From Paraglaciecola sp. MB-3u-78 (GTDB lineage: Bacteria > Pseudomonadota > Gammaproteobacteria > Enterobacterales > Alteromonadaceae), in contig NZ_PJCF01000001.1 of assembly GCF_002835935.1 (NCBI RefSeq), positions 124,001 to 188,000 of the forward strand: a stretch of 64,000 bases of DNA, given 5' to 3'. The notes beneath the pieces are model-generated. The model saw only the letters and a program-made list of their open reading frames with translations, ran no database searches and was not told the origin of the DNA. Shown in pieces: positions 1-64,000 of this stretch. The translations under genes were made by a program, and so were the position numbers. Every line of letters starts with the position of its first letter. Positions within the stretch are counted from its first letter, which is position 1.

Positions 1-62
1 ACGTCACCGCCAGCAGCAATAAAATCCCTGACAGACTCCCATTGTTCTATCAGAAATAACAT
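1..62 (-). CDS. exbB: ExbB/TolQ-type proton channel subunit, N-terminus only (cut by window edge)
   Basis: An ATG at 60-62 on the minus strand opens a frame beginning MLFLIEQWESVRDFIAAGGD that runs off the left edge. It starts 1 nt after the stop of the TtpC-like gene, so the two are surely co-transcribed. The first residues resemble the second, shorter ExbB paralogue of TonB2 clusters, in which a large TtpC-like protein is followed by exbB, exbD and tonB. Only about 20 residues are visible, so the assignment rests mainly on position. Confidence 0.6.
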   Translation of the reverse strand, partial: MLFLIEQWESVRDFIAAGGD

Positions 63-63
63 A

Positions 64-1416
64 TTAGGCTTTCTCCGTCTCAGCATGCGTAGCTATAATA
101 CCCGCAGTCTGCTCATCGAGAATATGCACAATAGATTTACTGCGCCCAGCAACAATACTGTGAGTCAGCAACAGTGGTAGTGCAGCAATAATACCCAAAG
201 CAGTGGTTACCAAGGCCATTGAAATACTGCCCGCCATTAATTTAGGATCGCCGGTTCCGAACAAAGTGATTTGTTGGAAGGTTTCAATCATACCAATAAC
301 GGTACCTAACAGACCTAATAAAGGCGCTATCGCAGCAAAGATCTTAATGATATTAATACCACTTTCAATTCTAGGTAGCTCTTTCAAAATAGCCTCGTCT
401 AACTTCAACTCTAAGCTTTCTGCATCTGCGGTTTTGTTTTCACCGTAAACTTGTAGAATACGACCAAGAGGATTGCTGCTAGAAGGGTTAGAAACGTTCT
501 TAAGTTGCGACTTCATTTTCCCACCTACTATGGTGAGAGTAACAACTTTATACAAACCTATTATTAAACCGATAGCCAACATTACAGTAATGGTATAACC
601 CACTGTACCACCCGCATGATAACGTTCCATCATGGTCGCTTTTTCTTTTAATAGGCCAAGAATACCACCTTTTGAAGGGTCAGCATAAAATGGAACAAGA
701 CCTGAAGTAGCAGCTTGAAGTTCACGAGTAGAGTCAACTAGGAATCCATCGGGTTGTCGACCTAGAGGCTGAACCATTGCATTTTTGCTATCGTATACTA
801 AATAACCTTGCTCACCAATTAAGTTGAACGTACCAATACGCACCACTTCTTGTTGTTGAGAACCGCCGTCTAAGTTTACGACTTCAGTAGTGAAGCGTGA
901 AACTTGTCCTGACTCAGTCATTTCAGTTTGTAGTGCAAACCAAAGATCCTCTAATTCTTTAATATTAGGAAGGCCTTTAGCTTCTTCAGACATACGTTTT
1001 AAAAACGCACCTCGTCCTGGGAATTCAGCACTTACAATTGAAGTAGAAATTTGACCATATGCTTCTGCAGATGCTTGACGAACCACACCAAACATTTCAC
1101 CTAAGGTACCTGTAGCGGTAGTTAACTCTACTTCTTTTTCAGCTAATCTTACTTCGTTATCGGCAAATGCTTTTTGCAATCTGTCGCCACGAGACGTTTC
1201 AGCTTTAAGATCGGCTTGCGCCTTTCTTACTAGAGCTTGTTTATCAGCACGAGCCGACTGAAATTCTGCTTCACGTTCTTTATTAATACGTGCTTCGGAT
1301 ACACGGCTCTTTTTAACTTCATCAAGAAGTTCTTCTAAAGAAGTAGCTGCTTGTAGTGAAGAAGACATTAATGCAATCGTCACAGCAGCTAATATGGATT
1401 TAAATACAGTTTTCAT
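64..1416 (-). CDS. ttpC: TtpC-like MotA/TolQ/ExbB proton channel protein (TonB2 system)
   Basis: About 450 aa, roughly twice a classical ExbB. A signal peptide (residues 1-23, ending SSLQA) is followed by a charged coiled coil to about residue 105, a periplasmic domain, then three membrane segments near 272-292, 355-380 and 398-420. The latter two hold the MotA/TolQ/ExbB signature (LGLLGTVIGMIETF). This layout matches TtpC of Vibrio and Alteromonas TonB2 systems, which helps couple the proton gradient to TonB-dependent uptake. I chose the ATG at 1416, with GGAG 8 nt upstream, over a TTG one codon earlier. It lies between a DUF3450 gene and exbB, as in other TonB2 operons. The family is clear; the exact name is by context. 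Confidence 0.82.
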   Translation of the reverse strand: MKTVFKSILAAVTIALMSSSLQAATSLEELLDEVKKSRVSEARINKEREAEFQSARADKQALVRKAQADLKAETSRGDRLQKAFADNEVRLAEKEVELTTATGTLGEMFGVVRQASAEAYGQISTSIVSAEFPGRGAFLKRMSEEAKGLPNIKELEDLWFALQTEMTESGQVSRFTTEVVNLDGGSQQQEVVRIGTFNLIGEQGYLVYDSKNAMVQPLGRQPDGFLVDSTRELQAATSGLVPFYADPSKGGILGLLKEKATMMERYHAGGTVGYTITVMLAIGLIIGLYKVVTLTIVGGKMKSQLKNVSNPSSSNPLGRILQVYGENKTADAESLELKLDEAILKELPRIESGINIIKIFAAIAPLLGLLGTVIGMIETFQQITLFGTGDPKLMAGSISMALVTTALGIIAALPLLLTHSIVAGRSKSIVHILDEQTAGIIATHAETEKA

Positions 1417-1421
1417 CAATA

Positions 1422-2195
1422 TTACTCCGCAGCTTTGATTGGTAATTTAAGAAGATCAGGTGGCAATAATGCGTTCGCCATACGTACTGCTATTACAACT
1501 GGATTAATATACTCAGCACCCAGTTCTTCCCAAGCTCTAGCATCATTGTCCCAGACCCAAGCATTCTTTTGATCAAGTGACAAAGCTAAATGCGCAGTTC
1601 TACCAAGGTTGAAGAAATCTACTGTAATTTCAGTTCCTTGATAATCCAACTTACCTTGATAGGCCTGAATTTTTCCACCGTATGAGTTTTCGATTTGATA
1701 TGCTTCGATGACCTGACGGAACTGTTCAGAGGTCGTGACATTTGAATTAGCCATAATGTCGCGTAAACGTTCTACACGCTCTTTACGCTCATTAAGATTA
1801 ATTGGCACATCAAGATTAATGAATTTCTCAAGACTATCAATCATTCTAAACATTAGCGGAACTACACCACGTTTAACGCCATCAATACCATCAATCTGAG
1901 TTTGCAGTGAATCAAGACTACGCTGCTGATCTGCAACCAGTGTAGAAACATAATCGTTATACACTTTCAGATTTTCTGTTTCGTCAACGACTCCACGATA
2001 TTCAATAAACAATTCCTGTGACTGTTCATACAGGTTATTTATTTTCTTTTGGGATTGCGCTGCAGCCGCGTGAATTTTAGCTTCTTCTTTGTGAAGCTCA
2101 TTTAACGGGTCTGCAGAGACAACAGCGCTGCTACCGAGTGCTAAAGCACCAACGACGGCAGAAGCAATAAGGTTTCTCTTGCTCATTTTGGACAT
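1422..2195 (-). CDS. DUF3450 family periplasmic protein of the TonB2 operon
   Basis: About 257 aa with a signal peptide (MSKMSKRNLIASAVVGALAL, cut near VSA), then a long coiled-coil region to about residue 110 and a compact C-terminal part. This is the DUF3450 pattern. These proteins regularly precede ttpC-exbB-exbD-tonB genes in marine gammaproteobacteria and presumably help TonB2 energy transduction, but no biochemical role is established to my knowledge. The frame is open further upstream to 2402, but that stretch is not signal-like, so I start at the first Met of the signal peptide. It ends 5 nt before ttpC and is probably the first gene of the operon. Confidence 0.78.
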   Translation of the reverse strand: MSKMSKRNLIASAVVGALALGSSAVVSADPLNELHKEEAKIHAAAAQSQKKINNLYEQSQELFIEYRGVVDETENLKVYNDYVSTLVADQQRSLDSLQTQIDGIDGVKRGVVPLMFRMIDSLEKFINLDVPINLNERKERVERLRDIMANSNVTTSEQFRQVIEAYQIENSYGGKIQAYQGKLDYQGTEITVDFFNLGRTAHLALSLDQKNAWVWDNDARAWEELGAEYINPVVIAVRMANALLPPDLLKLPIKAAE

Positions 2196-2402
2196 AATTC
2201 CCAACCAATTTTTTTGTTTTAAATCCTCGTCAAACCATATAATTTGTTGACAAGGGGCTATAAAGCTCTGTTGTTTAAGGGGCTTAGAATTTATAAATAT
2301 AAATACTAAGACCAAAGAATATTCACACGTATGTAAGTAAATTGTCAAGAAACTACACGCCATAAGCAAAGAATTTATTATAATCGGCTCATCAGCGTTC
2401 AT

Positions 2403-2776
2403 AAACTAATCATATCAACATACATACTAGCATTAAATAACTGAACTCGATTTATGAAGTTAAACTAAATATCGGTTATAAGGTAAAATCTTACAACTAA
2501 AAAATACGCAGATTTCAGTTTCTAGTGCGACACATTGAATTTTGAAGGCCAGAGGGTGAAACTCACGGTCGACTAAAACCCAATGTGAGCTCACTTTGCC
2601 AAAAACATATACCGGACTGACCCAAGAAGAACGATCAATGTCATTAACTTAAGCTTATTTTGCGTATTTACAACAAGTTACCTAGTTGATAATCTGTCGA
2701 TGAATTAAAAATTTAGAGAAATTACCAATGAGCTGTTCAGTATTTAATTCAAATAGTACAAAAACCAACCAATAAA
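2403..2776. other. non-coding stretch upstream of the TonB2 operon
   Basis: AT-rich sequence with no convincing gene. It should hold the promoter of the DUF3450-ttpC operon, but I cannot name a -10/-35 pair with confidence. Its right part grades into a decayed transposase fragment. Confidence 0.5.
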
Positions 2777-2898
2777 ATTCATTCAACTGAGTTTTTAGAA
2801 AAGCATCGTAAGAAACCTACCGATTTCACTCGAGATAGAACCTTACTTTCCCTCGTTTAATGAGTTTTATGTTGAATGCTCTCAATAGTTCAATCCAG
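2777..2898 (+). pseudogene. IS4-type transposase N-terminal fragment, frameshifted and truncated
   Basis: On the plus strand, 2777-2848 reads as HSTEFLEKHRKKPTDFTRDR. After a one-base frame change near 2842-2848, the next frame reads LTFPRLMSFMLNALNSSIQ up to 2898. Together these match the start of IS4-family transposases (FLEKHR..P.DFTR.R.LTF..LM.FMLN...SIQ). After the SIQ codons the similarity stops abruptly, and the putative end of the IS1634-type element begins. I infer an old IS4-type copy broken by that later insertion. No catalytic domain is left, so it cannot be active. Confidence 0.6.
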
Positions 2899-4810
2899 CC
2901 GATATTCCGCATCTTTTTCGGGATCCCAATTATTTTTCCTCAGATCCAGTCTGGCCAATCCACAGACGCATCTGGTCTTGCCGGTAAAATTGTTATCGTC
3001 AAATGTCAGGATCGCCAAACCTGCCGGTTCAACAGCACCGCATACTCCTGAATAAGGCTAAGCCAGTTTATACACTCGACAAACTTCCGGGCCAAATAAC
3101 CGGATGATCTTTTCTTTTTCTTCATTCAACCCGCTAATACAGCTATCTCGGCCCGGTATGTGAACCCGATGGATACCACTCATTTTCTGGAATATCCATC
3201 GTAATGTAGGCTGCTTTGTTGGCTTTCCAACTTGACTGAGTATGCTTTCCTCCTGCTCCTCCAGTTCTTTTCTTACCTGATATTGTCCTGCGTTATATAC
3301 CATCAGACACAATGTCATCACCATCATCAGAGCGTCTATTCTCTCCGGCTTTTTCAAAAAAACACCGCTGAGATGAAACAGCGGATCTTTGATGAAACGA
3401 AAGCCACGCTCAACACCTTGTTGCTCTTTATAGGTTGATAGCATATTAGCTTCATTCATATCAGGGTTGTCCAGATCATTGCTTGCTAATATAAAACGAC
3501 CCAGTTTATTTCGCTGTGGGCGGATTTTATCAATACATGCCTCAAATTCTGCCTCCAGTTTATAGTGAGAAAAAACGGGTTCATCTGTACTTTTTGGCCT
3601 TCCGCGCCCTTTATATTTAAGTACCTTTGTGATGTGATAATTCATTCGGTGATACGACAATGTTTTTTCAAATGTTTTGGCTGTTCGTAAGGTATCCTGC
3701 TCACAGCCAAATGCTTGCCTGGAGGGTTGGGTGGCTGACTTTTCCGCTTTCTTCAGGCTTTTTTCAATGCGTTTTTCCAGCGTGATGCTTCCCCGTTTTT
3801 CAGCTTGCGCTGAATGAACCAGCAGCCAGCGTTGTTTCAATCCCCGATCATTTTGCCCGATTAATAAGCCTTTATAGCCGTCCTGCACGTTTTGCCAGGC
3901 ATAATCATTTTCATCGGCCTGCACCAGTTGCTTAACCAAGCCAAGATTTTCGGGTACTCGGGTCAGCCATAACAGCGCTGACTGGCGTAGTTTATCTTGA
4001 GAATAAAGTGCTGAGTCACAGACCCAGAGGAACTCAGGCGTGTTTTCCAGTTTATCCCTGAAAGCTTTTATGCGCGCCAGTGTTTGGTGGAAATTGGCTT
4101 TATCGCTGCTATTGCCATCTAATCCTTCATACCAGATGGGCAGCTGAGCAGGTCCGCTGGTGGTTAAAGAAATGACTAATTGTTTTAAATCAGGCCGGTG
4201 ATCTTTAGAATGACCATGGCGTGGCAAGGGGGGCCTGTTTGTATCGTCAGGGTAAAGATGCTCAACGGCGTAGTCTCCACACACTTTTAAACTGGATGTG
4301 TCCAGGTGCCCGTTTTGTCTGCCTGTCGCCGGAATGAATTCCTGTGAGATCTCATTAGCCATCTCCGCCAACAGTGCTGTAGTCCCGTATTTATAGATGG
4401 CGGCCAATGTACGCCCATGTACATCATCATTCAAATGTTGCGCCTCAATACCTTCCCCCATCAGTGCACAAACATCTTTCCCTTCAAAGAAGGTCGGTGA
4501 CAAATAAATAGGATTTTGAGTAAAGCCGAGTCCATTAATGATCATGGCTTTGATGCTCTGGCCATGGGTGACTATTGCACCGTGCTTTTTAGAAATTGGG
4601 ACTCTTGCGTCTATTCTCTCTACTAGCTTCAGCTTATCGACCAGTCCGGCTACGATCCCTAAATGATCGAGAGTTTCAACCTGAACAACTTCATTTTTTT
4701 CTTTTTGCTTAATGAATTCAGCTTGTAACAAAAGGGAAATCCCTGATTATGAGAAATTATTAGCCGCCATTTTTTCACAATAAAATTAGATAATATGTAA
4801 GCTATCGGCT
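2897..4810 (-). mobile_element. IS1634-type insertion sequence (boundaries inferred)
   Basis: The element carries one transposase gene. Candidate terminal inverted repeats are AGCCGATATTCCGCAT at 2897-2912 and, on the opposite strand, AGCCGATAGCTTACAT ending at 4810 (11 of 16 match). The left boundary coincides with the point where IS4 transposase similarity ends, which supports it independently. I see no target duplication, so one flank may have been deleted or an end misplaced. Length about 1.9 kb, usual for the family. Confidence 0.5.
3058..4731 (-). CDS. IS1634 family transposase (DDE)
   Basis: 557 aa. The N-terminus (VETLDHLGIVAGLVDKL, then HGQSIKAMIINGLGF) is the DUF4277 domain typical of IS1634 transposases. 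Putative DDE acidic residues are D144 (HLDTSSLKV), D239 (WVCDSALYS) and the Glu of QGVERGFRF near 450. No internal stop or frameshift is seen, so the gene may be functional. The start is uncertain: the TTG at 4731 gives the full frame and no good ATG lies between it and the conserved domain. The protein would cut and rejoin the ends of its own element. Confidence 0.85.
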   Translation of the reverse strand: MLQAEFIKQKEKNEVVQVETLDHLGIVAGLVDKLKLVERIDARVPISKKHGAIVTHGQSIKAMIINGLGFTQNPIYLSPTFFEGKDVCALMGEGIEAQHLNDDVHGRTLAAIYKYGTTALLAEMANEISQEFIPATGRQNGHLDTSSLKVCGDYAVEHLYPDDTNRPPLPRHGHSKDHRPDLKQLVISLTTSGPAQLPIWYEGLDGNSSDKANFHQTLARIKAFRDKLENTPEFLWVCDSALYSQDKLRQSALLWLTRVPENLGLVKQLVQADENDYAWQNVQDGYKGLLIGQNDRGLKQRWLLVHSAQAEKRGSITLEKRIEKSLKKAEKSATQPSRQAFGCEQDTLRTAKTFEKTLSYHRMNYHITKVLKYKGRGRPKSTDEPVFSHYKLEAEFEACIDKIRPQRNKLGRFILASNDLDNPDMNEANMLSTYKEQQGVERGFRFIKDPLFHLSGVFLKKPERIDALMMVMTLCLMVYNAGQYQVRKELEEQEESILSQVGKPTKQPTLRWIFQKMSGIHRVHIPGRDSCISGLNEEKEKIIRLFGPEVCRVYKLA

Positions 4811-4817
4811 TATTTGC

Positions 4818-4857
4818 TGTGATCTATTGACCATGGCCACCGTGATCTATTGACCAT
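4818..4857. repeat. short direct repeat, possible remnant IS end
   Basis: TGATCTATTGACCAT occurs twice, at about 4820 and 4844, separated by GGCCACCG. Repeated short motifs close to an end are typical of IS21-type and related elements. Read on the minus strand the pair begins TGGTCAATAGATCA. No transposase belongs to it here, so this could be an orphan end left after deletion. Low certainty. Confidence 0.35.
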
Positions 4858-4954
4858 TAAAGTTTGCTTAGAGGTTTCTGAGATAAATAATTAATTTGTC
4901 AGGAATTGGGGCGGAATGACGGATTTATAAATCACTTCCCCCCTTCGCAATCAA

Positions 4955-5430
4955 TTAAAGCTTTTGACTAAAATTGACCCTATCAAACACAATGCTGATA
5001 GTCGGCTTGGTTTTATCCTCCACACCATTACTGGCTTTCACAGGCCTAGCCTTACTCACTACTACGGGTTCATCTGCCACCTCACACCGACGTTAAATCT
5101 TGAGTTTCCTCTTGAATTCAAGCCACTTACTTACAAGTAAGTTTAGATGCCAGGCTTCCCCAGTTACTGCACTAGCTCCCTGTTAAAAATGCCACCCTCA
5201 AGCACAGCATTGGTCTGACTAAGTATTGGGCTTCGCGCTATTATGGACGCTTACCCACCAATGCCGCCGAAACAGGTTACGGTTAGTTGTGTACCTCTAA
5301 CTTCCTATGGCTTCCTTCAGACCTTACCGTTAGCCAGTAACGCCCTTGCCATTCGGATTGTCTTCCCCTTAGTCAGGGTGACTCCGCTATCTTTCAAGCG
5401 GACGGGTTTGCCAGCTTCGCTGGGCAAACA
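4955..5430 (-). mobile_element. probable 5' part of a group II intron (domain I), truncated, without its reverse transcriptase
   Basis: Read on the minus strand from about 5430, the sequence has features I recognise from bacterial group II intron RNAs: an opening hairpin (TTTGCCCAGC/GCTGGCAAA), TAGCGGAGTCACCCTGACTA, AAGGGGAAGACAATCCGAAT, then CCGTAACCTGTTTCGGCGG and, near 5067, GAACCCGTAGTAGTGA. A short reading frame follows (EPVVVSKARPVKASNGVEDK) that resembles the leader before intron-encoded proteins, and it stops at 4955. No reverse transcriptase or domains V/VI follow; IS material does. The 5' end abuts the T-run of a terminator, a preferred target of some bacterial group II introns. Identification is from memory of the RNA pattern, not from a search. 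Confidence 0.5.
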
Positions 5431-5433
5431 AAA

Positions 5434-5461
5434 AAAAGCCCTGTAAATATACAGGGCTTTT
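5434..5461. terminator. rho-independent terminator, bidirectional, after the TonB-dependent receptor gene
   Basis: Perfect 12-bp stem AAAAGCCCTGTA / TACAGGGCTTTT with an AATA loop and T-rich tails on both strands. It lies 27 nt past the stop of the receptor gene on the minus strand. The putative intron begins directly after its T-run. Confidence 0.85.
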
Positions 5462-5487
5462 ATTAATTACTCATTAGTTAAACGATT

Positions 5488-8376
5488 TTAGAAGCGAAAC
5501 GACGCACTAAACATTACGTAACGAGGTGCTTGATAAGAAATTGGCATTAGGAATTCAGTATTCGTTCCACCTGATTCCGCATCTTCATCAACACGAATTA
5601 CAGCTTGGCTATCAAATACATTGAATAAGTCAGCTTGTAAAGTTACATCAGCACCACTGAATTCAGTGGTGTATTGTAAACTTAAATCCAACTGAGTTTT
5701 CCATGCTGTGCGACCAAAGCTGCCTCGTGGTAAGTATTCATCACCAACAAAATAAGTCTGACCGTATGCGTACTCATCATTTTCGTCACCGTAACCTACT
5801 GGTAAACCTTCCCCAAAACCGTTGATTGGACGACCAGATTGAATTAACCAATTAACCCCCAACAACAAGTTTTCAGTAATTGCATAAGAACCATAAGCTT
5901 TAATAGTATGACGGCGATCATTTGGCAAATTACCGTTAGCACCGTCCATCAAATATGGAAAATCCCAGTCAGTAGTCAAACCTGCATCATCCTGACCATT
6001 GTCTGACTTGACATATCCTTCAGCATTACCGTAATTATGTGCCCATGTGTAGGTAATATTAGCAGACCATACATCATCCCACTGTTTTTCCATTACGAAG
6101 TCCCAAGATACCCATTTACGTTTTGGTTCCGGATACCCTAGATCGGCCGCGGAAATTTGAACTTCTTCAAGAGTACCGTCACCATCAGTATCATAAGATA
6201 CTGTAATGTCAGTGTTCGGGTTTGTTAGTACGTAAACATTACTGCCGGAATCATTCCAACCATTGGCGCGAATAGCCTTATCGATCGTAATATCATCAAT
6301 AACAGAACCAAGATCACGAAGAGTAAACTTAACACCAAATGACCAATCATCATTTAGCATGGTCTGGTATCCAAGAATTAATTCATCTTGGAACATTGGT
6401 TTAACCGAAGTATCCAGTACTTCCGCAGGATCAGGCACAGTACCGTCACTGTTGACGACTCCACCTAAAAACTCTCCGAGTTGGGGTGTATCATCACCAT
6501 TTAAGCCATCAAGAATGTAATAATCCTGAGTAAATAATTCTGCGCCAGCCATACGAATATTTGTGTTAGCCGCAATTGGCAAATGATAACGTCCATAGTT
6601 AGCGTATAACTTGGAATCTCCATCACCATTTACATCCCATGAAATACCTAGACGAGGAGCAATCTGATTATCAACTTTAATAAACGACTCTCCTTCAGCA
6701 TTTTTATTATTGAACGATTCGCTACGTACACCAATGGTTGCAGTGATTGTATCACTTACTGTCCATGTATCTTCAATATAAAAAGCATTAGATAATGTAT
6801 CAAACTCACCACCTGTTCGATAATTACGGTCTCGTACTATACGAGTATCATCTTCTGTAGCTGTATAACCAATAGAGTCAATAGAGTCACCAGCTTCATA
6901 AATATAATATGCATAATATCTGTTACCAGAATAGAATGTTAGATCTGTGGATGTATTAGATTCGCTATCGTAACCAAAACGAATTTGATGGTCATCAAAG
7001 TACGTCATTTCACCATCGATACGGAATGCTTCTCGAGTATCTTTACCTGATGTAGGTGTAGTATTAGCCCAGCAACCTAAATTTTCACGTGATGGATCCC
7101 ACGAGATGATTAATGGACAATCAGTATCAAAAGCGCTTTGATCGGTTAAGTCAGCCTCGTTTTTACCATATAAAGCTGACAATACGAAATCGTCAGTCAT
7201 ATAACCAGTATATTTAAGCGAGTAGTTTGAACCACCACGGTTAGATAATGCTTCGCTCACCTCACCACTTTCTTCCCCCGTCCTGTAATCATAGTCACGA
7301 ATGAAAGTAGTCGTCGTGCGCTCATCAGAGAAACCGGTGAACTCTAGTAGATGGTCCGCATTGATTTGCCAATCAATTTTACCACCCCAAAATGCATCAT
7401 CACTCTTATCTGTATACAATTCCGTACCTGAAGCGACAGCATAGTCTTGTTCGATATCACGAGGGTTGTACATCACATAAAAGAATAATGTGTCTTTAAT
7501 CAAAGGACCAGACAAATAAATATTCGCATCTAATTTGCTGAATGAATCACCCTCATTGAAGGTTTTCATTGAACCGTCACGATTACGAATATTGGGGTTA
7601 TTTTCAGAAAAATCTTCAGGCGTGTAATAAACATTTGCGCCATATTCCCATTCATTGCTACCGCTCTTTGTTACAGCATTAATAACACCACCAGTAGAAC
7701 GACCAAACTCAGCAGAATACCCACCTGTTTTAACCTGAAATTCCTTATAGAACTCAAAAGGAATAGTCGAACCACCCAAACCATTACGGAAATTAGAAAC
7801 ATTTAATCCGTTAACAAAGTAAGCATTTTCAGCAACTGATGCGCCGCCAAAAGATGCCAGATTACCAAAACGATTATCCCCTTGAGTCGTGCCAGGAGCC
7901 AACAATGCAACAGCAGTAGAATTGCGAGCAATCGGCAATCGGGCTAATTCAACTGCACCAATGTTGAGAGAAGATTCAGATGACGTTGTGTCAATGGAAC
8001 GGAATCGACTACCAATAACTTCAATTGTTTCGAAACCATCGCCGGCCATAGGAACAGTGACACGAGTTTCACCTATTCTGATATTAATATTCTCAATCGC
8101 TTCTGATGAGAAACCATCTTTGATGGTAGTAAGAACATATTGTCCTACAGGTAATGTAATAAAACTATAGTCCCCATTTTCATCAGCAACAACCGAGCGT
8201 TGATAGCCAGTTTTATTATTCCTTATTGTTATTGTTGCACCAGCAACGGCCATATTTTTTGTATCAACAACCGATCCTTTCAAAGAACCGTCATTGTTAC
8301 CTGCATAGGCTACTGCAGACATTCCCAATGATGCCGAAACGGCCAAAGCCGTTATGCTTTTTTTTAGATTAAACAT
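5488..8376 (-). CDS. TonB-dependent receptor with N-terminal carboxypeptidase-like domain (Oar-like)
   Basis: About 962 aa outer-membrane receptor. A signal peptide (FNLKKSITALAVSASLGM, cut near AYA) is followed by a carboxypeptidase-regulatory/CNA-B-like fold at about 27-105 (GSVVDTKNMAVAGATITI), a plug domain at about 115-240 (FVNGLNVSNFRNGLGGS; SAEFGRSTGGVINAVTKSG), then a long beta-barrel ending in an aromatic residue (MFSASFRF). This is the Oar-like receptor type. The ligand cannot be read from sequence; peptides, glycans or siderophores are all possible. I chose the ATG at 8376 because GGGAGA lies 7 nt upstream and the signal peptide starts there; the frame also has a start 7 codons earlier. 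No TonB box was identified. Gene context gives no substrate clue. Confidence 0.88.
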   Translation of the reverse strand: MFNLKKSITALAVSASLGMSAVAYAGNNDGSLKGSVVDTKNMAVAGATITIRNNKTGYQRSVVADENGDYSFITLPVGQYVLTTIKDGFSSEAIENINIRIGETRVTVPMAGDGFETIEVIGSRFRSIDTTSSESSLNIGAVELARLPIARNSTAVALLAPGTTQGDNRFGNLASFGGASVAENAYFVNGLNVSNFRNGLGGSTIPFEFYKEFQVKTGGYSAEFGRSTGGVINAVTKSGSNEWEYGANVYYTPEDFSENNPNIRNRDGSMKTFNEGDSFSKLDANIYLSGPLIKDTLFFYVMYNPRDIEQDYAVASGTELYTDKSDDAFWGGKIDWQINADHLLEFTGFSDERTTTTFIRDYDYRTGEESGEVSEALSNRGGSNYSLKYTGYMTDDFVLSALYGKNEADLTDQSAFDTDCPLIISWDPSRENLGCWANTTPTSGKDTREAFRIDGEMTYFDDHQIRFGYDSESNTSTDLTFYSGNRYYAYYIYEAGDSIDSIGYTATEDDTRIVRDRNYRTGGEFDTLSNAFYIEDTWTVSDTITATIGVRSESFNNKNAEGESFIKVDNQIAPRLGISWDVNGDGDSKLYANYGRYHLPIAANTNIRMAGAELFTQDYYILDGLNGDDTPQLGEFLGGVVNSDGTVPDPAEVLDTSVKPMFQDELILGYQTMLNDDWSFGVKFTLRDLGSVIDDITIDKAIRANGWNDSGSNVYVLTNPNTDITVSYDTDGDGTLEEVQISAADLGYPEPKRKWVSWDFVMEKQWDDVWSANITYTWAHNYGNAEGYVKSDNGQDDAGLTTDWDFPYLMDGANGNLPNDRRHTIKAYGSYAITENLLLGVNWLIQSGRPINGFGEGLPVGYGDENDEYAYGQTYFVGDEYLPRGSFGRTAWKTQLDLSLQYTTEFSGADVTLQADLFNVFDSQAVIRVDEDAESGGTNTEFLMPISYQAPRYVMFSASFRF

Positions 8377-8720
8377 GTATGTCTCCCTGGACCACAATTT
8401 TAGTGTGTTTTGTCGTTTAAACGACTTTTAATTTAAAAGGTAGTGAACCTCGCAGCAAATAGTATACGTAAGTAGGGCGCTTGGTCAATAACATGAGCAG
8501 CTTAGATTATAAGATATAAACAAATAACCATTAAACATCCCTAAACTAGTAAGAATTTGTTTACAATTTTATTATGAAATGATTTTTTGTTACGTTAATT
8601 ATTCCTACCATGAATTTAAAACATTCACTATTGTGAACTAATAAGAAAGTTAAAGTGTTAGACGAAACCACTTAACAATGTATATATTAAGTATGGATTG
8701 AATAATTAAAGGTAAATGAC
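8377..8720. other. intergenic region between divergent genes
   Basis: About 340 bases, strongly AT-rich. It must carry promoters for the receptor (leftward) and the ComFB-like gene (rightward). I do not see a convincing operator, riboswitch or repeat. Confidence 0.5.
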
Positions 8721-9008
8721 ATGAAACTAGATGATGATATTCATAATTATTATGAACACTTGGTATTAGAAAGAATTGAAATTTTAGGTTTGAATAAATC
8801 TAAAAATGAAGATTACTTGGCTGATCTATGCTGCCTTGCACTAAACCAGATACCACCAAGATATATTAGATTTGAAGTGGATATGTCGTTTTATCTGCCG
8901 CAAAGTGAACGTCAACAGATGGAAATGAATGCTGTGAATGCAGTAAGTCAGGCAATGAGCTTCTTGGATCAAACTAGCATGGAAAAGACACTAAATAAGG
9001 TAACCTGA
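8721..9008 (+). CDS. ComFB family protein
   Basis: 95 aa, small and acidic. The pattern IHNYYEHLVLERIE...DYLADLCCLALNQIPPRYIR matches the late competence ComFB family, whose conserved core is 'D..CLALN.LPPRY'. ComFB was first named from the Bacillus comF operon; its relatives in proteobacteria and cyanobacteria are often near signalling genes. It stands alone here between a receptor gene and ffs. The ATG at 8721 has AAAGGTAA upstream. Function in this organism is unknown. Confidence 0.72.
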   Translation: MKLDDDIHNYYEHLVLERIEILGLNKSKNEDYLADLCCLALNQIPPRYIRFEVDMSFYLPQSERQQMEMNAVNAVSQAMSFLDQTSMEKTLNKVT

Positions 9009-9018
9009 TATAAAAATT

Positions 9019-9129
9019 GGTGGTGCCCTTCCAGCCGCACCTCGGCACATGAGTCGTTTGCTGCGGCTGCTCCCTTCCAGGTCTGACCGGGTTCACAAAG
9101 TATCATTGCGAGGGGACCAAAAGGTCACC
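9019..9129 (-). ncRNA. ffs: 4.5S RNA of the signal recognition particle
   Basis: On the minus strand the conserved SRP apical hairpin reads GGTCAGACCTGGAAGGGAGC, close to the universal GGTCAGG(T/C)CCGGAAGGAAGCAG. The outer stem is formed by GGTG at the 5' end and CACC at the 3' end, followed by TTTTT. Length about 111 nt fits bacterial 4.5S RNA. It binds Ffh and targets membrane proteins to the translocon. Exact ends are estimated. Confidence 0.9.
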
Positions 9130-9176
9130 ATTGAAAGACCTTAACAAAATTGAAATCTTCTCGTTAAAGCGGGCGC

Positions 9177-9205
9177 ATTATGAACAAAGCTTATGTCAGA
9201 TGCAA
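9177..9205 (-). promoter_or_regulatory. sigma-70 promoter candidate for ffs
   Basis: Minus strand TTGCAT, 17-nt spacer, CATAAT, then a GC-rich discriminator (GCGCCCGC) as in growth-rate-regulated stable RNA promoters. It lies about 48 nt upstream of the mature 4.5S RNA. Confidence 0.55.
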
Positions 9206-9241
9206 CCCACTTTTTACAACAATGTATTCAATGTATAAAAA

Positions 9242-10288
9242 TCAGCCAAAACGTTCTTCCGCAATTTGATTGGCGACAATATTGGTTGCAACTCCTTGTG
9301 ACTGAGCGCGACGGTATATCTCAACTAGTGTATCGCTGATTTTTTCGATATGGTCTCGTAATCCTTTATCTGAACTAGAGATTGATTGATGATAAATGTC
9401 AATTATTCCACCCGCATTGATCACATAATCTGGAGCATACAGGATCCCTTTATCCGCTAACAACTGACCAAACTCTTCTTTTGCTAATTGATTGTTCGCA
9501 GCCCCAGCAATAACTTTTACTTTAAGTTTTGCAATATTTTCGGCATCAAGAATGGCTCCCATTGCACAAGGGGCAAATACATCAACATCTAAATCATAGA
9601 TATTTTGAGGGCTGACGGCGATTGCAGAAAATTCGCTGACTGCTTTTTCAATGTTTTCTGGATGGATGTCGGTTACATATAATATGGCACCCTGTTGATG
9701 TAAATGTTTGGCCAAGCGTAGTCCAACATGCCCCAAACCTTGAATGGCGATTTTTACCCCTTTAAGCTCTGAATTCATGGCATGTTCTACCGTTGTCTTA
9801 AGACCTACGTAAACGCCATATGCTGTTGAAGGAGCAGGATTTCCGTCAGCAGGTTCCGAATTAATATGATATTTAGCATGAATACCAGACACATGTACGG
9901 TTTGTTTTCCCATTAACTTCAAATCATCAACTGTTAAACCTGAGTCTTCAGCGCTGATGTATTTCCCAGATAAACTATCAATGAACTTGCCCATAGCTAA
10001 CAATTTATCTGAGGTTTTTTCAGTTCGAGGATTACCAATAATAACCGCTTTGCCCCCTCCTTGTTTAAGTCCAGCCATCGCCGCTTTATAAGTCATGCCC
10101 TTGGATAATCTCAATACGTCTCGCAATGCTTCTTCACCACTAGCATAGGGCCACATTCTGCAACCACCTAGGGCACTACCAAGGTTTGAATTATGCACAG
10201 CAATGATTGCTTTTAACCCGCTTATTTTATCTTGATAAAAAGCCACATGTTCGTGTCCATCAAATTCGCTATGCTCAAAAACCGACAT
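9242..10288 (-). CDS. leucine dehydrogenase (Glu/Leu/Phe/Val dehydrogenase family)
   Basis: 348 aa, the usual size of leucine dehydrogenase. It oxidatively deaminates branched-chain amino acids with NAD+ to 2-oxo acids. K68 (GMTYKAAMAG) and K80 (KQGGGKAVI) match the two catalytic lysines of the Bacillus enzyme. The Rossmann motif GLGHVG is near residue 185, and NNQL and NAGG motifs follow. The ATG at 10288 has CGGGTG 8 nt upstream; a GTG three codons earlier is less likely. A divergent Lrp/AsnC regulator 216 nt away suggests amino-acid-responsive control. Family certain; leucine over valine or phenylalanine is likely but not proven. Confidence 0.83.
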   Translation of the reverse strand: MSVFEHSEFDGHEHVAFYQDKISGLKAIIAVHNSNLGSALGGCRMWPYASGEEALRDVLRLSKGMTYKAAMAGLKQGGGKAVIIGNPRTEKTSDKLLAMGKFIDSLSGKYISAEDSGLTVDDLKLMGKQTVHVSGIHAKYHINSEPADGNPAPSTAYGVYVGLKTTVEHAMNSELKGVKIAIQGLGHVGLRLAKHLHQQGAILYVTDIHPENIEKAVSEFSAIAVSPQNIYDLDVDVFAPCAMGAILDAENIAKLKVKVIAGAANNQLAKEEFGQLLADKGILYAPDYVINAGGIIDIYHQSISSSDKGLRDHIEKISDTLVEIYRRAQSQGVATNIVANQIAEERFG

Positions 10289-10503
10289 TTTTTTCACCCG
10301 TTAAATATTCTAATAGGATAATCATATCCCATAAGAGCTAGGACATTTTTTGCGACTTTATTGTGCAGTTAAAATAGTTAAGCTGATAAATCACAGATGA
10401 ATTGAGTCACTAGGATAAATATCCTCTTTTTTGTCTTGAAAAAGAATTAAATTTTCATCATGCTAGCAGATAAGTTAATACTCTCAATTAAACACAATAT
10501 TTT

Positions 10504-10971
10504 ATGAAACTAGATAAATTCGATCGAGAAATTTTGCGTGTCATGCAAAAGGACGCGACTGTTTCGATGGCTGATTTAAGTCAAAAAGTGGGATTGTCAC
10601 ACACACCCTGTTGGCGAAGAGTTAAACGCCTCGAAGCTGAAAAAGTTATTCTGCAGAAAGTGACATTGTTAGATAATAAGAAGTTGAATTTAGGCGTGTC
10701 AGTTTTCATTTATGTCACGTTAAAGAATCATGACGGTGAGTCATTAAATGACTTTGAAAAGGCGGTTCAAAACATTGAATCAATAGTTGAGTGTCATACC
10801 ACAAGCGGAGATAAGGATTATTTGCTAAAAGTCATTGTTGAAAGTATTGAGGAGTATGAACACTTACTTAAGACTAAATTGACTTACCTGCCCTTAGTCG
10901 ACCATCTCAGTTCTACTTTTGCACTTAAGCAAGTTAAAAATACCACTGAATTGCCAATTAAAAATCTATAA
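10504..10971 (+). CDS. Lrp/AsnC family transcriptional regulator
   Basis: 155 aa. An N-terminal helix-turn-helix (residues 4-60: LDKFDREILRVMQKDATVSM, then LSQKVGLSHTPCWRRVKRLE) is followed by the RAM/AsnC ligand domain (about 70-145). It probably senses an amino acid and controls the divergent leucine dehydrogenase gene, a common arrangement for branched-chain amino acid catabolism. That target is inferred from position. No operator could be pinned down in the shared 200-nt region. Confidence 0.85.
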   Translation: MKLDKFDREILRVMQKDATVSMADLSQKVGLSHTPCWRRVKRLEAEKVILQKVTLLDNKKLNLGVSVFIYVTLKNHDGESLNDFEKAVQNIESIVECHTTSGDKDYLLKVIVESIEEYEHLLKTKLTYLPLVDHLSSTFALKQVKNTTELPIKNL

Positions 10972-10973
10972 AT

Positions 10974-11000
10974 AACCTGCTAGTCTTGCACTAGCAGGTT
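10974..11000 (+). terminator. hairpin after the Lrp-type gene
   Basis: AACCTGCTAGT / ACTAGCAGGTT stem starting 3 nt after the stop codon, loop CTTGC. The downstream T-run (CTTTTTT) is 15-20 nt away, so this may be a terminator or a 3'-end stabiliser. Confidence 0.6.
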
Positions 11001-11171
11001 CTTGCAAAAAAACTTTTTTAAGCTGTTAGCAAGCTATGGCGAATTTACTCTTGCTCAATGGACTCAATGATTGTTTGTCATCACTTTGCTCAAACATTCA
11101 TTACTTTTAGATTGGATGATTTCAAAAAAATTGGCTCAATCGCGATAAAACTCAATATTTACAAACAAAAA

Positions 11172-12731
11172 TCAGACTATTTTTACCGTCTTTTTATTGA
11201 TCCCGTAGTCACGCAATTTATTGGCAATCGCGGTATGACTTAATCCTAGTTTTTTAGCCAACTGCCTTGTACTTGGATAACTGGGGTATAACCGCATCAG
11301 AATGTCTTTTTCAAAACGTTTCACTTCATCATCTAAACTACCGGCAAATTCCTCTGATACAAAACTCAATGTTGCAGAGCATGACGGCAGTTGAATATGT
11401 TCTTTCTCTAATTCGGTACCTTCTAGTAATGAAACCGCTCGATAAAGTGCATTTTCAAGTTGCCTAACATTGCCAGGCCACGGATAGGTTTGTAAATAAT
11501 CTAGACAAGCCTTAGTCATCTTAGGTGCTTTTCGGCCCAATTTCACACTGTGTTGTTTGACGAATCGCTCAGCTAATGCAACAACATCTGATTTACGTTC
11601 CCGTAATGGGGGTAAAACCAAACTCAACATATTTATACGATAAAATAAGTCTTCTCTAAATTGCCCCTCTTGCATTAACTTACCTAAGTCTTTTTGAGTA
11701 GTACAAATTAACCGAACGTCGAACTGCAACTCTTCCCCGCCGCCCATCCTCTGATAGCTGCCTTTTTGTAGTACCCGCAAAAGTTTTACCTGAAGCTGTT
11801 CAGACATATCACCGACTTCATCCAAGAGCAAAGTACCACCCTGCGCTTGTTCTAACAAACCCACTTTACTCCCAGCCTGTCCATCAGCCCCAGAGGCATG
11901 ACCAAATAATTCTGCCTCAGTAAAATCATCCCACAAAGACCCACAGTTTAACGATAAAAATGCCTCCTCATTGCGTCTACTTGCCTCATGGCATGCCTTG
12001 GCGAGTATCTTTTTTCCCGTTCCCGTTTCTCCAAAAATAATGATTGGTCCATCCAACTCAGCTATTCGTTTGGCCTCTTTCACTACGTTTTTCATCGCTT
12101 TACTATCGGCTTGGATAGAGATAAAACTATCTACGCTAGCCTTATGAAAAACGGTCAATTGTTGACCTAACCTGAGTTCAGATTTCAGCATAAATACTGC
12201 CCCCGCCAATATATCAGCGCCATCAGAGTCAGGCACCATAACGGGCAACATATCAAGTAAATAATCTTGTTCTAAAAATCTGATCCTTTGTGCTTGGGCT
12301 TGGGGGTTTTTAGCTTCCAACCAACGGATCACATTAAATCCTTTAAGAAGTTCAGCAATATCACTCCCAATAATGTCATTTTTAGGTACTTCTAGACTTG
12401 ATACAACCGCATCATTAATCAAGATGATTTTGCCTTTGGTATCCACCGAGAAAACCGGATCGGGCAAAGTCTGCAACAAAGCTTTAAGTTGATATTGCTC
12501 TCGTTCGATGGGCATAAAAGGTGTAGTTTTCACATCTTCTATACCTTCAATTTTGCGTATTTTAGGCATCAAATGTTGAAAATCTGCAAACTCAATATTG
12601 GGGAAGTTTAAAAAGATCTTTCCTAATTCATCAATTTCAATTCCCCGCAGATCAATTTCATGCTCAACTAATATATCTAACACATCTTGAGCAATGCCCA
12701 AACGATCCTGGCAGTTTACTTCTAAGCGCAT
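11172..12731 (-). CDS. tyrR: TyrR-type regulator of aromatic amino acid genes
   Basis: 519 aa (E. coli TyrR 513). ACT domain at about 1-75, PAS domain about 80-185, AAA+ domain about 200-430 with Walker A GETGTGKK, and a C-terminal helix-turn-helix (TRQLAKKLGLSHTAIANKLR). The loop that carries GAFTGA in sigma-54 activators reads ASGADGQAG here, as expected for TyrR, which acts with sigma-70 RNA polymerase. It senses Tyr, Phe and Trp. It lies downstream of phhA, which has a TyrR box in its promoter. Neighbouring ycjX-ycjF echo the E. coli ycjXF-tyrR order. Confidence 0.93.
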   Translation of the reverse strand: MRLEVNCQDRLGIAQDVLDILVEHEIDLRGIEIDELGKIFLNFPNIEFADFQHLMPKIRKIEGIEDVKTTPFMPIEREQYQLKALLQTLPDPVFSVDTKGKIILINDAVVSSLEVPKNDIIGSDIAELLKGFNVIRWLEAKNPQAQAQRIRFLEQDYLLDMLPVMVPDSDGADILAGAVFMLKSELRLGQQLTVFHKASVDSFISIQADSKAMKNVVKEAKRIAELDGPIIIFGETGTGKKILAKACHEASRRNEEAFLSLNCGSLWDDFTEAELFGHASGADGQAGSKVGLLEQAQGGTLLLDEVGDMSEQLQVKLLRVLQKGSYQRMGGGEELQFDVRLICTTQKDLGKLMQEGQFREDLFYRINMLSLVLPPLRERKSDVVALAERFVKQHSVKLGRKAPKMTKACLDYLQTYPWPGNVRQLENALYRAVSLLEGTELEKEHIQLPSCSATLSFVSEEFAGSLDDEVKRFEKDILMRLYPSYPSTRQLAKKLGLSHTAIANKLRDYGINKKTVKIV

Positions 12732-12897
12732 TTACAACCCCGTTTTGAATACAACACTAGACCAGCCCAATTTGGGCTGGCGTAAAGATATTATTACAAT
12801 TGGCTAAGCTAAGAAAGTGTTATTACTTGGCAGTTTATACTGCTTCATAAACCTACTTTTTGGAGGGGTTGCAAATTCATTCATATATAAAAAAATA

Positions 12898-13698
12898 TCA
12901 ACTGGCTTGTTTTTCTTTTGGTAAAAACCTAGGTGCAAATAAACCTTGTTGTTTGGCTTGTCTAACCAAAGCCATAATATCCATATCAGCGATATCAAAT
13001 AAGGAGTCAAATGATTCCAGTACATAATAAATAGGTTGCATAATATCTATACGGTAAGGGGTTCTTAATGCGTCCAATGGCTGCATTGGCATATGAACAC
13101 AATCATCTGATTGCAACGCATGAATTGTCTCGCCGGGAGAAGATAACACCCCCCCACCGTAAATTCGAGTACCATCAGGCGTATTAACTAAACCAAACTC
13201 TACAGTAAACCAATACAACCTAGCTAAAAAAGCTCTATCTTCTTTACTTGCAGCATAGCCAAGTTTTCCATAGGTATGAGTAAAGTGTGCAAAAGCAGGA
13301 TTAGTTAATAATGGACAATGACCAAATATTTCATGGAAAATATCTGGCTCTTCCAAGTAATCAAACTCTTCATTTGAACGTATAAAGGTCGCTACAGGGA
13401 ATTGTTTGTTAGCGAGTAAACGGAAGAATTCATCAAAGTTTATCAAAGAGGCGACTTGTTTTACTTGCCATCCCGTTGCTTTAATTAATACCGAGTTAAT
13501 TTCAGCTAGTTGGGGAATTCGTTCCGAGGGTAAATTAAGCAATTCAAGCCCATGTAAATATTCGTCACAGGCTCTGCCTTTAAGCAAGCGCAATTGTTTT
13601 TGTAACAATTCGGTCCAAATTTCATTTTCTTGTGCACTCCAATTTACCAGACCACTCTCATCAGGTTGATGGGATTTATAACGAGTATTTTTTGACAT
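12898..13698 (-). CDS. phhA: phenylalanine 4-monooxygenase
   Basis: 266 aa, the size of single-domain bacterial enzymes. It hydroxylates L-phenylalanine to tyrosine with O2, tetrahydropterin and non-haem iron. The iron ligands are visible: H122 and H127 (FHEIFGHCPL) and E167 (YWFTVEFGLV). The pterin recycling partner phhB, often next door, is not present in the neighbouring sequence. A strong TyrR box lies about 100 nt upstream, and tyrR follows 166 nt downstream on the same strand, so TyrR control is very likely. Confidence 0.95.
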   Translation of the reverse strand: MSKNTRYKSHQPDESGLVNWSAQENEIWTELLQKQLRLLKGRACDEYLHGLELLNLPSERIPQLAEINSVLIKATGWQVKQVASLINFDEFFRLLANKQFPVATFIRSNEEFDYLEEPDIFHEIFGHCPLLTNPAFAHFTHTYGKLGYAASKEDRAFLARLYWFTVEFGLVNTPDGTRIYGGGVLSSPGETIHALQSDDCVHMPMQPLDALRTPYRIDIMQPIYYVLESFDSLFDIADMDIMALVRQAKQQGLFAPRFLPKEKQAS

Positions 13699-13793
13699 GC
13701 AATTAAAATAATTTATTGGCTAACATAGATAAAATTGTACGCGTCCTAAGCTAAATCAAAAGTCTAAGGCATGTATTTGTTTTGTGACTCAAT

Positions 13794-13811
13794 TGTAAAT
13801 ATAAGCTTACA
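13794..13811 (-). promoter_or_regulatory. TyrR box upstream of phhA
   Basis: TGTAAA-TATAAG-CTTACA, matching TGTAAA-N6-TTTACA in 11 of 12 fixed positions. It sits inside a longer palindrome (ATTGTAA...TTACAAT) about 96-113 nt before the phhA start. The convergent ycjF gene ends at 13849, so phhA is the only gene it can serve here. Confidence 0.82.
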
Positions 13812-13848
13812 ATCATTTTAATCTACACAGCAAAAAAGCGTTTTAAAC

Positions 13849-14913
13849 TTATCTAAACTGCTTGTTTAGATCCGCCAATAATTGTTTACTGATAACGGAC
13901 AAACCCGGTTTGGTTTGTGATATCCAAGGTAGAGGTCGGCTTTCATCAATTGCCTTTAAACCAATTCTAGCAGTCAACACTCCGGCACCCATTCCTTGTG
14001 CAATACGAGTAGATAACTTACCAGCAATCCCTGCACTTAATGCGTAATTACCGGCATCAGACAAAATTTCGGCAGCACCTGCATACAGCATAGTGTGGAA
14101 TATTTTACGGATTAACTTAATTCTGGCCGAATAACCTAAATGTAAACCATATATTTCACTCACCTGATTCATCATCCGAATATTACGCCACAGCACGATT
14201 AACATATCCAACAAAGCAAAAGGGCTAACAGCTATCATGGCACTTGCTGCAGAGGCATTTTTGGTCACTTGTTCCATGGCCAGTTTATCAATAGGAGCTA
14301 ACACTAAGTGTTCAAACAAACATAACACTTCACTATCACAGTGATGAGGATCGAAACTTTCACGCCAATTTGCTACCAAGTTCTGATAATCATTTGGAAG
14401 GCTTTTGGCTATTTTCAAACAATGTTGCTCGGCCAAACCCATAACACTAGTGTTAGCCATTTGCTCAGATTGGGTTCGAATGTCACTCTGACGCTTAAGT
14501 TGTTTCAGTCCAGTGTATTCAACAAAAACTTGACGCAAAACTAACATTCCTAGCGCAGCAAAAATAGCGAGCCAAACACCTGCTAACCAATCCATTTGCT
14601 CAATCATCGTAATAATAAAAAATATTAACTCGGCGCTACTTGCCAGTAATATCGCAGCAAACAAAAACGGCAACCATTTATTTCCGGTTTTCTTAATCGT
14701 TAACGCCTCTGAAAACGTCAGTGGTTGACCTTCATATATAGGATCATCGCTTACCTCAATTAAATCAACATCGGTAACAATAAGCGCTGGTTTGACTCTA
14801 GGTTGTGACTGAATGTCACCGTCTTGGTTGTTAAAAACATGCGCACTTTTAAGTGTATTAGATGTATTTTCATCAAACTGATTTTGTTCATTGGATACAG
14901 TCGATTGTTTCAT
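13849..14913 (-). CDS. ycjF: YcjF/TIGR01620 family membrane protein
   Basis: 354 aa. A hydrophilic N-terminus (about 1-75) is followed by two membrane segments (about 82-101 and 108-127), then a conserved domain of the DUF697/TIGR01620 type rich in Gly/Ala (SDAGNYALSAGIAGKLSTRI). It is the partner of the YcjX-like P-loop protein encoded just upstream, with a 4-nt overlap. In enterobacteria ycjX-ycjF belong to the phage-shock regulon. The exact role is unknown; an inner-membrane stress function is likely. Confidence 0.85.
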   Translation of the reverse strand: MKQSTVSNEQNQFDENTSNTLKSAHVFNNQDGDIQSQPRVKPALIVTDVDLIEVSDDPIYEGQPLTFSEALTIKKTGNKWLPFLFAAILLASSAELIFFIITMIEQMDWLAGVWLAIFAALGMLVLRQVFVEYTGLKQLKRQSDIRTQSEQMANTSVMGLAEQHCLKIAKSLPNDYQNLVANWRESFDPHHCDSEVLCLFEHLVLAPIDKLAMEQVTKNASAASAMIAVSPFALLDMLIVLWRNIRMMNQVSEIYGLHLGYSARIKLIRKIFHTMLYAGAAEILSDAGNYALSAGIAGKLSTRIAQGMGAGVLTARIGLKAIDESRPLPWISQTKPGLSVISKQLLADLNKQFR

Positions 14914-16340
14914 ATTAATTTATCCGCCAGCAGAAAATCGAGCACTTGATCCATTCTGATATGTGGCAGTACATATTGAGTATTCATCAGAGGTGGAGAT
15001 AATTTTGGGAACTCAAACTTTTGCTGTTTCCAGAAGTCTGGACTTGGGCAGCTTTGTGGTACCTCCCCAGGAAATAAAGTGATGGATGCGCCCTGTTCAT
15101 TTCTCCCTTGAAGCACTGGAATACTCTCACCATTGAGTTGACTAAGACCTGACTTCGAAGCGCGAATAGCTGATATAGCAGTCGACTCGGTACTCACACC
15201 ATCAAATTGTATTTGTTTCCTTGCACTATGCAACATGCTTTCCAACAGCTTGACCAAATTAGTTTGCTGTTCAGGTGTAATGTGATCAGCCTTACTTGCA
15301 GCAAACACCAACTTATCAATTTTAGGTTGAAACAAACGATTAAGTATATTGGAAGAGCCATACTGGAAACTCCCCATCAACCAATCTAATGCCTTTTGTA
15401 AATCTTGGTAACTATGAAAACCACGATTTAGTGCTGACAAACAATCAACTAAAACAACTTGTCTATCAAAACCTTTAAAGTGATCTTTATAAAAGGGTTG
15501 TACCACTTTGGTTTTGTAGTGTTCGAAGCGCTGACTCAATAGCTCTACATTACTACCTTTTACTGGTTTGTTGAGATCACCCCTCTGTTGTTGAAGCTGT
15601 ACATCCGTAAGAGGAAAAAAATGTAAAACAGGCGCTCCAGACAATTCTCCCGGTAAAATAAAGCGACCAGGTTGCAACAATTGATAACCACGAGTTTGGC
15701 AATCAATTAAATACTGGCTGTACAGCTCAGCAATTTTTTGTAGCGCTAATTCATCCCCTTCGGCATTTAAATCTAAACGGTTCACAGCAGTAAAAAAAGG
15801 ACCCGCTATGTCATGCCTGAGTGGGTCGTTGAGTTCCTCCTGACAATGCCTAGACCACTGAGCATAATCCATATCCAGTAACGGCAAGTCCAGTAACCAT
15901 TCTCCGGGATAGTCGGTGATGTCCAAGGTTAGCGTGGCGTCTTCAGTCAAATATTGACTCAACCCCCGACTCTTTTTGTATTTTATTTTCAGCCTTACCT
16001 GGGAGATACCTTTTGTGGACGAAGGCCATTCAGGTGACGTTTGGGTTAGTTTAACCATAGCGTCTTCGTAAGCAAAACGACTAAAGGTTAAGTTGGGTTG
16101 CACATCTCGTTTTACACCAATCAAACGGGACTCTCTTACCACTGAAAAAAAAGGCAGATGCGCCGCTTCATTGGCTTCAATAAGTTGGTTAACCAAAGAA
16201 GTAATAAAAGCCGTTTTGCCACTGCCGCTCAACCCTGTTACGGCTAAATTAACATGATTATTGACCAGTCTTGCCGCTGTTAGTTTTAGCTTTTGTTTGG
16301 TGTACTGAATATTAGGATGTTGAAGAAAGGAAGTCTGCAT
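14910..16340 (-). CDS. ycjX: YcjX family P-loop NTPase of the phage-shock regulon
   Basis: 476 aa. A Walker A motif is at residues 36-43 (GLSGSGKT), followed by LDITDYPGEWLLDLPLL and a later FAASKADHIT, which serves as the NKxD-like element. This is the DUF463/YcjX family. It lies 79 nt downstream of pspC and overlaps ycjF by 4 nt, so pspA-B-C-ycjX-ycjF may be transcribed from the pspA sigma-54 promoter. In E. coli the same pair lies downstream of psp and upstream of tyrR, and that order is kept here. Confidence 0.9.
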   Translation of the reverse strand: MQTSFLQHPNIQYTKQKLKLTAARLVNNHVNLAVTGLSGSGKTAFITSLVNQLIEANEAAHLPFFSVVRESRLIGVKRDVQPNLTFSRFAYEDAMVKLTQTSPEWPSSTKGISQVRLKIKYKKSRGLSQYLTEDATLTLDITDYPGEWLLDLPLLDMDYAQWSRHCQEELNDPLRHDIAGPFFTAVNRLDLNAEGDELALQKIAELYSQYLIDCQTRGYQLLQPGRFILPGELSGAPVLHFFPLTDVQLQQQRGDLNKPVKGSNVELLSQRFEHYKTKVVQPFYKDHFKGFDRQVVLVDCLSALNRGFHSYQDLQKALDWLMGSFQYGSSNILNRLFQPKIDKLVFAASKADHITPEQQTNLVKLLESMLHSARKQIQFDGVSTESTAISAIRASKSGLSQLNGESIPVLQGRNEQGASITLFPGEVPQSCPSPDFWKQQKFEFPKLSPPLMNTQYVLPHIRMDQVLDFLLADKLI

Positions 16341-16419
16341 AAAAACTGTATCAGCCTTATTGAATTAGAAAAGCAAAACACTTAGGGCTAACATTCTGCC
16401 AGCCCCATTAAAAATTACA

Positions 16420-16884
16420 TTATAGTTTACTTAATTCTCGATTGAGTTGAAACTCAGAAGATGTCACATAGGTCTCCATTTTTCTGAGCCTACATTCATT
16501 TTTTGCAAAACGTTCTTTGATATCCATAAAAGCCTGTTTAGGTGGTTCACCTGCTTGCCAAACTTTAGACTTCACCACTACTTTTTCTGATTCTGCCTCT
16601 GATACATTATGCCATCCCTTGCCCTGAACTTTATTGTGGTGGCTTGTAGTTGCAGATCCGTCATCTCTTGGTCTAGCTGACAAACCTCGAGGCTTTTTTT
16701 CCAAAATAAACCAGGCTGCAATATAACCAACAAAGAAAAAAGGTGGTGCTAATAAGAAAAACCCTGTTAGGGTTAGAATTCTTACCAGCCATATTTCCAT
16801 GCCAAAGTATTCGGCGATACCAGCACACACCCCGGCAATTTTTCCTTTACTCGGGTCGCGGTGTAAACTGCCAAAAGTTTTCAT
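16420..16884 (-). CDS. pspC: phage shock protein C
   Basis: 154 aa. The PspC domain covers about residues 1-70 (LHRDPSKGKIAGVCAGIAEY) with two close hydrophobic segments. A hydrophilic C-terminal tail of about 80 residues is rich in Lys and Glu. PspC is an inner-membrane sensor that, with PspB, sequesters PspA away from PspF under envelope stress. Its start overlaps the pspB stop by 4 nt. Confidence 0.92.
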   Translation of the reverse strand: MKTFGSLHRDPSKGKIAGVCAGIAEYFGMEIWLVRILTLTGFFLLAPPFFFVGYIAAWFILEKKPRGLSARPRDDGSATTSHHNKVQGKGWHNVSEAESEKVVVKSKVWQAGEPPKQAFMDIKERFAKNECRLRKMETYVTSSEFQLNRELSKL

Positions 16885-17117
16885 ACTTTATTCCTCCACT
16901 CTGGTGCCTCTGCATCCAAAATTGACTCTAATGTATGAATGCGATCTGCCATTTTTTCTGCTCTGTCAGCTAATTCCTGTAATGTCCCATATTCGGCTTC
17001 AGTCAGTCCCTGATTCATTTGCTTTTTGCTCCGGTAATGCATTATCAGCCATATCGGAGCGACAAAGATCATAAATATAATGATAGGTGCTACTATGATT
17101 CCAATCACGTCTTCCAC
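16881..17117 (-). CDS. pspB: phage shock protein B
   Basis: 78 aa. One N-terminal membrane helix (IGIIVAPIIIFMIFVAPIWL) is followed by a cytoplasmic amphipathic segment (LTEAEYGTLQELADRAEKM) ending EAPEWRN, as in PspB. It works with PspC in signalling to PspA. It is located between pspA (42 nt away) and pspC (4-nt overlap). Confidence 0.93.
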   Translation of the reverse strand: MEDVIGIIVAPIIIFMIFVAPIWLIMHYRSKKQMNQGLTEAEYGTLQELADRAEKMADRIHTLESILDAEAPEWRNKV

Positions 17118-17159
17118 AATTAATCTCCTTTTTGAAAATGTCTACCGACCTTTTCGTTC

Positions 17160-17837
17160 TTACTTTTTATCAGCCGTTGCTTTACTTTGCATATTTTTCT
17201 TTAACGCCGCCAGTTCATCATCGATCTCATCATCTGACTCAAGTTCAGCAAATTCATCAGCTAAGGTCTTTTTACCTAAGTCGTAAGCATCAACTTGTGA
17301 CTCTAAATCATCAATTTTACGCTCGTATTGCTCAAATCGCCCCATTGCAGCATCGACTTTGCCACTGTCTAACGTTTTCTTTACTTCAAGCCTAGAACTG
17401 ACTGTTTTCTGGCGTAACATAATGGCTTTTTGACGTGTTTTAGCATCGGCCAATTTGTCTTGTAACTGCCCCACTTCACTTTGTAATTTAGTGATTTGCT
17501 CATCGATACCTTTAAGTTCAGACGACAAAGCGCTGCCGTGTTCGTCGCATTTTTTCTTTTCTTGCAGTGCGGCGCGAGCTAAGTCTTCTCTATCTTTACT
17601 AATAGCTAACTCTGCTTTCGCTTTCCAATCTTTGGCTTCGTTTTGCATTTTATTAATTTGCGAAGAAATCTCTTTCTTACTAGCCAATGTCTTTGCTGAA
17701 GCAGAGCGCACTTCAACCAAAGTGTCTTCCATTTCCTGAATAATTAAACGTACCATTTTTTCTGGATCTTCGGCCTTATCTAAAATGGAATTAATATTTG
17801 AGTTCACTATGTCTGTGAAACGCGAGAAGATACCCAT
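17160..17837 (-). CDS. pspA: phage shock protein A
   Basis: 225 aa, almost wholly coiled coil, beginning MGIFSRFTDIVNSNINSIL, the classic PspA start. I chose the ATG at 17837 with GAGG 9 nt upstream; the frame is open 7 codons further. PspA binds and inhibits PspF and supports damaged inner membrane as ESCRT-III-like oligomers. It is the first gene of the psp operon, with a sigma-54 promoter candidate about 85 nt upstream and pspF divergent. Confidence 0.95.
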   Translation of the reverse strand: MGIFSRFTDIVNSNINSILDKAEDPEKMVRLIIQEMEDTLVEVRSASAKTLASKKEISSQINKMQNEAKDWKAKAELAISKDREDLARAALQEKKKCDEHGSALSSELKGIDEQITKLQSEVGQLQDKLADAKTRQKAIMLRQKTVSSRLEVKKTLDSGKVDAAMGRFEQYERKIDDLESQVDAYDLGKKTLADEFAELESDDEIDDELAALKKNMQSKATADKK

Positions 17838-17921
17838 AGTCATTACCTCTTTTATCAAATGTTAGTTAAATACTGTTACTTAACTGGTTTATTGGTTTTT
17901 CTTATCAATTACTATTTACTA

Positions 17922-17938
17922 TTCAATTTGCAGGCCAA
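17922..17938 (-). promoter_or_regulatory. sigma-54 promoter candidate for the psp operon
   Basis: Minus strand TTGGCCTGCAAATTGAA. The -24 element (TGGCctG) and -12 element (TTGa) have the required GG-N10-G spacing; the -12 C is replaced by A. It lies between divergent pspA and pspF, where a PspF-dependent promoter is expected. Confidence 0.55.
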
Positions 17939-18062
17939 CATCATAATTTAACTAAATTACTGATTTTAAAGAAATATTAATTTACACGCCGAAGCTTGAG
18001 ATCTACAATATTTTGTAAGCAGACTATTAGTTAGTCGTTTAGACCATTTTTTGAGGATATTG

Positions 18063-19163
18063 ATGAGCCGTTTTCGCCAACAAGATAAAATGCTAGGTCA
18101 ATCTAATAACTTTTTAGAAGTGTTAGAGCAAATCTCACAAATTGCGCCTTTAAATAAACCTGTTTTAATTATTGGTGAAAGAGGCACGGGTAAAGAGCTT
18201 GTAGCCGCCCGTATGCACTTTTTGTCAAAACGCTGGGAACAAAGCTATCTGACACTGAATTGCGCAGCTCTAAACGAAAGTTTGTTAGAAAGTGAATTAT
18301 TTGGATACGAAGCAGGCGCTTTTACTGGCGCAGCTAAACGCCGAGAAGGGCGATTCGAAACAGCCGATAACGGCACCCTCTTTTTAGATGAACTGGCCAA
18401 TACTTCAGGCATGGTGCAAGAAAAACTGCTGCGAGTGATTGAATATGGTGAATTTGAACGAGTGGGTGGTTCTCGCAGTGTGAAAGTCGATGTTCGATTG
18501 GTAGCAGCAACGAATGAAGATTTACCTGCACTGGCTGACTCAGGCGAATTCCGAGCAGATTTGCTAGATAGATTGGCATTTGACGTAATTACCCTGCCCC
18601 CTCTGCGCGAACGTAGAGATGACATCATGATGTTAGCGGAAAACTTTGCGATTAATATGGCTAGAGAACTAGAGATGGAGCTTTTCAGTGGTTTTACTGA
18701 GAAAGCCAAACGCATTTTATTGGATTATCATTGGCCAGGTAATATTCGTGAATTAAAAAATGTGGTTGAGCGCGCCGTGTATCGCAGTAACAATCCCAAT
18801 TTGCCTGTGCATAATATTGTTTTAGATCCTTTCGAGTCTATTTATCGCCCGCAAAAAAGAACCAAAACACTGGATAGAATGGCTCAGACAGAGGTTGTGC
18901 CTTTTCCTACTGAAGCCACTGAATCATTGCCACAAGTTCCAGTAATCTCTGCTCAACAAAAAACCAATCCTGTCTTCGATTTTCCTGTCAATTTGAAAGA
19001 ACTTTCCCAAGACTTTGAGATTGATTTAATTAACCAAGCATTAGCCGAAAGTCAATTTAATCAAAAGAAGACAGCAGAAAAACTTGGATTAACTTATCAT
19101 CAATTACGGGGTTATTTGAAAAAGTATAATTTGTTAGAACAAACCAACGAAGAAATGGATTAA
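18063..19163 (+). CDS. pspF: psp operon sigma-54 activator
   Basis: 366 aa (E. coli PspF about 325). The AAA+ domain has no N-terminal sensor domain; Walker A is GERGTGKE (38-45) and the sigma-54 contact loop GAFTGA is at 85-90. A C-terminal Fis-type helix-turn-helix (QKKTAEKLGLTYHQLRGYLK) follows a long linker of about 80 residues, which accounts for the extra length. The ATG at 18063 has GAGG at 18053-18056. It is divergent from pspA and is followed 9 nt later by sapA. Confidence 0.93.
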   Translation: MSRFRQQDKMLGQSNNFLEVLEQISQIAPLNKPVLIIGERGTGKELVAARMHFLSKRWEQSYLTLNCAALNESLLESELFGYEAGAFTGAAKRREGRFETADNGTLFLDELANTSGMVQEKLLRVIEYGEFERVGGSRSVKVDVRLVAATNEDLPALADSGEFRADLLDRLAFDVITLPPLRERRDDIMMLAENFAINMARELEMELFSGFTEKAKRILLDYHWPGNIRELKNVVERAVYRSNNPNLPVHNIVLDPFESIYRPQKRTKTLDRMAQTEVVPFPTEATESLPQVPVISAQQKTNPVFDFPVNLKELSQDFEIDLINQALAESQFNQKKTAEKLGLTYHQLRGYLKKYNLLEQTNEEMD

Positions 19164-19172
19164 GCTAAACTT

Positions 19173-20810
19173 GTGATTATTCTCGACAAACACCATAAAA
19201 ACATTTGGTTCAAAACAACTTTAATTGTCTTGGCGAGTGCTTTATTGTGTTCATGCGATGCGCTTCTGCAATCAAAAACAGATCCCAATGGTATTGTTTA
19301 TTGCTCAGAAGGAAGTCCGGCCAACTTTAATCCACAATTAGATACCTCAGGCACAACGGTTGATGCTTCGTCCCACCAAATATATGACCGATTAATCGAT
19401 TTTGACCCTGTAACTGGAGATATAGTACCCGCGCTAGCGACAAGTTGGCTGGTCAGTGATGACGGTAAAACCTATACCTTTCAACTGAGACAAGAGGTCT
19501 CTTTTCACAATACTGAAACGTTTAGCCCAACCCGCTACTTTAATGCTGACGACGTTTTATTTAGTATCGATCGTTGGCGCCTGATTGATCATCCATATCA
19601 CGACGTATCAGGTGGTAGGTATCCTTATACTGACAGCTTGAATCTTGGCGGCTTGATAACCCAAGTGAAACGTTTAAATGGTTATAGAGTAGAAATTACT
19701 CTTAATAAACGAGAAAGCTCTTTTTTAGCTAATCTTGCGACAGATTTTTCTGTCATATTATCCGCTGAGTATGCTGATGAGTTAAAATCACGAAATCAAA
19801 AAGAACTGATAGATTCTATCCCAGTTGGAACTGGACCTTATCAACTGGCAAGCTTTCGTCAAGACCGATATATACGCTATACAAAACATCCCAAGTATTG
19901 GCGTGAAATTGAGTTAACTGACAAACTCATTTTTGATATCACTCCTTCCAGCTCACTTAGATTAGCTAAATTACTCACCGCCGAATGTGATGCGATTGCG
20001 TTACCAGCCCACAGTGAACTTGAAGTGATACGTCAACAAGAAAATTTAGTGTTAGCTGAAAAGCCGGGCTTTAATGTAGGATTTTGGGCGTTTAATACAT
20101 CTAAACCTCCATTTGATAATCCACTGGTGCGCAGAGCGTTAGGTATGGCAATCGATAAAAATGCCCTGATTGAAGCCATTTATTTTAATAGTGCCGTTGC
20201 GGCAAAAAATATTGTTCCTCGCACATCTTGGGCGTTTCAAGCTGATGTTAGACCTCTTAATTACAATCCGATCGCGGCAAAGAAGTTATTGCGTGAGCAA
20301 GGAGTCCCTGAGGGATTCTCGATGACAGTATGGGCGATGCCTGTGCAACGCGCTTATAATCCAAATGCCATGAAAATGGCTGAATTAATGCAAGCCTATT
20401 TGCAAGATGTCGGCATACAAGTCAATATTATCAGTTACGAATGGTCAACGTTTAGGGAACGTTTAACCGAAGGGCTACATGACTCTGTTTTAATTGGTTG
20501 GTCAGCAGACAACGGCGATCCAGATAATTTTTACCGCCCACTTTTATCCTGTTCAGCTATAAAATCAGGTACTAACAGAGCAATGTGGTGTTCCAAGGAA
20601 TATGATTTATTGATTAATAAAGCTTTAGAGTATACTGAAATCAGCGAGCGGACCTATTTTTATGGTAAAGCCAATGAACTTTTGGCTGAAAAACTGCCTT
20701 TAATCCCCATAGCTCATGCATCTCGTTATCAAGCTTATAGGAAAAATTTGGACGGGTTAGTGATTAATCCCTATGGCGGTGTGCGGTTTGCTGGAGTGAA
20801 AAAGCTCTAA
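19173..20810 (+). CDS. sapA: SapA-like peptide ABC transporter substrate-binding lipoprotein
   Basis: 545 aa, SBP family 5 (DppA/OppA/SapA). The GTG start at 19173 lies 9 nt after pspF. The N-terminus has a lipobox-like end (ASALLCSCD), so this SapA is probably a lipoprotein, unlike the soluble E. coli protein. Family motifs include IYDRLIDFDPVTGDIVPALA and VRRALGMAIDKNALIEAIYF. Sap systems are linked to antimicrobial peptide resistance and, for SapBCDF of E. coli, putrescine export. It is first of a tight sapABCDF operon. Confidence 0.88.
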   Translation: MIILDKHHKNIWFKTTLIVLASALLCSCDALLQSKTDPNGIVYCSEGSPANFNPQLDTSGTTVDASSHQIYDRLIDFDPVTGDIVPALATSWLVSDDGKTYTFQLRQEVSFHNTETFSPTRYFNADDVLFSIDRWRLIDHPYHDVSGGRYPYTDSLNLGGLITQVKRLNGYRVEITLNKRESSFLANLATDFSVILSAEYADELKSRNQKELIDSIPVGTGPYQLASFRQDRYIRYTKHPKYWREIELTDKLIFDITPSSSLRLAKLLTAECDAIALPAHSELEVIRQQENLVLAEKPGFNVGFWAFNTSKPPFDNPLVRRALGMAIDKNALIEAIYFNSAVAAKNIVPRTSWAFQADVRPLNYNPIAAKKLLREQGVPEGFSMTVWAMPVQRAYNPNAMKMAELMQAYLQDVGIQVNIISYEWSTFRERLTEGLHDSVLIGWSADNGDPDNFYRPLLSCSAIKSGTNRAMWCSKEYDLLINKALEYTEISERTYFYGKANELLAEKLPLIPIAHASRYQAYRKNLDGLVINPYGGVRFAGVKKL

Positions 20811-21841
20811 TGGCTAATGTATTACTGCGTTATACAAATCTAGTTCTTGTTACCCTTTTTATCTTAAGCTTATTATCTTTCCTTTTGGCTTATTTATTTC
20901 CTGGGCAAGCCTTGGAAAACCTGACGGGTCTGAGGCTTAACGAGTTGTCTGAACTACAAAATAGTCAGATAAAATACTCTGTGGACAACAATATATTTGT
21001 CCAATACTGGCATTACGTGGGCGAACTATTTTCAGGCAACTGGGGGGTCAGCTTCAATACAGGTTTGCCGCTATATGAAGATGTTGGCCGTTACCTTCCG
21101 GCTAGCATAGAGCTGAGTTCGTATGCGCTCTTATTATCTTTTTTCATTGGTCTGCCTTTAGGTTTTATAGCTGCATTGCGACATCATAAACTTACCGATT
21201 ACAGCTTGCTGTCGGTGAGTTTATTGGGCTACTCCATACCAGTATTCTGGCTAGCTTTGATCATGATCCTAGTCTTTTCTTTGCAACTAGGATGGTTTCC
21301 ATTATCTGGACGTATTAGCTTATTATTTGAAATCCCCAGCATCACTGGTTTCATCTTAATAGATATTTTATTATCTGATTTAATCGATAAACAATCAGCA
21401 TTCATTGATGCTTTGAGGCATCTTATTTTACCCACTGTATCTATTGCTGTTGTCACCACAACTATGATATTTCGAATCACAAGACGTTCAGTAATTGAAA
21501 CCTTAAATAGCGAGTTTATCTTAGCGGCTTATGCCAGAGGTTTAACGCCAACACAAGTATTAATGCGCCACGGTGTGAGAAATGCGCTAATTCCTATTTT
21601 GCCATTATTAGCCATGCAATTTCCTACTTTGTTAACCAACGCCATGATAGTAGAAAGTATCTTTTCTTGGCCAGGTATAGGCAATTGGCTTATTCAGGCT
21701 ATTTATCAACAAGATTACCCCGCGATAAGAGCAGGAATGTTAGCTGTATCTGTTTTGGTTGTTATTTTCACTATGTCTATTGATCTTATTATTCGTCTAA
21801 CCGATCCAAGACGCAGAAGGGCTGAACGTGCAGCAATCTAG
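20810..21841 (+). CDS. sapB: SapB-like ABC transporter permease
   Basis: 343 aa, DppB-type permease with about six membrane segments and the EAA loop (LNSEFILAAYARGLTPTQVL). The start overlaps the sapA stop by one base (TAATG), showing translational coupling. It forms the membrane channel with SapC. Confidence 0.9.
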   Translation: MANVLLRYTNLVLVTLFILSLLSFLLAYLFPGQALENLTGLRLNELSELQNSQIKYSVDNNIFVQYWHYVGELFSGNWGVSFNTGLPLYEDVGRYLPASIELSSYALLLSFFIGLPLGFIAALRHHKLTDYSLLSVSLLGYSIPVFWLALIMILVFSLQLGWFPLSGRISLLFEIPSITGFILIDILLSDLIDKQSAFIDALRHLILPTVSIAVVTTTMIFRITRRSVIETLNSEFILAAYARGLTPTQVLMRHGVRNALIPILPLLAMQFPTLLTNAMIVESIFSWPGIGNWLIQAIYQQDYPAIRAGMLAVSVLVVIFTMSIDLIIRLTDPRRRRAERAAI

Positions 21842-22721
21842 TTTATACCAGGAAGAACATCATCCCTCTCCACTGCAATATACTTGGATGGAATTCAAAA
21901 ATAATCATATCGCTGTCGCAGGATTATTTTGTTTTGCTTTTTTTCTAATCATTACTGTCTTTTGCCCATTATTAGCGCCCTTTGATCCGAATATGCAACA
22001 AACAGGAGATTTGATGATACCTCCAGCTTGGGATCCTAATGGTGGTATCAGTCATGTCTTTGGAACCGATGCCTTAGGCCGTGATTTATTATCACGTATT
22101 ATCTATGGCTGCAGGATGACCTTTGGTATTAGTTTGTTGTTAGTTATTGTCGCAATGCTTCTTGGTGTTGGTTTAGGAGCACTAGCGGGAATGAGTAGAG
22201 GATTCCGCTCAAGTTTTCTTAATCATACTTTAGACTCCATTCAAGCCATTCCAACTCTGCTTATCGCCATCATTATTATCGCTATTTTAGGGCCAGGATT
22301 GGTCAATAGCATGTGGGCTATTGCTCTGGCACTGATACCTCAATTTATGCACCAAACTCGGGATTTTGTAAGGCATGAATTGTCTAAAGAATATATTATG
22401 GCGGCTAAACTCGACGGTGCCAGTAAAACACATATCTTTGCCCACTCCATTTTGCCGAATATGGGTGAAATGTTAGTGGTGCAAGCCACCTTAGCTTTAT
22501 CAATTTCTATTCTTGACATTAGCGCTTTGGGATTTCTCAAATTAGGTGCTCAAGCGCCCTCTTCTGAACTAGGTGCAATGCTCTTGGAAGGTATTGATGT
22601 GGCTTACATTGCACCTTGGACGATTGCTCTGCCCGGTGGGGCGTTGTTTATGATGATTATTTCTATCAACTTAGTAGGTGATGGTCTGCGCTCAGCACTT
22701 AGAAATAGGTTATTACACTAA
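21828..22721 (+). CDS. sapC: SapC-like ABC transporter permease
   Basis: 297 aa, DppC-type permease: N-terminal membrane anchor (about 27-48), FGTDALGRDLLSRIIYGCRM, then the binding-protein-dependent transport domain with the EAA loop (LSKEYIMAAKLDGASKTHIF). A GTG start at 21828 overlaps sapB by 14 nt. It pairs with SapB. Confidence 0.9.
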   Translation: MQQSSLYQEEHHPSPLQYTWMEFKNNHIAVAGLFCFAFFLIITVFCPLLAPFDPNMQQTGDLMIPPAWDPNGGISHVFGTDALGRDLLSRIIYGCRMTFGISLLLVIVAMLLGVGLGALAGMSRGFRSSFLNHTLDSIQAIPTLLIAIIIIAILGPGLVNSMWAIALALIPQFMHQTRDFVRHELSKEYIMAAKLDGASKTHIFAHSILPNMGEMLVVQATLALSISILDISALGFLKLGAQAPSSELGAMLLEGIDVAYIAPWTIALPGGALFMMIISINLVGDGLRSALRNRLLH

Positions 22722-23716
22722 TGGTATTGCTTGATATCAAAAACCTAACCTTAGAAATTGATATATCATCAGAATGGGTAAAGGCACTAGATAAAATCAA
22801 CATGGTGATCCACGAAGGTCAAATTCATGCCTTGGTCGGTGAGTCAGGCTCAGGGAAAAGCTTGATAGTTAAAGCGATTGTTGGGGCACTACCTAAGCGC
22901 TGGCGAATAACTGCCGACCGTATGACATGGAAAGGACAAAATTTATTGACCATGTCTGCGAAAGCTAGGCGCAAACTTATTCGTAAAGATATATCGGTGA
23001 TCTTTCAAAATCCTATTGAATCACTCGATCCATCATTGACCTTAGGCAAACAACTAAAAGAAATGCTTCCCAGAGACCAATTAACTAAAACCTGGTTTTG
23101 GCAGCGCAACGACGAAAAACAAGCATTGGCGATAAAATTGCTGCATAAAGTAGGCATTAAAAATCATCAACTATGTCTAGCTAGCTATCCTCATCAAATT
23201 GCCAACGATGTGGTGCAGAAGTTTATGATTGCCATGGCGCTGGCTTCTGAGCCTAAATTAATTATTGCCGATGATCCCACTAGAGGTATGGAAGTTACCT
23301 CAAAGACACAAATATTGAAGTTACTCAGTAGAGTCAATCAAGTGAGAGGCATGAGCGTTTTGTTTGTCAGCCACGACTTATTAGCGATATCCAGTATGGC
23401 CAGTTATATGACTGTTTTATATTGTGGGCAAACCGTTGAAAGTGGTGACTTAAAACAACTCAGAAAACGCGCCTTTCACCCTTACACTCAGGCCCTATTA
23501 GATAGCGCTCCTAGTTTTCGCAAAGACCTGCCACCCAAATCGCCTCTTAGCTCATTAGATGGCACTATCCCGACTTTACATCATTTACCCATAGGCTGCA
23601 GATTAGGCCCAAGGTGCCCGAGAGCACGCAGAGAGTGTGTGGAAACACCTCAAATCAGACGGGTTCATACCCATTTCTACAGTTGTCACTTTCCACTTCA
23701 TTGGGATGCCAAGTAA
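22721..23716 (+). CDS. sapD: SapD-like ABC transporter ATPase
   Basis: 331 aa. Walker A is GESGSGKS (40-47). The signature region is degenerate (SYPHQIANDVVQKFMIAMAL rather than LSGGQ), as in known SapD. The Walker B segment reads LIIADDPTRG, so the usual catalytic Glu is Asp. The C-terminal oligopeptide-transporter domain has conserved Cys residues (GCRLGPRCPRARREC). It overlaps sapC by one base and sapF by one base. Confidence 0.88.
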   Translation: MVLLDIKNLTLEIDISSEWVKALDKINMVIHEGQIHALVGESGSGKSLIVKAIVGALPKRWRITADRMTWKGQNLLTMSAKARRKLIRKDISVIFQNPIESLDPSLTLGKQLKEMLPRDQLTKTWFWQRNDEKQALAIKLLHKVGIKNHQLCLASYPHQIANDVVQKFMIAMALASEPKLIIADDPTRGMEVTSKTQILKLLSRVNQVRGMSVLFVSHDLLAISSMASYMTVLYCGQTVESGDLKQLRKRAFHPYTQALLDSAPSFRKDLPPKSPLSSLDGTIPTLHHLPIGCRLGPRCPRARRECVETPQIRRVHTHFYSCHFPLHWDAK

Positions 23717-24507
23717 TGGATCTTATCAATGTTGAAGCGTTAACCTTTCAAAATAGAACAAAAAGTATGTGGTCAAAAAGCAAGGTGACTTTTGATTTAG
23801 GACCTGTCAGTTTTAATGTTAAATCTGGTGAAACCTTAGCTATTGTTGGCAATAACAGTTCAGGTAAGTCCTTGTTAGCCAAACTACTTGTGGGTTTAGA
23901 AACGCCTAAAAGTGGCAAGATTTTTATGAATGGAGTGGAACTCAATAAATCCAATATTAGTGTCAGGTGCCACGATATTAGAATGATTTTTCAAAATAGT
24001 AATGATTCCCTCAACCCTGGGCTGACATTGGGTTCCATTCTGGAAGAACCTCTGCGTCTCAACACTAAACTTAATGGTCAACAACGCAGGTCACTTATAG
24101 AGCAGACTCTTAGACAAGTGGGATTAATGGCAGAGCATCAGTTTTTTTATCGGCATATGTTGTCTGATGGACAACGGCAACGAATAGCCTTAGCCAGAGC
24201 TCTAATACTGAACCCCAAAGTGATTGTTGCAGATGAACCCTTTGCAGCGCTAGATCCATCAGTTCGCTCTCAAGCTGTGAATCTTCTGATGAAATTGCAG
24301 CGGGATTTAGGGCTAGGTTTTATCTTTATTTCCCACAATCTAGGCATTGTTAGACATATATCTGACAAAGTGATCATCATGAAAGATGGCAAAGTAGTGG
24401 AGTCAGGGAAAACGGATGCCATCTTTAATTGGCCTAAAAACGAATACACAAAAAAATTAGTGGATTCTCATCAAGCATTGATAAATGGACAAAATAATCA
24501 ACGCTAA
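23716..24507 (+). CDS. sapF: SapF-like ABC transporter ATPase
   Basis: 263 aa. Walker A is GNNSSGKS, signature LSDGQRQRIALARAL, Walker B VIVADEPFAALD, all canonical. It is therefore probably the main ATPase, paired with the degenerate SapD. I start at the ATG at 23716, inside TAATG with the sapD stop. The frame is open upstream inside sapD, but that part does not look like an ABC domain. Confidence 0.9.
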   Translation: MDLINVEALTFQNRTKSMWSKSKVTFDLGPVSFNVKSGETLAIVGNNSSGKSLLAKLLVGLETPKSGKIFMNGVELNKSNISVRCHDIRMIFQNSNDSLNPGLTLGSILEEPLRLNTKLNGQQRRSLIEQTLRQVGLMAEHQFFYRHMLSDGQRQRIALARALILNPKVIVADEPFAALDPSVRSQAVNLLMKLQRDLGLGFIFISHNLGIVRHISDKVIIMKDGKVVESGKTDAIFNWPKNEYTKKLVDSHQALINGQNNQR

Positions 24508-24563
24508 AACTTTCAGAACAGGTGCTACTAAATAAAACGACTACTTAATACCATCGATGTTTT

Positions 24564-25694
24564 TTATCCTACTAAGGCCAACAAGATACCCGCAGCCACA
24601 GCCGAGCCCAACACACCGGCCACGTTAGGCCCCATAGCGTGCATCAGCAAGAAGTTATGATGATTGGCTTCTAGTCCAACCTTGTTAACCACTCTGGCCG
24701 CCATAGGCACTGCAGATACACCAGCAGCACCAATCAATGGATTGATTTTTTGACTACTCAGCTTACTCATTGCTTTTGCCATTAATATGCCAGCTGCAGT
24801 ACCAATGGAGAATGCGATAGCACCTAGAGCCAAAATACCTAAGGTTTCAACCGTTAAAAATTTATCAGCCGATAATTTTGAGCCAACGGCTAACCCCAAA
24901 AAGATAGTCACAACATTAATCAACTCGTTTTGAGCGCTGTTGCTTAACCTATCGACTACACCAGATTCTTTCATCAAGTTACCTAAACAGAACATTCCAA
25001 CCAAAGGTGTGGCAGTAGGTAAAAACAAAATACAAAGAAATAGTACCGCTAAGGGAAAAATGATTTTCTCGCGCTTAGATACGGCTCTAAGCTGAGGCAT
25101 TTCTATTTTACGTTCTTCTTCACTTGTTAATAAGCGCATGATAGGGGGCTGAATAATAGGTACTAAAGCCATATACGAATATGCGGCAACCGCAATAGCA
25201 CCTAGAAGATCAGGCGCAAGTTTTGAGGCTAAAAATATCGCCGTAGGCCCATCAGCACCGCCAATAATAGCGATGGCTGCTGCATCTTGCAGTGAAAACT
25301 CGAAGCCAGGCACCATGTTCAGAGCGATAGCACCAAATAGTGTACCGAAGATGCCAAATTGTGCTGCAGCACCCAGTAACAACATTCTAGGATTGGCAAT
25401 CAATGCGCTAAAGTCTGTCATTGCTCCCACGCCCATAAAAATAAGCAAAGGAAAGACCCCAGTATCAATACCAACATGATAAACAAGGTAAAGCAAACCT
25501 CCTGGATCACTAAAACCAGCCAAGGGTATATTGGTCAATACAGCACCAAATCCAATAGGTAGAAGTAGCAAGGGTTCAAACTTCTTAACAATAGCTAAAT
25601 ACAGTAATAATGCACCAACACTCATCATGATCACCTGACCTAACTCGAAATGAGCCAGTGAGGTGCTTTGCCATAATAATTCGAGCTTTTCCAT
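24564..25694 (-). CDS. oadB: oxaloacetate decarboxylase, beta subunit (Na+ pump)
   Basis: 376 aa, very hydrophobic, about nine membrane segments. Family motifs include [23 protein letters not shown] and AARVVNKVG. The beta subunit decarboxylates carboxybiotin and exports Na+ across the inner membrane. Gene order gamma-alpha-beta on the minus strand is the standard operon; it starts 9 nt after the alpha gene. Confidence 0.93.
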
Positions 25695-25703
25695 CTGTCT
25701 TCC

Positions 25704-27494
25704 TTATCCTATGACTAATAAAGGTTGACCCGTTTGCACAGCATCACCCTCTTTAGTTGAGATATTGGATACCACACCTGATACAGATGATCGAATTTCG
25801 GTTTCCATTTTCATGGCTTCCATAATGATCACTACGTCACCAGAATTGACGACATCACCGTCTTTAACTAACACTTTAAAAATGTTCCCTGCCAAAGGTG
25901 AATTTAATGCTTGCCCTGATTCAGAAGGTACTCTAGTGACTTGTGGCACAGGCGAAGCATGAGACGCCGCTTGCACATTTGTTAACGTACCACTTTGTGC
26001 CACTTCTACCTCAAATACTTGACCGTCTACACGAACGGAATATGCCGTCGCGCCGGAGTTTTGTGCTTTAGGTGAAACAATAGTACTTGTGACAATTTGT
26101 GATGTTTCACTAGGTGCGGGCTCAAATGCATCTGGGTTATTTCTATTTTTAAGAAACTTCAAGCCAATTTGCGGAAATAACGCATAGGTCAACACATCAT
26201 CCACCAAATCATCTGCTGTTTGGAAAGATTCTTTTTTGGCAATAGTTTTGAGTTCAGTGGTCAGCGCAGACAGCTCGTCTTTTAATAAATCTGCTGGGCG
26301 ACATGTAATGGCTTCTTTGCCATCCAATACACGTAATTGCAGTTCCTTATTAACGGGTGCAGAAGTCGCACCATATTCACCTTTGAGAACGCCTGCGGTT
26401 TCTTTACTGATGCTTTTGTAACGTTCACCTGTTATTACGTTAATGACAGACTGAGTCCCGACAATCTGTGACGTCGGTGTTACCAAAGGAATAAAACCGA
26501 GATCTTCTCTTACTTTCGGAATTTCTAGCAGGACCTCATCCATTTTATCTTCAGCACCCTGCTCTTTTAGCTGGCTTTCCATGTTGGTTAACATGCCGCC
26601 AGGCACCTGTGCAATTAAAATACGTGCGTCAATACCTTTAAGGCTGCCTTCGAACTGTGCATATTTTTTACGCACATCACGGAAGTAACTAGCAATCTCA
26701 GTAAAAGCAGGTAATGCCAAACCAGTATCACGCTCGGTACCTTCAACAATAGACACGATAGTTTCTGTCGCAGTATGCCCATAAGTCATGCTCATAGATG
26801 AAATAGACGTATCTAAAATATCGATGCCCGCATCAATCGCTTTTTGGTAGGTTGCGGCGCTCAAGCCCGTTGTTGCATGACAATGCATGGCAATAGGCAC
26901 TTCGATGGACTCTTTTAATCTAGTCACCAACTCTTCACATTCGTAAGGCTTTAGCAAGCCCGCCATATCTTTTATACAAATTGAATGCACACCCATATCT
27001 TGTAATTCGTTGGCCATATCTAACCAAGTTTGCAAGGAATGAACAGGTGACACTGTGTAAGACATGGTTCCTTGGGCATGTGCACCTTGTTTAATCGCAG
27101 CTTTAACCGCAGTTTGTAGATTACGAATATCGTTCATCGCATCAAATATGCGGAACACATCAACGCCATTTGCATGAGCTCGTTCAACAAACTTTTCCAC
27201 TACATCATCTGCATAGTGGCGATAACCTAGAAGATTCTGGCCACGTAACAACATTTGTTGCTTAGTTTTTGGCATGGCCTTTTTAAGCTGTCGAATCCGA
27301 TCCCATGGATCTTCTCCCAAATAGCGAATGCAAGCATCAAACGTCGCCCCACCCCATGTTTCTAGTGACCAATAGCCAATGTCGTCTAATTTACTTGCAA
27401 TAGGTAACATGTCTTCCAGACGCATTCTGGTCGCAAGTAATGATTGGTGAGCGTCACGCAATACAACTTCTGTAATTGCTAATGGTTTACGCAT
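25704..27494 (-). CDS. oadA: oxaloacetate decarboxylase, alpha subunit
   Basis: 596 aa. An N-terminal carboxyltransferase TIM barrel ([18 protein letters not shown], metal-binding MHCHATTG) is followed by a conserved central domain and a C-terminal biotinyl domain with the target lysine in [13 protein letters not shown]. It transfers CO2 from oxaloacetate to biotin, giving pyruvate. A Pro/Ala/Thr-rich linker lies before the biotin domain. It works with OadB and OadG at the membrane. Confidence 0.95.
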
Positions 27495-27519
27495 AGGGAT
27501 TCTTCCTTAAAATATTAAA

Positions 27520-27786
27520 CTAATGTGACTGTCTATGCTCAGAGATAGCTGTACTTATTGCAGCTACGATCTTTGGTGACACGCCTGGGTTATTTGATAA
27601 AGAGCTGTGACTAAAGGTTGTTTGGTTTTGTATAGTATTTAGCGACGCATCAGGGATGAGTTTGTTTATCCAAGCAATCAAAGTAATTGCACCAATTAGC
27701 AAAGATAAAAACAAAAACACGACTACCATTCCTACTAATAATAAATTAGCGGCTTCAGCAAGAGCATTTGCGACTTCTGGTTGCAT
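27520..27786 (-). CDS. oadG: oxaloacetate decarboxylase, gamma subunit
   Basis: 88 aa. The start MQPEVANALAEAANLLLVGM resembles OadG, with one membrane helix (about 14-37) and a hydrophilic tail. OadG anchors the alpha subunit to beta. I start at the ATG at 27786, where family similarity begins; the frame continues upstream to 27855. I see no good Shine-Dalgarno before 27786, so the start is less certain. First gene of the oad operon. Confidence 0.82.
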   Translation of the reverse strand: MQPEVANALAEAANLLLVGMVVVFLFLSLLIGAITLIAWINKLIPDASLNTIQNQTTFSHSSLSNNPGVSPKIVAAISTAISEHRQSH

Positions 27787-27855
27787 ACAGAGGAGAACTC
27801 GAAATTGATAAATTAATAGGAGATAAGTACCATGCAGCCTAAGAAAACACAACAA

Positions 27856-28026
27856 AACGACAAGAGGAAAAGTGCATAAAGAATAAGAAAATATTCGGAT
27901 ATTGTGAATATTTACCCAAATTCACTTAATCATTAACAAACGACTTACATAATGATGAATAAGCCACTATAAAATCAGTCTAATCTCATTATCTAAGTGT
28001 TAACGTCGAAAGTAATATTCTAGAAA
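27856..28026. other. intergenic region between oadG and the tRNA cluster
   Basis: AT-rich, about 170 bases. It should contain the oad promoter (leftward). No specific operator recognised. Confidence 0.4.
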
Positions 28027-28058
28027 TAAAAAAGCCCACAGATAAATCTGTAGGCTTT
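28027..28058 (-). terminator. rho-independent terminator of the tRNA operon
   Basis: Minus strand AAAGCCTACAGAT / ATCTGTGGGCTTT hairpin with one mismatch, followed by a T-run. It lies 7 nt past the CCA end of the last tRNA-Arg. Confidence 0.85.
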
Positions 28059-28064
28059 AGTATG

Positions 28065-28141
28065 TGGTGCGCGTGGAAGGATTCGAACCTCCGACCACCT
28101 GGTTCGTAGCCAGGTACTCTATCCAGCTGAGCTACACGCGC
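28065..28141 (-). tRNA. tRNA-Arg (anticodon ACG)
   Basis: 77 nt, cloverleaf intact: acceptor GCGCGTG/CACGCGC, anticodon loop CTACGAA in stem CCTGG/CCAGG, T-arm GGTTCGAATCC, CCA encoded. Anticodon ACG (inosine-modified) reads CGU/C/A. Identical to the copy at 28205-28281. Confidence 0.96.
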
Positions 28142-28204
28142 TTAAACTGTTTGCTTTAGAAGTATATCCAAATATCGGTAAACGTCTAAAAAATCTTTAA
28201 AATA

Positions 28205-28281
28205 TGGTGCGCGTGGAAGGATTCGAACCTCCGACCACCTGGTTCGTAGCCAGGTACTCTATCCAGCTGAGCTACACGCGC
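28205..28281 (-). tRNA. tRNA-Arg (anticodon ACG), second copy
   Basis: Same 77-nt sequence as the downstream copy, 63 nt away. Part of one transcript with tRNA-Ser upstream. Confidence 0.96.
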
Positions 28282-28323
28282 ATTAAGATAAATATTGAAC
28301 CATCAATTTATAAAAAATTCCTA

Positions 28324-28381
28324 ACTTGGTTCGTAGCTAGGTCTCTATTCTGCCCGTCGCGGCGCGATGAGCTACACGCGC
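28324..28381 (-). pseudogene. decayed tRNA-Arg copy
   Basis: On the minus strand the 5' acceptor and D-stem start (GCGCGTGTAGCTCA) and the anticodon arm (CCTAGCTACGAACCAAG) are recognisable. However, about 18 GC-rich extra bases interrupt the D-loop, and the variable loop, T-arm and 3' acceptor strand are missing. It sits between the second tRNA-Arg and tRNA-Ser, so it is a failed third copy in the same array. Confidence 0.75.
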
Positions 28382-28405
28382 AATACACTTTTTACAATAA
28401 AACTC

Positions 28406-28497
<92 letters not shown>

Positions 28498-28617
28498 GGA
28501 ACTTGAATCTTACACATCTTCGGATGTTTGTCTGTTCGACTAACCTAGATTAACTGTCTAAACCTCAAGCTTTAACGCCCTTGGCTTTGGATTAACCTCT
28601 CCTAAATGAGGAGCAGG

Positions 28618-28645
28618 ATTCTACCGATCCACATGAGTATGTCAA
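28618..28645 (-). promoter_or_regulatory. sigma-70 promoter for the tRNA-Ser/Arg operon
   Basis: Minus strand TTGACA, 16-nt spacer, TAGAAT, followed by a C-rich discriminator (CCTGCTCC) typical of stringently controlled stable RNA genes. The tRNA-Ser starts about 120 nt downstream. Confidence 0.7.
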
Positions 28646-28763
28646 ACACTTTTTATGAAGTTAATGACAGCTTGCTGGCATTTTAAACGATTGTTGATTA
28701 AGTGCTTATTATTTGTCAGGTATGATGAAAAACATAGATTAATCTAGGCTAAAAATTAGGCAT

Positions 28764-28791
28764 AAAAAAAGCTGGTCACCCAGCTTTTTTT
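28764..28791 (-). terminator. rho-independent terminator after csrA
   Basis: AAAAAAAGCTGG / CCAGCTTTTTTT hairpin with a short loop (TCAC), 14 nt past the csrA stop. Symmetrical A/T tails mean it could act in both directions. Confidence 0.85.
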
Positions 28792-28804
28792 AAGTCCAAA
28801 CCGA

Positions 28805-29020
28805 CTAGTTTTCGTCAGTACTTTCTGCCTGTTCATGGGCGGCAAGTTGAACATTTTTTTCAGCTTGGATACGCATATAAATTTCTTCACGATGCACAGA
28901 TATTTCCTTAGGCGCATTCACACCAATTCTTACCTGATTACCTTTTACACCTAATACGGTCACGGTGACGTCATCACCAACCATTAGGGTTTCTCCAACA
29001 CGACGAGTTAAAATTAGCAT
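28805..29020 (-). CDS. csrA: carbon storage regulator, RNA-binding protein
   Basis: 71 aa, beginning [20 protein letters not shown], with the conserved [14 protein letters not shown]. The dimer binds GGA motifs in mRNA leaders. It lies downstream of alaS, as in most gammaproteobacteria. Its own leader has three GGA motifs (minus strand, at about 29029-29031, 29036-29038 and 29053-29055), one being the Shine-Dalgarno, which suggests autoregulation. Confidence 0.97.
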
Positions 29021-29189
29021 TCTATTGCTCCATTATCCGTTAAAATCACTATTCCTTCGTTAAAGTTAGTGTAAATCACCAGCACCGCCAGAAAATTTAC
29101 CCAATCGGTTTTTCCCTATTTTTGTTGTCACCACAAAAAACAACCGAAAAATTCTTAGCTTTTTACTTTGTACTTTTATTTTGTATTAT

Positions 29190-31787
29190 TTACAACTTTT
29201 CTTGTAACCAAGTTTGCACTGAATCAATGGCTGAGTCTAAGTTTTGCGGTTGAGTTCCGCCTGCCTGAGCCATATCAGGACGACCTCCTCCTTTACCACC
29301 AACTTGTTGAGCAACAAAGTTGACCAACTCCCCTGCCCTAACCTTAGAGACTAAATCCTTGGTTACCCCAACAATTAAGCTGACTTTATTTTCTTCAGCT
29401 ACGGCCAGAACAATTATCGCGCTACTTAATTGGTTCTTAAAGTCATCAACCATAGTTCTAAGTGCTTTAGCTTCAACGCCTTGCAACACAGTAGACAGCA
29501 CTTTGACGCCATTTATTTCATAAACCTCAGACAACACGTCTGTAGTGGCATTACTGGCTATTTGTTGTTTGAGCTTTTCTAATTCTCTCTCTACTATTTT
29601 ATTTTGGTCTAACACATGTTGGATACGGTCAGGCAAACCTTGTGGATCTGTTTTTAATAAACCAGCAATTTGGCTAATTTGGTGGGCTTGGCTTTGAACT
29701 GTATCTAGTGCTTTTCCCCCAGTGACCGCTTCTATTCTTCTGACACCGGCAGCAATACCACCCTCTGAGACAATCTTAAAGAATCCAATATCGCCCGTTC
29801 TATTGACATGTGTACCGCCACACAGTTCCATAGAAAATTTTCCCATAGAAACCACACGTACATCTTCTGAATACTTTTCACCGAATAAGGCCATTGCACC
29901 TGCAGCCTTAGCCTCGTCCAAATTCATTAATCTGGTCTCTAAACTATGATTGCCACGAATTTGTTCGTTAACTAGCTTTTCAACACTTTTAAGCTCTTCA
30001 TTGGTAACCGCTTCAAAATGTGAAAAATCAAAACGAAAACGCTCGTCTGATACCAGTGAACCTTTCTGATTTACGTGCTCGCCCAAAATTTGTTTCAACG
30101 CAGCATGCATAAGGTGTGTAGCACTGTGATTCAATTTTATGGCTTCACGGCGCCCAACATCAAATTCAGCTTGCACAAGATCACCCAATTTAAAATCTGA
30201 GTGAGCCGTTCCCTTATGAGCAATTGCATTGCCCAACTTAACCGTGTCTGTAACTGCAAAACTGCCGTTAGCAATTTTAAGTACACCAGTGTCTCCAGTT
30301 TGACCACCTGATTCTGCATAAAAAGGGCTCTTATCAAGTATAACAACACCCTCATCACCCGGACTTAATTGTTGCACTTGCTGACCGTTAGCAAACAATT
30401 CAACAATTTTAGCCTGCTGCGTTTGCTGATCATAACCAGTAAATTCAGAAGTACAATTAGACTTTAGTCGCTCATTGTAATCAGTATCAAATTGGCTAGC
30501 TTGTTGGGCGCGTTTACGCTGAGCAGCCATAGCAACTTGAAAACCTTCTTCGTCAATACGCAGTTCTTTTTCACGGGCCACGTCATTGGTTAAGTCTGCA
30601 GGGAAACCATATGTATCGTAAAGCTTAAAGACTAATTCACCAGGCACCACATCGGATGTTAATTCATTAAGCGCATCGTTAAGGATACTCATGCCACGTT
30701 CAAGGGTTCGAGAAAACTGTTCTTCTTCAGTTTTTAATACTTTTTCTATCAGTGCGCGATTGGCCGTTAGCTCAGGGTAAGCGTCAGCCATTTGTGTCTC
30801 TAACGCCTCCACAAGACGATAGAAAAACACGTCACTGGCACCGAGTTTATTACCATGTCTTACTGCCCTGCGAATAATACGCCTTAACACATACCCTCGG
30901 CCTTCATTGGAGGGAATAATGCCGTCACAAATCAAGAAACTACAAGAACGGATATGATCTGCAATCACACGTAAAGATTTATCTTGCTTGTCGTCTGTCC
31001 CAACAATATTCGCAGTGGCTTCAATCAAATTCTCAAAAAGATCAATTTCATAATTGCTATGCACATTTTGTAAAATAGCTGAAATACGCTCTAAGCCCAT
31101 ACCCGTATCAATAGAAGGTTTAGGTAATGGCTGCATAGTTCCATCACTTTGACGATTAAACTGCATAAAGACCAGATTCCAGATTTCAATAAATCTGTCG
31201 CCGTCTTCTTCTGGGGTGCCAGGAGGTCCACCCCAGATATGTTCACCGTGATCATAAAATATTTCTGAACAAGGACCACAAGGGCCAGTATCACCCATAG
31301 ACCAAAAATTGTCTGAAGTACTAATACGGATAATTTTGTCTTCTGAAATACCTATTTTGTTTGCCCAGATGTCAAAGGCTTCGTCGTCATCGTGGTAAAT
31401 GGTGACCAAAAATTTGTCCTTGGGTAGATTTAATTCTTTGGTCAAAAAATCCCAAGCATATTGAATAGCTTCAGTTTTAAAGTAATCACCAAAGCTGAAG
31501 TTACCTAACATTTCGAAAAAAGTATGATGACGAGCGGTATAACCTACATTTTCGAGATCATTATGTTTACCACCCGCTCGGACACAACGTTGCGAAGATG
31601 TCGCTTTGTCGTAGCTACGGGAGTCGGTGCCTAAAAACACATCTTTAAACTGGTTCATTCCAGCATTTGTAAACAAAAGCGTCGGATCGTTTGCAGGAAC
31701 TAAAGATGAACTGGATACTTTTTGATGTCCTCTTGCGGCAAAAAAATCTAAAAATGCGCACCGGATCTCGGCGGTTGTTTTACTCAT
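29190..31787 (-). CDS. alaS: alanyl-tRNA synthetase
   Basis: 865 aa, full length. Class II catalytic domain (about 1-240), tRNA recognition domain, editing domain with zinc ligands HSATH ([13 protein letters not shown]) and CGGTH, and a Gly-rich C-terminal C-Ala domain ([15 protein letters not shown]). An insertion sequence lies 116 nt upstream, separating it from recX. The native promoter may be disturbed, but alaS is essential and the frame is intact. Confidence 0.97.
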
Positions 31788-31903
31788 TTACAATCCTGAA
31801 ATATTAATAATTAATGGAGTTAAAATATGCCCAAAGCGGCATAATAACTGCGTTCGGCGCCAAAGATATCAGTTTAGTGAACTTTTGTTAAGGCTAAGCC
31901 TTG

Positions 31904-33276
31904 TCCAATATGAAATGAGTCTTAACTAATTGCGTGTTTCCAAAATGAAATGCGTCTAAAGACTTAAATTCTGTTCATGATCATAAGATGCAAGCGATCA
32001 TGAATATAGAAAACCTCACCACTATTGAAGAGCTTGAACGCTTTATTCAAGGTAACCAAGCCGTCGCCTTTACCGTTTTAGGTGATAAAAATCAGCGATA
32101 TCAATTCATTCAAAAAACATTGATAAAATTTCGCTATATCACGTTAAAAAAAACCGACAAAGGGATCGTCAATCAATACCTTAAAAAGGTGACAGGCTAC
32201 TCGCGGCAGCAACTCACTCGATTGATAAAACAATACAAGGACGTCGGCAGAATTAACTGGCAACCTTGCCGAACTAACGGCTTTTCAACCATTTACAGTA
32301 CAAAGGATATTAAGCTACTGGCTGAAATGGACGCAAGGCATGATGATATCTGTGGTCATGCCACTAAAAAGCTGTTGGAGCGTGCCTACAATACGTTTGA
32401 GCAATCAGAATACCAAATGCTTGCCACTATCTCTGTTTCACATTTATATAACTTGAGGCACTCTCAAGGCTACCAAAAACAACGCAGACACTTCACAAAA
32501 ACACAATCAAGACAAGTGCCTATTGGCGAACGGCGTAAACCTCAACCCAACGGCGAGCCTGGCTATATTCGTATTGATACCGTGCACCAAGGAGACCTAG
32601 ATAAACAAAAAGGCGTGTATCATATTAATGCAGTTGATGAGGTGACACAGTTTGAGGTTGTTTGCTCAGTTGAACGTATTAGTGAGCGTTACCTCATTCC
32701 AGTACTAACGCAAATGATGGCCGCATTTCCTTTTATTATCAAAGGGTTTCATTCAGATAATGGCTCTGAATACATCAACAAACACGTGTGTAAATTACTC
32801 ACCAAACTTGAAATAGAGCTCACTAAATCACGCTCAAGACACTCAAACGATAATGCCTTAGCAGAAAGTAAAAATGCATCAATTGTAAGAAAACAGTTTG
32901 GTTACACACATATTCCACAGAAATGGGCACCGTTAATCAATACGTTTAATTTAAAATATCTTTACCCGTATATCAATTATCATAGACCTTGTTTCTTTCC
33001 TGAAGTCACCACTGATGATAAAGGGAAACAACGTAAAACTTACCCTTACAAAAGTATGATGACGCCCTATGAAAAACTAAAATCTTTACCCAATGCCAAA
33101 ACATATTTGAAAGCAGACTTTCATTTTGAAATACTAGATGAGCAAGCTATGGAAATGACAGATAATGCTTGTGCTGAATTACTTCAAAAAGAACGTAATG
33201 AATTATTTAACCAGATCTTTGAACAGAATAAACGAGCCTAAAAATTTACTTACTTAAGACTCATTTGTTAATTGGA
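31904..33276 (+). mobile_element. insertion sequence with integrase-core transposase, between alaS and recX
   Basis: The ends form an imperfect inverted repeat: left TCCAATATGAAATGAGTC (31904 on) and right, read on the minus strand from 33276, TCCAATTAACAAATGAGTC. A second left-end-like copy (TCCAAAATGAAATGCGTC) follows at about 31939, so the left end holds two tandem binding-site-like repeats. Length about 1.37 kb with one gene. No target duplication was evident. It splits the usual recX-alaS neighbourhood. Confidence 0.78.
31988..33241 (+). CDS. integrase-core (rve) transposase, IS481-like
   Basis: 417 aa. N-terminal helix-turn-helix (about 45-85, GYSRQQLTRLIKQY), then an rve domain with D197 (YIRIDTVHQGD), D257 (FHSDNGSEY) and E293 (NALAESKNA), the intact DDE triad. 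An alternative ATG lies 12 nt inside. No frameshift, so it may be active. Family placement between IS481 and unclassified rve elements is uncertain. Confidence 0.85.
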   Translation: MQAIMNIENLTTIEELERFIQGNQAVAFTVLGDKNQRYQFIQKTLIKFRYITLKKTDKGIVNQYLKKVTGYSRQQLTRLIKQYKDVGRINWQPCRTNGFSTIYSTKDIKLLAEMDARHDDICGHATKKLLERAYNTFEQSEYQMLATISVSHLYNLRHSQGYQKQRRHFTKTQSRQVPIGERRKPQPNGEPGYIRIDTVHQGDLDKQKGVYHINAVDEVTQFEVVCSVERISERYLIPVLTQMMAAFPFIIKGFHSDNGSEYINKHVCKLLTKLEIELTKSRSRHSNDNALAESKNASIVRKQFGYTHIPQKWAPLINTFNLKYLYPYINYHRPCFFPEVTTDDKGKQRKTYPYKSMMTPYEKLKSLPNAKTYLKADFHFEILDEQAMEMTDNACAELLQKERNELFNQIFEQNKRA

Positions 33277-33307
33277 ATATACTGGCTAGTGTTTGCACTT
33301 AAGAGCG

Positions 33308-33760
33308 TTAATATTTTGACGATGTAATCCCATAGCGAATTTGTTCATGGGTAAAACCTCGATAATATAAAAATCGTTGTTGTTTCTGCTGCTCTTTAAA
33401 ATCTGTAGCAGGGGTACCCGCATATTTTTTTAAACACTTTGACTGCTAACTCAAACCAATCGATACTCAGTTCACTCATTGCTGCAGCCACAATTTCTTC
33501 AGAAATTTGATGTTCTTTTAATTCATTACGTATTCTTAACTCGCCTATACCTTTATTCGAACGACCTCGGATCAAAGATTCTGCAAACCTCTCATTACTT
33601 TGTAGATTACTCTGATTAAATTTTTCTATCCATTCGACGCAAAGATGACGCTCAAAGTCACGTAGCAAAACTTCTTGAGTAATTCATGTTTACTATGCTC
33701 GCGCCCCGCAAGCAACCTAGTGATGGTATATTTAATGATCTTAACTTCATTCTCTGCCAT
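33308..33760 (-). pseudogene. recX: recX with two compensating frameshifts
   Basis: The ATG at 33760 opens MAENEVKIIKYTITRLLAGR, then EHSKHELLKK, a good RecX N-terminus. Near 33667-33676 one base is missing, and the next frame reads LLRDFERHLCVEWIEKF onward. At an A7 run (33425-33431) one base too many returns to the first frame, giving KKYAGTPATDFKEQQ and ending at 33308. The total span is 453 nt, exactly 151 codons, so the two shifts cancel. RecX limits RecA filaments. As written, no full protein can be made; homopolymer read errors are an alternative. No recA is adjacent. Confidence 0.8.
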
Positions 33761-33798
33761 ATTAGTCAAGCAAATTTAGCAAAAGGTTAGGCCCAATA

Positions 33799-34965
33799 TT
33801 GTCAATATCAAGCTCAAAATATACATTCAAATTTAATACCTCAATTGAAGAAATTGGTCAAACAGTTTGGGATGACTTAGCTAATGGCAGCAGCCCCTTT
33901 TGTCAATACCCTTTTTTGCATGCCTTAGAAACCTCAGGGTCGGTTGGCGGAAAATCTGGGTGGCAGCCTTTTCATTTAGTAATTTATCAAAATTCCGAGC
34001 CTGTTGGCATCTTACCCTTATACAAAAAAACTCATAGTTACGGAGAATATGTATTTGATTTCGCTTGGGCAAACACTTATCGACAATATGGCGTTAACTA
34101 TTATCCTAAATTAGTGGCCGCCATACCTTTTACTCCAGTGACTGGCGCAAGGTTAATGCTCAACGCTAAAGTAGATAAACAGCAACTGTTACCCATTCTG
34201 TGCCAAGAGCTCGCTAATCAATTAGCATTGTCCGGCATGTCTTCCATGCATTGGTTATTTGTGGAACAAGATATTAGCCAGTTACTCCACGAGCATGGCC
34301 AAGTTCAACGCCAAGGGGTGCAATTTCAATGGTTCAATCGTCAATATTCATCTTTTGAAGACTACCTAACACATTTTAATTCACGTAAAAGAAAGAATGT
34401 AAAAAAAGAACGTCTTAAAGTCACAAGTGAAGGAATAAAAGTAGTTCGTTTGCATGGAGACAATTTAACCGAAGAAAACATGGAATTTTTTTACCATTGC
34501 TATAAACAAACCTATTTAAAACGCAGCGGTCATGATGGTTATTTAACCGAGGTTTTTTTCCAGCAAATTTTTAAGGATTTACATCACAATTTAATGTTAG
34601 TTATCGCATTAAAAGGTGAGCAACCTATTGCCAGCGCACTATTTTTATTTGATCAAAATCAACTGTGTGGTCGATACTGGGGTGCTTTAGAGGAAATTCA
34701 CAGCTTACATTTTGAGTGTTGTTACTACCAAGGCATCGAATTTTGCATTGAACAAAATATTGCTCAGTTTAACCCCGGCACTCAAGGAGAGCATAAGATA
34801 CTTAGGGGCTTTGAACCTATTTACTGTTACTCAAACCATTCACTTAAAGAATTGCCATTTCACGAGGCAGTTGAGCGATTTATTCAACAAGAAAACATAC
34901 AAATCACACAATACAAAAATAATGCTGAAAAGCTTTTACCTTTTAAACAAACAGAAGTTAGCTAA
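33799..34965 (+). CDS. GNAT-like protein of the COG3146/DUF482 family
   Basis: 388 aa. Family-typical segments include NGSSPFCQYPFLHALETSGS, RKRKNVKKERLKV and FNPGTQGEHKILRGFEP. These proteins have a double GNAT fold related to FemABX peptidyl transferases; no reaction is established. The TTG start at 33799 follows AAAAGGTTAGG; no nearby ATG exists. Divergent from recX with 38 nt between. Usually cytoplasmic; no signal peptide or membrane segment. Confidence 0.8.
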   Translation: MSISSSKYTFKFNTSIEEIGQTVWDDLANGSSPFCQYPFLHALETSGSVGGKSGWQPFHLVIYQNSEPVGILPLYKKTHSYGEYVFDFAWANTYRQYGVNYYPKLVAAIPFTPVTGARLMLNAKVDKQQLLPILCQELANQLALSGMSSMHWLFVEQDISQLLHEHGQVQRQGVQFQWFNRQYSSFEDYLTHFNSRKRKNVKKERLKVTSEGIKVVRLHGDNLTEENMEFFYHCYKQTYLKRSGHDGYLTEVFFQQIFKDLHHNLMLVIALKGEQPIASALFLFDQNQLCGRYWGALEEIHSLHFECCYYQGIEFCIEQNIAQFNPGTQGEHKILRGFEPIYCYSNHSLKELPFHEAVERFIQQENIQITQYKNNAEKLLPFKQTEVS

Positions 34966-34985
34966 ACGTAGTCTGGTAAAAATCT

Positions 34986-35588
34986 TTATTGTTTTTGCCA
35001 GACTAACATAAAGTTATTCGCTGGCATTGGGACGGTCTCAATGAGAACCAAAGGTTTGGCCCAAAGGGTCAATTCGTCAATATCACGGATACCACCACAA
35101 CCTTGTTCCCTTAGATGTTGGTCAAAGGCTTTGTTAGACTCACTGCTATATTGTCCTTGAAAATTATACGGGCCGTATTGGCAGAATACGCCACCACTGG
35201 GCAAGTTATCAGCCACTAACTGCATCATCAGTTGTGTTTCTGATGGTTGCATAATATGCGTGGTATTCGCTGTATACACAGCATCAATATTGGTTAGTGG
35301 CCAAACACTAGAAGCGCCGATAGTAAATGACACAGGTTGATGCAGATTGTCCACGTCTACCTCTTCTAGCCACGCTACTATACCAAGATGTTTATCAGGC
35401 ATATCGCTAGTGTGCCACTCCAGATACGTGAGCCTAGGAGCAAAATGCGCGGCATGTTGCCCTGTCCCAGAACCAATTTCTAACAGGTTTTTTGTATCGA
35501 CTAAAACCCTACTCAATATCTCAAAAATAGGTTGTTTGTTATTTTCGCACGCTTGGCTGAAAGGTTTATCGAACATGGTATTTTCCAT
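34986..35588 (-). CDS. DUF938 SAM-dependent methyltransferase
   Basis: 200 aa, class I methyltransferase fold with motif I LLEIGSGTGQHAAHFA at about 35-50, typical of DUF938. An alternative ATG is 4 codons in. It starts 3 nt after the stop of the methionine synthase C-terminal gene and so appears to be the last gene of a metA-metH operon. The substrate is unknown. Placement with methionine synthesis suggests it uses SAM made by that pathway, but this is inference. Confidence 0.85.
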   Translation of the reverse strand: MENTMFDKPFSQACENNKQPIFEILSRVLVDTKNLLEIGSGTGQHAAHFAPRLTYLEWHTSDMPDKHLGIVAWLEEVDVDNLHQPVSFTIGASSVWPLTNIDAVYTANTTHIMQPSETQLMMQLVADNLPSGGVFCQYGPYNFQGQYSSESNKAFDQHLREQGCGGIRDIDELTLWAKPLVLIETVPMPANNFMLVWQKQ

Positions 35589-35591
35589 TAT

Positions 35592-38255
35592 CTATTGAAG
35601 GTTAGGCCCTAACCACTTTTCAGCTTCTAATCTATCCCAGCCTTTACGAGCAGCATAATCGAGCAATTGATCTTCTTGTATTTGTGCCACTGCAAAATAA
35701 CGACACTTTGGATGAGAGAAATAAAAGCCAGATACAGCAGCACCAGGCCACATGGCATAACTCTCAGTTAATTTCATACCCGTATTTTTTTCAGTATCCA
35801 GCAGATCCCAAATCAATTGTTTCTCGGTGTGTTCAGGGCAAGCTGCATAACCTGGGGCAGGTCGAATACCTTGATATTTTTCACGAATAAGCTCTTCATT
35901 TGATAACGTCTCATCAGGTACATACCCCCAGATTTCTTTGCGCACTTTTTTGTGCAAATATTCGGCAAAGGCTTCTGCAAATCTATCGGCAAGAGATTTA
36001 ACCATTATAGAATTGTAATCATCACCGTCATTTTCGTATTCTTTGGCCAAACCATCTTCCCAAGTACCTGCTGTCACCGCAAATGCGCCAAGATAATCGG
36101 CTTTTCCTGAAGACTTAGGCGCAATAAAATCGCTTAAACAGTTATTGGCGCCTTTAGGCTTTTCAGTTTGTTGGCGAAGGTGGTGTGCAACGTGAGTTAC
36201 TTCACTGCGACTTTCATCAGCATAAACTTGAATATCGTCTTGCACTCGATTAGCTGGGAATATACCTATGACACCGCTGGCTTTAAGCTTAGGGTTATTA
36301 CATAAGGTTTTTAACATGGCCTGTGCATCAGCAAATAGAATTTGTGCTTCTTTGCCAACTACTTCGTCTTGCAAAATGCGCGGATATTTACCCGCCAAAG
36401 ACCAAGTTAAGAAAAACGGCGTCCAATCGATGTAATCAACCAGCTCAGCCAATCCAATACTCACAGCGGTCACTCCCAACTGATTGGGTACAGGTGGCTG
36501 ATAGCTATCCCAGTCAAACTTAAAACCATTCTCACGGGCTTGCTCTAATGTTACGGGGCGGGTGCGAGGCTTTTTCTTGGCGTGTTGCTCGCGCACTTTT
36601 TCATAATCTAGTTTTAGTTCTTCTGCGTATATAGCACGATTTTCCGCAGTGATCAGTTTCTGACATACGCCCACTGCGCGGCTGGCATTGGGTACGTAAA
36701 CCACTGGGTGATGATAATGTTGCTCAATTTTCACTGCGGTATGGGCTTTGGACGTGGTCGCCCCCCCAATTAATAATGGTAAGTCAAAGTCTAGACGTTG
36801 CATTTCTTTGGCCACGTAGACCATTTCATCAAGAGAAGGGGTAATCAGTCCAGACAGGCCAATCATATCGACATTTTCGTCCTTGGCCACTTGTAATAAT
36901 TTTGCGCAAGGCACCATCACCCCAAGGTCGATGATCTCAAAGTTATTACATTGCAGCACTACGCCCACAATGTTTTTCCCTATATCGTGAACGTCCCCTT
37001 TTACTGTGGCCAATAAAATTTTGCCGTTACTGCTACCTTTGTCTTTTTCAAGTTCGATATACGGATTAAGATAAGATACCGCCTTTTTCATCACACGAGC
37101 AGATTTGACCACTTGGGGCAGAAACATTTTGCCCTCACCAAACAAATCACCGACTACATTCATACCATCCATCAATGGTCCTTCGATAACATGTAATGGT
37201 TTTTCTGCTGCAAGACGTGCTTCTTCAGTATCTTCCTCTATAAAGTCCATAATGCCGCGAACCAATGCGTGTTCAAGACGTTTATTGACGGGCAAATCGC
37301 GCCATTCAAGGTTGTCTTTAACCAGTACTTTACCATCGCCTTGATATTTGGGAGCAAGTTCTAAAAGCCGATCCGTAGCTTGGTCATGACGATTTAAGAT
37401 CACGTCCTCCACCGCTTCTTTTAGCTCTGGAGGGATTTGGTCGTACACTTCCAATTGTCCGGCATTCACAATACCCATATCCATTCCCGCTTGAATAGCA
37501 TGATATAAAAACACCGAATGCATCGCTTCACGAACTGGATTATTGCCACGAAAAGAAAAAGACACGTTGGATAAGCCACCTGATATATGAGCATGGGGCA
37601 AATTTTGACGGATACGCCGAGTCGCATTGATAAAATCTACGGCATAATTGTTATGTTCTTCAATGCCTGTTGCTACTGCAAAAATATTTGGGTCAAAGAT
37701 GATGTCTTGTGGGGGGAAGCCAATTTTTTCAGTGAGTAATTTATAACTACGTTCACATATCTCGAATTTGCGGTCTTCAGTATCGGCCTGACCTTTCTCG
37801 TCAAATGCCATAACTACCGTGGCAGCACCATATCGCTTTAACAACTTAGCTTGATTCAGAAAGTTTTCTTCACCTTCTTTCAAGCTAATAGAATTAACTA
37901 TGGCTTTGCCTTGCACACACTTTAAACCTGCCTCGATAACCGTCCATTTGGATGAATCAATCATGATAGGCACTCGAGAAATATCAGGTTCAGAAGCAAT
38001 CAGGTTCAAAAATCGCGTCATCGCGGCTTCAGAGTCCAACATGGCTTCATCCATATTGATATCTATTATCTGCGCACCATTTTCAACTTGCTGGCGTGCA
38101 ACATCTAAGGCTTTTTCATAATCATCGTCAAGGATCAAACGTTTAAACATGGCAGAACCGGTAACGTTGGTTCGTTCACCCACATTGATAAAATTTGCTG
38201 AAGACTTCCCTTTGCCGAGAATGGGTTGCTCAATATCTATTTCATTTTTATTCAT
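35592..38255 (-). CDS. metH: methionine synthase, pterin/B12/activation part (split MetH)
   Basis: About 887 aa with the three C-terminal MetH modules: pterin-binding (about 15-300, [19 protein letters not shown]), cobalamin-binding with the B12 histidine ([10 protein letters not shown]), and the AdoMet activation domain ([14 protein letters not shown]). It lacks the homocysteine domain, which is a separate gene ending 9 nt upstream. ATG at 38255 preferred; a GTG one codon earlier is also possible. It takes methyl from methyl-tetrahydrofolate through cobalamin to homocysteine bound on the partner protein. 358+887 aa equals the length of a fused MetH (E. coli 1227). Confidence 0.93.
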
Positions 38256-38264
38256 CACAACCGC

Positions 38265-39341
38265 CTAATGGACAAAAGGTTCTAAACCAGACAGGCGCAT
38301 TTTCACCTCTCTTTTTACTATTTTACGAGGCGCGTAACCTTTTACAGCATCAGCCATGGCCGCAATGTGTTTTGGTGTGCTACCACAACATCCACCCACA
38401 ATATTTAATAATCCTGACTCTGCCCACTCCTTAATGTGCAAAGCCATTTCGTCACTTTCCATATCATATTCACCAAACTCATTGGGTAAACCTGCATTAG
38501 GATGAGCGGAAACAAAACATTCGGATATTTGGGATATTTCATCCACATATTGGCGCAATAAGTCAGGACCCAATGCGCAATTTAAGCCAAAAGAAAACGG
38601 ATCTACATGATTCATCGAATAATAAAAAGCTTCAGCCGTTTGACCAGACAATGTTCGACCAGAGGCATCGGTAATAGTGCCTGAAATCATAACGGGTAAC
38701 TTTACACTCAGTTGTTCGAAAACCGTTTGTATCGCAAATACTGCAGCCTTAGCATTTAGGGTGTCAAAAATGGTTTCCACCATAATCAAATCCGCACCAC
38801 CTTCAATCAGTCCATGGGTGGACTCTATATAAGCTTCAACCAACTCATCAAAAGTGACGTTACGTTTAGCAGGGTCGTTGACGTCGGGAGAAATAGAGGC
38901 TGTTCGACTAGTAGGTCCTAATACACCTGCAACAAATCTAGGTTTATCTGGTGTTTGGGCAGTAAATTTATCTGCTGCTTTTCTAGCTAATTTTGCCGCT
39001 GCAATATTTATCTCTTTTGCCAACGCCTGCATATTATAATCAGCCATGGAAATAGTAGTGGCATTGAATGTATTAGTTTCAATAATATCAACACCGGCCT
39101 CAAGATATGCGCAGTGAATGTCAAAGATAATATTAGGCTGAGTCAATACTAATAAATCATTATTACCTTTAACATCAAAATGCCAATCAGCAAAACGTTC
39201 ACCCCGGTAATCCTGTTCTTCGAATTTATATTCTTGGATCATGGTGCCCATGGCACCATCAAGTAACAAAATACGTTTGTTTGCAGCTTCAATCAGTTGT
39301 TCTTCTCGTTGTTTTGGGGCCATTCGCTGACTCAATGTCAT
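38265..39341 (-). CDS. metH: methionine synthase, homocysteine-binding part (split MetH)
   Basis: 358 aa, the homocysteine S-methyltransferase domain. DGAMGTMIQ is near the N-terminus; zinc ligands are the Cys in FGLNCALG and the pair in GGCCGSTP. It ends with a TAG at a clear domain boundary, and the rest of MetH follows in the same operon. The stop lies in the interdomain linker, not in a fold, so this looks like a functional two-subunit enzyme and not decay. It starts 54 nt after metA. Confidence 0.92.
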
Positions 39342-39395
39342 TCCTCTTTATTATTTCACTATAAAAAATAACTACGCTGTATAAATTAACTTTTT

Positions 39396-40316
39396 TTACT
39401 CAGAAAGCTGAGCCAAGTCATAAGGGGTATTTTGGTAAACGTAATAATTCAGCCAATTAGTAAACAATAAGCTACCATGAGCTCGCCAACTGACCATAAG
39501 CTCTTTATTTGGATCATTATCAACGAAATAGTTTACTGGGATTTGTGGTTGAGCATTAGTCGATAAATCTCTTTGGTATTCTTGTTTTAAACTCTCAGGG
39601 TCGTATTCAGGATGCCCCGTCACAAACACCAAACGTTTATCTTCAGACGCCACTATATAAGCTCCGCCCTCCTCTGACTTAGCCAATACATTCAGTCCAG
39701 GTATAGAGGCGTAGTCTGCCATACTTATTTCGCCATAACGTGATTGCGGCGCGTAAAAGGCTGGATCAAAACCTCTGAGTAATTCATCGTGCTCATTTTG
39801 CACAAAGTGGCGATAAACACCGCTTAACTTGTGATCACGAAGTGCCCTGTTTTTACCAAAGAAATGATAAATGGCTGCATGTGCCGCCCAACATGAAAAT
39901 AAAGTAGACTGCACATTGCGACGTGCCCAATCCATGATGACGGTCATTTTTTCCCAATACTTCACATCCTGATAGGCAAGATGTGCCAGTGGCGCTCCAG
40001 TCACAATTAAACCGTCATATTTTTTATTGGCAACATCATCAAACGCCACATAAAAATTATCCATGTGTGCTGCTGGGGTATTTTTGGGCGCTTGGTTATC
40101 AATACGAATTAAATCGATATTAACCTGCAAAGGTGTATTTGATAACAAACGTAAAAACTGCTCTTCAGTTTCCATTTTGTTCGGCATCAAATTCAAGATA
40201 CCCACTTCCATTGGCCTGATATCTTGTGTCGCGGCACGCTGGGTATCCATAATAAAGATATTTTCTTTGTTTAAGACATTTTGTGCAGGCAAATTACTTG
40301 GAATTCTAATCGGCAT
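39396..40316 (-). CDS. metA: homoserine O-succinyltransferase
   Basis: 306 aa. Catalytic Cys142 (LFSCWAAHAAIYHFFG), with His and Glu further on (VFVTGHPEYDPESL). It transfers an acyl group from acyl-CoA to homoserine, the first committed step of methionine synthesis; succinyl versus acetyl use cannot be told here. First gene of a probable metA-metH-DUF938 operon with MetJ boxes 58-81 nt upstream. Confidence 0.95.
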   Translation of the reverse strand: MPIRIPSNLPAQNVLNKENIFIMDTQRAATQDIRPMEVGILNLMPNKMETEEQFLRLLSNTPLQVNIDLIRIDNQAPKNTPAAHMDNFYVAFDDVANKKYDGLIVTGAPLAHLAYQDVKYWEKMTVIMDWARRNVQSTLFSCWAAHAAIYHFFGKNRALRDHKLSGVYRHFVQNEHDELLRGFDPAFYAPQSRYGEISMADYASIPGLNVLAKSEEGGAYIVASEDKRLVFVTGHPEYDPESLKQEYQRDLSTNAQPQIPVNYFVDNDPNKELMVSWRAHGSLLFTNWLNYYVYQNTPYDLAQLSE

Positions 40317-40373
40317 AACGGATCTAAGGCTGAAAATGATACCAACAAATCTGGCTCAATACGCTAAAAAAGT

Positions 40374-40397
40374 CAACATCTTTACGTCTAGACGTCT
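40374..40397 (-). promoter_or_regulatory. MetJ operator (tandem met boxes) upstream of metA
   Basis: Three adjoining 8-mers: CAACATCT, TTACGTCT and AGACGTCT. The last equals the met-box consensus AGACGTCT exactly; the others match 5 and 6 of 8. Tandem 8-bp boxes are how MetJ-SAM binds. Confidence 0.8.
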
Positions 40398-40465
40398 AAA
40401 TGAAAAAATATAGATATGTGCAAATCAGTCTTAGACAGGGCAAATAACTCACAAAGTTTGGAGGA

Positions 40466-40888
40466 TTATTTTTGTTTATTGTGCAGATTGAAGAGTAACT
40501 CCGCCTCAGCTGCTGGCATATCACATTCTCGCATCACGTCTTCGAGACTAGCACCTTGGCTAATGAGCTTAGCACCTTTGCTGTAAAAACGGCTTTGAGG
40601 GTCTTGTTCTACTAGATTTTCGGCTAATTTTTGTTGGGCGCTCTGTAAATTATCTACTTGCTGAACAAGCTCTTTGACACGACTAATAACCCCGTAATTT
40701 CCGCTTCGAATTTCATGTGTTTCTTCACTCAGGTTATTCACTTTTTGGCTTAGCTCTGACAGTGAATGGCTTTGAGATTCAATAGTTTCGAGTTGCGATT
40801 TAAAACGTTTAAATCGCACGATCAACCAAGTTAAACCAACAATGGAGACAACTAGTGCGGTTAAGCTTAGTAATAATGGAAAACTCAT
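40466..40888 (-). CDS. DUF2802 family membrane-anchored protein
   Basis: About 140 aa. One N-terminal membrane helix (MSFPLLLSLTALVVSIVGLT) is followed by a coiled coil and a C-terminal helix-turn-helix-like segment (ASLEDVMRECDMPAAEAELL). The ATG at 40888 has GAGAGG upstream. DUF2802 genes often end the che operon after cheW in Alteromonadales and relatives; the function is unknown. Last gene of the flagellar/chemotaxis block here. Confidence 0.8.
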   Translation of the reverse strand: MSFPLLLSLTALVVSIVGLTWLIVRFKRFKSQLETIESQSHSLSELSQKVNNLSEETHEIRSGNYGVISRVKELVQQVDNLQSAQQKLAENLVEQDPQSRFYSKGAKLISQGASLEDVMRECDMPAAEAELLFNLHNKQK

Positions 40889-40913
40889 AATCCTCTCTAA
40901 AAGGGCAACAAAA

Positions 40914-40934
40914 CACTTATCACTTATCACTTAT
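40914..40934. repeat. CACTTAT x3 tandem repeat
   Basis: Three perfect tandem copies of a 7-bp unit in the short gap between cheW and the DUF2802 gene. Non-coding; copy number could vary by slippage. Confidence 0.8.
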
Positions 40935-40996
40935 AACGAAAGCATGAATACTACGCCGTAATGAAACGTGCGGCCTAAGTTTTGCACTTTTTGCAC

Positions 40997-41491
40997 TTAG
41001 ATATTAGTAATTTCGGTCCACTCTTCATCATTCAGTAATTTATTTAAGTCAACTAGGATAAGCAATTGCCCATCTCTGTTGCTAACACCTTGAATAAACT
41101 TGGCACTGTCTTCGGTACCCACATTCGGTGCACTGTCTATTTCCGAAGATCGCAAATACACCACTTCAGCGACACTGTCGACCAGAATACCAACTACTTG
41201 TTCATCAGACTCAATAATCACTATACGGCTATTATCTGAAATATCAGAGGAAGGTAACCCAAAGCGTGAACGTGTATCGATGACGGTGACAACGTTGCCC
41301 CTTAAATTAATAATCCCCAAAACATAGTCTGGAGCGCCTGGTACTGGAGCGATTTCGGTATGACGCAGGACTTCTTGTACTTGCATCACATTAATACCGT
41401 ATGTCTCGTCACCTAATTTATAGGTAACCCATTGCAGCACTTCATCACCGTTTGCGGCTGCTGCATTACTTGAATTTCTGTCGTCACTCAT
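40997..41491 (-). CDS. cheW: chemotaxis coupling protein CheW
   Basis: 164 aa, one CheW domain (about 20-155) with VMQVQEVLRHTEIAPVPGAP and LGIINLRGNVVTVID. It links chemoreceptors to CheA. Located 24 nt after parP in the che operon. Confidence 0.95.
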   Translation of the reverse strand: MSDDRNSSNAAAANGDEVLQWVTYKLGDETYGINVMQVQEVLRHTEIAPVPGAPDYVLGIINLRGNVVTVIDTRSRFGLPSSDISDNSRIVIIESDEQVVGILVDSVAEVVYLRSSEIDSAPNVGTEDSAKFIQGVSNRDGQLLILVDLNKLLNDEEWTEITNI

Positions 41492-41515
41492 TCACATTGC
41501 TCCGGCCCAAATAGG

Positions 41516-42229
41516 CTAATCGTTACTGCTTAAACCTTGGTTCAACATGTTAATCAACTGCTGCACATTCATCAAGGCACACATTTTCTTTTTAACCATG
41601 CCAGATAACCATGAACGACTACCTTCGACATTTCGCCATTTCACTTCATCTGGTAACAATATTTCAGTGGCAATTAAGCTTTCACAGCCTAACCCCCAAC
41701 CACTTTCACCTAACACTATAAGATATTTATATTCTGTTGCTTCTGCCAGCTTTTCAGCAGATTTTTTAGGCATTATCCATTTGGCGGTATCGACCACGTT
41801 ATATTTTTCATCACGATGTAACAAAACGCCTTTAAACCAAGCAGGTTTACCAAATAGTGGATTGACACTTTCAATCTGGTGTATTCCACCTAACTCTGTC
41901 AATGCTACAGCCAAAGTCATACCGGCAACCTCAAACAGTAACACTTGAAATTCCCCTGCAGGAATAATAGGTTTAACCACTTTTGCTGGCGTTTTTACTT
42001 CTACTAGCTTTTTTTCGACCTGCAGCTCTAGAACTTTAGAAATCACTGGCACAGTTTCAACAGGTTCTTCTGCTGGTTGAATAAAAGGCTCGGTTCTTGG
42101 TTTAGGCGCGGTTTTTAACAACTGCTCAACAGACTGGCGTTGAGCATCTTCAATAATAGGTTCTTCTGTCAACAAGGCTGACATGTAATCTTCCATCACA
42201 TCTTCGTTAGCGAAGGGATTACTACTCAT
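41516..42229 (-). CDS. parP: ParP-like CheW-domain protein for polar array localisation
   Basis: 237 aa. An acidic N-terminus (NEDVMEDYMSALLTEE) and a Pro/Glu/Lys-rich linker to about 85 precede a C-terminal CheW-like domain (about 90-230). In Vibrio, ParP binds CheA and ParC to keep chemosensory arrays at the pole. The 4-nt overlap with the ParA-like gene and position between cheB/parC and cheW match that locus. Assignment is by domain and context. Confidence 0.8.
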   Translation of the reverse strand: MSSNPFANEDVMEDYMSALLTEEPIIEDAQRQSVEQLLKTAPKPRTEPFIQPAEEPVETVPVISKVLELQVEKKLVEVKTPAKVVKPIIPAGEFQVLLFEVAGMTLAVALTELGGIHQIESVNPLFGKPAWFKGVLLHRDEKYNVVDTAKWIMPKKSAEKLAEATEYKYLIVLGESGWGLGCESLIATEILLPDEVKWRNVEGSRSWLSGMVKKKMCALMNVQQLINMLNQGLSSND

Positions 42230-43017
42230 GTTTGTGTTTCCAATTTTTGTAAGTAACTCAGTAATTTAGCATAAGCGAAAACCCCTCGAGATTTCGGACA
42301 ATATACAGAAGGCGGACTTTGCGCCTGACTGGCATCTCTAAATCTTGTGTCAATTGGAATTAACCCAACCCAAACACCCTCTTTGTAAGTGCGAGTCAAG
42401 GTGCTATAGGCTTTAGTTGCTGCGTTGACACGTTTATCGTACATTGTCGGCACTATAGTATAAGCAAAAGTTTTGGCTAATGATTTTTGCATTATCTCCA
42501 TGGAGTGCATCATTCTATCCAAACCTTTTAAAGCTAAAAATTCGGTCTGCACTGGGATAACAACCCTGTCACAAGCTGCTAAAGCATTAATCATCAACAC
42601 TCCTAAAACAGGTGGACAATCAATAATAGCGTAGTCGAACTCATCACTAATGAGCTCCAAGGCTTGGCGCAAAATGAGTCCCATCCCACTTTTTGTACCT
42701 AACTTCCTGTCAAGAGTCGCTAAAGCCATTGTCGCTGGCAAAATAAATAAAGAGTCTAATTTTGTTGGGCATAAACAGTTTAAGACATCATCTTTAGTAA
42801 CAGACTTTCCAGCCATAAATATGTTGTATAAACTGGTAGATAATTCTTCTGAATCAACACCAAAATAATAACTTAATGAGGCTTGTGGATCGGTATCAAC
42901 TAATATCACTCGTTTTTCACATTGCGCCAACAAACCGCCAAGTGTAACAGTTGTGGTAGTTTTACCTACTCCACCTTTATGATTTGCGACCGTCCAAACT
43001 ACCACACCAATGACCAC
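42226..43017 (-). CDS. parC: ParC-like ParA/MinD ATPase of the chemotaxis operon
   Basis: About 260 aa ParA-type ATPase with deviant Walker A KGGVGKTTT, LVDTDPQASLSYYFG and YAIIDCPPVLGVL. In Vibrio the che-locus ParA homologue ParC recruits chemotaxis arrays to the cell pole. Not DNA topoisomerase IV subunit ParC, despite the symbol. Starts at GTG 43017, or at the GTG four codons later (43005), closer to the family start VVWTVANHKGG. Confidence 0.83.
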   Translation of the reverse strand: MVIGVVVWTVANHKGGVGKTTTTVTLGGLLAQCEKRVILVDTDPQASLSYYFGVDSEELSTSLYNIFMAGKSVTKDDVLNCLCPTKLDSLFILPATMALATLDRKLGTKSGMGLILRQALELISDEFDYAIIDCPPVLGVLMINALAACDRVVIPVQTEFLALKGLDRMMHSMEIMQKSLAKTFAYTIVPTMYDKRVNAATKAYSTLTRTYKEGVWVGLIPIDTRFRDASQAQSPPSVYCPKSRGVFAYAKLLSYLQKLETQT

Positions 43018-43103
43018 ACTTTATATATGATGGTCATTGCTAATCTAATGACATTTAGGTCAATATTCATATTTTGAAAAACACCCAAAGTGCTCCTTTG
43101 ACC

Positions 43104-44216
43104 CTAGTCTAGTATTTCGTTTTTTATATGACTTGCCATATGGGCAATATCATAATTCGCTTGGGATATATTGGCTACAGTTACGGCCTGTGGCATCCCA
43201 TAAACAACGCAACTCTTCTCATCTTGCGCCCATATTTTAGCACCTTTGGCTTTTAATATTTTGCAACCTTCACGGCCATCAGCCCCCATGCCCGTTAATA
43301 TAATCGCAAGTACATTACCTGTATAAACCTGAGCCAAAGATTCAAAAGTCACGTCAACACTTGGCTTATAAGCAGCAGAGGTAAAACGCTCCGGGTCAGA
43401 GATAATCACTCTTGCATTACCTGCCCTGCCCTCTACGATCATTTGTTTCCCACCTGGCGCCAGATAACACACGCCGGGAGTCAAAATGTCACCATGAGCA
43501 GCTTCTTTTACGGTCACATCACATAAATCATTTAAGCGTTTAGCAAATGCTTGAGTAAAAGAACCCGGCATATGTTGCACCATTAACACCGGAACAGGGA
43601 AATTAACAGGTAACTCTGTCAAAATTTTCTGTAAAGCCACAGGTCCGCCTGTAGAGGCACCAATAGCTAAACAAGTATAGTGACTTGAAGTAGTCGCTTT
43701 AAAATTGGTCTTTGTATCTAATTTGCTTGCAATTCCACTTACATTCTTGGTCTGCAGCAGTGTTGGAGAACGAGATGAAGATAAGCGTGTTCTTGACAAA
43801 GAACTGGTCCCAAACAACTTTCTACCACACAGGGCTTTAACACGGTTTTGTAGCAACAGAATAGCTTCTTTTCTGTTTAGAGCAATGTCTTCGAATTTCT
43901 TTGGGAGAAAATCTAACGCTCCGGCATCCAATGCATCCAATGTTGATTGTGCACCTTCTTGCGTCAGTGATGAGAACATAATAATAGGAACAGGATTGCT
44001 GGCCATTATTCTCTTCACAGCTGTAATGCCATCCATGACCGGCATTTCTATATCCATTGTCACAACATCAGGCTTTAAAGAAACAACAAGTGCTAACGCT
44101 TCCTCACCATTTTTAGCTTCACCTACCACCTCTAATTCAGAGTCTTTTTCAAGTATCTGTTTTATTCTACGGCGAAAAAAAGTTGAATCATCAACTATTA
44201 AAATCTTATAAACCAT
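43104..44216 (-). CDS. cheB: chemotaxis methylesterase/deamidase CheB
   Basis: 370 aa. Receiver domain with D55 (VVTMDIEMPVMDG), a linker (about 125-180) rich in Ser/Arg, then the methylesterase domain with the catalytic Ser in GASTGGP, His in VQHMPGSFT and Asp in GMGADG. It demethylates receptors for adaptation. No cheR in the window. Confidence 0.95.
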   Translation of the reverse strand: MVYKILIVDDSTFFRRRIKQILEKDSELEVVGEAKNGEEALALVVSLKPDVVTMDIEMPVMDGITAVKRIMASNPVPIIMFSSLTQEGAQSTLDALDAGALDFLPKKFEDIALNRKEAILLLQNRVKALCGRKLFGTSSLSRTRLSSSRSPTLLQTKNVSGIASKLDTKTNFKATTSSHYTCLAIGASTGGPVALQKILTELPVNFPVPVLMVQHMPGSFTQAFAKRLNDLCDVTVKEAAHGDILTPGVCYLAPGGKQMIVEGRAGNARVIISDPERFTSAAYKPSVDVTFESLAQVYTGNVLAIILTGMGADGREGCKILKAKGAKIWAQDEKSCVVYGMPQAVTVANISQANYDIAHMASHIKNEILD

Positions 44217-44282
44217 TTTCGCCTATATTACCTATTTGTATCACTATCAAATTCACGTTAGGTGTATCAAAAACACAAGCAT

Positions 44283-46409
44283 CTATGATTTTTTTGCGGC
44301 ATATCTTTTTAGTAAACCCGGCACATCTAATATCAGTGCAATCCCACCATCACTGGTTATAGTCGCTCCCGCCATACCCGGGGTACCTTGGAGAAGCTCA
44401 TCTAGAGGTTTAATGACAACTTCTTCTTGGCCAATAAGTGCGTCAACCACAAAACCAAGTTGTTTTGTACCAATTTGCACTACAACAACATGTCCTGTAG
44501 TTTTATCAATATTAACCTCTCCTCTTGCTAACCACTCTCCCAAATAAAATAATGGAATAGCTTTGGAGCGGACAATCATAGTTAACTGGCTATCAACGGT
44601 ATTGGTTTTTTGCATATCTAGGTTGATTATTTCATTCACAGACCCTAGTGGCAGAGCGAAAGTTTGTTCACCAATCACTATCATCAATGTCGGCAATATT
44701 GCCAAGGTCAATGGCACTTTAATCTCAAGTGTTGTACCAACACCCATCTTAGAATCAATATTGACGGATCCGTTCAACTGATTGATTTTGGTTTTTACCA
44801 CATCCATACCGACACCACGGCCTGATACTTCAGATATTTCGGTTTTAGTTGAAAAACCGGGTGCAAAAATCAAATTAAATGCTTCAACATCAGTCATTCT
44901 TGCGGCTGCATCAGCATCCATAACACCACGAGAAACAGCAATTTCCTTGAGTTTATCAGGGTCCATGCCTTTACCATCGTCGATAATACTCAATAGAATA
45001 TGGTCACCTTCTTGAGAAGCTGACAACTTAACTGTGCCCATAGTCGGTTTACCTGCAGCCTTCCTCTCTTCAGGCATTTCAATACCATGGTCAACGGAAT
45101 TTCGTACTAAATGCACTAAGGGATCGGCTAAAGCTTCAACCAAATTTTTATCTAAATCCGTTTCTTCACCTTCAAGTACAAGAGTAATTTCTTTTTTTAA
45201 TGTTCTAGCAAGGTCTCGTACAACCCGAGGAAAACGACCAAAGACTTTCTTAATGGGCTGCATACGCGTCTTCATCACCGCGCCTTGCAAGTCACCTGTT
45301 ACCACGTCTAAATTAGCAATGGTCTTAGCCATGCTTTCATCGTTTACATTATTACTAAGACTCAATAGCCGGTTTCTGACCAATACCAATTCGCCAACCA
45401 TATTCATAATCTGGTCTAGGCGTTTTGTGTCAACTCTTACCGTTGTTTCTGCTTGAGGAGCCGCCGCTTTTTTTTCTTCTTTTGGGGTCACTACAGATGA
45501 AGCTACTGCTACTTTATTAGGAGGAGTAACCACCTTAGGAGGAGTGTCAACGTTTTCAACTTCAGCTGGCTTAACGGCTAGTTTTGTTTCTTTAACAGTG
45601 GCTGGCTTTTCAGGCACGTCTTCAACAGGGCCTTTACCTTTGCCATGAAGTTGATCTAATAAGGCTTCAAATTCATCATCAGAAATATCGTCACCAGAGG
45701 CGCTTTGTTGAGGAACAACGGGATCCGCGGTTACCTTTTCAGTTTCAGCTTTCTCTTCGCCTTTAAACTGACCTTTACCATGTAACTGGTCAAGGAGCGC
45801 CTCGAATTCATCATCACTAATATCTTGATTATTTGAAGAGGTTTCATCTACCGCTGTTGTTTCCTTCGCAGCCGGTGCATTATTGCCATGCAACTCATCT
45901 AACAACGCTTCAAATTCATCTTCACTAAAATCACCAGAATCGCTTGCTACTTCATCATTAGTTGCGGTTTCATCAACTGCAGCTTTAGATTTATTTGCAG
46001 GGGCGGCTTCGTCGGCTGATTCTGGTTTACTGAGTCTGGTCAGTGTTTCAATAAGGCCCTTTTCAGCAGCGACCAGTGGGTCACCGGCTTTGACGAGATC
46101 GAACATTTGTACTACTTCATCAGTGGCTTGTAATATTACATCCATTAGTTCAGGCGTTAGGGTACGTTGACCATTACGCATTACATCAAAAACGTTTTCT
46201 GCGCCATGACAGATATCAACTAACTCGGTCAGTGATAAAAATCCAGCCCCCCCCTTAACGGTATGATAACCCCTAAAGATAGCATTAAGCAGATTCGAAT
46301 CTTCTGGATTATTTTCTAATTCGACGAGCTGTTCTTGTAATAACTCTAAGATCTCCCCGGCTTCAACCAGAAAGTCAGCTAGTATTTCCTCGTCAACATC
46401 AAAAGCCAT
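44283..46409 (-). CDS. cheA: chemotaxis histidine kinase CheA with three FliM-like linker motifs
   Basis: 708 aa. P1/HPt domain with phospho-acceptor H49 (GYHTVKGGAGF). A long linker from about 135 to 315 has no recognisable P2 domain, but carries three copies of S(E/D)DEFEALLD(E/Q)LHG at about residues 160-175, 196-212 and 240-259. P3 dimerisation begins near 320 (VDTKRLDQIMNMVGEL), followed by the ATPase P4 (NSVDHGIE; GRGVGMDVV) and the CheW-like P5. CheA phosphorylates CheY and CheB. The linker motifs resemble the CheY-binding N-terminus of FliM (SQDEIDALLHG). Confidence 0.94.
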   Translation of the reverse strand: MAFDVDEEILADFLVEAGEILELLQEQLVELENNPEDSNLLNAIFRGYHTVKGGAGFLSLTELVDICHGAENVFDVMRNGQRTLTPELMDVILQATDEVVQMFDLVKAGDPLVAAEKGLIETLTRLSKPESADEAAPANKSKAAVDETATNDEVASDSGDFSEDEFEALLDELHGNNAPAAKETTAVDETSSNNQDISDDEFEALLDQLHGKGQFKGEEKAETEKVTADPVVPQQSASGDDISDDEFEALLDQLHGKGKGPVEDVPEKPATVKETKLAVKPAEVENVDTPPKVVTPPNKVAVASSVVTPKEEKKAAAPQAETTVRVDTKRLDQIMNMVGELVLVRNRLLSLSNNVNDESMAKTIANLDVVTGDLQGAVMKTRMQPIKKVFGRFPRVVRDLARTLKKEITLVLEGEETDLDKNLVEALADPLVHLVRNSVDHGIEMPEERKAAGKPTMGTVKLSASQEGDHILLSIIDDGKGMDPDKLKEIAVSRGVMDADAAARMTDVEAFNLIFAPGFSTKTEISEVSGRGVGMDVVKTKINQLNGSVNIDSKMGVGTTLEIKVPLTLAILPTLMIVIGEQTFALPLGSVNEIINLDMQKTNTVDSQLTMIVRSKAIPLFYLGEWLARGEVNIDKTTGHVVVVQIGTKQLGFVVDALIGQEEVVIKPLDELLQGTPGMAGATITSDGGIALILDVPGLLKRYAAKKS

Positions 46410-46421
46410 ATTATAGCCTCC

Positions 46422-47186
46422 CTAAAATCCCAGACTCGAAAGCAAATCATCTACGTCGTCTTGATCCGACGCTACATCTTCTCTGCTGTCGGCATCCAAT
46501 ATTGGACCTTCAGCCTTAATTATATCGGCTTCATTCTCAGATTTGTTAAGCTTTTCAGCAACCTCGGCAGCATTTTCAGGTTCAACGCCGCCAAACATAG
46601 TGAGCATGTAGACTAAATTATCTTCAACTTCTTTAACTAACTCGATAACGCGCCTGATAACTTGGCCAGTTAAATCTTGATAACCTTGGGCCATTAATAC
46701 TTCAGTTAACAGGCCTGTCAATTTAGCAGAGTCATTACTACCATTGTTAAGAAAACTATCCACTTCTTTTACAAGTAGATTAAACTCTCCCAATTGCAAT
46801 TCTCGTGCAATCATTTTATTCCATTCAGGCATAATCTTAACGATCCCATCATGCAGTGTATCTGCGATGGGCATACAAGAATCGACCAAATCCATGGTTT
46901 TATTTGCCGCCTCTTCAGTTGCTTCTATGACATAATTAAGTCGTGTTTGAGCATCTGGAATATCCTCGTTAGCCATATTAACTATACGGGGGTCAAGTTG
47001 GAAATTATTCAATGAATCATGGAGTTGACGCGTCAATTTTCCCACTTCAGCGAATAACTCAACTGAAGTTTGAGCGCCTGAATATTCAAGTAATTCTTGA
47101 GCGCCTTGGTTATCCCCACTTTCTATTAATGTCACTAATTTTTTTGCGTCGACAAGAGAAATTGGCGCAGTATTCAAGGTTTTCAT
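46422..47186 (-). CDS. cheZ: CheY phosphatase CheZ
   Basis: 254 aa, mostly helical, with the phosphatase signature QGYQDLTGQVIRRVIELV (Asp/Gln catalytic pair) and a C-terminal CheY-binding tail (SDQDDVDDLLSSLGF). It removes phosphate from CheY-P. Between cheY and cheA. Confidence 0.94.
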   Translation of the reverse strand: MKTLNTAPISLVDAKKLVTLIESGDNQGAQELLEYSGAQTSVELFAEVGKLTRQLHDSLNNFQLDPRIVNMANEDIPDAQTRLNYVIEATEEAANKTMDLVDSCMPIADTLHDGIVKIMPEWNKMIARELQLGEFNLLVKEVDSFLNNGSNDSAKLTGLLTEVLMAQGYQDLTGQVIRRVIELVKEVEDNLVYMLTMFGGVEPENAAEVAEKLNKSENEADIIKAEGPILDADSREDVASDQDDVDDLLSSLGF

Positions 47187-47215
47187 ACAGTCATTCCTAT
47201 CAGGTTAGCCTGAAT

Positions 47216-47599
47216 TTAACCAAGTCGTTCGAAGATTTTTGTTAATTTCTCTTTTAATGTTGCTGCAGTAAAAGGTTTAATAACATACCCATTTACGCCA
47301 GCTTGCGCGGCAGCAATAATTTGTTCCTTTTTCGCTTCGGCAGTCACCATCAACACAGGAATATGTTTTAAATTAGCATCTGCGCGAATAGCTCTAAGTA
47401 AATCTATACCTTGCATGCCGGGCATGTTCCAGTCGGTTACCACAAAATCAAAATCACCTTGCTGCAACATAGGTAATGCAGTACTGCCATCGTCTGCTTC
47501 TTGTATATTTGCAAAGCCAAGATCTTTAAGTAAGTTCTTGATAATCCTTCGCATTGTTGAAAAGTCATCAACAACAAGGATCTTCATCTTTTTATCCAA
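47216..47599 (-). CDS. cheY: chemotaxis response regulator CheY
   Basis: 127 aa receiver domain: D10/D11 (VVDDFS), phospho-acceptor D56 (VVTDWNMPG), T86-type TAEA and K108 in VIKPF. It binds FliM to switch rotation. I choose the TTG at 47599: GGAGG lies exactly 5 nt upstream, and the result [18 protein letters not shown] matches related CheY starts; the ATG 12 nt later is too far from this site. Confidence 0.94.
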
Positions 47600-47655
47600 A
47601 ACCACCTCCGTTAGAGTTTAAACCCTTAGGTTAAAACCCAACTTTATTGCCATAA

Positions 47656-48387
47656 TTATTTGTCGTTAGAACGCCAATATTGCATGCGAGACTTAAGTTT
47701 CAGCATGGCTTGGCTATGTATTTGACTCACTCTAGACTCACTCACATCTAGTACTTCACCAATTTCTCGTAAGTTCAGCTCTTCATCATAGTATAGAGAC
47801 AACACAATTGCCTCACGCTCTGGTAATGTTGTAATAGCATGGGCCAGTGCCTTTTGAAAAGAACCTTGAAGAAAATCTTCAAAGGGCGTGTCTGAACCTT
47901 TTGTTTGTTCTGTCGTGATAACATCTTCAGTTACACCTAAGTCTTCCATGCCAATGATTTTACCAGCATTCACTTCATTTAACATTTGATGATAACTTTC
48001 AATACTGACTTGTAATTTTTCAGCAATATCTAAATCGCGGGCATCACGACCTGTTTCTCTTTCGACTTTATTAATAGCTTCGGTTATAGCGCGACCATTC
48101 TTGTGAACAGAACGTGGTGTCCAATCCCCTTTACGTATTTCATCTAACATGGATCCCCTAATTCGGATCCCTGCAAACGTTTCGAAACTTGCCCCTTTAC
48201 TTCCATCAAAATTTCGTGACGCTTCTAATAAACCTATCATACCAGCTTGAATCAGATCGTCTACCAAGACACTGGCTGGTAAACGCGCAATCAAATGATG
48301 TGCAATTCGTTTAACCAATGATGCATGTCTTTCAACCAACCCATTCTTATCGGCAAGTTGTTGATAAGCAGCAGCTTTACTATTCAC
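47656..48387 (-). CDS. fliA: flagellar sigma factor 28
   Basis: 243 aa with sigma-70 regions 2 (VDDLIQAGMIGLLEASRNFD), 3 and 4 (LNLREIGEVLDVSESRVSQI). It directs late flagellar and chemotaxis gene transcription. Overlaps flhG by 4 nt. Confidence 0.95.
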   Translation of the reverse strand: MNSKAAAYQQLADKNGLVERHASLVKRIAHHLIARLPASVLVDDLIQAGMIGLLEASRNFDGSKGASFETFAGIRIRGSMLDEIRKGDWTPRSVHKNGRAITEAINKVERETGRDARDLDIAEKLQVSIESYHQMLNEVNAGKIIGMEDLGVTEDVITTEQTKGSDTPFEDFLQGSFQKALAHAITTLPEREAIVLSLYYDEELNLREIGEVLDVSESRVSQIHSQAMLKLKSRMQYWRSNDK

Positions 48388-49250
48388 TGGTTCTCACCCA
48401 CGTCTTTTTTAGTGACCAATTGTTCAAGGAAAAATTCCAAATGGCCACCTGGTTGATTAGGGATGGGCCACTCAATCGCTTTTTTAGCGAGTTTTCGAAT
48501 AGCCATAGCTGCAGGTGATGTCGGAAAGGCTTCAACTATCGCTTTTTGTTTTCTGACAGACTTACGAACATTCTCATCAAATGGGATAACGGCCACAAGT
48601 TCTAGTGCCACATCTAAAAATCGATTAGTCACTTTAGTCAATTTAGAAAACAATTCATCACCTTCACGCATACTGCGAACCATATTGGCAACAATTTTAA
48701 AACGAAATACGCCATGTTCTTTATTCAGGATTTTAATCAGTGCATACGCATCGGTAAGAGAGGTTGGTTCGTCACAGACCACCATCATAATGTCCTGAGA
48801 AGCCTTAGAAAAACTCAATACCATGTCTGAAATACCGGCCGCAGTGTCAACAATTAACACATCAATTTGCGATTGTAATTCACTAAAAGCCCGAATAAGA
48901 CCCGCGTGTTCTGTCGGAGTAAGCTCTGTCATCGATTGACTACCAGACGTTGCCGGTGCAATCTTGATCCCGTAGGGGCCTTCTACTAACACCTCATCTA
49001 AGGTGCACTCACCCGATAACACATGAGACAGATTTTTTTCTACCCGAAGGCCTAAAAGCACGTCAACATTGGCTAAGCCTAAATCAGCATCCAACACCAT
49101 GACTCTTTTGCCTTGTTGTGCAAGTGATATAGCGGTATTGAGGGTAACATTAGTTTTCCCTACTCCGCCCTTCCCACCTGTCACGGCTATTACTTTTATT
49201 AACCTAGATTGATTCATTCTTCTTAAGCTACTTGCTTGGTCCTCAATCAT
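48384..49250 (-). CDS. flhG: flagellar number regulator FlhG (FleN)
   Basis: 288 aa MinD/ParA ATPase: VTGGKGGVGKTNVTLN near the N-terminus, LDADLGLANVDVLLG, and VDTAAGISDMVLSF. An activation helix-like N-terminus (SSLRRMNQ) precedes it. FlhG limits flagella number and works with FlhF at the pole. 4-nt overlaps with flhF and fliA show tight coupling. Confidence 0.95.
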   Translation of the reverse strand: MIEDQASSLRRMNQSRLIKVIAVTGGKGGVGKTNVTLNTAISLAQQGKRVMVLDADLGLANVDVLLGLRVEKNLSHVLSGECTLDEVLVEGPYGIKIAPATSGSQSMTELTPTEHAGLIRAFSELQSQIDVLIVDTAAGISDMVLSFSKASQDIMMVVCDEPTSLTDAYALIKILNKEHGVFRFKIVANMVRSMREGDELFSKLTKVTNRFLDVALELVAVIPFDENVRKSVRKQKAIVEAFPTSPAAMAIRKLAKKAIEWPIPNQPGGHLEFFLEQLVTKKDVGENQ

Positions 49251-50578
49251 ACTGCCACTGCTGCGTTATTAATGTGATTAGGTGCATTATGAATTAAACC
49301 GAATTTTTTATAAAGCTTCGCTGCACTAGTAATTAAAAATTTTGTGCTTGCAGATTGCAAATCTTCTGGTACCCGTTGCCCGTCAGCCAAATAACAAATT
49401 TGTAATTTGTTCTCAATTGCCACGCTGATTGCCTCTCCTAAACTGTAACATTCATCTAATTTAGTCAATATACACCCTTGTAAAGAAATCTGTCGATACT
49501 CATTTACTGTTTGTTGCATGACGCGGTACTGGCAGTTAGCCTGCATTACTAAATAATGCTTGATATTAGCACAAGAATTCTGTCTCATAGTATTTAACTG
49601 TTTGATTAGCCTAGCGTCTTTTTGGCTAAATCCTGCTGTATCTACCAATACTAAACGTTTATTTCTAAATTGATAAAGTAAATCTGATAGTTCATTGGAA
49701 TTTTGTGCTTGTTTAACACTACAGCCAATGATTTTACCGTAGGTTGCAATTTGTTCGTAGGCACCAATTCGGTAATTATCCAAGGTAATAATCGCCACTT
49801 GTTCGACGCCAAATTTATGTGCTGCTTGAGCCGCGAGTTTGGCGATAGTGGTTGTTTTACCCGTGCCTGTTGGTCCCATCAATGCCACCACCCCAGGTTG
49901 AGATAAGATATCATCATGTTTGGTTTGTAATCTATTTGCCAAAAGTTTCAGCAGGAACAGCCAAGATTGTCTCTCATCTGCAGCTTCTGGCGCATAAGAC
50001 ACCACTTCTTCAGCTAAAGCATCCGAAATTCCCATTTGCTGTAACCTTTGCAATAAATATCCATGTAACGGGTGTTTACGGTTCTTTTCTTGTTCAATTA
50101 ACCCAGATACCTGAAATTGCAAAATGTGGCGCAAAGACGATAACTCTTGACGCATTTCTTTAAAGGCATCTTGTTGCTGGGTATTTTGCTGTGAATCCGA
50201 AGATTCAGGAGAAGGTACAGCAATAGCATTGTCAGAATAAGCTTGGGGCTGCGCTTTATATGCCGGCTTAACGCCTTTAATTTTTAAGGGGGAGGCAGCT
50301 TGTGACTGTTTTTCTAATAATGCTTTTAGACTATCAGGCCCAGTATCACCAATGATTTCACTCAAAGTAGGGGTTTTTCTAGATAAGTTAGCTTGAACTT
50401 TGGGCGCTTCTTTTTCAGTCAATAGCGGAGCATCAGGTTCATTGTCATAGGCGGCCATTATCTCAATACCGTCAGCATATTTTTTATTTGACATAATAAC
50501 TGCGTCACCACCCAACTCGTCTTTCACTTGTTTGAGTGCATCTCGCATGTCTTTGCCATAAAAACGTTTAATTTTCAT
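49247..50578 (-). CDS. flhF: flagellar placement GTPase FlhF
   Basis: 443 aa. An N-terminal B domain (MKIKRFYGKDMRDALKQVKD), a variable middle, then the SRP-type NG domain with G1 GPTGTGKTTTIAKLA and LVDTAGFSQKD. It marks the pole for flagellum assembly. Lies 45 nt after flhA. Confidence 0.95.
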   Translation of the reverse strand: MKIKRFYGKDMRDALKQVKDELGGDAVIMSNKKYADGIEIMAAYDNEPDAPLLTEKEAPKVQANLSRKTPTLSEIIGDTGPDSLKALLEKQSQAASPLKIKGVKPAYKAQPQAYSDNAIAVPSPESSDSQQNTQQQDAFKEMRQELSSLRHILQFQVSGLIEQEKNRKHPLHGYLLQRLQQMGISDALAEEVVSYAPEAADERQSWLFLLKLLANRLQTKHDDILSQPGVVALMGPTGTGKTTTIAKLAAQAAHKFGVEQVAIITLDNYRIGAYEQIATYGKIIGCSVKQAQNSNELSDLLYQFRNKRLVLVDTAGFSQKDARLIKQLNTMRQNSCANIKHYLVMQANCQYRVMQQTVNEYRQISLQGCILTKLDECYSLGEAISVAIENKLQICYLADGQRVPEDLQSASTKFLITSAAKLYKKFGLIHNAPNHINNAAVAV

Positions 50579-50623
50579 ATATACCCTTTAAATACCAACA
50601 TTACGGCTGATCATCCCGTCAGA

Positions 50624-52723
50624 TTATTGACCCACGGCACTGACAATTTTGATTTGTTTGTCATCAGGTATTTCCTGATATGACAACACATGTAATCCAC
50701 TAACTGAGTGTTTTAAGAACTTTGACAATACTGGTCTTAACATACCTGAAGTCAGTAAAACTGCAGGCTCACCTGCTAACTCTTGTTGTTGAGCTGCTTC
50801 GTTCAACGAACCTTGCAAACGTTCTGCTAAGCCCGGTTCAATTCCTGCGCCATCCGCTCCACCAGCTTGTAGAGACTGGTGCAACATCTGTTCCAATTCT
50901 GGTGCCAAAGTAATAACAGGTATTTCGGGTAAACCACCGTTTATTTCTTGCACAATTAATCGTTTAAGTGCGATACGCACCGCAGACACCAAGACATCTG
51001 GATCTTGGCTTTTAGGACCAAACTCACATAACGTCTGCACTATGCTGCGCATATCCCTTATCGGCACGCCTTCATAAAGCATGATTTGTAAGACTTTCAC
51101 TACCGTGCTCAAAGGCAAGATATCAGGCACTAAACCTTCAACTAATTTAGGGTTATTTTTGGCTAGTAAATCCAACAGTTGCTGCACTTCTTCGTGACCT
51201 AACAATTGATAAGCATTGTTAGTTAACAATTGGCTTAGATGTGTAGCCACCACTGTGGCTGCATCCACTACTGTATAACCAAGGGTTTGCGCGTGTTCTC
51301 TTTGATTGGCTTTGATCCAAACCGCGTCCAGTCCAAAAGCAGGATCTTTAGTCACTTTACCTTCTAATTTGCCAAATACTTGTCCGGGATTAATCGCCAA
51401 CTCATCATCATGACTCAGTTCAGCTTCACCAACTGTGACGCCCAACATAGCAATAGTATAATTATTCGGGCTTAAATCTAAATTATCGCGAATATGTACC
51501 GGCGGGATCAAGAAACCCAGTTCTTGTGATAATTTTTTTCGCACACCTTTAATACGGGTAAGTAGTTCACCCCCCTGTGCCTTGTCGACCAAGGGGATCA
51601 ATCTATAACCCACTTCTAATCCAATGGTGTCAACATGCTGGACGTCATCCCAACCAAGCTCTTTTATTTCTAATGGTTGTTGATTTTGTTCAGGTAAAGA
51701 CTTAACCGATTGTGGCTCATTGGCAATTTTTTGGGCGCGCCAATGACTGTAATAAGCATAGCCACCCACCACAGCACTAAATCCTAAGAAGGCAACATGA
51801 GGCATACCGGGTACAATCCCCATTACAAATAAAATACCAGAGGTGATATAAAGTGCCCGCTGATCGCCCAGTTGTCTGGTTAATTCTTTTCCCATTTCTT
51901 GTGAGTCATTTTCTCTTGTCACAATAATGGCGGTCGCTACTGACAACAACAACGAAGGAATTTGTGCCACTAACCCATCACCTATGGTCAGTAAAGTGTA
52001 AATTTCAACCGCATCGCCAAAAGCTAAATCATGTTGGATCATGCCAATAAACAAGCCACCCACTAAGTTAATTAACATAATGAATAAACCAGCAACAGCA
52101 TCACCTTTTACAAATTTAGATGCACCGTCCATAGATCCGTAGAAGTCAGCCTCACTGGTGACTTCAAATCGACGTTTACGGGCTTCATCAGAATCAATAA
52201 AGCCAGCATTTAAGTCTGCGTCTATGGCCATTTGTTTGCCAGGCATCGCATCCAAAGTAAAACGAGCACTGACTTCTGAAATCCGGCCTGCGCCAGCCGT
52301 AACCACTTTAAAGTTAATGATGAGCAAAATGGCAAATACCACTATACCTACTGCATAGTTACCGCCAATCACGACTTCACCAAAGGCTTTTATTACCTTA
52401 CCTGCTGCGTCTCCACCCTCGTGCCCTTCAAGTAAAACGATTCTTGTTGACGCGACGTTTAAGGCGAGTCGCAATACAGTCGCGATAAGTAACACTAACG
52501 GGAAAATACCAAAATCAACGGGTTTTTTAGTAAACACTGACACCAGAATAACCACTAAAGACAAGGCAATATTGAAGCTGAATAGAATGTCCAACAAAAA
52601 TGCGGGCATAGGCAGTATTACCATGCCCATTATTGCTAACAAGACTATGGGTGCGCCTAAACCAGATGAGACAGACTTAAATTGGTTTTTATCAAACCGA
52701 CCGAGATAAGATGCTAATTGCAT
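50624..52723 (-). CDS. flhA: flagellar export gate protein FlhA
   Basis: 699 aa. About eight membrane segments in the N-terminal half, with the conserved FHIPEP-region (GAGRISEVSARFTLDAMPGK), and a cytoplasmic C-domain that docks export substrates. A strong sigma-54 promoter candidate lies about 50-65 nt upstream, so flhA probably starts a transcript with flhF, flhG, fliA and che genes. Confidence 0.96.
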   Translation of the reverse strand: MQLASYLGRFDKNQFKSVSSGLGAPIVLLAIMGMVILPMPAFLLDILFSFNIALSLVVILVSVFTKKPVDFGIFPLVLLIATVLRLALNVASTRIVLLEGHEGGDAAGKVIKAFGEVVIGGNYAVGIVVFAILLIINFKVVTAGAGRISEVSARFTLDAMPGKQMAIDADLNAGFIDSDEARKRRFEVTSEADFYGSMDGASKFVKGDAVAGLFIMLINLVGGLFIGMIQHDLAFGDAVEIYTLLTIGDGLVAQIPSLLLSVATAIIVTRENDSQEMGKELTRQLGDQRALYITSGILFVMGIVPGMPHVAFLGFSAVVGGYAYYSHWRAQKIANEPQSVKSLPEQNQQPLEIKELGWDDVQHVDTIGLEVGYRLIPLVDKAQGGELLTRIKGVRKKLSQELGFLIPPVHIRDNLDLSPNNYTIAMLGVTVGEAELSHDDELAINPGQVFGKLEGKVTKDPAFGLDAVWIKANQREHAQTLGYTVVDAATVVATHLSQLLTNNAYQLLGHEEVQQLLDLLAKNNPKLVEGLVPDILPLSTVVKVLQIMLYEGVPIRDMRSIVQTLCEFGPKSQDPDVLVSAVRIALKRLIVQEINGGLPEIPVITLAPELEQMLHQSLQAGGADGAGIEPGLAERLQGSLNEAAQQQELAGEPAVLLTSGMLRPVLSKFLKHSVSGLHVLSYQEIPDDKQIKIVSAVGQ

Positions 52724-52772
52724 AAAAGAATTATTGACGCTTTGTTGAATTTGTTAACCTTAAAAGAAGTAA

Positions 52773-52788
52773 AGCAACTAGTGCGCCA
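52773..52788 (-). promoter_or_regulatory. sigma-54 promoter candidate for flhA
   Basis: Minus strand TGGCGCACTAGTTGCT against TGGCACG-N4-TTGCW: -24 GG and -12 GC with exact spacing. Predicted start of transcription about 38 nt before the flhA ATG. Class II flagellar genes of polar flagellates use sigma-54 with FlrA/FlrC. Confidence 0.75.
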
Positions 52789-52837
52789 AGTCTATAGAGA
52801 AAATAGGTTCCTCTGTAAAAAGTTACTAAACCAACGC

Positions 52838-53962
52838 TTAACGTCTTAGCTCTGGGGGGATCGGCAAATTACTTTTTAATGGTTTAGGACGTTTACCTTT
52901 ACCTTGTTTATAGGCTTTTAATTGATAAACATAGGCCAATACTTGAGCCACTGCCATAAACAGTTTTTCGGGGATTTCGTGTTCGGCTTCAGTAGAATAA
53001 TAAATAGCCCTAGCTAACATAGGAGATGCCACAATTGGGACTTCATGTGCATTGGCAATAGTACGAATATGCATGGCCATTTCATCCACTCCTTTGGCCA
53101 CTAAAGTCGGCGCGCGATTACCTAACTGATCATACTTTAATGCCACCGAAAAGTGGGTGGGGTTGGTGACTACCACATCAGCATTTGGCACTTCTTGCAT
53201 CATCCGGTTGGCGGCAGCTTGATACTGTAACTTACGGATCCTACTTTTTACTTGGGGATCGCCATCGGCGTTTTTACGTTCGTCTTTGACTTCCTGCATA
53301 GACATTTTCATTTCTTTGTTGTGTTTGTAGCTTTGATAAGGCACATCGAAAACCGCAATAGGTATCAAAGCACAACACATAATCAAAAATCCCCACGCAA
53401 TTAAATCTAGCGCATGAAAAAGGTTGCGCGGATATAACTCTAAGTCCAAATGTAATGCTTCATCTTTAAACATTATCAATGCTACGTATGCCATCAACGC
53501 CACCACCACAAATTTAGCTACCGCTTTAAATAATTCCACTACGCTGTTCATACCAAACATACGTTTAAAGCCCGCTATAGGACTCATTTTTTGAGCTTTT
53601 GGCGCAGCGCCATCCCAAGTAAAATTATAACCACCTAAAGCGATATTCCCGTAGATACCAGCAATAGCCACAATCACCATATAGAGCATAACAGGCATGC
53701 TAATTGTATCGATTGCAAATCCCCAAGCTTGAAACATATGGGTGAAATCATAGGTTTCATCTCGAGACAAGGTAAACGTGCGCTGCGTCACTTCAAATAA
53801 TGCGCTGGCAATTTGCGAGCCAATAAGTAAAAAACTAATACCACTAGAAATTAAAACTAAAGCCGTAGACAATTCTTTTGATCTGGCAATCTGTCCCTTT
53901 TTACGGGAGTCTTCAATTTTCTTGGAGGTGGGTTCTTCTGTTTTTTCATTTGCATCAGACAT
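52838..53962 (-). CDS. flhB: flagellar export switch protein FlhB
   Basis: 374 aa. Four membrane segments in the N-terminal half; the autocleavage motif NPTH is in VVVTNPTHFSVALKY. Cleavage changes export from hook to filament substrates after the FliK signal. 115 nt before flhA. Confidence 0.96.
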   Translation of the reverse strand: MSDANEKTEEPTSKKIEDSRKKGQIARSKELSTALVLISSGISFLLIGSQIASALFEVTQRTFTLSRDETYDFTHMFQAWGFAIDTISMPVMLYMVIVAIAGIYGNIALGGYNFTWDGAAPKAQKMSPIAGFKRMFGMNSVVELFKAVAKFVVVALMAYVALIMFKDEALHLDLELYPRNLFHALDLIAWGFLIMCCALIPIAVFDVPYQSYKHNKEMKMSMQEVKDERKNADGDPQVKSRIRKLQYQAAANRMMQEVPNADVVVTNPTHFSVALKYDQLGNRAPTLVAKGVDEMAMHIRTIANAHEVPIVASPMLARAIYYSTEAEHEIPEKLFMAVAQVLAYVYQLKAYKQGKGKRPKPLKSNLPIPPELRR

Positions 53963-53978
53963 GGTTTACCTCCATTAC

Positions 53979-54764
53979 TTAAGAACACACCAGCACTAGC
54001 TGACACATCATCAGTTGTGCCCGGTCCCACATCACTTCAAAGTGATGGGTTAAGTTGTCTAACGTTAACCAAATTATGAGTAGTCCCATAATTTGAGCGA
54101 TAGCAAAACCTATACTAAAAATGTTCAATTGCGGGGCTGCTTTTGTCATCACACCAAAAGCTAAGTTAACAATAAGCAATGACACAATAGGCGCCAAAGA
54201 TATCGTGACGGCTGAAATAAACATCCAGCCTGCCCAGTGAGCAATATCTCTAAATTGTTCTGGGGCAAACCATGCTTCACCAATTGGAAAAGCTTCGAAG
54301 CTCATCACAACCATCCGGATCATAGATAAATGTCCATCTAACGACCAAAACAAAAGAGTGGCCAGTATAAGATAAAACTGCCCCACTGCAGGCACACTGA
54401 TACCATTAACCGGATCGACTATTGAGGCAAAGCCCAACCCAGTTTGCAAGGCAACAATTTGACCCGCTAACACAAAGGTATTGAGCACCATATTTGATAA
54501 AAATCCCAATGCAATACCAATGATTAACTGCTGTATTACTAGCATGAAGGTGCCAACAGAAAAAACCTCTGTTATTGGAACCGGTACTGGCGGAATAACG
54601 GGCATAATAATAAGGGTTAAAAATAGCGTCAGTAGCGCCCTTGTGGTAGGCGGTACACTTTTAGCACTCAAGCCAACCATAGAAGCAAATAACCCTGAGA
54701 TGCGCATAAATGGCAACAGTAAGTCCGCCAAGTATTGCATTATTGTAGTCGTTGCTATATCCAA
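53979..54764 (-). CDS. fliR: flagellar export gate protein FliR
   Basis: 261 aa, six or so membrane segments (LPFMRISGLFASMVGLSAKS; LGFLSNMVLNTFVLAGQIVA). Forms the export pore with FliP and FliQ. 16 nt before flhB. Confidence 0.94.
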   Translation of the reverse strand: MDIATTTIMQYLADLLLPFMRISGLFASMVGLSAKSVPPTTRALLTLFLTLIIMPVIPPVPVPITEVFSVGTFMLVIQQLIIGIALGFLSNMVLNTFVLAGQIVALQTGLGFASIVDPVNGISVPAVGQFYLILATLLFWSLDGHLSMIRMVVMSFEAFPIGEAWFAPEQFRDIAHWAGWMFISAVTISLAPIVSLLIVNLAFGVMTKAAPQLNIFSIGFAIAQIMGLLIIWLTLDNLTHHFEVMWDRAQLMMCQLVLVCS

Positions 54765-54797
54765 GGTTTTAGCCTTGATCCTTAAAAACGAACACCA

Positions 54798-55073
54798 CTA
54801 ACCCACTACCTCAGGAATTCTCTCGACCATAGTAAAAAAGAAATCCATAAGCTTTTGCACTAACCAATGCCCCCCCCAACTGAGTGCCAACAACGTGACA
54901 ATTAGACGTGGCAGAAAGCTCATGGTTTGTTCATTAATAGAGGTTGCAGCTTGAAACACAGCAACAATTAACCCCACAAACAGGCTGGGCAGGATAATCG
55001 CTGAAACCAACAGAATAACCATCGCTAATGATTCTTTGAGTATTTCAACAAAAACTTCTGGACTCATGGGCAT
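54798..55073 (-). CDS. fliQ: flagellar export gate protein FliQ
   Basis: 91 aa, two membrane helices with the FliQ pattern (SPEVFVEILKESLAMVILL; VAVFQAATSINEQTMSFLPR). Part of the FliPQR pore. Confidence 0.95.
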   Translation of the reverse strand: MPMSPEVFVEILKESLAMVILLVSAIILPSLFVGLIVAVFQAATSINEQTMSFLPRLIVTLLALSWGGHWLVQKLMDFFFTMVERIPEVVG

Positions 55074-55117
55074 ACCTTATTCATTTTTTGACTAGTTTTT
55101 TGACCAAGTAACATTCC

Positions 55118-55873
55118 CTAACCCATCCCAAAACTATTGGCTAAGGTACCAAAGACTAAATTCCAACCATCCACCAATACAAATAACATGAGTTTAAAGG
55201 GCAAAGACACGATCATAGGTGACAACATCATCATGCCCATCGCCATCAATATGGAGGCAACCACTAAATCTAAAATCAAAAAAGGAATAAACAACATAAA
55301 ACCAATTTGAAATGCAGTTTTGAGTTCGCTGGTCACAAAGGCGGGGATCAAAACGTTCATAGGCACATCAACAGGATCTTGGAATTGCCCATCCATACCG
55401 CCAATTTGTACAAAGGTCTCTAAATCTTTAACCCGCGTTTGAGCTAGCATAAAAACACGTAATGGCTGTTTACCTATCTCATAGGCTTGTATAGAGGTAA
55501 TTTCTTCTTTTAAGTAGGGTTGTAGTGCCGTTTCGTTTATCTTTTCAAACACAGGCGCCATGATAAACATCGACAAAAACAAACTCACACCGATTAAAAT
55601 CTGGTTAGAGGGTGATTGCTGCAAACCTATAGCTTGACGCAAAATAGACAAGACGATGATGATCCGCGTAAAGGATGTCATCATCATCACAAAAGCGGGT
55701 AGCAGGCTTAACGATGTCATGATAGCGACAACCTGCAAGGTCATAGTATAGTCTTTGCTACCATCTGGGTTGTCTGTCAGTGTCAAAGCTGGGATCCCAG
55801 GTTCAGCTAAAACGTGTCCACTAAGAATACTCAGTAGTAACAGCAAACAAAGACTCCAACATATTTTTTTCAT
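55118..55873 (-). CDS. fliP: flagellar export gate protein FliP
   Basis: 251 aa with a cleavable signal peptide (about 1-23), then [20 protein letters not shown] and the conserved [18 protein letters not shown]. Overlaps fliO by 4 nt. Confidence 0.95.
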
Positions 55874-56376
55874 AAGCGTTTTCCGTCAATATTTTTTTTA
55901 TTATTATTTTGAGCCATAGCTGGGTTTATTTTACCTGCCATAAGCAATGCTAGTTTATCTTTGAATTTTTCGTTGCCAGGCGCTGCTGACGAATTATCGA
56001 TAGGATTAGACAAAGTCACTAAGTGGTTAATATTATGAGCTGTTATACCTAACAAATGCTGCTCACCCGCCACTTCAATCACTATGACTCTTTCTTTTGC
56101 TCCAGCCATCATCGAGGCGACAACTTTTATGTTTGAGGTGCCAGATTGAGTGACGTTAAACCGTCGCATAAGGAAAGCAAGCATAAAAACAACGCCAATA
56201 ACCAATAACAAAGAAAGGAAAATTGACACTATTGATGTGGGGTTTGATACACTTTGAGGCGCCGAATTGGCCTCAAAAGAGATACATAAACATGAACCAA
56301 TAGCTATCCAAGCCCATGTTTTGTAGGACTTTTCTTTATCTAAGTTTTTTGATTCTTTCCAGTTGGCTAATAACAT
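55870..56376 (-). CDS. fliO: flagellar biosynthesis protein FliO
   Basis: 168 aa. A signal-like segment near 18-40 ([20 protein letters not shown]), a membrane helix (about 48-68) and the FliO domain ([20 protein letters not shown]). It assists FliP assembly. Its ATG lies 41 nt inside fliN, an unusually long overlap for this cluster. Confidence 0.85.
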
Positions 56377-56761
56377 CAGTTAATCGAATACCAAATTTGT
56401 CGTTGACTACTACTACTTCTCCATGAGCAATCAACGTGCCATTTACTAAAACATCTAATGGCTCTCCAGCAACGCGATCAAGTTCGACGACAGAACCTTG
56501 GTTTAACTGCAGTAAATTTCGAATACTGATATTGCTTCGACCGACCTCCATAGCGATAGTCACTGGGATATCTAAAATGGTGTCGAGTTTGCGTTTTTCT
56601 TTGGACGTTATTTCTCGGTCCTCATCAAATTCTTCAAGTTCGGCGACTTCTGCATCTATGCCAAGCTTGTCTTCAGACTCTCCTTCCGTTTTACCTTCTT
56701 CGTCAGCTTGCTCAGCCATGGCCGCAGCCCAATCGTCTAAACCGTCTTCTTCACTCATCAT
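56336..56761 (-). CDS. fliN: flagellar switch protein FliN
   Basis: 141 aa. A very acidic N-terminus (about 1-55) is followed by the SPOA domain (LDTILDIPVTIAMEVGRSNI; LVNGTLIAHGEVVVVNDKFG). Lower C-ring subunit; binds FliH and CheY-P. Confidence 0.95.
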   Translation of the reverse strand: MMSEEDGLDDWAAAMAEQADEEGKTEGESEDKLGIDAEVAELEEFDEDREITSKEKRKLDTILDIPVTIAMEVGRSNISIRNLLQLNQGSVVELDRVAGEPLDVLVNGTLIAHGEVVVVNDKFGIRLTDVISQLERIKKLR

Positions 56762-56787
56762 TTACTCCAGACTCTGGACAAAAGGTG

Positions 56788-57846
56788 TTACCAATCATCT
56801 TCGAGGGTTTGCAATTCGGCGTCGCTATCAATTCTTCGACCACCTTTGGTTAATAGTTGCAGCTCAGACTTCACAGAAGTTGGGCGCGGAATTTTTTCAA
56901 TTATTTTAAGTGCCACATTATCTCGTGAACGTCCTAATTTGGCTCTAAAAGTCGGTAAATCTTCAATTAATACCGTAATATGTTCTGGCATGTCGATTGG
57001 GATGATATAACCGGGCTCTAGCTTCATGATATCTGCTAGTGTTAATTCCAGATCCATCATATGAGTAGATAAAGCCACTCTTACATCCAGCATTTCATCT
57101 CGTAGAGCCTTGCTCCAGCGTAAATCGGTGTCTTCTTTATCACTTTGTACACCCGCATCTAACAGCTCACGTATTGGTTCCAGCATTGAATAAGGAAGAG
57201 ATATATGGAAGTCACCTCCGCCACCGTCTAATTCTATGTGAAAAGAACTGATCACCACGACTTCTGTTGGGCTCACAATGTTGGCCATAGCTGGATTCAC
57301 TTCAGAGTCTAGATATTCGAATGACACATCCATAACGGGTGCCCAAGCCTCTTTATAATCTTCAAAGATAAGCTTCAATAACATCTGGATAATACGGCGC
57401 TCAGTTGGAGTAAATTCTCGCCCTTCAATTTTTGCATGGTAACGACCATCCCCACCAAAAAAATTATCGACCAAGATAAATACCAGTCTGGCTTCCATGG
57501 TAATCAGCCCAGTGCCTTTGAGTGGACGAAAGCGCACCATATTCAAACTTGTCGGTACAAACAAAGTGTGGATATACTCACCAAATTTAATCATTTGGAT
57601 ACCATTAATAGAGACTTCAGCAGAACGGCGCATCATATCAAATAAACTGACCCGCATATGCCGAGCAAACCGCTCGTTAACGATTTCAAGTGTTGGCATA
57701 CGCCCACGAACGATCCTGTCTTGAGATGAAAAGTCGTATTCCATTGCTGAGCCATCAGACTCACCACTGTCAACTTCTTCTTCCTCAACATCATCTACAC
57801 CATGCAATAGTGCATCAATCTCGTCTTGGGATAATAAATCGCTCAA
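56788..57846 (-). CDS. fliM: flagellar switch protein FliM
   Basis: 352 aa. The N-terminal CheY-binding peptide MSDLLSQDEIDALLHGVDD, a middle CheC-like domain and a C-terminal SPOA domain (about 260-340). It is the rotor protein that receives CheY-P. The N-terminal peptide is the model for the repeats seen in CheA here. Confidence 0.96.
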   Translation of the reverse strand: MSDLLSQDEIDALLHGVDDVEEEEVDSGESDGSAMEYDFSSQDRIVRGRMPTLEIVNERFARHMRVSLFDMMRRSAEVSINGIQMIKFGEYIHTLFVPTSLNMVRFRPLKGTGLITMEARLVFILVDNFFGGDGRYHAKIEGREFTPTERRIIQMLLKLIFEDYKEAWAPVMDVSFEYLDSEVNPAMANIVSPTEVVVISSFHIELDGGGGDFHISLPYSMLEPIRELLDAGVQSDKEDTDLRWSKALRDEMLDVRVALSTHMMDLELTLADIMKLEPGYIIPIDMPEHITVLIEDLPTFRAKLGRSRDNVALKIIEKIPRPTSVKSELQLLTKGGRRIDSDAELQTLEDDW

Positions 57847-57874
57847 TCTAACTCTCTCATTAACAATTCAGTTG

Positions 57875-58396
57875 TTACTGCATAACAAATCCAATGAAAA
57901 GCACTTCTTCCACCGTTTGATTGCCGCTGACATCTAGCATAGTTTTTTGCACTTCTTTCAATGCACTATCTCGAATGGCAATTTTACCCGCCTCTGTGAC
58001 TAAATCATCGGCATTGGCGGTACTAAAAGTTTTTAACAAGGTGCCTTCAATCAAAGGAATATGCATTTTTGCTTGTTCTTCGTTATCGGAACCTCGCATC
58101 ATTAACTGTACTTTAATTTCAACTAACCTGTCTCGATTTGATCCTGGCACATTAAAAACAAAGGGTCTGGGCATAGCGACATACAAAGCCGTACCTGTTT
58201 TAACAAGTGCGGAGGCAACCCCTTCTTCCCCTTGAACCGCAGGTTCACCCTCTGATGCCATAATAGGCGCATCGTCACCCATTAAAAAGTAGTAAGCAGC
58301 ACCACCTCCTGCAATAAGTACAACAACAGCAACGATAATAATAATCAGTTTGATTTTTTTGCTGCCCTCTTCCATTTTTAATTCTTCTTCAGCCAT
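57875..58396 (-). CDS. fliL: flagellar basal body protein FliL
   Basis: 173 aa, one membrane helix (about 18-39, Ile/Val-rich) and a periplasmic FliL domain that stabilises stator units. Poly-acidic stretch at the N-terminus. Confidence 0.93.
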   Translation of the reverse strand: MAEEELKMEEGSKKIKLIIIIVAVVVLIAGGGAAYYFLMGDDAPIMASEGEPAVQGEEGVASALVKTGTALYVAMPRPFVFNVPGSNRDRLVEIKVQLMMRGSDNEEQAKMHIPLIEGTLLKTFSTANADDLVTEAGKIAIRDSALKEVQKTMLDVSGNQTVEEVLFIGFVMQ

Positions 58397-58518
58397 GTTT
58401 TCTTCTCAAATGGTCTAACGTTAAGGTCTGTAAACCTATTATCAACCCCAAAGCTAAATTGGCAAAGCGCTTTAGGCTTTTTCCTTGCAAATTCATCTGT
58501 AATACCAATCAGTATAAA

Positions 58519-61086
58519 TCACACAAAATAATCAATTCCACCGAGGGCTCCATTTATAATGTTTTGCTGCGCTAAAACTTGCTCAGTCACATCCATATCT
58601 TCACTATCCCCCATACCACGATCACCCTGTCTGGCAGATTCACCCTGCTCTTGCTGACCATCACTTTCTTGGCGTACCGAAGATTGGCCTAGTTCAATGC
58701 CTTTTTCAGCCAACATTTCTCTTAATCTTGGAGTCGCCGTGTCAACTGCATCTCGTGCTTGTTGTGACTGGACCACAAAATTCACTGTTGCAGACTCACC
58801 GGATACTGCGACTTTGACATGAACCGAACCCAATTCAGCAGGATCGAGTCGAATTTCAGCCACTAGGTTTTTAGTATTCACCATCCAGCGCACTTTTTCG
58901 GCTAACTGCTGATGCCCCTCAGGTTTAGCGATATTAATTGCCTTCTCAAACTTGGACTCAAACTGATTTAATTGAATTTGTTTGCTTTGCTCACCTTGGA
59001 TTTGAGCGGCATCTCTTAAAGTAGCGCTATAGACTTGATCATGTTGATGCTCGATGGCACGGTTTATTGTTTGGGCAAGATCTAACACTTTTGAAACGCT
59101 GTTGACCATCTGCTCTAAATTGATGGGGGCTTTAGCAACAACTCCGGTATCGGTTGTTTTTATTAACGCTTCTGACACCAATGTTTTCAAATCAATACTC
59201 GGCTCTCTGCCCTGAGATAGTTGATTCTTATACTCCTCAATACCCGACTTTAACGCGGAGATAAAATCCTTTGACGAAGATCCAACTGAACTACTGATTT
59301 CAGAAACCTTAGGAATAACGACTTGCTGAGCAATCTGTTCAGAGGTTATAGGTTCCTCAGAGTGTTTACTATCAAACACTCTCTGTGCAATATTCTCTAA
59401 TACTTTATCCAGCTTATTATCAGTCAAGTTTAATATATTTTTTATGTCGTTATTACTGCTCACTTTCTGAATTTTACTCGAAGATCCAACTGAACTACTG
59501 ATTTCAGAAACATTAGGAATAACGACTTGCTGAGCAATCTGGTCAGAGGTTATAGGTTCCTCAGAGTGTTTACTATCAAACACTCTCTGTGCAATATTCT
59601 CTAATACTTTATCCAGCTTATTATCAGTCAAGTTTAATATATTTTTTATGTCGTTATTACTGCTCACTTTCTGAATTTTACTCGAAGATCCAACTGAACT
59701 ACTGATTTCAGAAACATTAGGAATAACGACTTGCTGAGCAATCTGGTCAGAGGTTATAGGTTCCTCAGAGTGTTTACTATCAAACACTCTCTGTGCAATA
59801 TTCTCTAATACTTTATCCAGCTTATTATCAGTCAAGTTTAATATATTTTTTATGTCGTTATTACTGCTCACTTTCTGAATTTTACTCGGGTTAAGTAAAT
59901 TGCTAGTTGCAACTTGAGCCAATTGAGAATCTTGTTCAAGCAACTCATCTTGCTCGGCAACAGACACTATTTTTGTTAATAAAGATAATGCTTCAGCTTG
60001 TTGAGCTTGAGTTAGTTTATCTGGTGTATCAGGCAAAACGGGCTTAGCTAATGTAGCTGGCCCTTGGACAGGATTTTTTCCTATATCAGAGTCAACTAAT
60101 ACTAATAATGATCTCAGCAGAGCTTTGTTTTCAGCTAAGGTCAAGTCTACTTGCGCTTGCGAGTCTGATTCAACTTGCTGATTTGCTAATAACACATCTT
60201 TTTCAATAACCGGATCGATTGCTGTATTAAGTGTTTTTTGTTCGGAAGTATCTGTGCCACTTTTTTGACTGTTTATCTGCAGTTTACTGCTCAATTCTTG
60301 TAAAACGCCGGTTTTTTCTAACAGCAATTCAGCCACTTTTTGTTGGACATCCACATCTGCTAGCCCTTCTTCTGCATGGGTTAGAACTTCCCCTAGCGCT
60401 GCGTCGACAAGCATGGATATGTCCTGTGAGATTTCACTGTCTAATTTTAAATCAGCCTCAGACATCTCTATAGATTCAATGTCGATGTTTTTGTCTACCA
60501 AAAGTTGTTTGGTGGACCTCGCAATATCAGCCAACTTTTGATCGGCCAACTTTTGAACGGCCAACTTTTGCAAATCATCTACCAATGACAGCCATTCTTG
60601 GGTAACAATACTCGCTGATTCCACAGCAGACTCTGTATCATTCTGTTTTGAGGACAAAACCAACTGCAACTCTGCTTCTGTGTTGCCATCCTTTAGTTCA
60701 CCATTAAGGATATTTGCATCACTTTCACTGTCAACATTTTCCCCAGCATAAGGACCATCAGAAGCATGACCTTCATTGGCGGATTGCACAGCAGTATTGC
60801 CTTCTGACGAGCTTGATGTTTGTGCATCATGAGTTTTTATTTTGCTTTCTTTTACCACAGAAGAAGGCACCATTTCTGTTTCGTCAAGAGATTGTTGCAA
60901 GGCTTTTTTTCTTGGGGAGTGAGGCGGTGGAGACTCAGATGCACCAGCTAATGTATCAAGCGATGTTTGATCTTGTAATAACTTACCGAATTGCTCATTT
61001 GATTCAGAGCCTTTAAATGAGTTGGACTCTGCAGCGGTGGCAAAAGCGGCAACTTCTGATTTAGCTGTGGCAACATGTTGCATCAT
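58519..61086 (-). CDS. fliK: hook-length control protein FliK, enlarged by an internal triplication
   Basis: 855 aa, long for FliK. A disordered, acidic N-terminal region is rich in Gln, Ser and Lys; the C-terminal T3S4/Flg_hook domain (about 720-820) holds LDPAELGSVHVKVAVSGE and VQSQQARDAVDTATPRLREM. Between them lie three 68-residue tandem repeats (about residues 400-604). FliK is the molecular ruler that tells FlhB to stop hook export. Two ATGs in a row at the start. A sigma-54 promoter candidate is 145-160 nt upstream. Confidence 0.92.
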   Translation of the reverse strand: MMQHVATAKSEVAAFATAAESNSFKGSESNEQFGKLLQDQTSLDTLAGASESPPPHSPRKKALQQSLDETEMVPSSVVKESKIKTHDAQTSSSSEGNTAVQSANEGHASDGPYAGENVDSESDANILNGELKDGNTEAELQLVLSSKQNDTESAVESASIVTQEWLSLVDDLQKLAVQKLADQKLADIARSTKQLLVDKNIDIESIEMSEADLKLDSEISQDISMLVDAALGEVLTHAEEGLADVDVQQKVAELLLEKTGVLQELSSKLQINSQKSGTDTSEQKTLNTAIDPVIEKDVLLANQQVESDSQAQVDLTLAENKALLRSLLVLVDSDIGKNPVQGPATLAKPVLPDTPDKLTQAQQAEALSLLTKIVSVAEQDELLEQDSQLAQVATSNLLNPSKIQKVSSNNDIKNILNLTDNKLDKVLENIAQRVFDSKHSEEPITSDQIAQQVVIPNVSEISSSVGSSSKIQKVSSNNDIKNILNLTDNKLDKVLENIAQRVFDSKHSEEPITSDQIAQQVVIPNVSEISSSVGSSSKIQKVSSNNDIKNILNLTDNKLDKVLENIAQRVFDSKHSEEPITSEQIAQQVVIPKVSEISSSVGSSSKDFISALKSGIEEYKNQLSQGREPSIDLKTLVSEALIKTTDTGVVAKAPINLEQMVNSVSKVLDLAQTINRAIEHQHDQVYSATLRDAAQIQGEQSKQIQLNQFESKFEKAINIAKPEGHQQLAEKVRWMVNTKNLVAEIRLDPAELGSVHVKVAVSGESATVNFVVQSQQARDAVDTATPRLREMLAEKGIELGQSSVRQESDGQQEQGESARQGDRGMGDSEDMDVTEQVLAQQNIINGALGGIDYFV
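59281..59888 (-). repeat. three tandem 204-bp repeats in fliK
   Basis: Unit starts at 59281, 59485 and 59689, spaced exactly 204 bp (68 codons). Copies at 59485 and 59689 are identical over about 200 bp; the copy at 59281 differs by two bases (Asn to Lys, Asp to Glu). In frame throughout. Near-identity points to recent duplication or ongoing homogenisation. Confidence 0.95.
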
Positions 61087-61457
61087 TCTTTTTTATCCCT
61101 CGAACTGAGAAGTTATCTCTAAAATACTGATTTATATTAACTTTATTTTTTTCATGTAGATTTAAATTAGCTTGTCTTTCTCAAGTCCAACTTTAAATTA
61201 ACAATTATCTTGTGTATCTAGGTATGACTCAGCAAAGACCATTCCAACTTATACACATACACCTCAAAATGACGAATTCGCGGAAATTTAACTAACCTGA
61301 ACTTGGGTTAACACGGATATTTTTCAGATGTGCTAAATTTAAGGGAAATGGCCTAAGTCAAAAATTGCCAACATAGAGCTAGGTATCCTGAATAAATAGC
61401 TTTGAAATCCGCCCGAAGGGAGCGCGTATTTTAGGTGGTATGCTTATATAGTAGTCG
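61087..61457. other. fliJ-fliK intergenic region
   Basis: About 370 bases without a gene, the largest gap in the flagellar block. It contains a sigma-54 promoter candidate at 61231-61246 and otherwise AT-rich sequence. No other gene or repeat recognised. Confidence 0.6.
61231..61246 (-). promoter_or_regulatory. sigma-54 promoter candidate for fliK
   Basis: Minus strand TGGAATGGTCTTTGCT: -24 GG and -12 GC correctly spaced, -12 element TTGCT perfect, -24 element weaker (TGGaatG). It would give a leader of about 130 nt before fliK. Confidence 0.6.
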
Positions 61458-61892
61458 TCACTTACGCATGAATTTTTGCAATGACAGTTCATCGAGCATG
61501 ATTTGTTCTTGTTTATCCTCACGCTTTTGTTTGGCTTTGTGTTGTTTATCCAGCAACATTTCTACCGCTTTACGTTTTCGCTGTTGTGCCAACCATTGCA
61601 TACGCCGCTGGTCTGCCACCCTCACGGCTTGGTTTACCGCATGCATTTGCATTTCACAGGCTTTATCTAACTTACCAATAAATTGCTGATGTTGACCAAA
61701 GATGACACTGCCAACCCCTTGTTTAGCGCGCAGTTGGGCTTCCCGTAAATAATCTAAACGATAGTTTTCTAATCCAGCCAGTTTTTGCTTGTTGTCTTGG
61801 TAAAATTGTTGAGCTAACTGAAAATCCTGCACCAGCTTTTGTTCTTTTTGTCGCTCCCAATCTGCGACCATCTGTAATTGCGATTGTGCCAT
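61458..61892 (-). CDS. fliJ: flagellar export chaperone FliJ
   Basis: 144 aa, an entirely helical coiled coil (QLQMVADWERQKEQKLVQDF...QLRAKQGVGSVIFGQHQQFI), rich in Gln and Lys. It is the central stalk of the FliHIJ ATPase. 10 nt after fliI. Confidence 0.92.
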   Translation of the reverse strand: MAQSQLQMVADWERQKEQKLVQDFQLAQQFYQDNKQKLAGLENYRLDYLREAQLRAKQGVGSVIFGQHQQFIGKLDKACEMQMHAVNQAVRVADQRRMQWLAQQRKRKAVEMLLDKQHKAKQKREDKQEQIMLDELSLQKFMRK

Positions 61893-61902
61893 TAGTTAAT
61901 TG

Positions 61903-63237
61903 TTACCCCTTGCCCAATCCACCACTTAAGGTGGTCATATCAGCAGTACTGTGATCAAAGTCTATAATTTGTTGCATACCTTGCTGTAAAAAAGCATTGA
62001 TTGCAGGCTCGGCATTAATGGCTAAATCAATCCTAGGATCAGTACCTTTGCTGTATGCACCAATACTGATTAAGTCACGGTTACGTTGATAATTAGAATA
62101 CACTTGGCGAATACGTCTAGCGCCTAGAACATGTTCTTCGGAAACCACCATTGGCATAACTCGGCTGATAGAAGCCTCAATATCAATGGCAGGATAATGA
62201 CCTGAGTCGGCTAACTCTCTAGAAAGTACAATGTGTCCATCCAAAATCGCTCTTGCTGCATCAGCGATAGGATCTTGTAAATCGTCTCCCTCTGTCAACA
62301 CTGTATAAAAAGCAGTAATCGAACCTTGATTTTCACTGCCATTACCCGCGCGCTCTACTAGTGCTGGTAATCTGGCGAATACCGAAGGGGGATAACCTTT
62401 AGTTGCAGGTGGCTCGCCAACTGCTAAAGCAATTTCTCGTTGCGCCATGGCATAACGCGTAAGGGAATCAATCAGTAATAATACATTTAAACCTTTGTCT
62501 CGAAAATATTCGGCAATAGTAACGGCAGTTTCACAACCTTTTAATCGCATAAGCGGTGACGTATCGGCTGGTGCTGCTACCACCACGGATTTTGCTAACT
62601 CTTCTTTACCCAAAATATCTTGTATAAACTCTTTTACTTCTCGGCCCCGTTCTCCCACCAACCCGACTACCACTACATCTGCTGAGGTTCCACGAGTCAT
62701 CATGCCCATCAAAACACTTTTGCCAACGCCACTGCCGGCAAATAAGCCCATTCGCTGGCCCAAACCTACTGTCACAATCGAATTGATTGCTCTTACCCCA
62801 ACATCCAAGGGTTGCTTAATAGGTTTACGCAATAGGGGATTCATTGGAGGCCTAGATAACGGTACCCGTTTTTCTGCTTTAATAGGACCTAAGCCATCCA
62901 AAGGTTGACCATTGCCATCAACGACTCGGCCAAGTAACTCCATACCGACAGCCAAACCTTGTTCACGATTGAGTGGTTGTACGCGTGAGCCAGGTACTAT
63001 GCCCTTGACGGCTTCGGTGGGCATCAAGTAGGTTATATTTTCGGCAAAACCTACCACTTCGGCTTCTATTTCACCTTCCATCGTTTGAATGAGGCACTGG
63101 CTACCAACAGGCATTTGACAACCCACAGCTTCAAGTGTCAGCCCTATGCCTCGCACTAGTTTGCCGCAGGCGACTATAGGCACTTTGGGCACTTGATCTT
63201 TGAGCAGTTTTATCCGGTCTAACATAGCAGTAGACAT
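61903..63237 (-). CDS. fliI: flagellar export ATPase FliI
   Basis: 444 aa, F1-ATPase-beta-like. Walker A AGSGVGKS at 167-174, Walker [13 protein letters not shown], and [15 protein letters not shown]. It energises substrate unfolding and delivery to the gate. Between fliH and fliJ. Confidence 0.96.
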
Positions 63238-63240
63238 AAC

Positions 63241-63999
63241 TTACTCGTCACTTTCGCTAATATGACTCAAACCTTGTTCTAACAGGAATTTGTTTATTAT
63301 ATCTTTGACTCGGCGTTCTACCGTGATATCAACAGCATTTGATTGAGTAACAATCTCACATCCGCCCGCTGACAATTCAGGTGATTCAATAAAATCCCAG
63401 CGATGTTTAGTAATTTCTTCTGAACTAAAATGGTTATTAACCAACTCAATATCATCGGGATGCAAATGTATTTGATAATTTTTTTCTTGAATAGGTAAGG
63501 CTTTAAGCCCCTCACTCAAGGCTTGAAAAATAAGATCTGGATTCGTTTTGACTTCACTACGTATCACACCTTTAGCAAGGCTCACCGCCAATAACACCAG
63601 CTCTTTCTCCAGTGCTTTTTCCACATTCGCGACTGGATTTTGAATACTGTCAATTAATGATATCCAGCTGGTAAGATACTGCTGCACTTGCTCTTCGCCA
63701 TTGGCCAAACCTTGGGTGGTACCTTCTTCTAAGCCTTTCTCGAAACCTTCCTCATGCCCTTTAACTAATCCGACTTCAGTTCCTTGGGCATGACCTTCTT
63801 GCTGACCTTGAGAAAAACCTTCTGCGTGGGCAGCTTCTCTAATCGCTTCAATTTCTTCAGCTGTAGGGGGTAATATTTCTATTTCTTCTTCAGGGGGCTC
63901 GTACTTCCAATCAGATTTCCGATTAAACGCATTGGTTTTGTTGTTAACAGCATCTTGATTGATATCTTCAACATAGGGTAAATCCCATGCTTGGAATTC
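63241..63999 (-). CDS. fliH: flagellar export ATPase regulator FliH, 5' end cut by window
   Basis: The frame is open from the stop at 63241 to the right edge, at least 252 codons. The visible N-terminal part reads EFQAWDLPYVEDINQDAVNN, the QAWxLP pattern near the start of FliH. A Gly/Glu/Gln repeat helix follows (EGFSQGQQEGHAQG, GHEEGFEKGLEEG; xxxG glycine repeats), then the C-terminal domain that binds FliI. An apparent TTG start at 63708 is internal, not the true start. FliH holds FliI inactive and docks it to FliN. Confidence 0.93.
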   Translation of the reverse strand, partial: EFQAWDLPYVEDINQDAVNNKTNAFNRKSDWKYEPPEEEIEILPPTAEEIEAIREAAHAEGFSQGQQEGHAQGTEVGLVKGHEEGFEKGLEEGTTQGLANGEEQVQQYLTSWISLIDSIQNPVANVEKALEKELVLLAVSLAKGVIRSEVKTNPDLIFQALSEGLKALPIQEKNYQIHLHPDDIELVNNHFSSEEITKHRWDFIESPELSAGGCEIVTQSNAVDITVERRVKDIINKFLLEQGLSHISESDE

Positions 64000-64000
64000 A

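Follow-up and report, generated by a model that had tools for sequence, protein, structure and literature searches.

The cheA locus and the P1–P3 linker

The window, as we call the whole 64,000-nucleotide stretch of DNA that was analysed, carries a chemotaxis locus on its minus strand with the gene order cheY, cheZ, cheA, cheB, parC, parP and cheW (Table 1). Between its P1 and P3 domains, the CheA protein has a linker with three copies of the motif [IF]S[DE]DEFEALLD[QE]LHG, starting at residues 161, 197 and 242. The original prediction had placed three FliM-like motifs at about residues 160–260 of CheA and had named MSDLLSQDEIDALLHG as the FliM N-terminus and QDDVDDLLSSLGF as the CheZ tail, and the motifs and both peptides were found as claimed. 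The N-terminal stretch of FliM, LLSQDEIDALLHG, is the known CheY-P peptide. A FliM peptide chain is present in structure entry 4iga and E. coli CheZ in entry 1kmi, and the E. coli CheZ tail is called a CheY-binding peptide in the passages cited here from PMC12270135. Elsewhere in the window, an ORF of 855 aa (58519–61086, minus strand), named FliK-like from its position, contains three near-identical tandem repeats of about 70 residues each, starting SSSKIQKVSSNNDIKNILNL.

Table 1. Positions of the chemotaxis genes, CheA domains and motif copies in the window.
Feature	Position	Strand	Remarks
cheA, 708 aa	44283..46409	minus	F6-like, assigned from gene order and similarity
P1 (Hpt) domain, residues 8–100	46110..46388	minus	Pfam PF01627; AlphaFold pLDDT mostly 95–98
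P1–P3 linker, residues 130–320	45450..46022	minus	Predicted disordered, without P2 fold
Motif copy 1, FSEDEFEALLDELHG, residues 161–175	45885..45929	minus	Predicted helix 163–174
Motif copy 2, ISDDEFEALLDQLHG, residues 197–211	45777..45821	minus	Predicted helix 199–210
Motif copy 3, ISDDEFEALLDQLHG, residues 242–256	45642..45686	minus	Predicted helix 244–255
P3 dimerisation domain, residues 322–381	45267..45446	minus	Pfam PF02895
P4 ATPase domain, residues 429–568	44706..45125	minus	Pfam PF02518
P5 CheW-like domain, residues 575–702	44304..44687	minus	Pfam PF01584
cheY	47216..47605	minus	Proposed partner
cheZ	46422..47186	minus	Tail QDDVDDLLSSLGF at 46425–46463, known second CheY peptide
fliM	56788..57846	minus	N-terminal LLSQDEIDALLHG at 57799–57837
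parC-like ParA ATPase gene	42226..43017	minus	
parP-like gene	41516..42229	minus	CheW-like C-terminal domain; candidate alternative partner

The repeats were also seen at the DNA level without translation: with one copy taken as the reference, the other two had identities of 72 and 80% to it over 50 bases. Copies 2 and 3 were identical in all 15 residues although 14 of their 45 bases differed, every change being synonymous, so they do not stem from a recent duplication and selection at the protein level has maintained the copies. When the motif profile was run over the 6.48 Mb genome, it found exactly the three CheA sites, and the next best matches had E values of 0.88 and 5.3.

No P2 domain was recognisable between P1 and P3. 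An HMM search for P2 in the linker gave no match, with no Pfam P2 or CheY-binding hit in the window's CheA at E ≤ 1, and Pfam P2 was found in none of the 22 F6-like CheA proteins scanned at E ≤ 0.1. The same models were also blank in 20 of 20 F7-type CheA proteins, although in most of these a P2-like block is visible by eye, and the silence of Pfam was thus rejected as sufficient proof that P2 is absent. As controls, Pfam P2 was matched in all six Thermotoga-type CheA proteins and the CheY-binding model in E. coli CheA. In the AlphaFold prediction for residues 1–335 of CheA from 27 sequences, P1 had a pLDDT of mostly 95–98, the linker outside the motifs had ten-residue means of 42–64, and the only helices in the linker coincided with the three motifs. 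The model had no strands in the linker, and nothing like a folded alpha/beta domain separated P1 from P3. A Foldseek comparison with solved structures returned P1 and other four-helix bundles as the best matches; the top row, 2lp4, includes P2, yet it superposed with an rmsd of 12.8 Å and a query TM-score that was the same as for P1 alone. In the corresponding control, AlphaFold with six Thermotoga-type CheA sequences built an alpha/beta P2 with a pLDDT of 80–91, and Foldseek on this model gave 1u0s, a P2–CheY complex, as the best match.

When the profiles of the F6 linker and of the P2-like block of F7-type CheA were compared, no match resulted. The control comparison of that block with E. 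coli P2 likewise gave none, so neither the first comparison nor that between the F6 linker and E. coli P2 was given weight. Neither the linker nor the motif profile found anything related among the sequences of solved structures, and the F7 P2-like profile did not recover P2 from the solved structures. Weak Pfam matches to SHOCT, GemA and EF-hand were taken as chance. From the Pfam searches and the AlphaFold model, we conclude that F6-like CheA has no P2 domain. More than half of all CheA proteins are without P2 according to the sections cited of Berry et al. 2023 (PMC10782961), who remark in section 12 that the dispensability of P2 is maybe unsurprising. A study of P. putida assigns a CheY-binding domain to its CheA by Pfam, and the cited parts of that paper contain no test of this CheA region with CheY (PMC11978298).

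Distribution of the motif and its relation to ParC and ParP

The search covered 184 genomes from the class to which the window belongs. At E 1e-60, 115 of these gave a match, and the CheA loci used here were hand-picked among the matches listed. The F6-like set consisted of 72 CheA rows including the window, each with more than 400 bits to the window's CheA, from 71 genomes (L070 and L135 are one gene), and 29 less similar CheA proteins served as the comparison set. Copies were counted by profile score, and a crude regular expression was set aside because it missed copies written DAEF. By this profile, 68 of the 72 F6-like rows from hand-picked loci had one to four copies each. L127 and L129 are split cheA genes with the motif copies in the other half, while L131, in which the linker is absent, and L068, in which the copies are degenerate, were both below the motif score. 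The motif was absent from 28 of the 29 less similar CheA proteins, with L077 as the exception.

A second set comprised the best 80 of 594 loci and overlapped with the first at two places (L236/L112 and L240/L108). Among these best 80, 42 of the 43 CheA proteins above 500 bits had one to four copies, and the only one without the motif, L285, is a fragment starting after the linker. Below 500 bits, again among the best 80 of 594 loci, the motif was found in 2 of 37, from Acidithiobacillus (L263) and Hydrocarboniphaga (L269). The remaining 35 distant CheA proteins do without it and several of them are P2-less, so the motif is not obligatory for a CheA that lacks P2. Motif-bearing genera included Alteromonas, Glaciecola, Moritella, Shewanella, Vibrio, Photobacterium, Pseudomonas, Marinobacter and Dyella, among others. 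The motif was also surveyed in 397 genomes drawn from the phylum. At E 0.05, a match was present in 76 of them; 73 belonged to the window's class, and the three outside it were all marginal.

The motif was also largely confined to CheA at the protein level. In the 4430 ORFs of the first locus set and the window, no protein other than CheA scored above 10.3 bits, and among the F6-like CheA proteins that have a linker the minimum with the same profile was 14.0 bits. One ORF other than CheA exceeded the motif threshold in the best 80 of 594 loci, with 18.4 bits (L225, 9596–10162). It sits after parC, has the N-terminus ALDDYFEALLDDLGD and is apparently ParP. The N-termini of ParP often read YLDALL, and their profile was not significantly like the motif (233/3000) or FliM (375/3000). 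We conclude that the motif is a feature of the F6-like CheA class, as defined by gene order and similarity, and is not specific to this genome.

The passages cited from PMC7534058 and PMC5706961 locate the LID, the ParP-binding segment of CheA, between P2 and P3 and report it only alongside ParC and ParP. The dependence of the motif on these proteins was examined in 72 genomes, namely the 71 with an F6-like CheA and the genome of L077. ParC scored at least 304 bits in 62 of the 72 genomes; of the other ten, eight were without a match at E 1e-60, whereas the best in the remaining two was a ParA-level match of 206–208 bits. At the loci themselves, ParC scored at least 170 bits in 50 of the 71 F6-like cases. 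Of the ten genomes in which ParC was not found, G161 had ParP with 98.8 bits. In the other nine (seven unmatched by ParC at E 1e-60 and two with the ParA-level scores of 206–208 bits), ParP was either not matched or scored at most 33.7 bits, which is the level of a generic CheW. These nine genomes (G172, G008, G001, G024, G154, G152, G020, G137 and G023) come from seven families and are 91–100% complete. The ParP profile is incomplete, as 10 of the 62 ParC genomes also gave no match or CheW-level scores, and the case for genomes lacking both proteins therefore rests mainly on ParC.

The motif was kept in all nine, with 28.2 to 54.2 bits in eight and 14.0 bits, in degenerate form, in L068. The numbers of above-threshold copies in the nine were 0, 1, 1, 2, 2, 2, 2, 3 and 4, slightly below those of the others. 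In L049, the LHG end alone was lost and ITDDEFEALL was intact. In L057, L054, L129 and L067, parC and parP were missing between cheB and cheW, and in three of these four loci the position is occupied by two motor-like genes. The motif was also weaker in the nine, with a median score of 37.1 bits compared to 52.0 in the 61 others (p 0.005, kinship ignored), and it remained lower by 9.2 bits after allowing for CheA divergence (t −4.1, kinship again ignored). Both comparisons leave out L131, which has no linker, and L135, which is the same gene as L070, and the divergence-adjusted one also leaves out the window; for L127 and L129, the two split genes, the linker half was used, and in the adjusted comparison their CheA bits were entered by hand.

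Likeness to the FliM and CheZ peptides and the CheY docking face

FliM N-termini were collected from 49 of 50 loci and CheZ tails from 64 loci, and two out-of-register tails were dropped from the CheZ profile. The motif scored 23.7 against the FliM profile, a value that was reached in 7 of 5000 column permutations. Among 519 stretches of the CheA alignment, none reached 23.7 against FliM, and the best stretch outside the linker scored 13.5. The FliM and CheZ peptides bind the same site on CheY, and their profiles scored 27.1 against each other (1/5000 permutations). The motif scored 13.4 against the CheZ profile (259/5000) and other parts of CheA up to 14.0; judged from these alignments, a likeness of the motif to the CheZ peptide is not convincing. 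The two share an acidic helix with a hydrophobic residue, an acid, any residue, Leu, Leu and a further Leu three positions on, but the CheZ peptide is at the C-terminus and mostly ends in LGF.

Compared to FliM, the motif aligns over 12 columns, with LSQDEIDALL in FliM and ITDDEFEALL in CheA. FliM has a single copy at its N-terminus, whereas CheA has Phe in place of Ile and an added D-x-LHG end. An LSQ-D/E-EIDALL-like sequence is thus present in the motif profile, and a helix is present in the AlphaFold prediction. For the single copies, the likeness was weaker when set against the background. The copies of the window scored 15.7 against a FliM core profile, which was reached by 21 of 941,933 sequence windows of other ORFs, and several of these 21 were FliM and CheZ themselves. 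Over 74 F6-like CheA ORFs, the median number of background windows scoring as high was 61; with a 13-column profile, 112 background windows were as high as the copies of the window. Moreover, 1 of the 29 control CheA proteins had a FliM-core match better than that of the window's CheA. By this measure, single copies appear to be only moderately FliM-like. Among the literature matches listed, which covered few subscription journals, there was no recognisable report of FliM-like peptides in CheA, and the sections cited of Berry et al. 2023 do not mention FliM (PMC10782961). One single-contig genome with an F6-like CheA, ParC and ParP (G031, locus L105) had no FliM match at E 1e-20.

Repeats of other kinds were observed in other CheA linkers. 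A second CheA in the window's own genome (contig 67; L080, 8061–10004) has a triple linker repeat, GFGLFE, DFGLVE and GFGFFE, and no P2-like block was seen in it by eye. In five loci from Helicobacter and Sulfuricurvum (L258, L259, L260, L268 and L294), the linkers have one or two stretches resembling DYxxMSxEEVEAEIERLL and, again by eye, no P2-like block; these Campylobacterota repeats were weakly FliM-like at most (222/5000 permutations). The linkers of L264, L277, L280 and L292, from Gallionella, Aromatoleum and other Betaproteobacteria, share DWxAL[HY], which was not FliM-like when compared with the FliM profile (502/5000). Those of L261 and L271, from Campylobacterales and Aquificota, share a stretch like EEVLEELILLPPEERPQELIEELDKLM.

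The docking face of the window's CheY was identical to that of E. coli CheY at 17 of 21 positions, which we chose from the known complexes, compared to 88 of 128 overall. In F6-type CheY, Q94 was found in 101 of 104 sequences, V103 in 103 and R92 in 85 (a few duplicates included), and positions 94 and 103 differ from E. coli CheY. In the passages cited from Ortega et al. 2020, CheY residues 92, 94 and 103 face P2 and differ between the CheY of CheA-F6 and that of CheA-F7 (PMC7184735). If CheA-F6 is without P2, the face formed by these residues may meet something else in CheA-F6.

Possible functions of the linker repeats

The reading that we favour, at about even confidence, is that the repeats serve as a multivalent FliM-like docking site for CheY in place of P2, possibly shared with ParP. 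The linker would then be disordered and carry, in one to four copies, a short amphipathic helix of the type [IFM][ST][DE]xEF[DE]xLLDxLHG, a mimic of the peptide with which FliM binds CheY. These helices would each dock on CheY, and perhaps on CheB too, at the alpha4-beta5-alpha5 face and would raise the local concentration of CheY near phospho-P1, such that several weak sites would do the work of one folded domain. Like P2 (PF07194, PF09078), the motif lies between P1 and P3, where it is proposed to dock CheY for phosphotransfer; P2 is a folded alpha/beta domain and usually single, whereas the motif consists of predicted helices on a disordered chain in one to four copies. In the motor, the FliM peptide prefers CheY-P, and a combination of weak affinity and several copies could be one possible answer to how a FliM-like peptide would suit a kinase whose substrate is unphosphorylated CheY. 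The binding of CheY by the helices, its strength and its effect on phosphotransfer are proposed properties. Recruitment of CheY by FliM-like peptides was one of two readings in the original prediction, and it gained support from the absence of P2, from the score against FliM, which 4993 of 5000 permutations failed to reach, and from the conserved CheY face.

The other reading was that the repeats are the ParP-binding segment described for Vibrio CheA. If they were the LID and served polar localisation only, their position would fit, since the LID lies in the same linker (PMC7534058, PMC5706961, in the passages cited) and the Vibrio CheA of L223 has three motif copies (best 80 of 594 loci). The high ParC scores in most of the genomes and loci and the weaker motif where ParC and ParP were both not found also agree with it, and the 10 ParC genomes that the ParP profile missed leave room for a diverged ParP in the nine. 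However, the motif, which was what we tested rather than the boundaries of the LID, is present where neither protein was found: across seven families, eight of the nine genomes have one to four copies and one has a degenerate form, and in four loci the two genes are missing between cheB and cheW. ParP is therefore unlikely to be the only keeper of the motif, and we consider it unlikely that ParP alone explains it. The part of this reading that gained some support is a role for ParP, as the motif is more diverged in the nine genomes and the LID is placed in the same linker (PMC7534058, in the passages cited). The greater divergence is not predicted by a role in CheY binding only, and a weaker motif without ParC and ParP is what a partial role of ParP would give. 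In a firmer version of such sharing, CheY (or CheB) and ParP would both bind the repeats, and several copies would hold both at once. This would explain both the persistence without ParP and the stronger conservation with it, and 55 of the 61 other CheA proteins have two or three copies, but the copy number in the nine genomes is just slightly lower and both bindings are hypothetical; we regard this version as rather unlikely.

A different explanation is that the helices have some other conserved binding partner, or pack against P4 or P5 of CheA itself, for example to hold P1, and that they resemble FliM through convergence towards an amphipathic helix of a generic, acidic kind. The moderate likeness of the single copies, the D-x-LHG end, which has no counterpart in FliM, and the different linker repeats of other P2-less CheA classes would all be compatible with this. 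Against it, the order of the columns matters for the score against FliM (7/5000 permutations), which is not expected from composition alone, and we hold this explanation to be improbable.

Under the favoured reading of FliM-like CheY docking, a wider statement can be made tentatively, as something possible though short of probable. In F6-type CheA of Vibrio, Shewanella, Pseudomonas, Alteromonas and their relatives, P2 would have been replaced by a series of helices that imitate FliM. The kinase, the phosphatase and the motor would then share a single peptide code and vie for the same face of CheY, and other P2-less classes, as in Campylobacterota and Betaproteobacteria, may have evolved different linker peptides to this end. 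If F6 CheA does use FliM-like peptides to dock CheY, a large group of the P2-less CheA proteins has a docking device that is invisible to domain searches, and how array, phosphatase and motor compete for CheY would be directly testable by short peptides.
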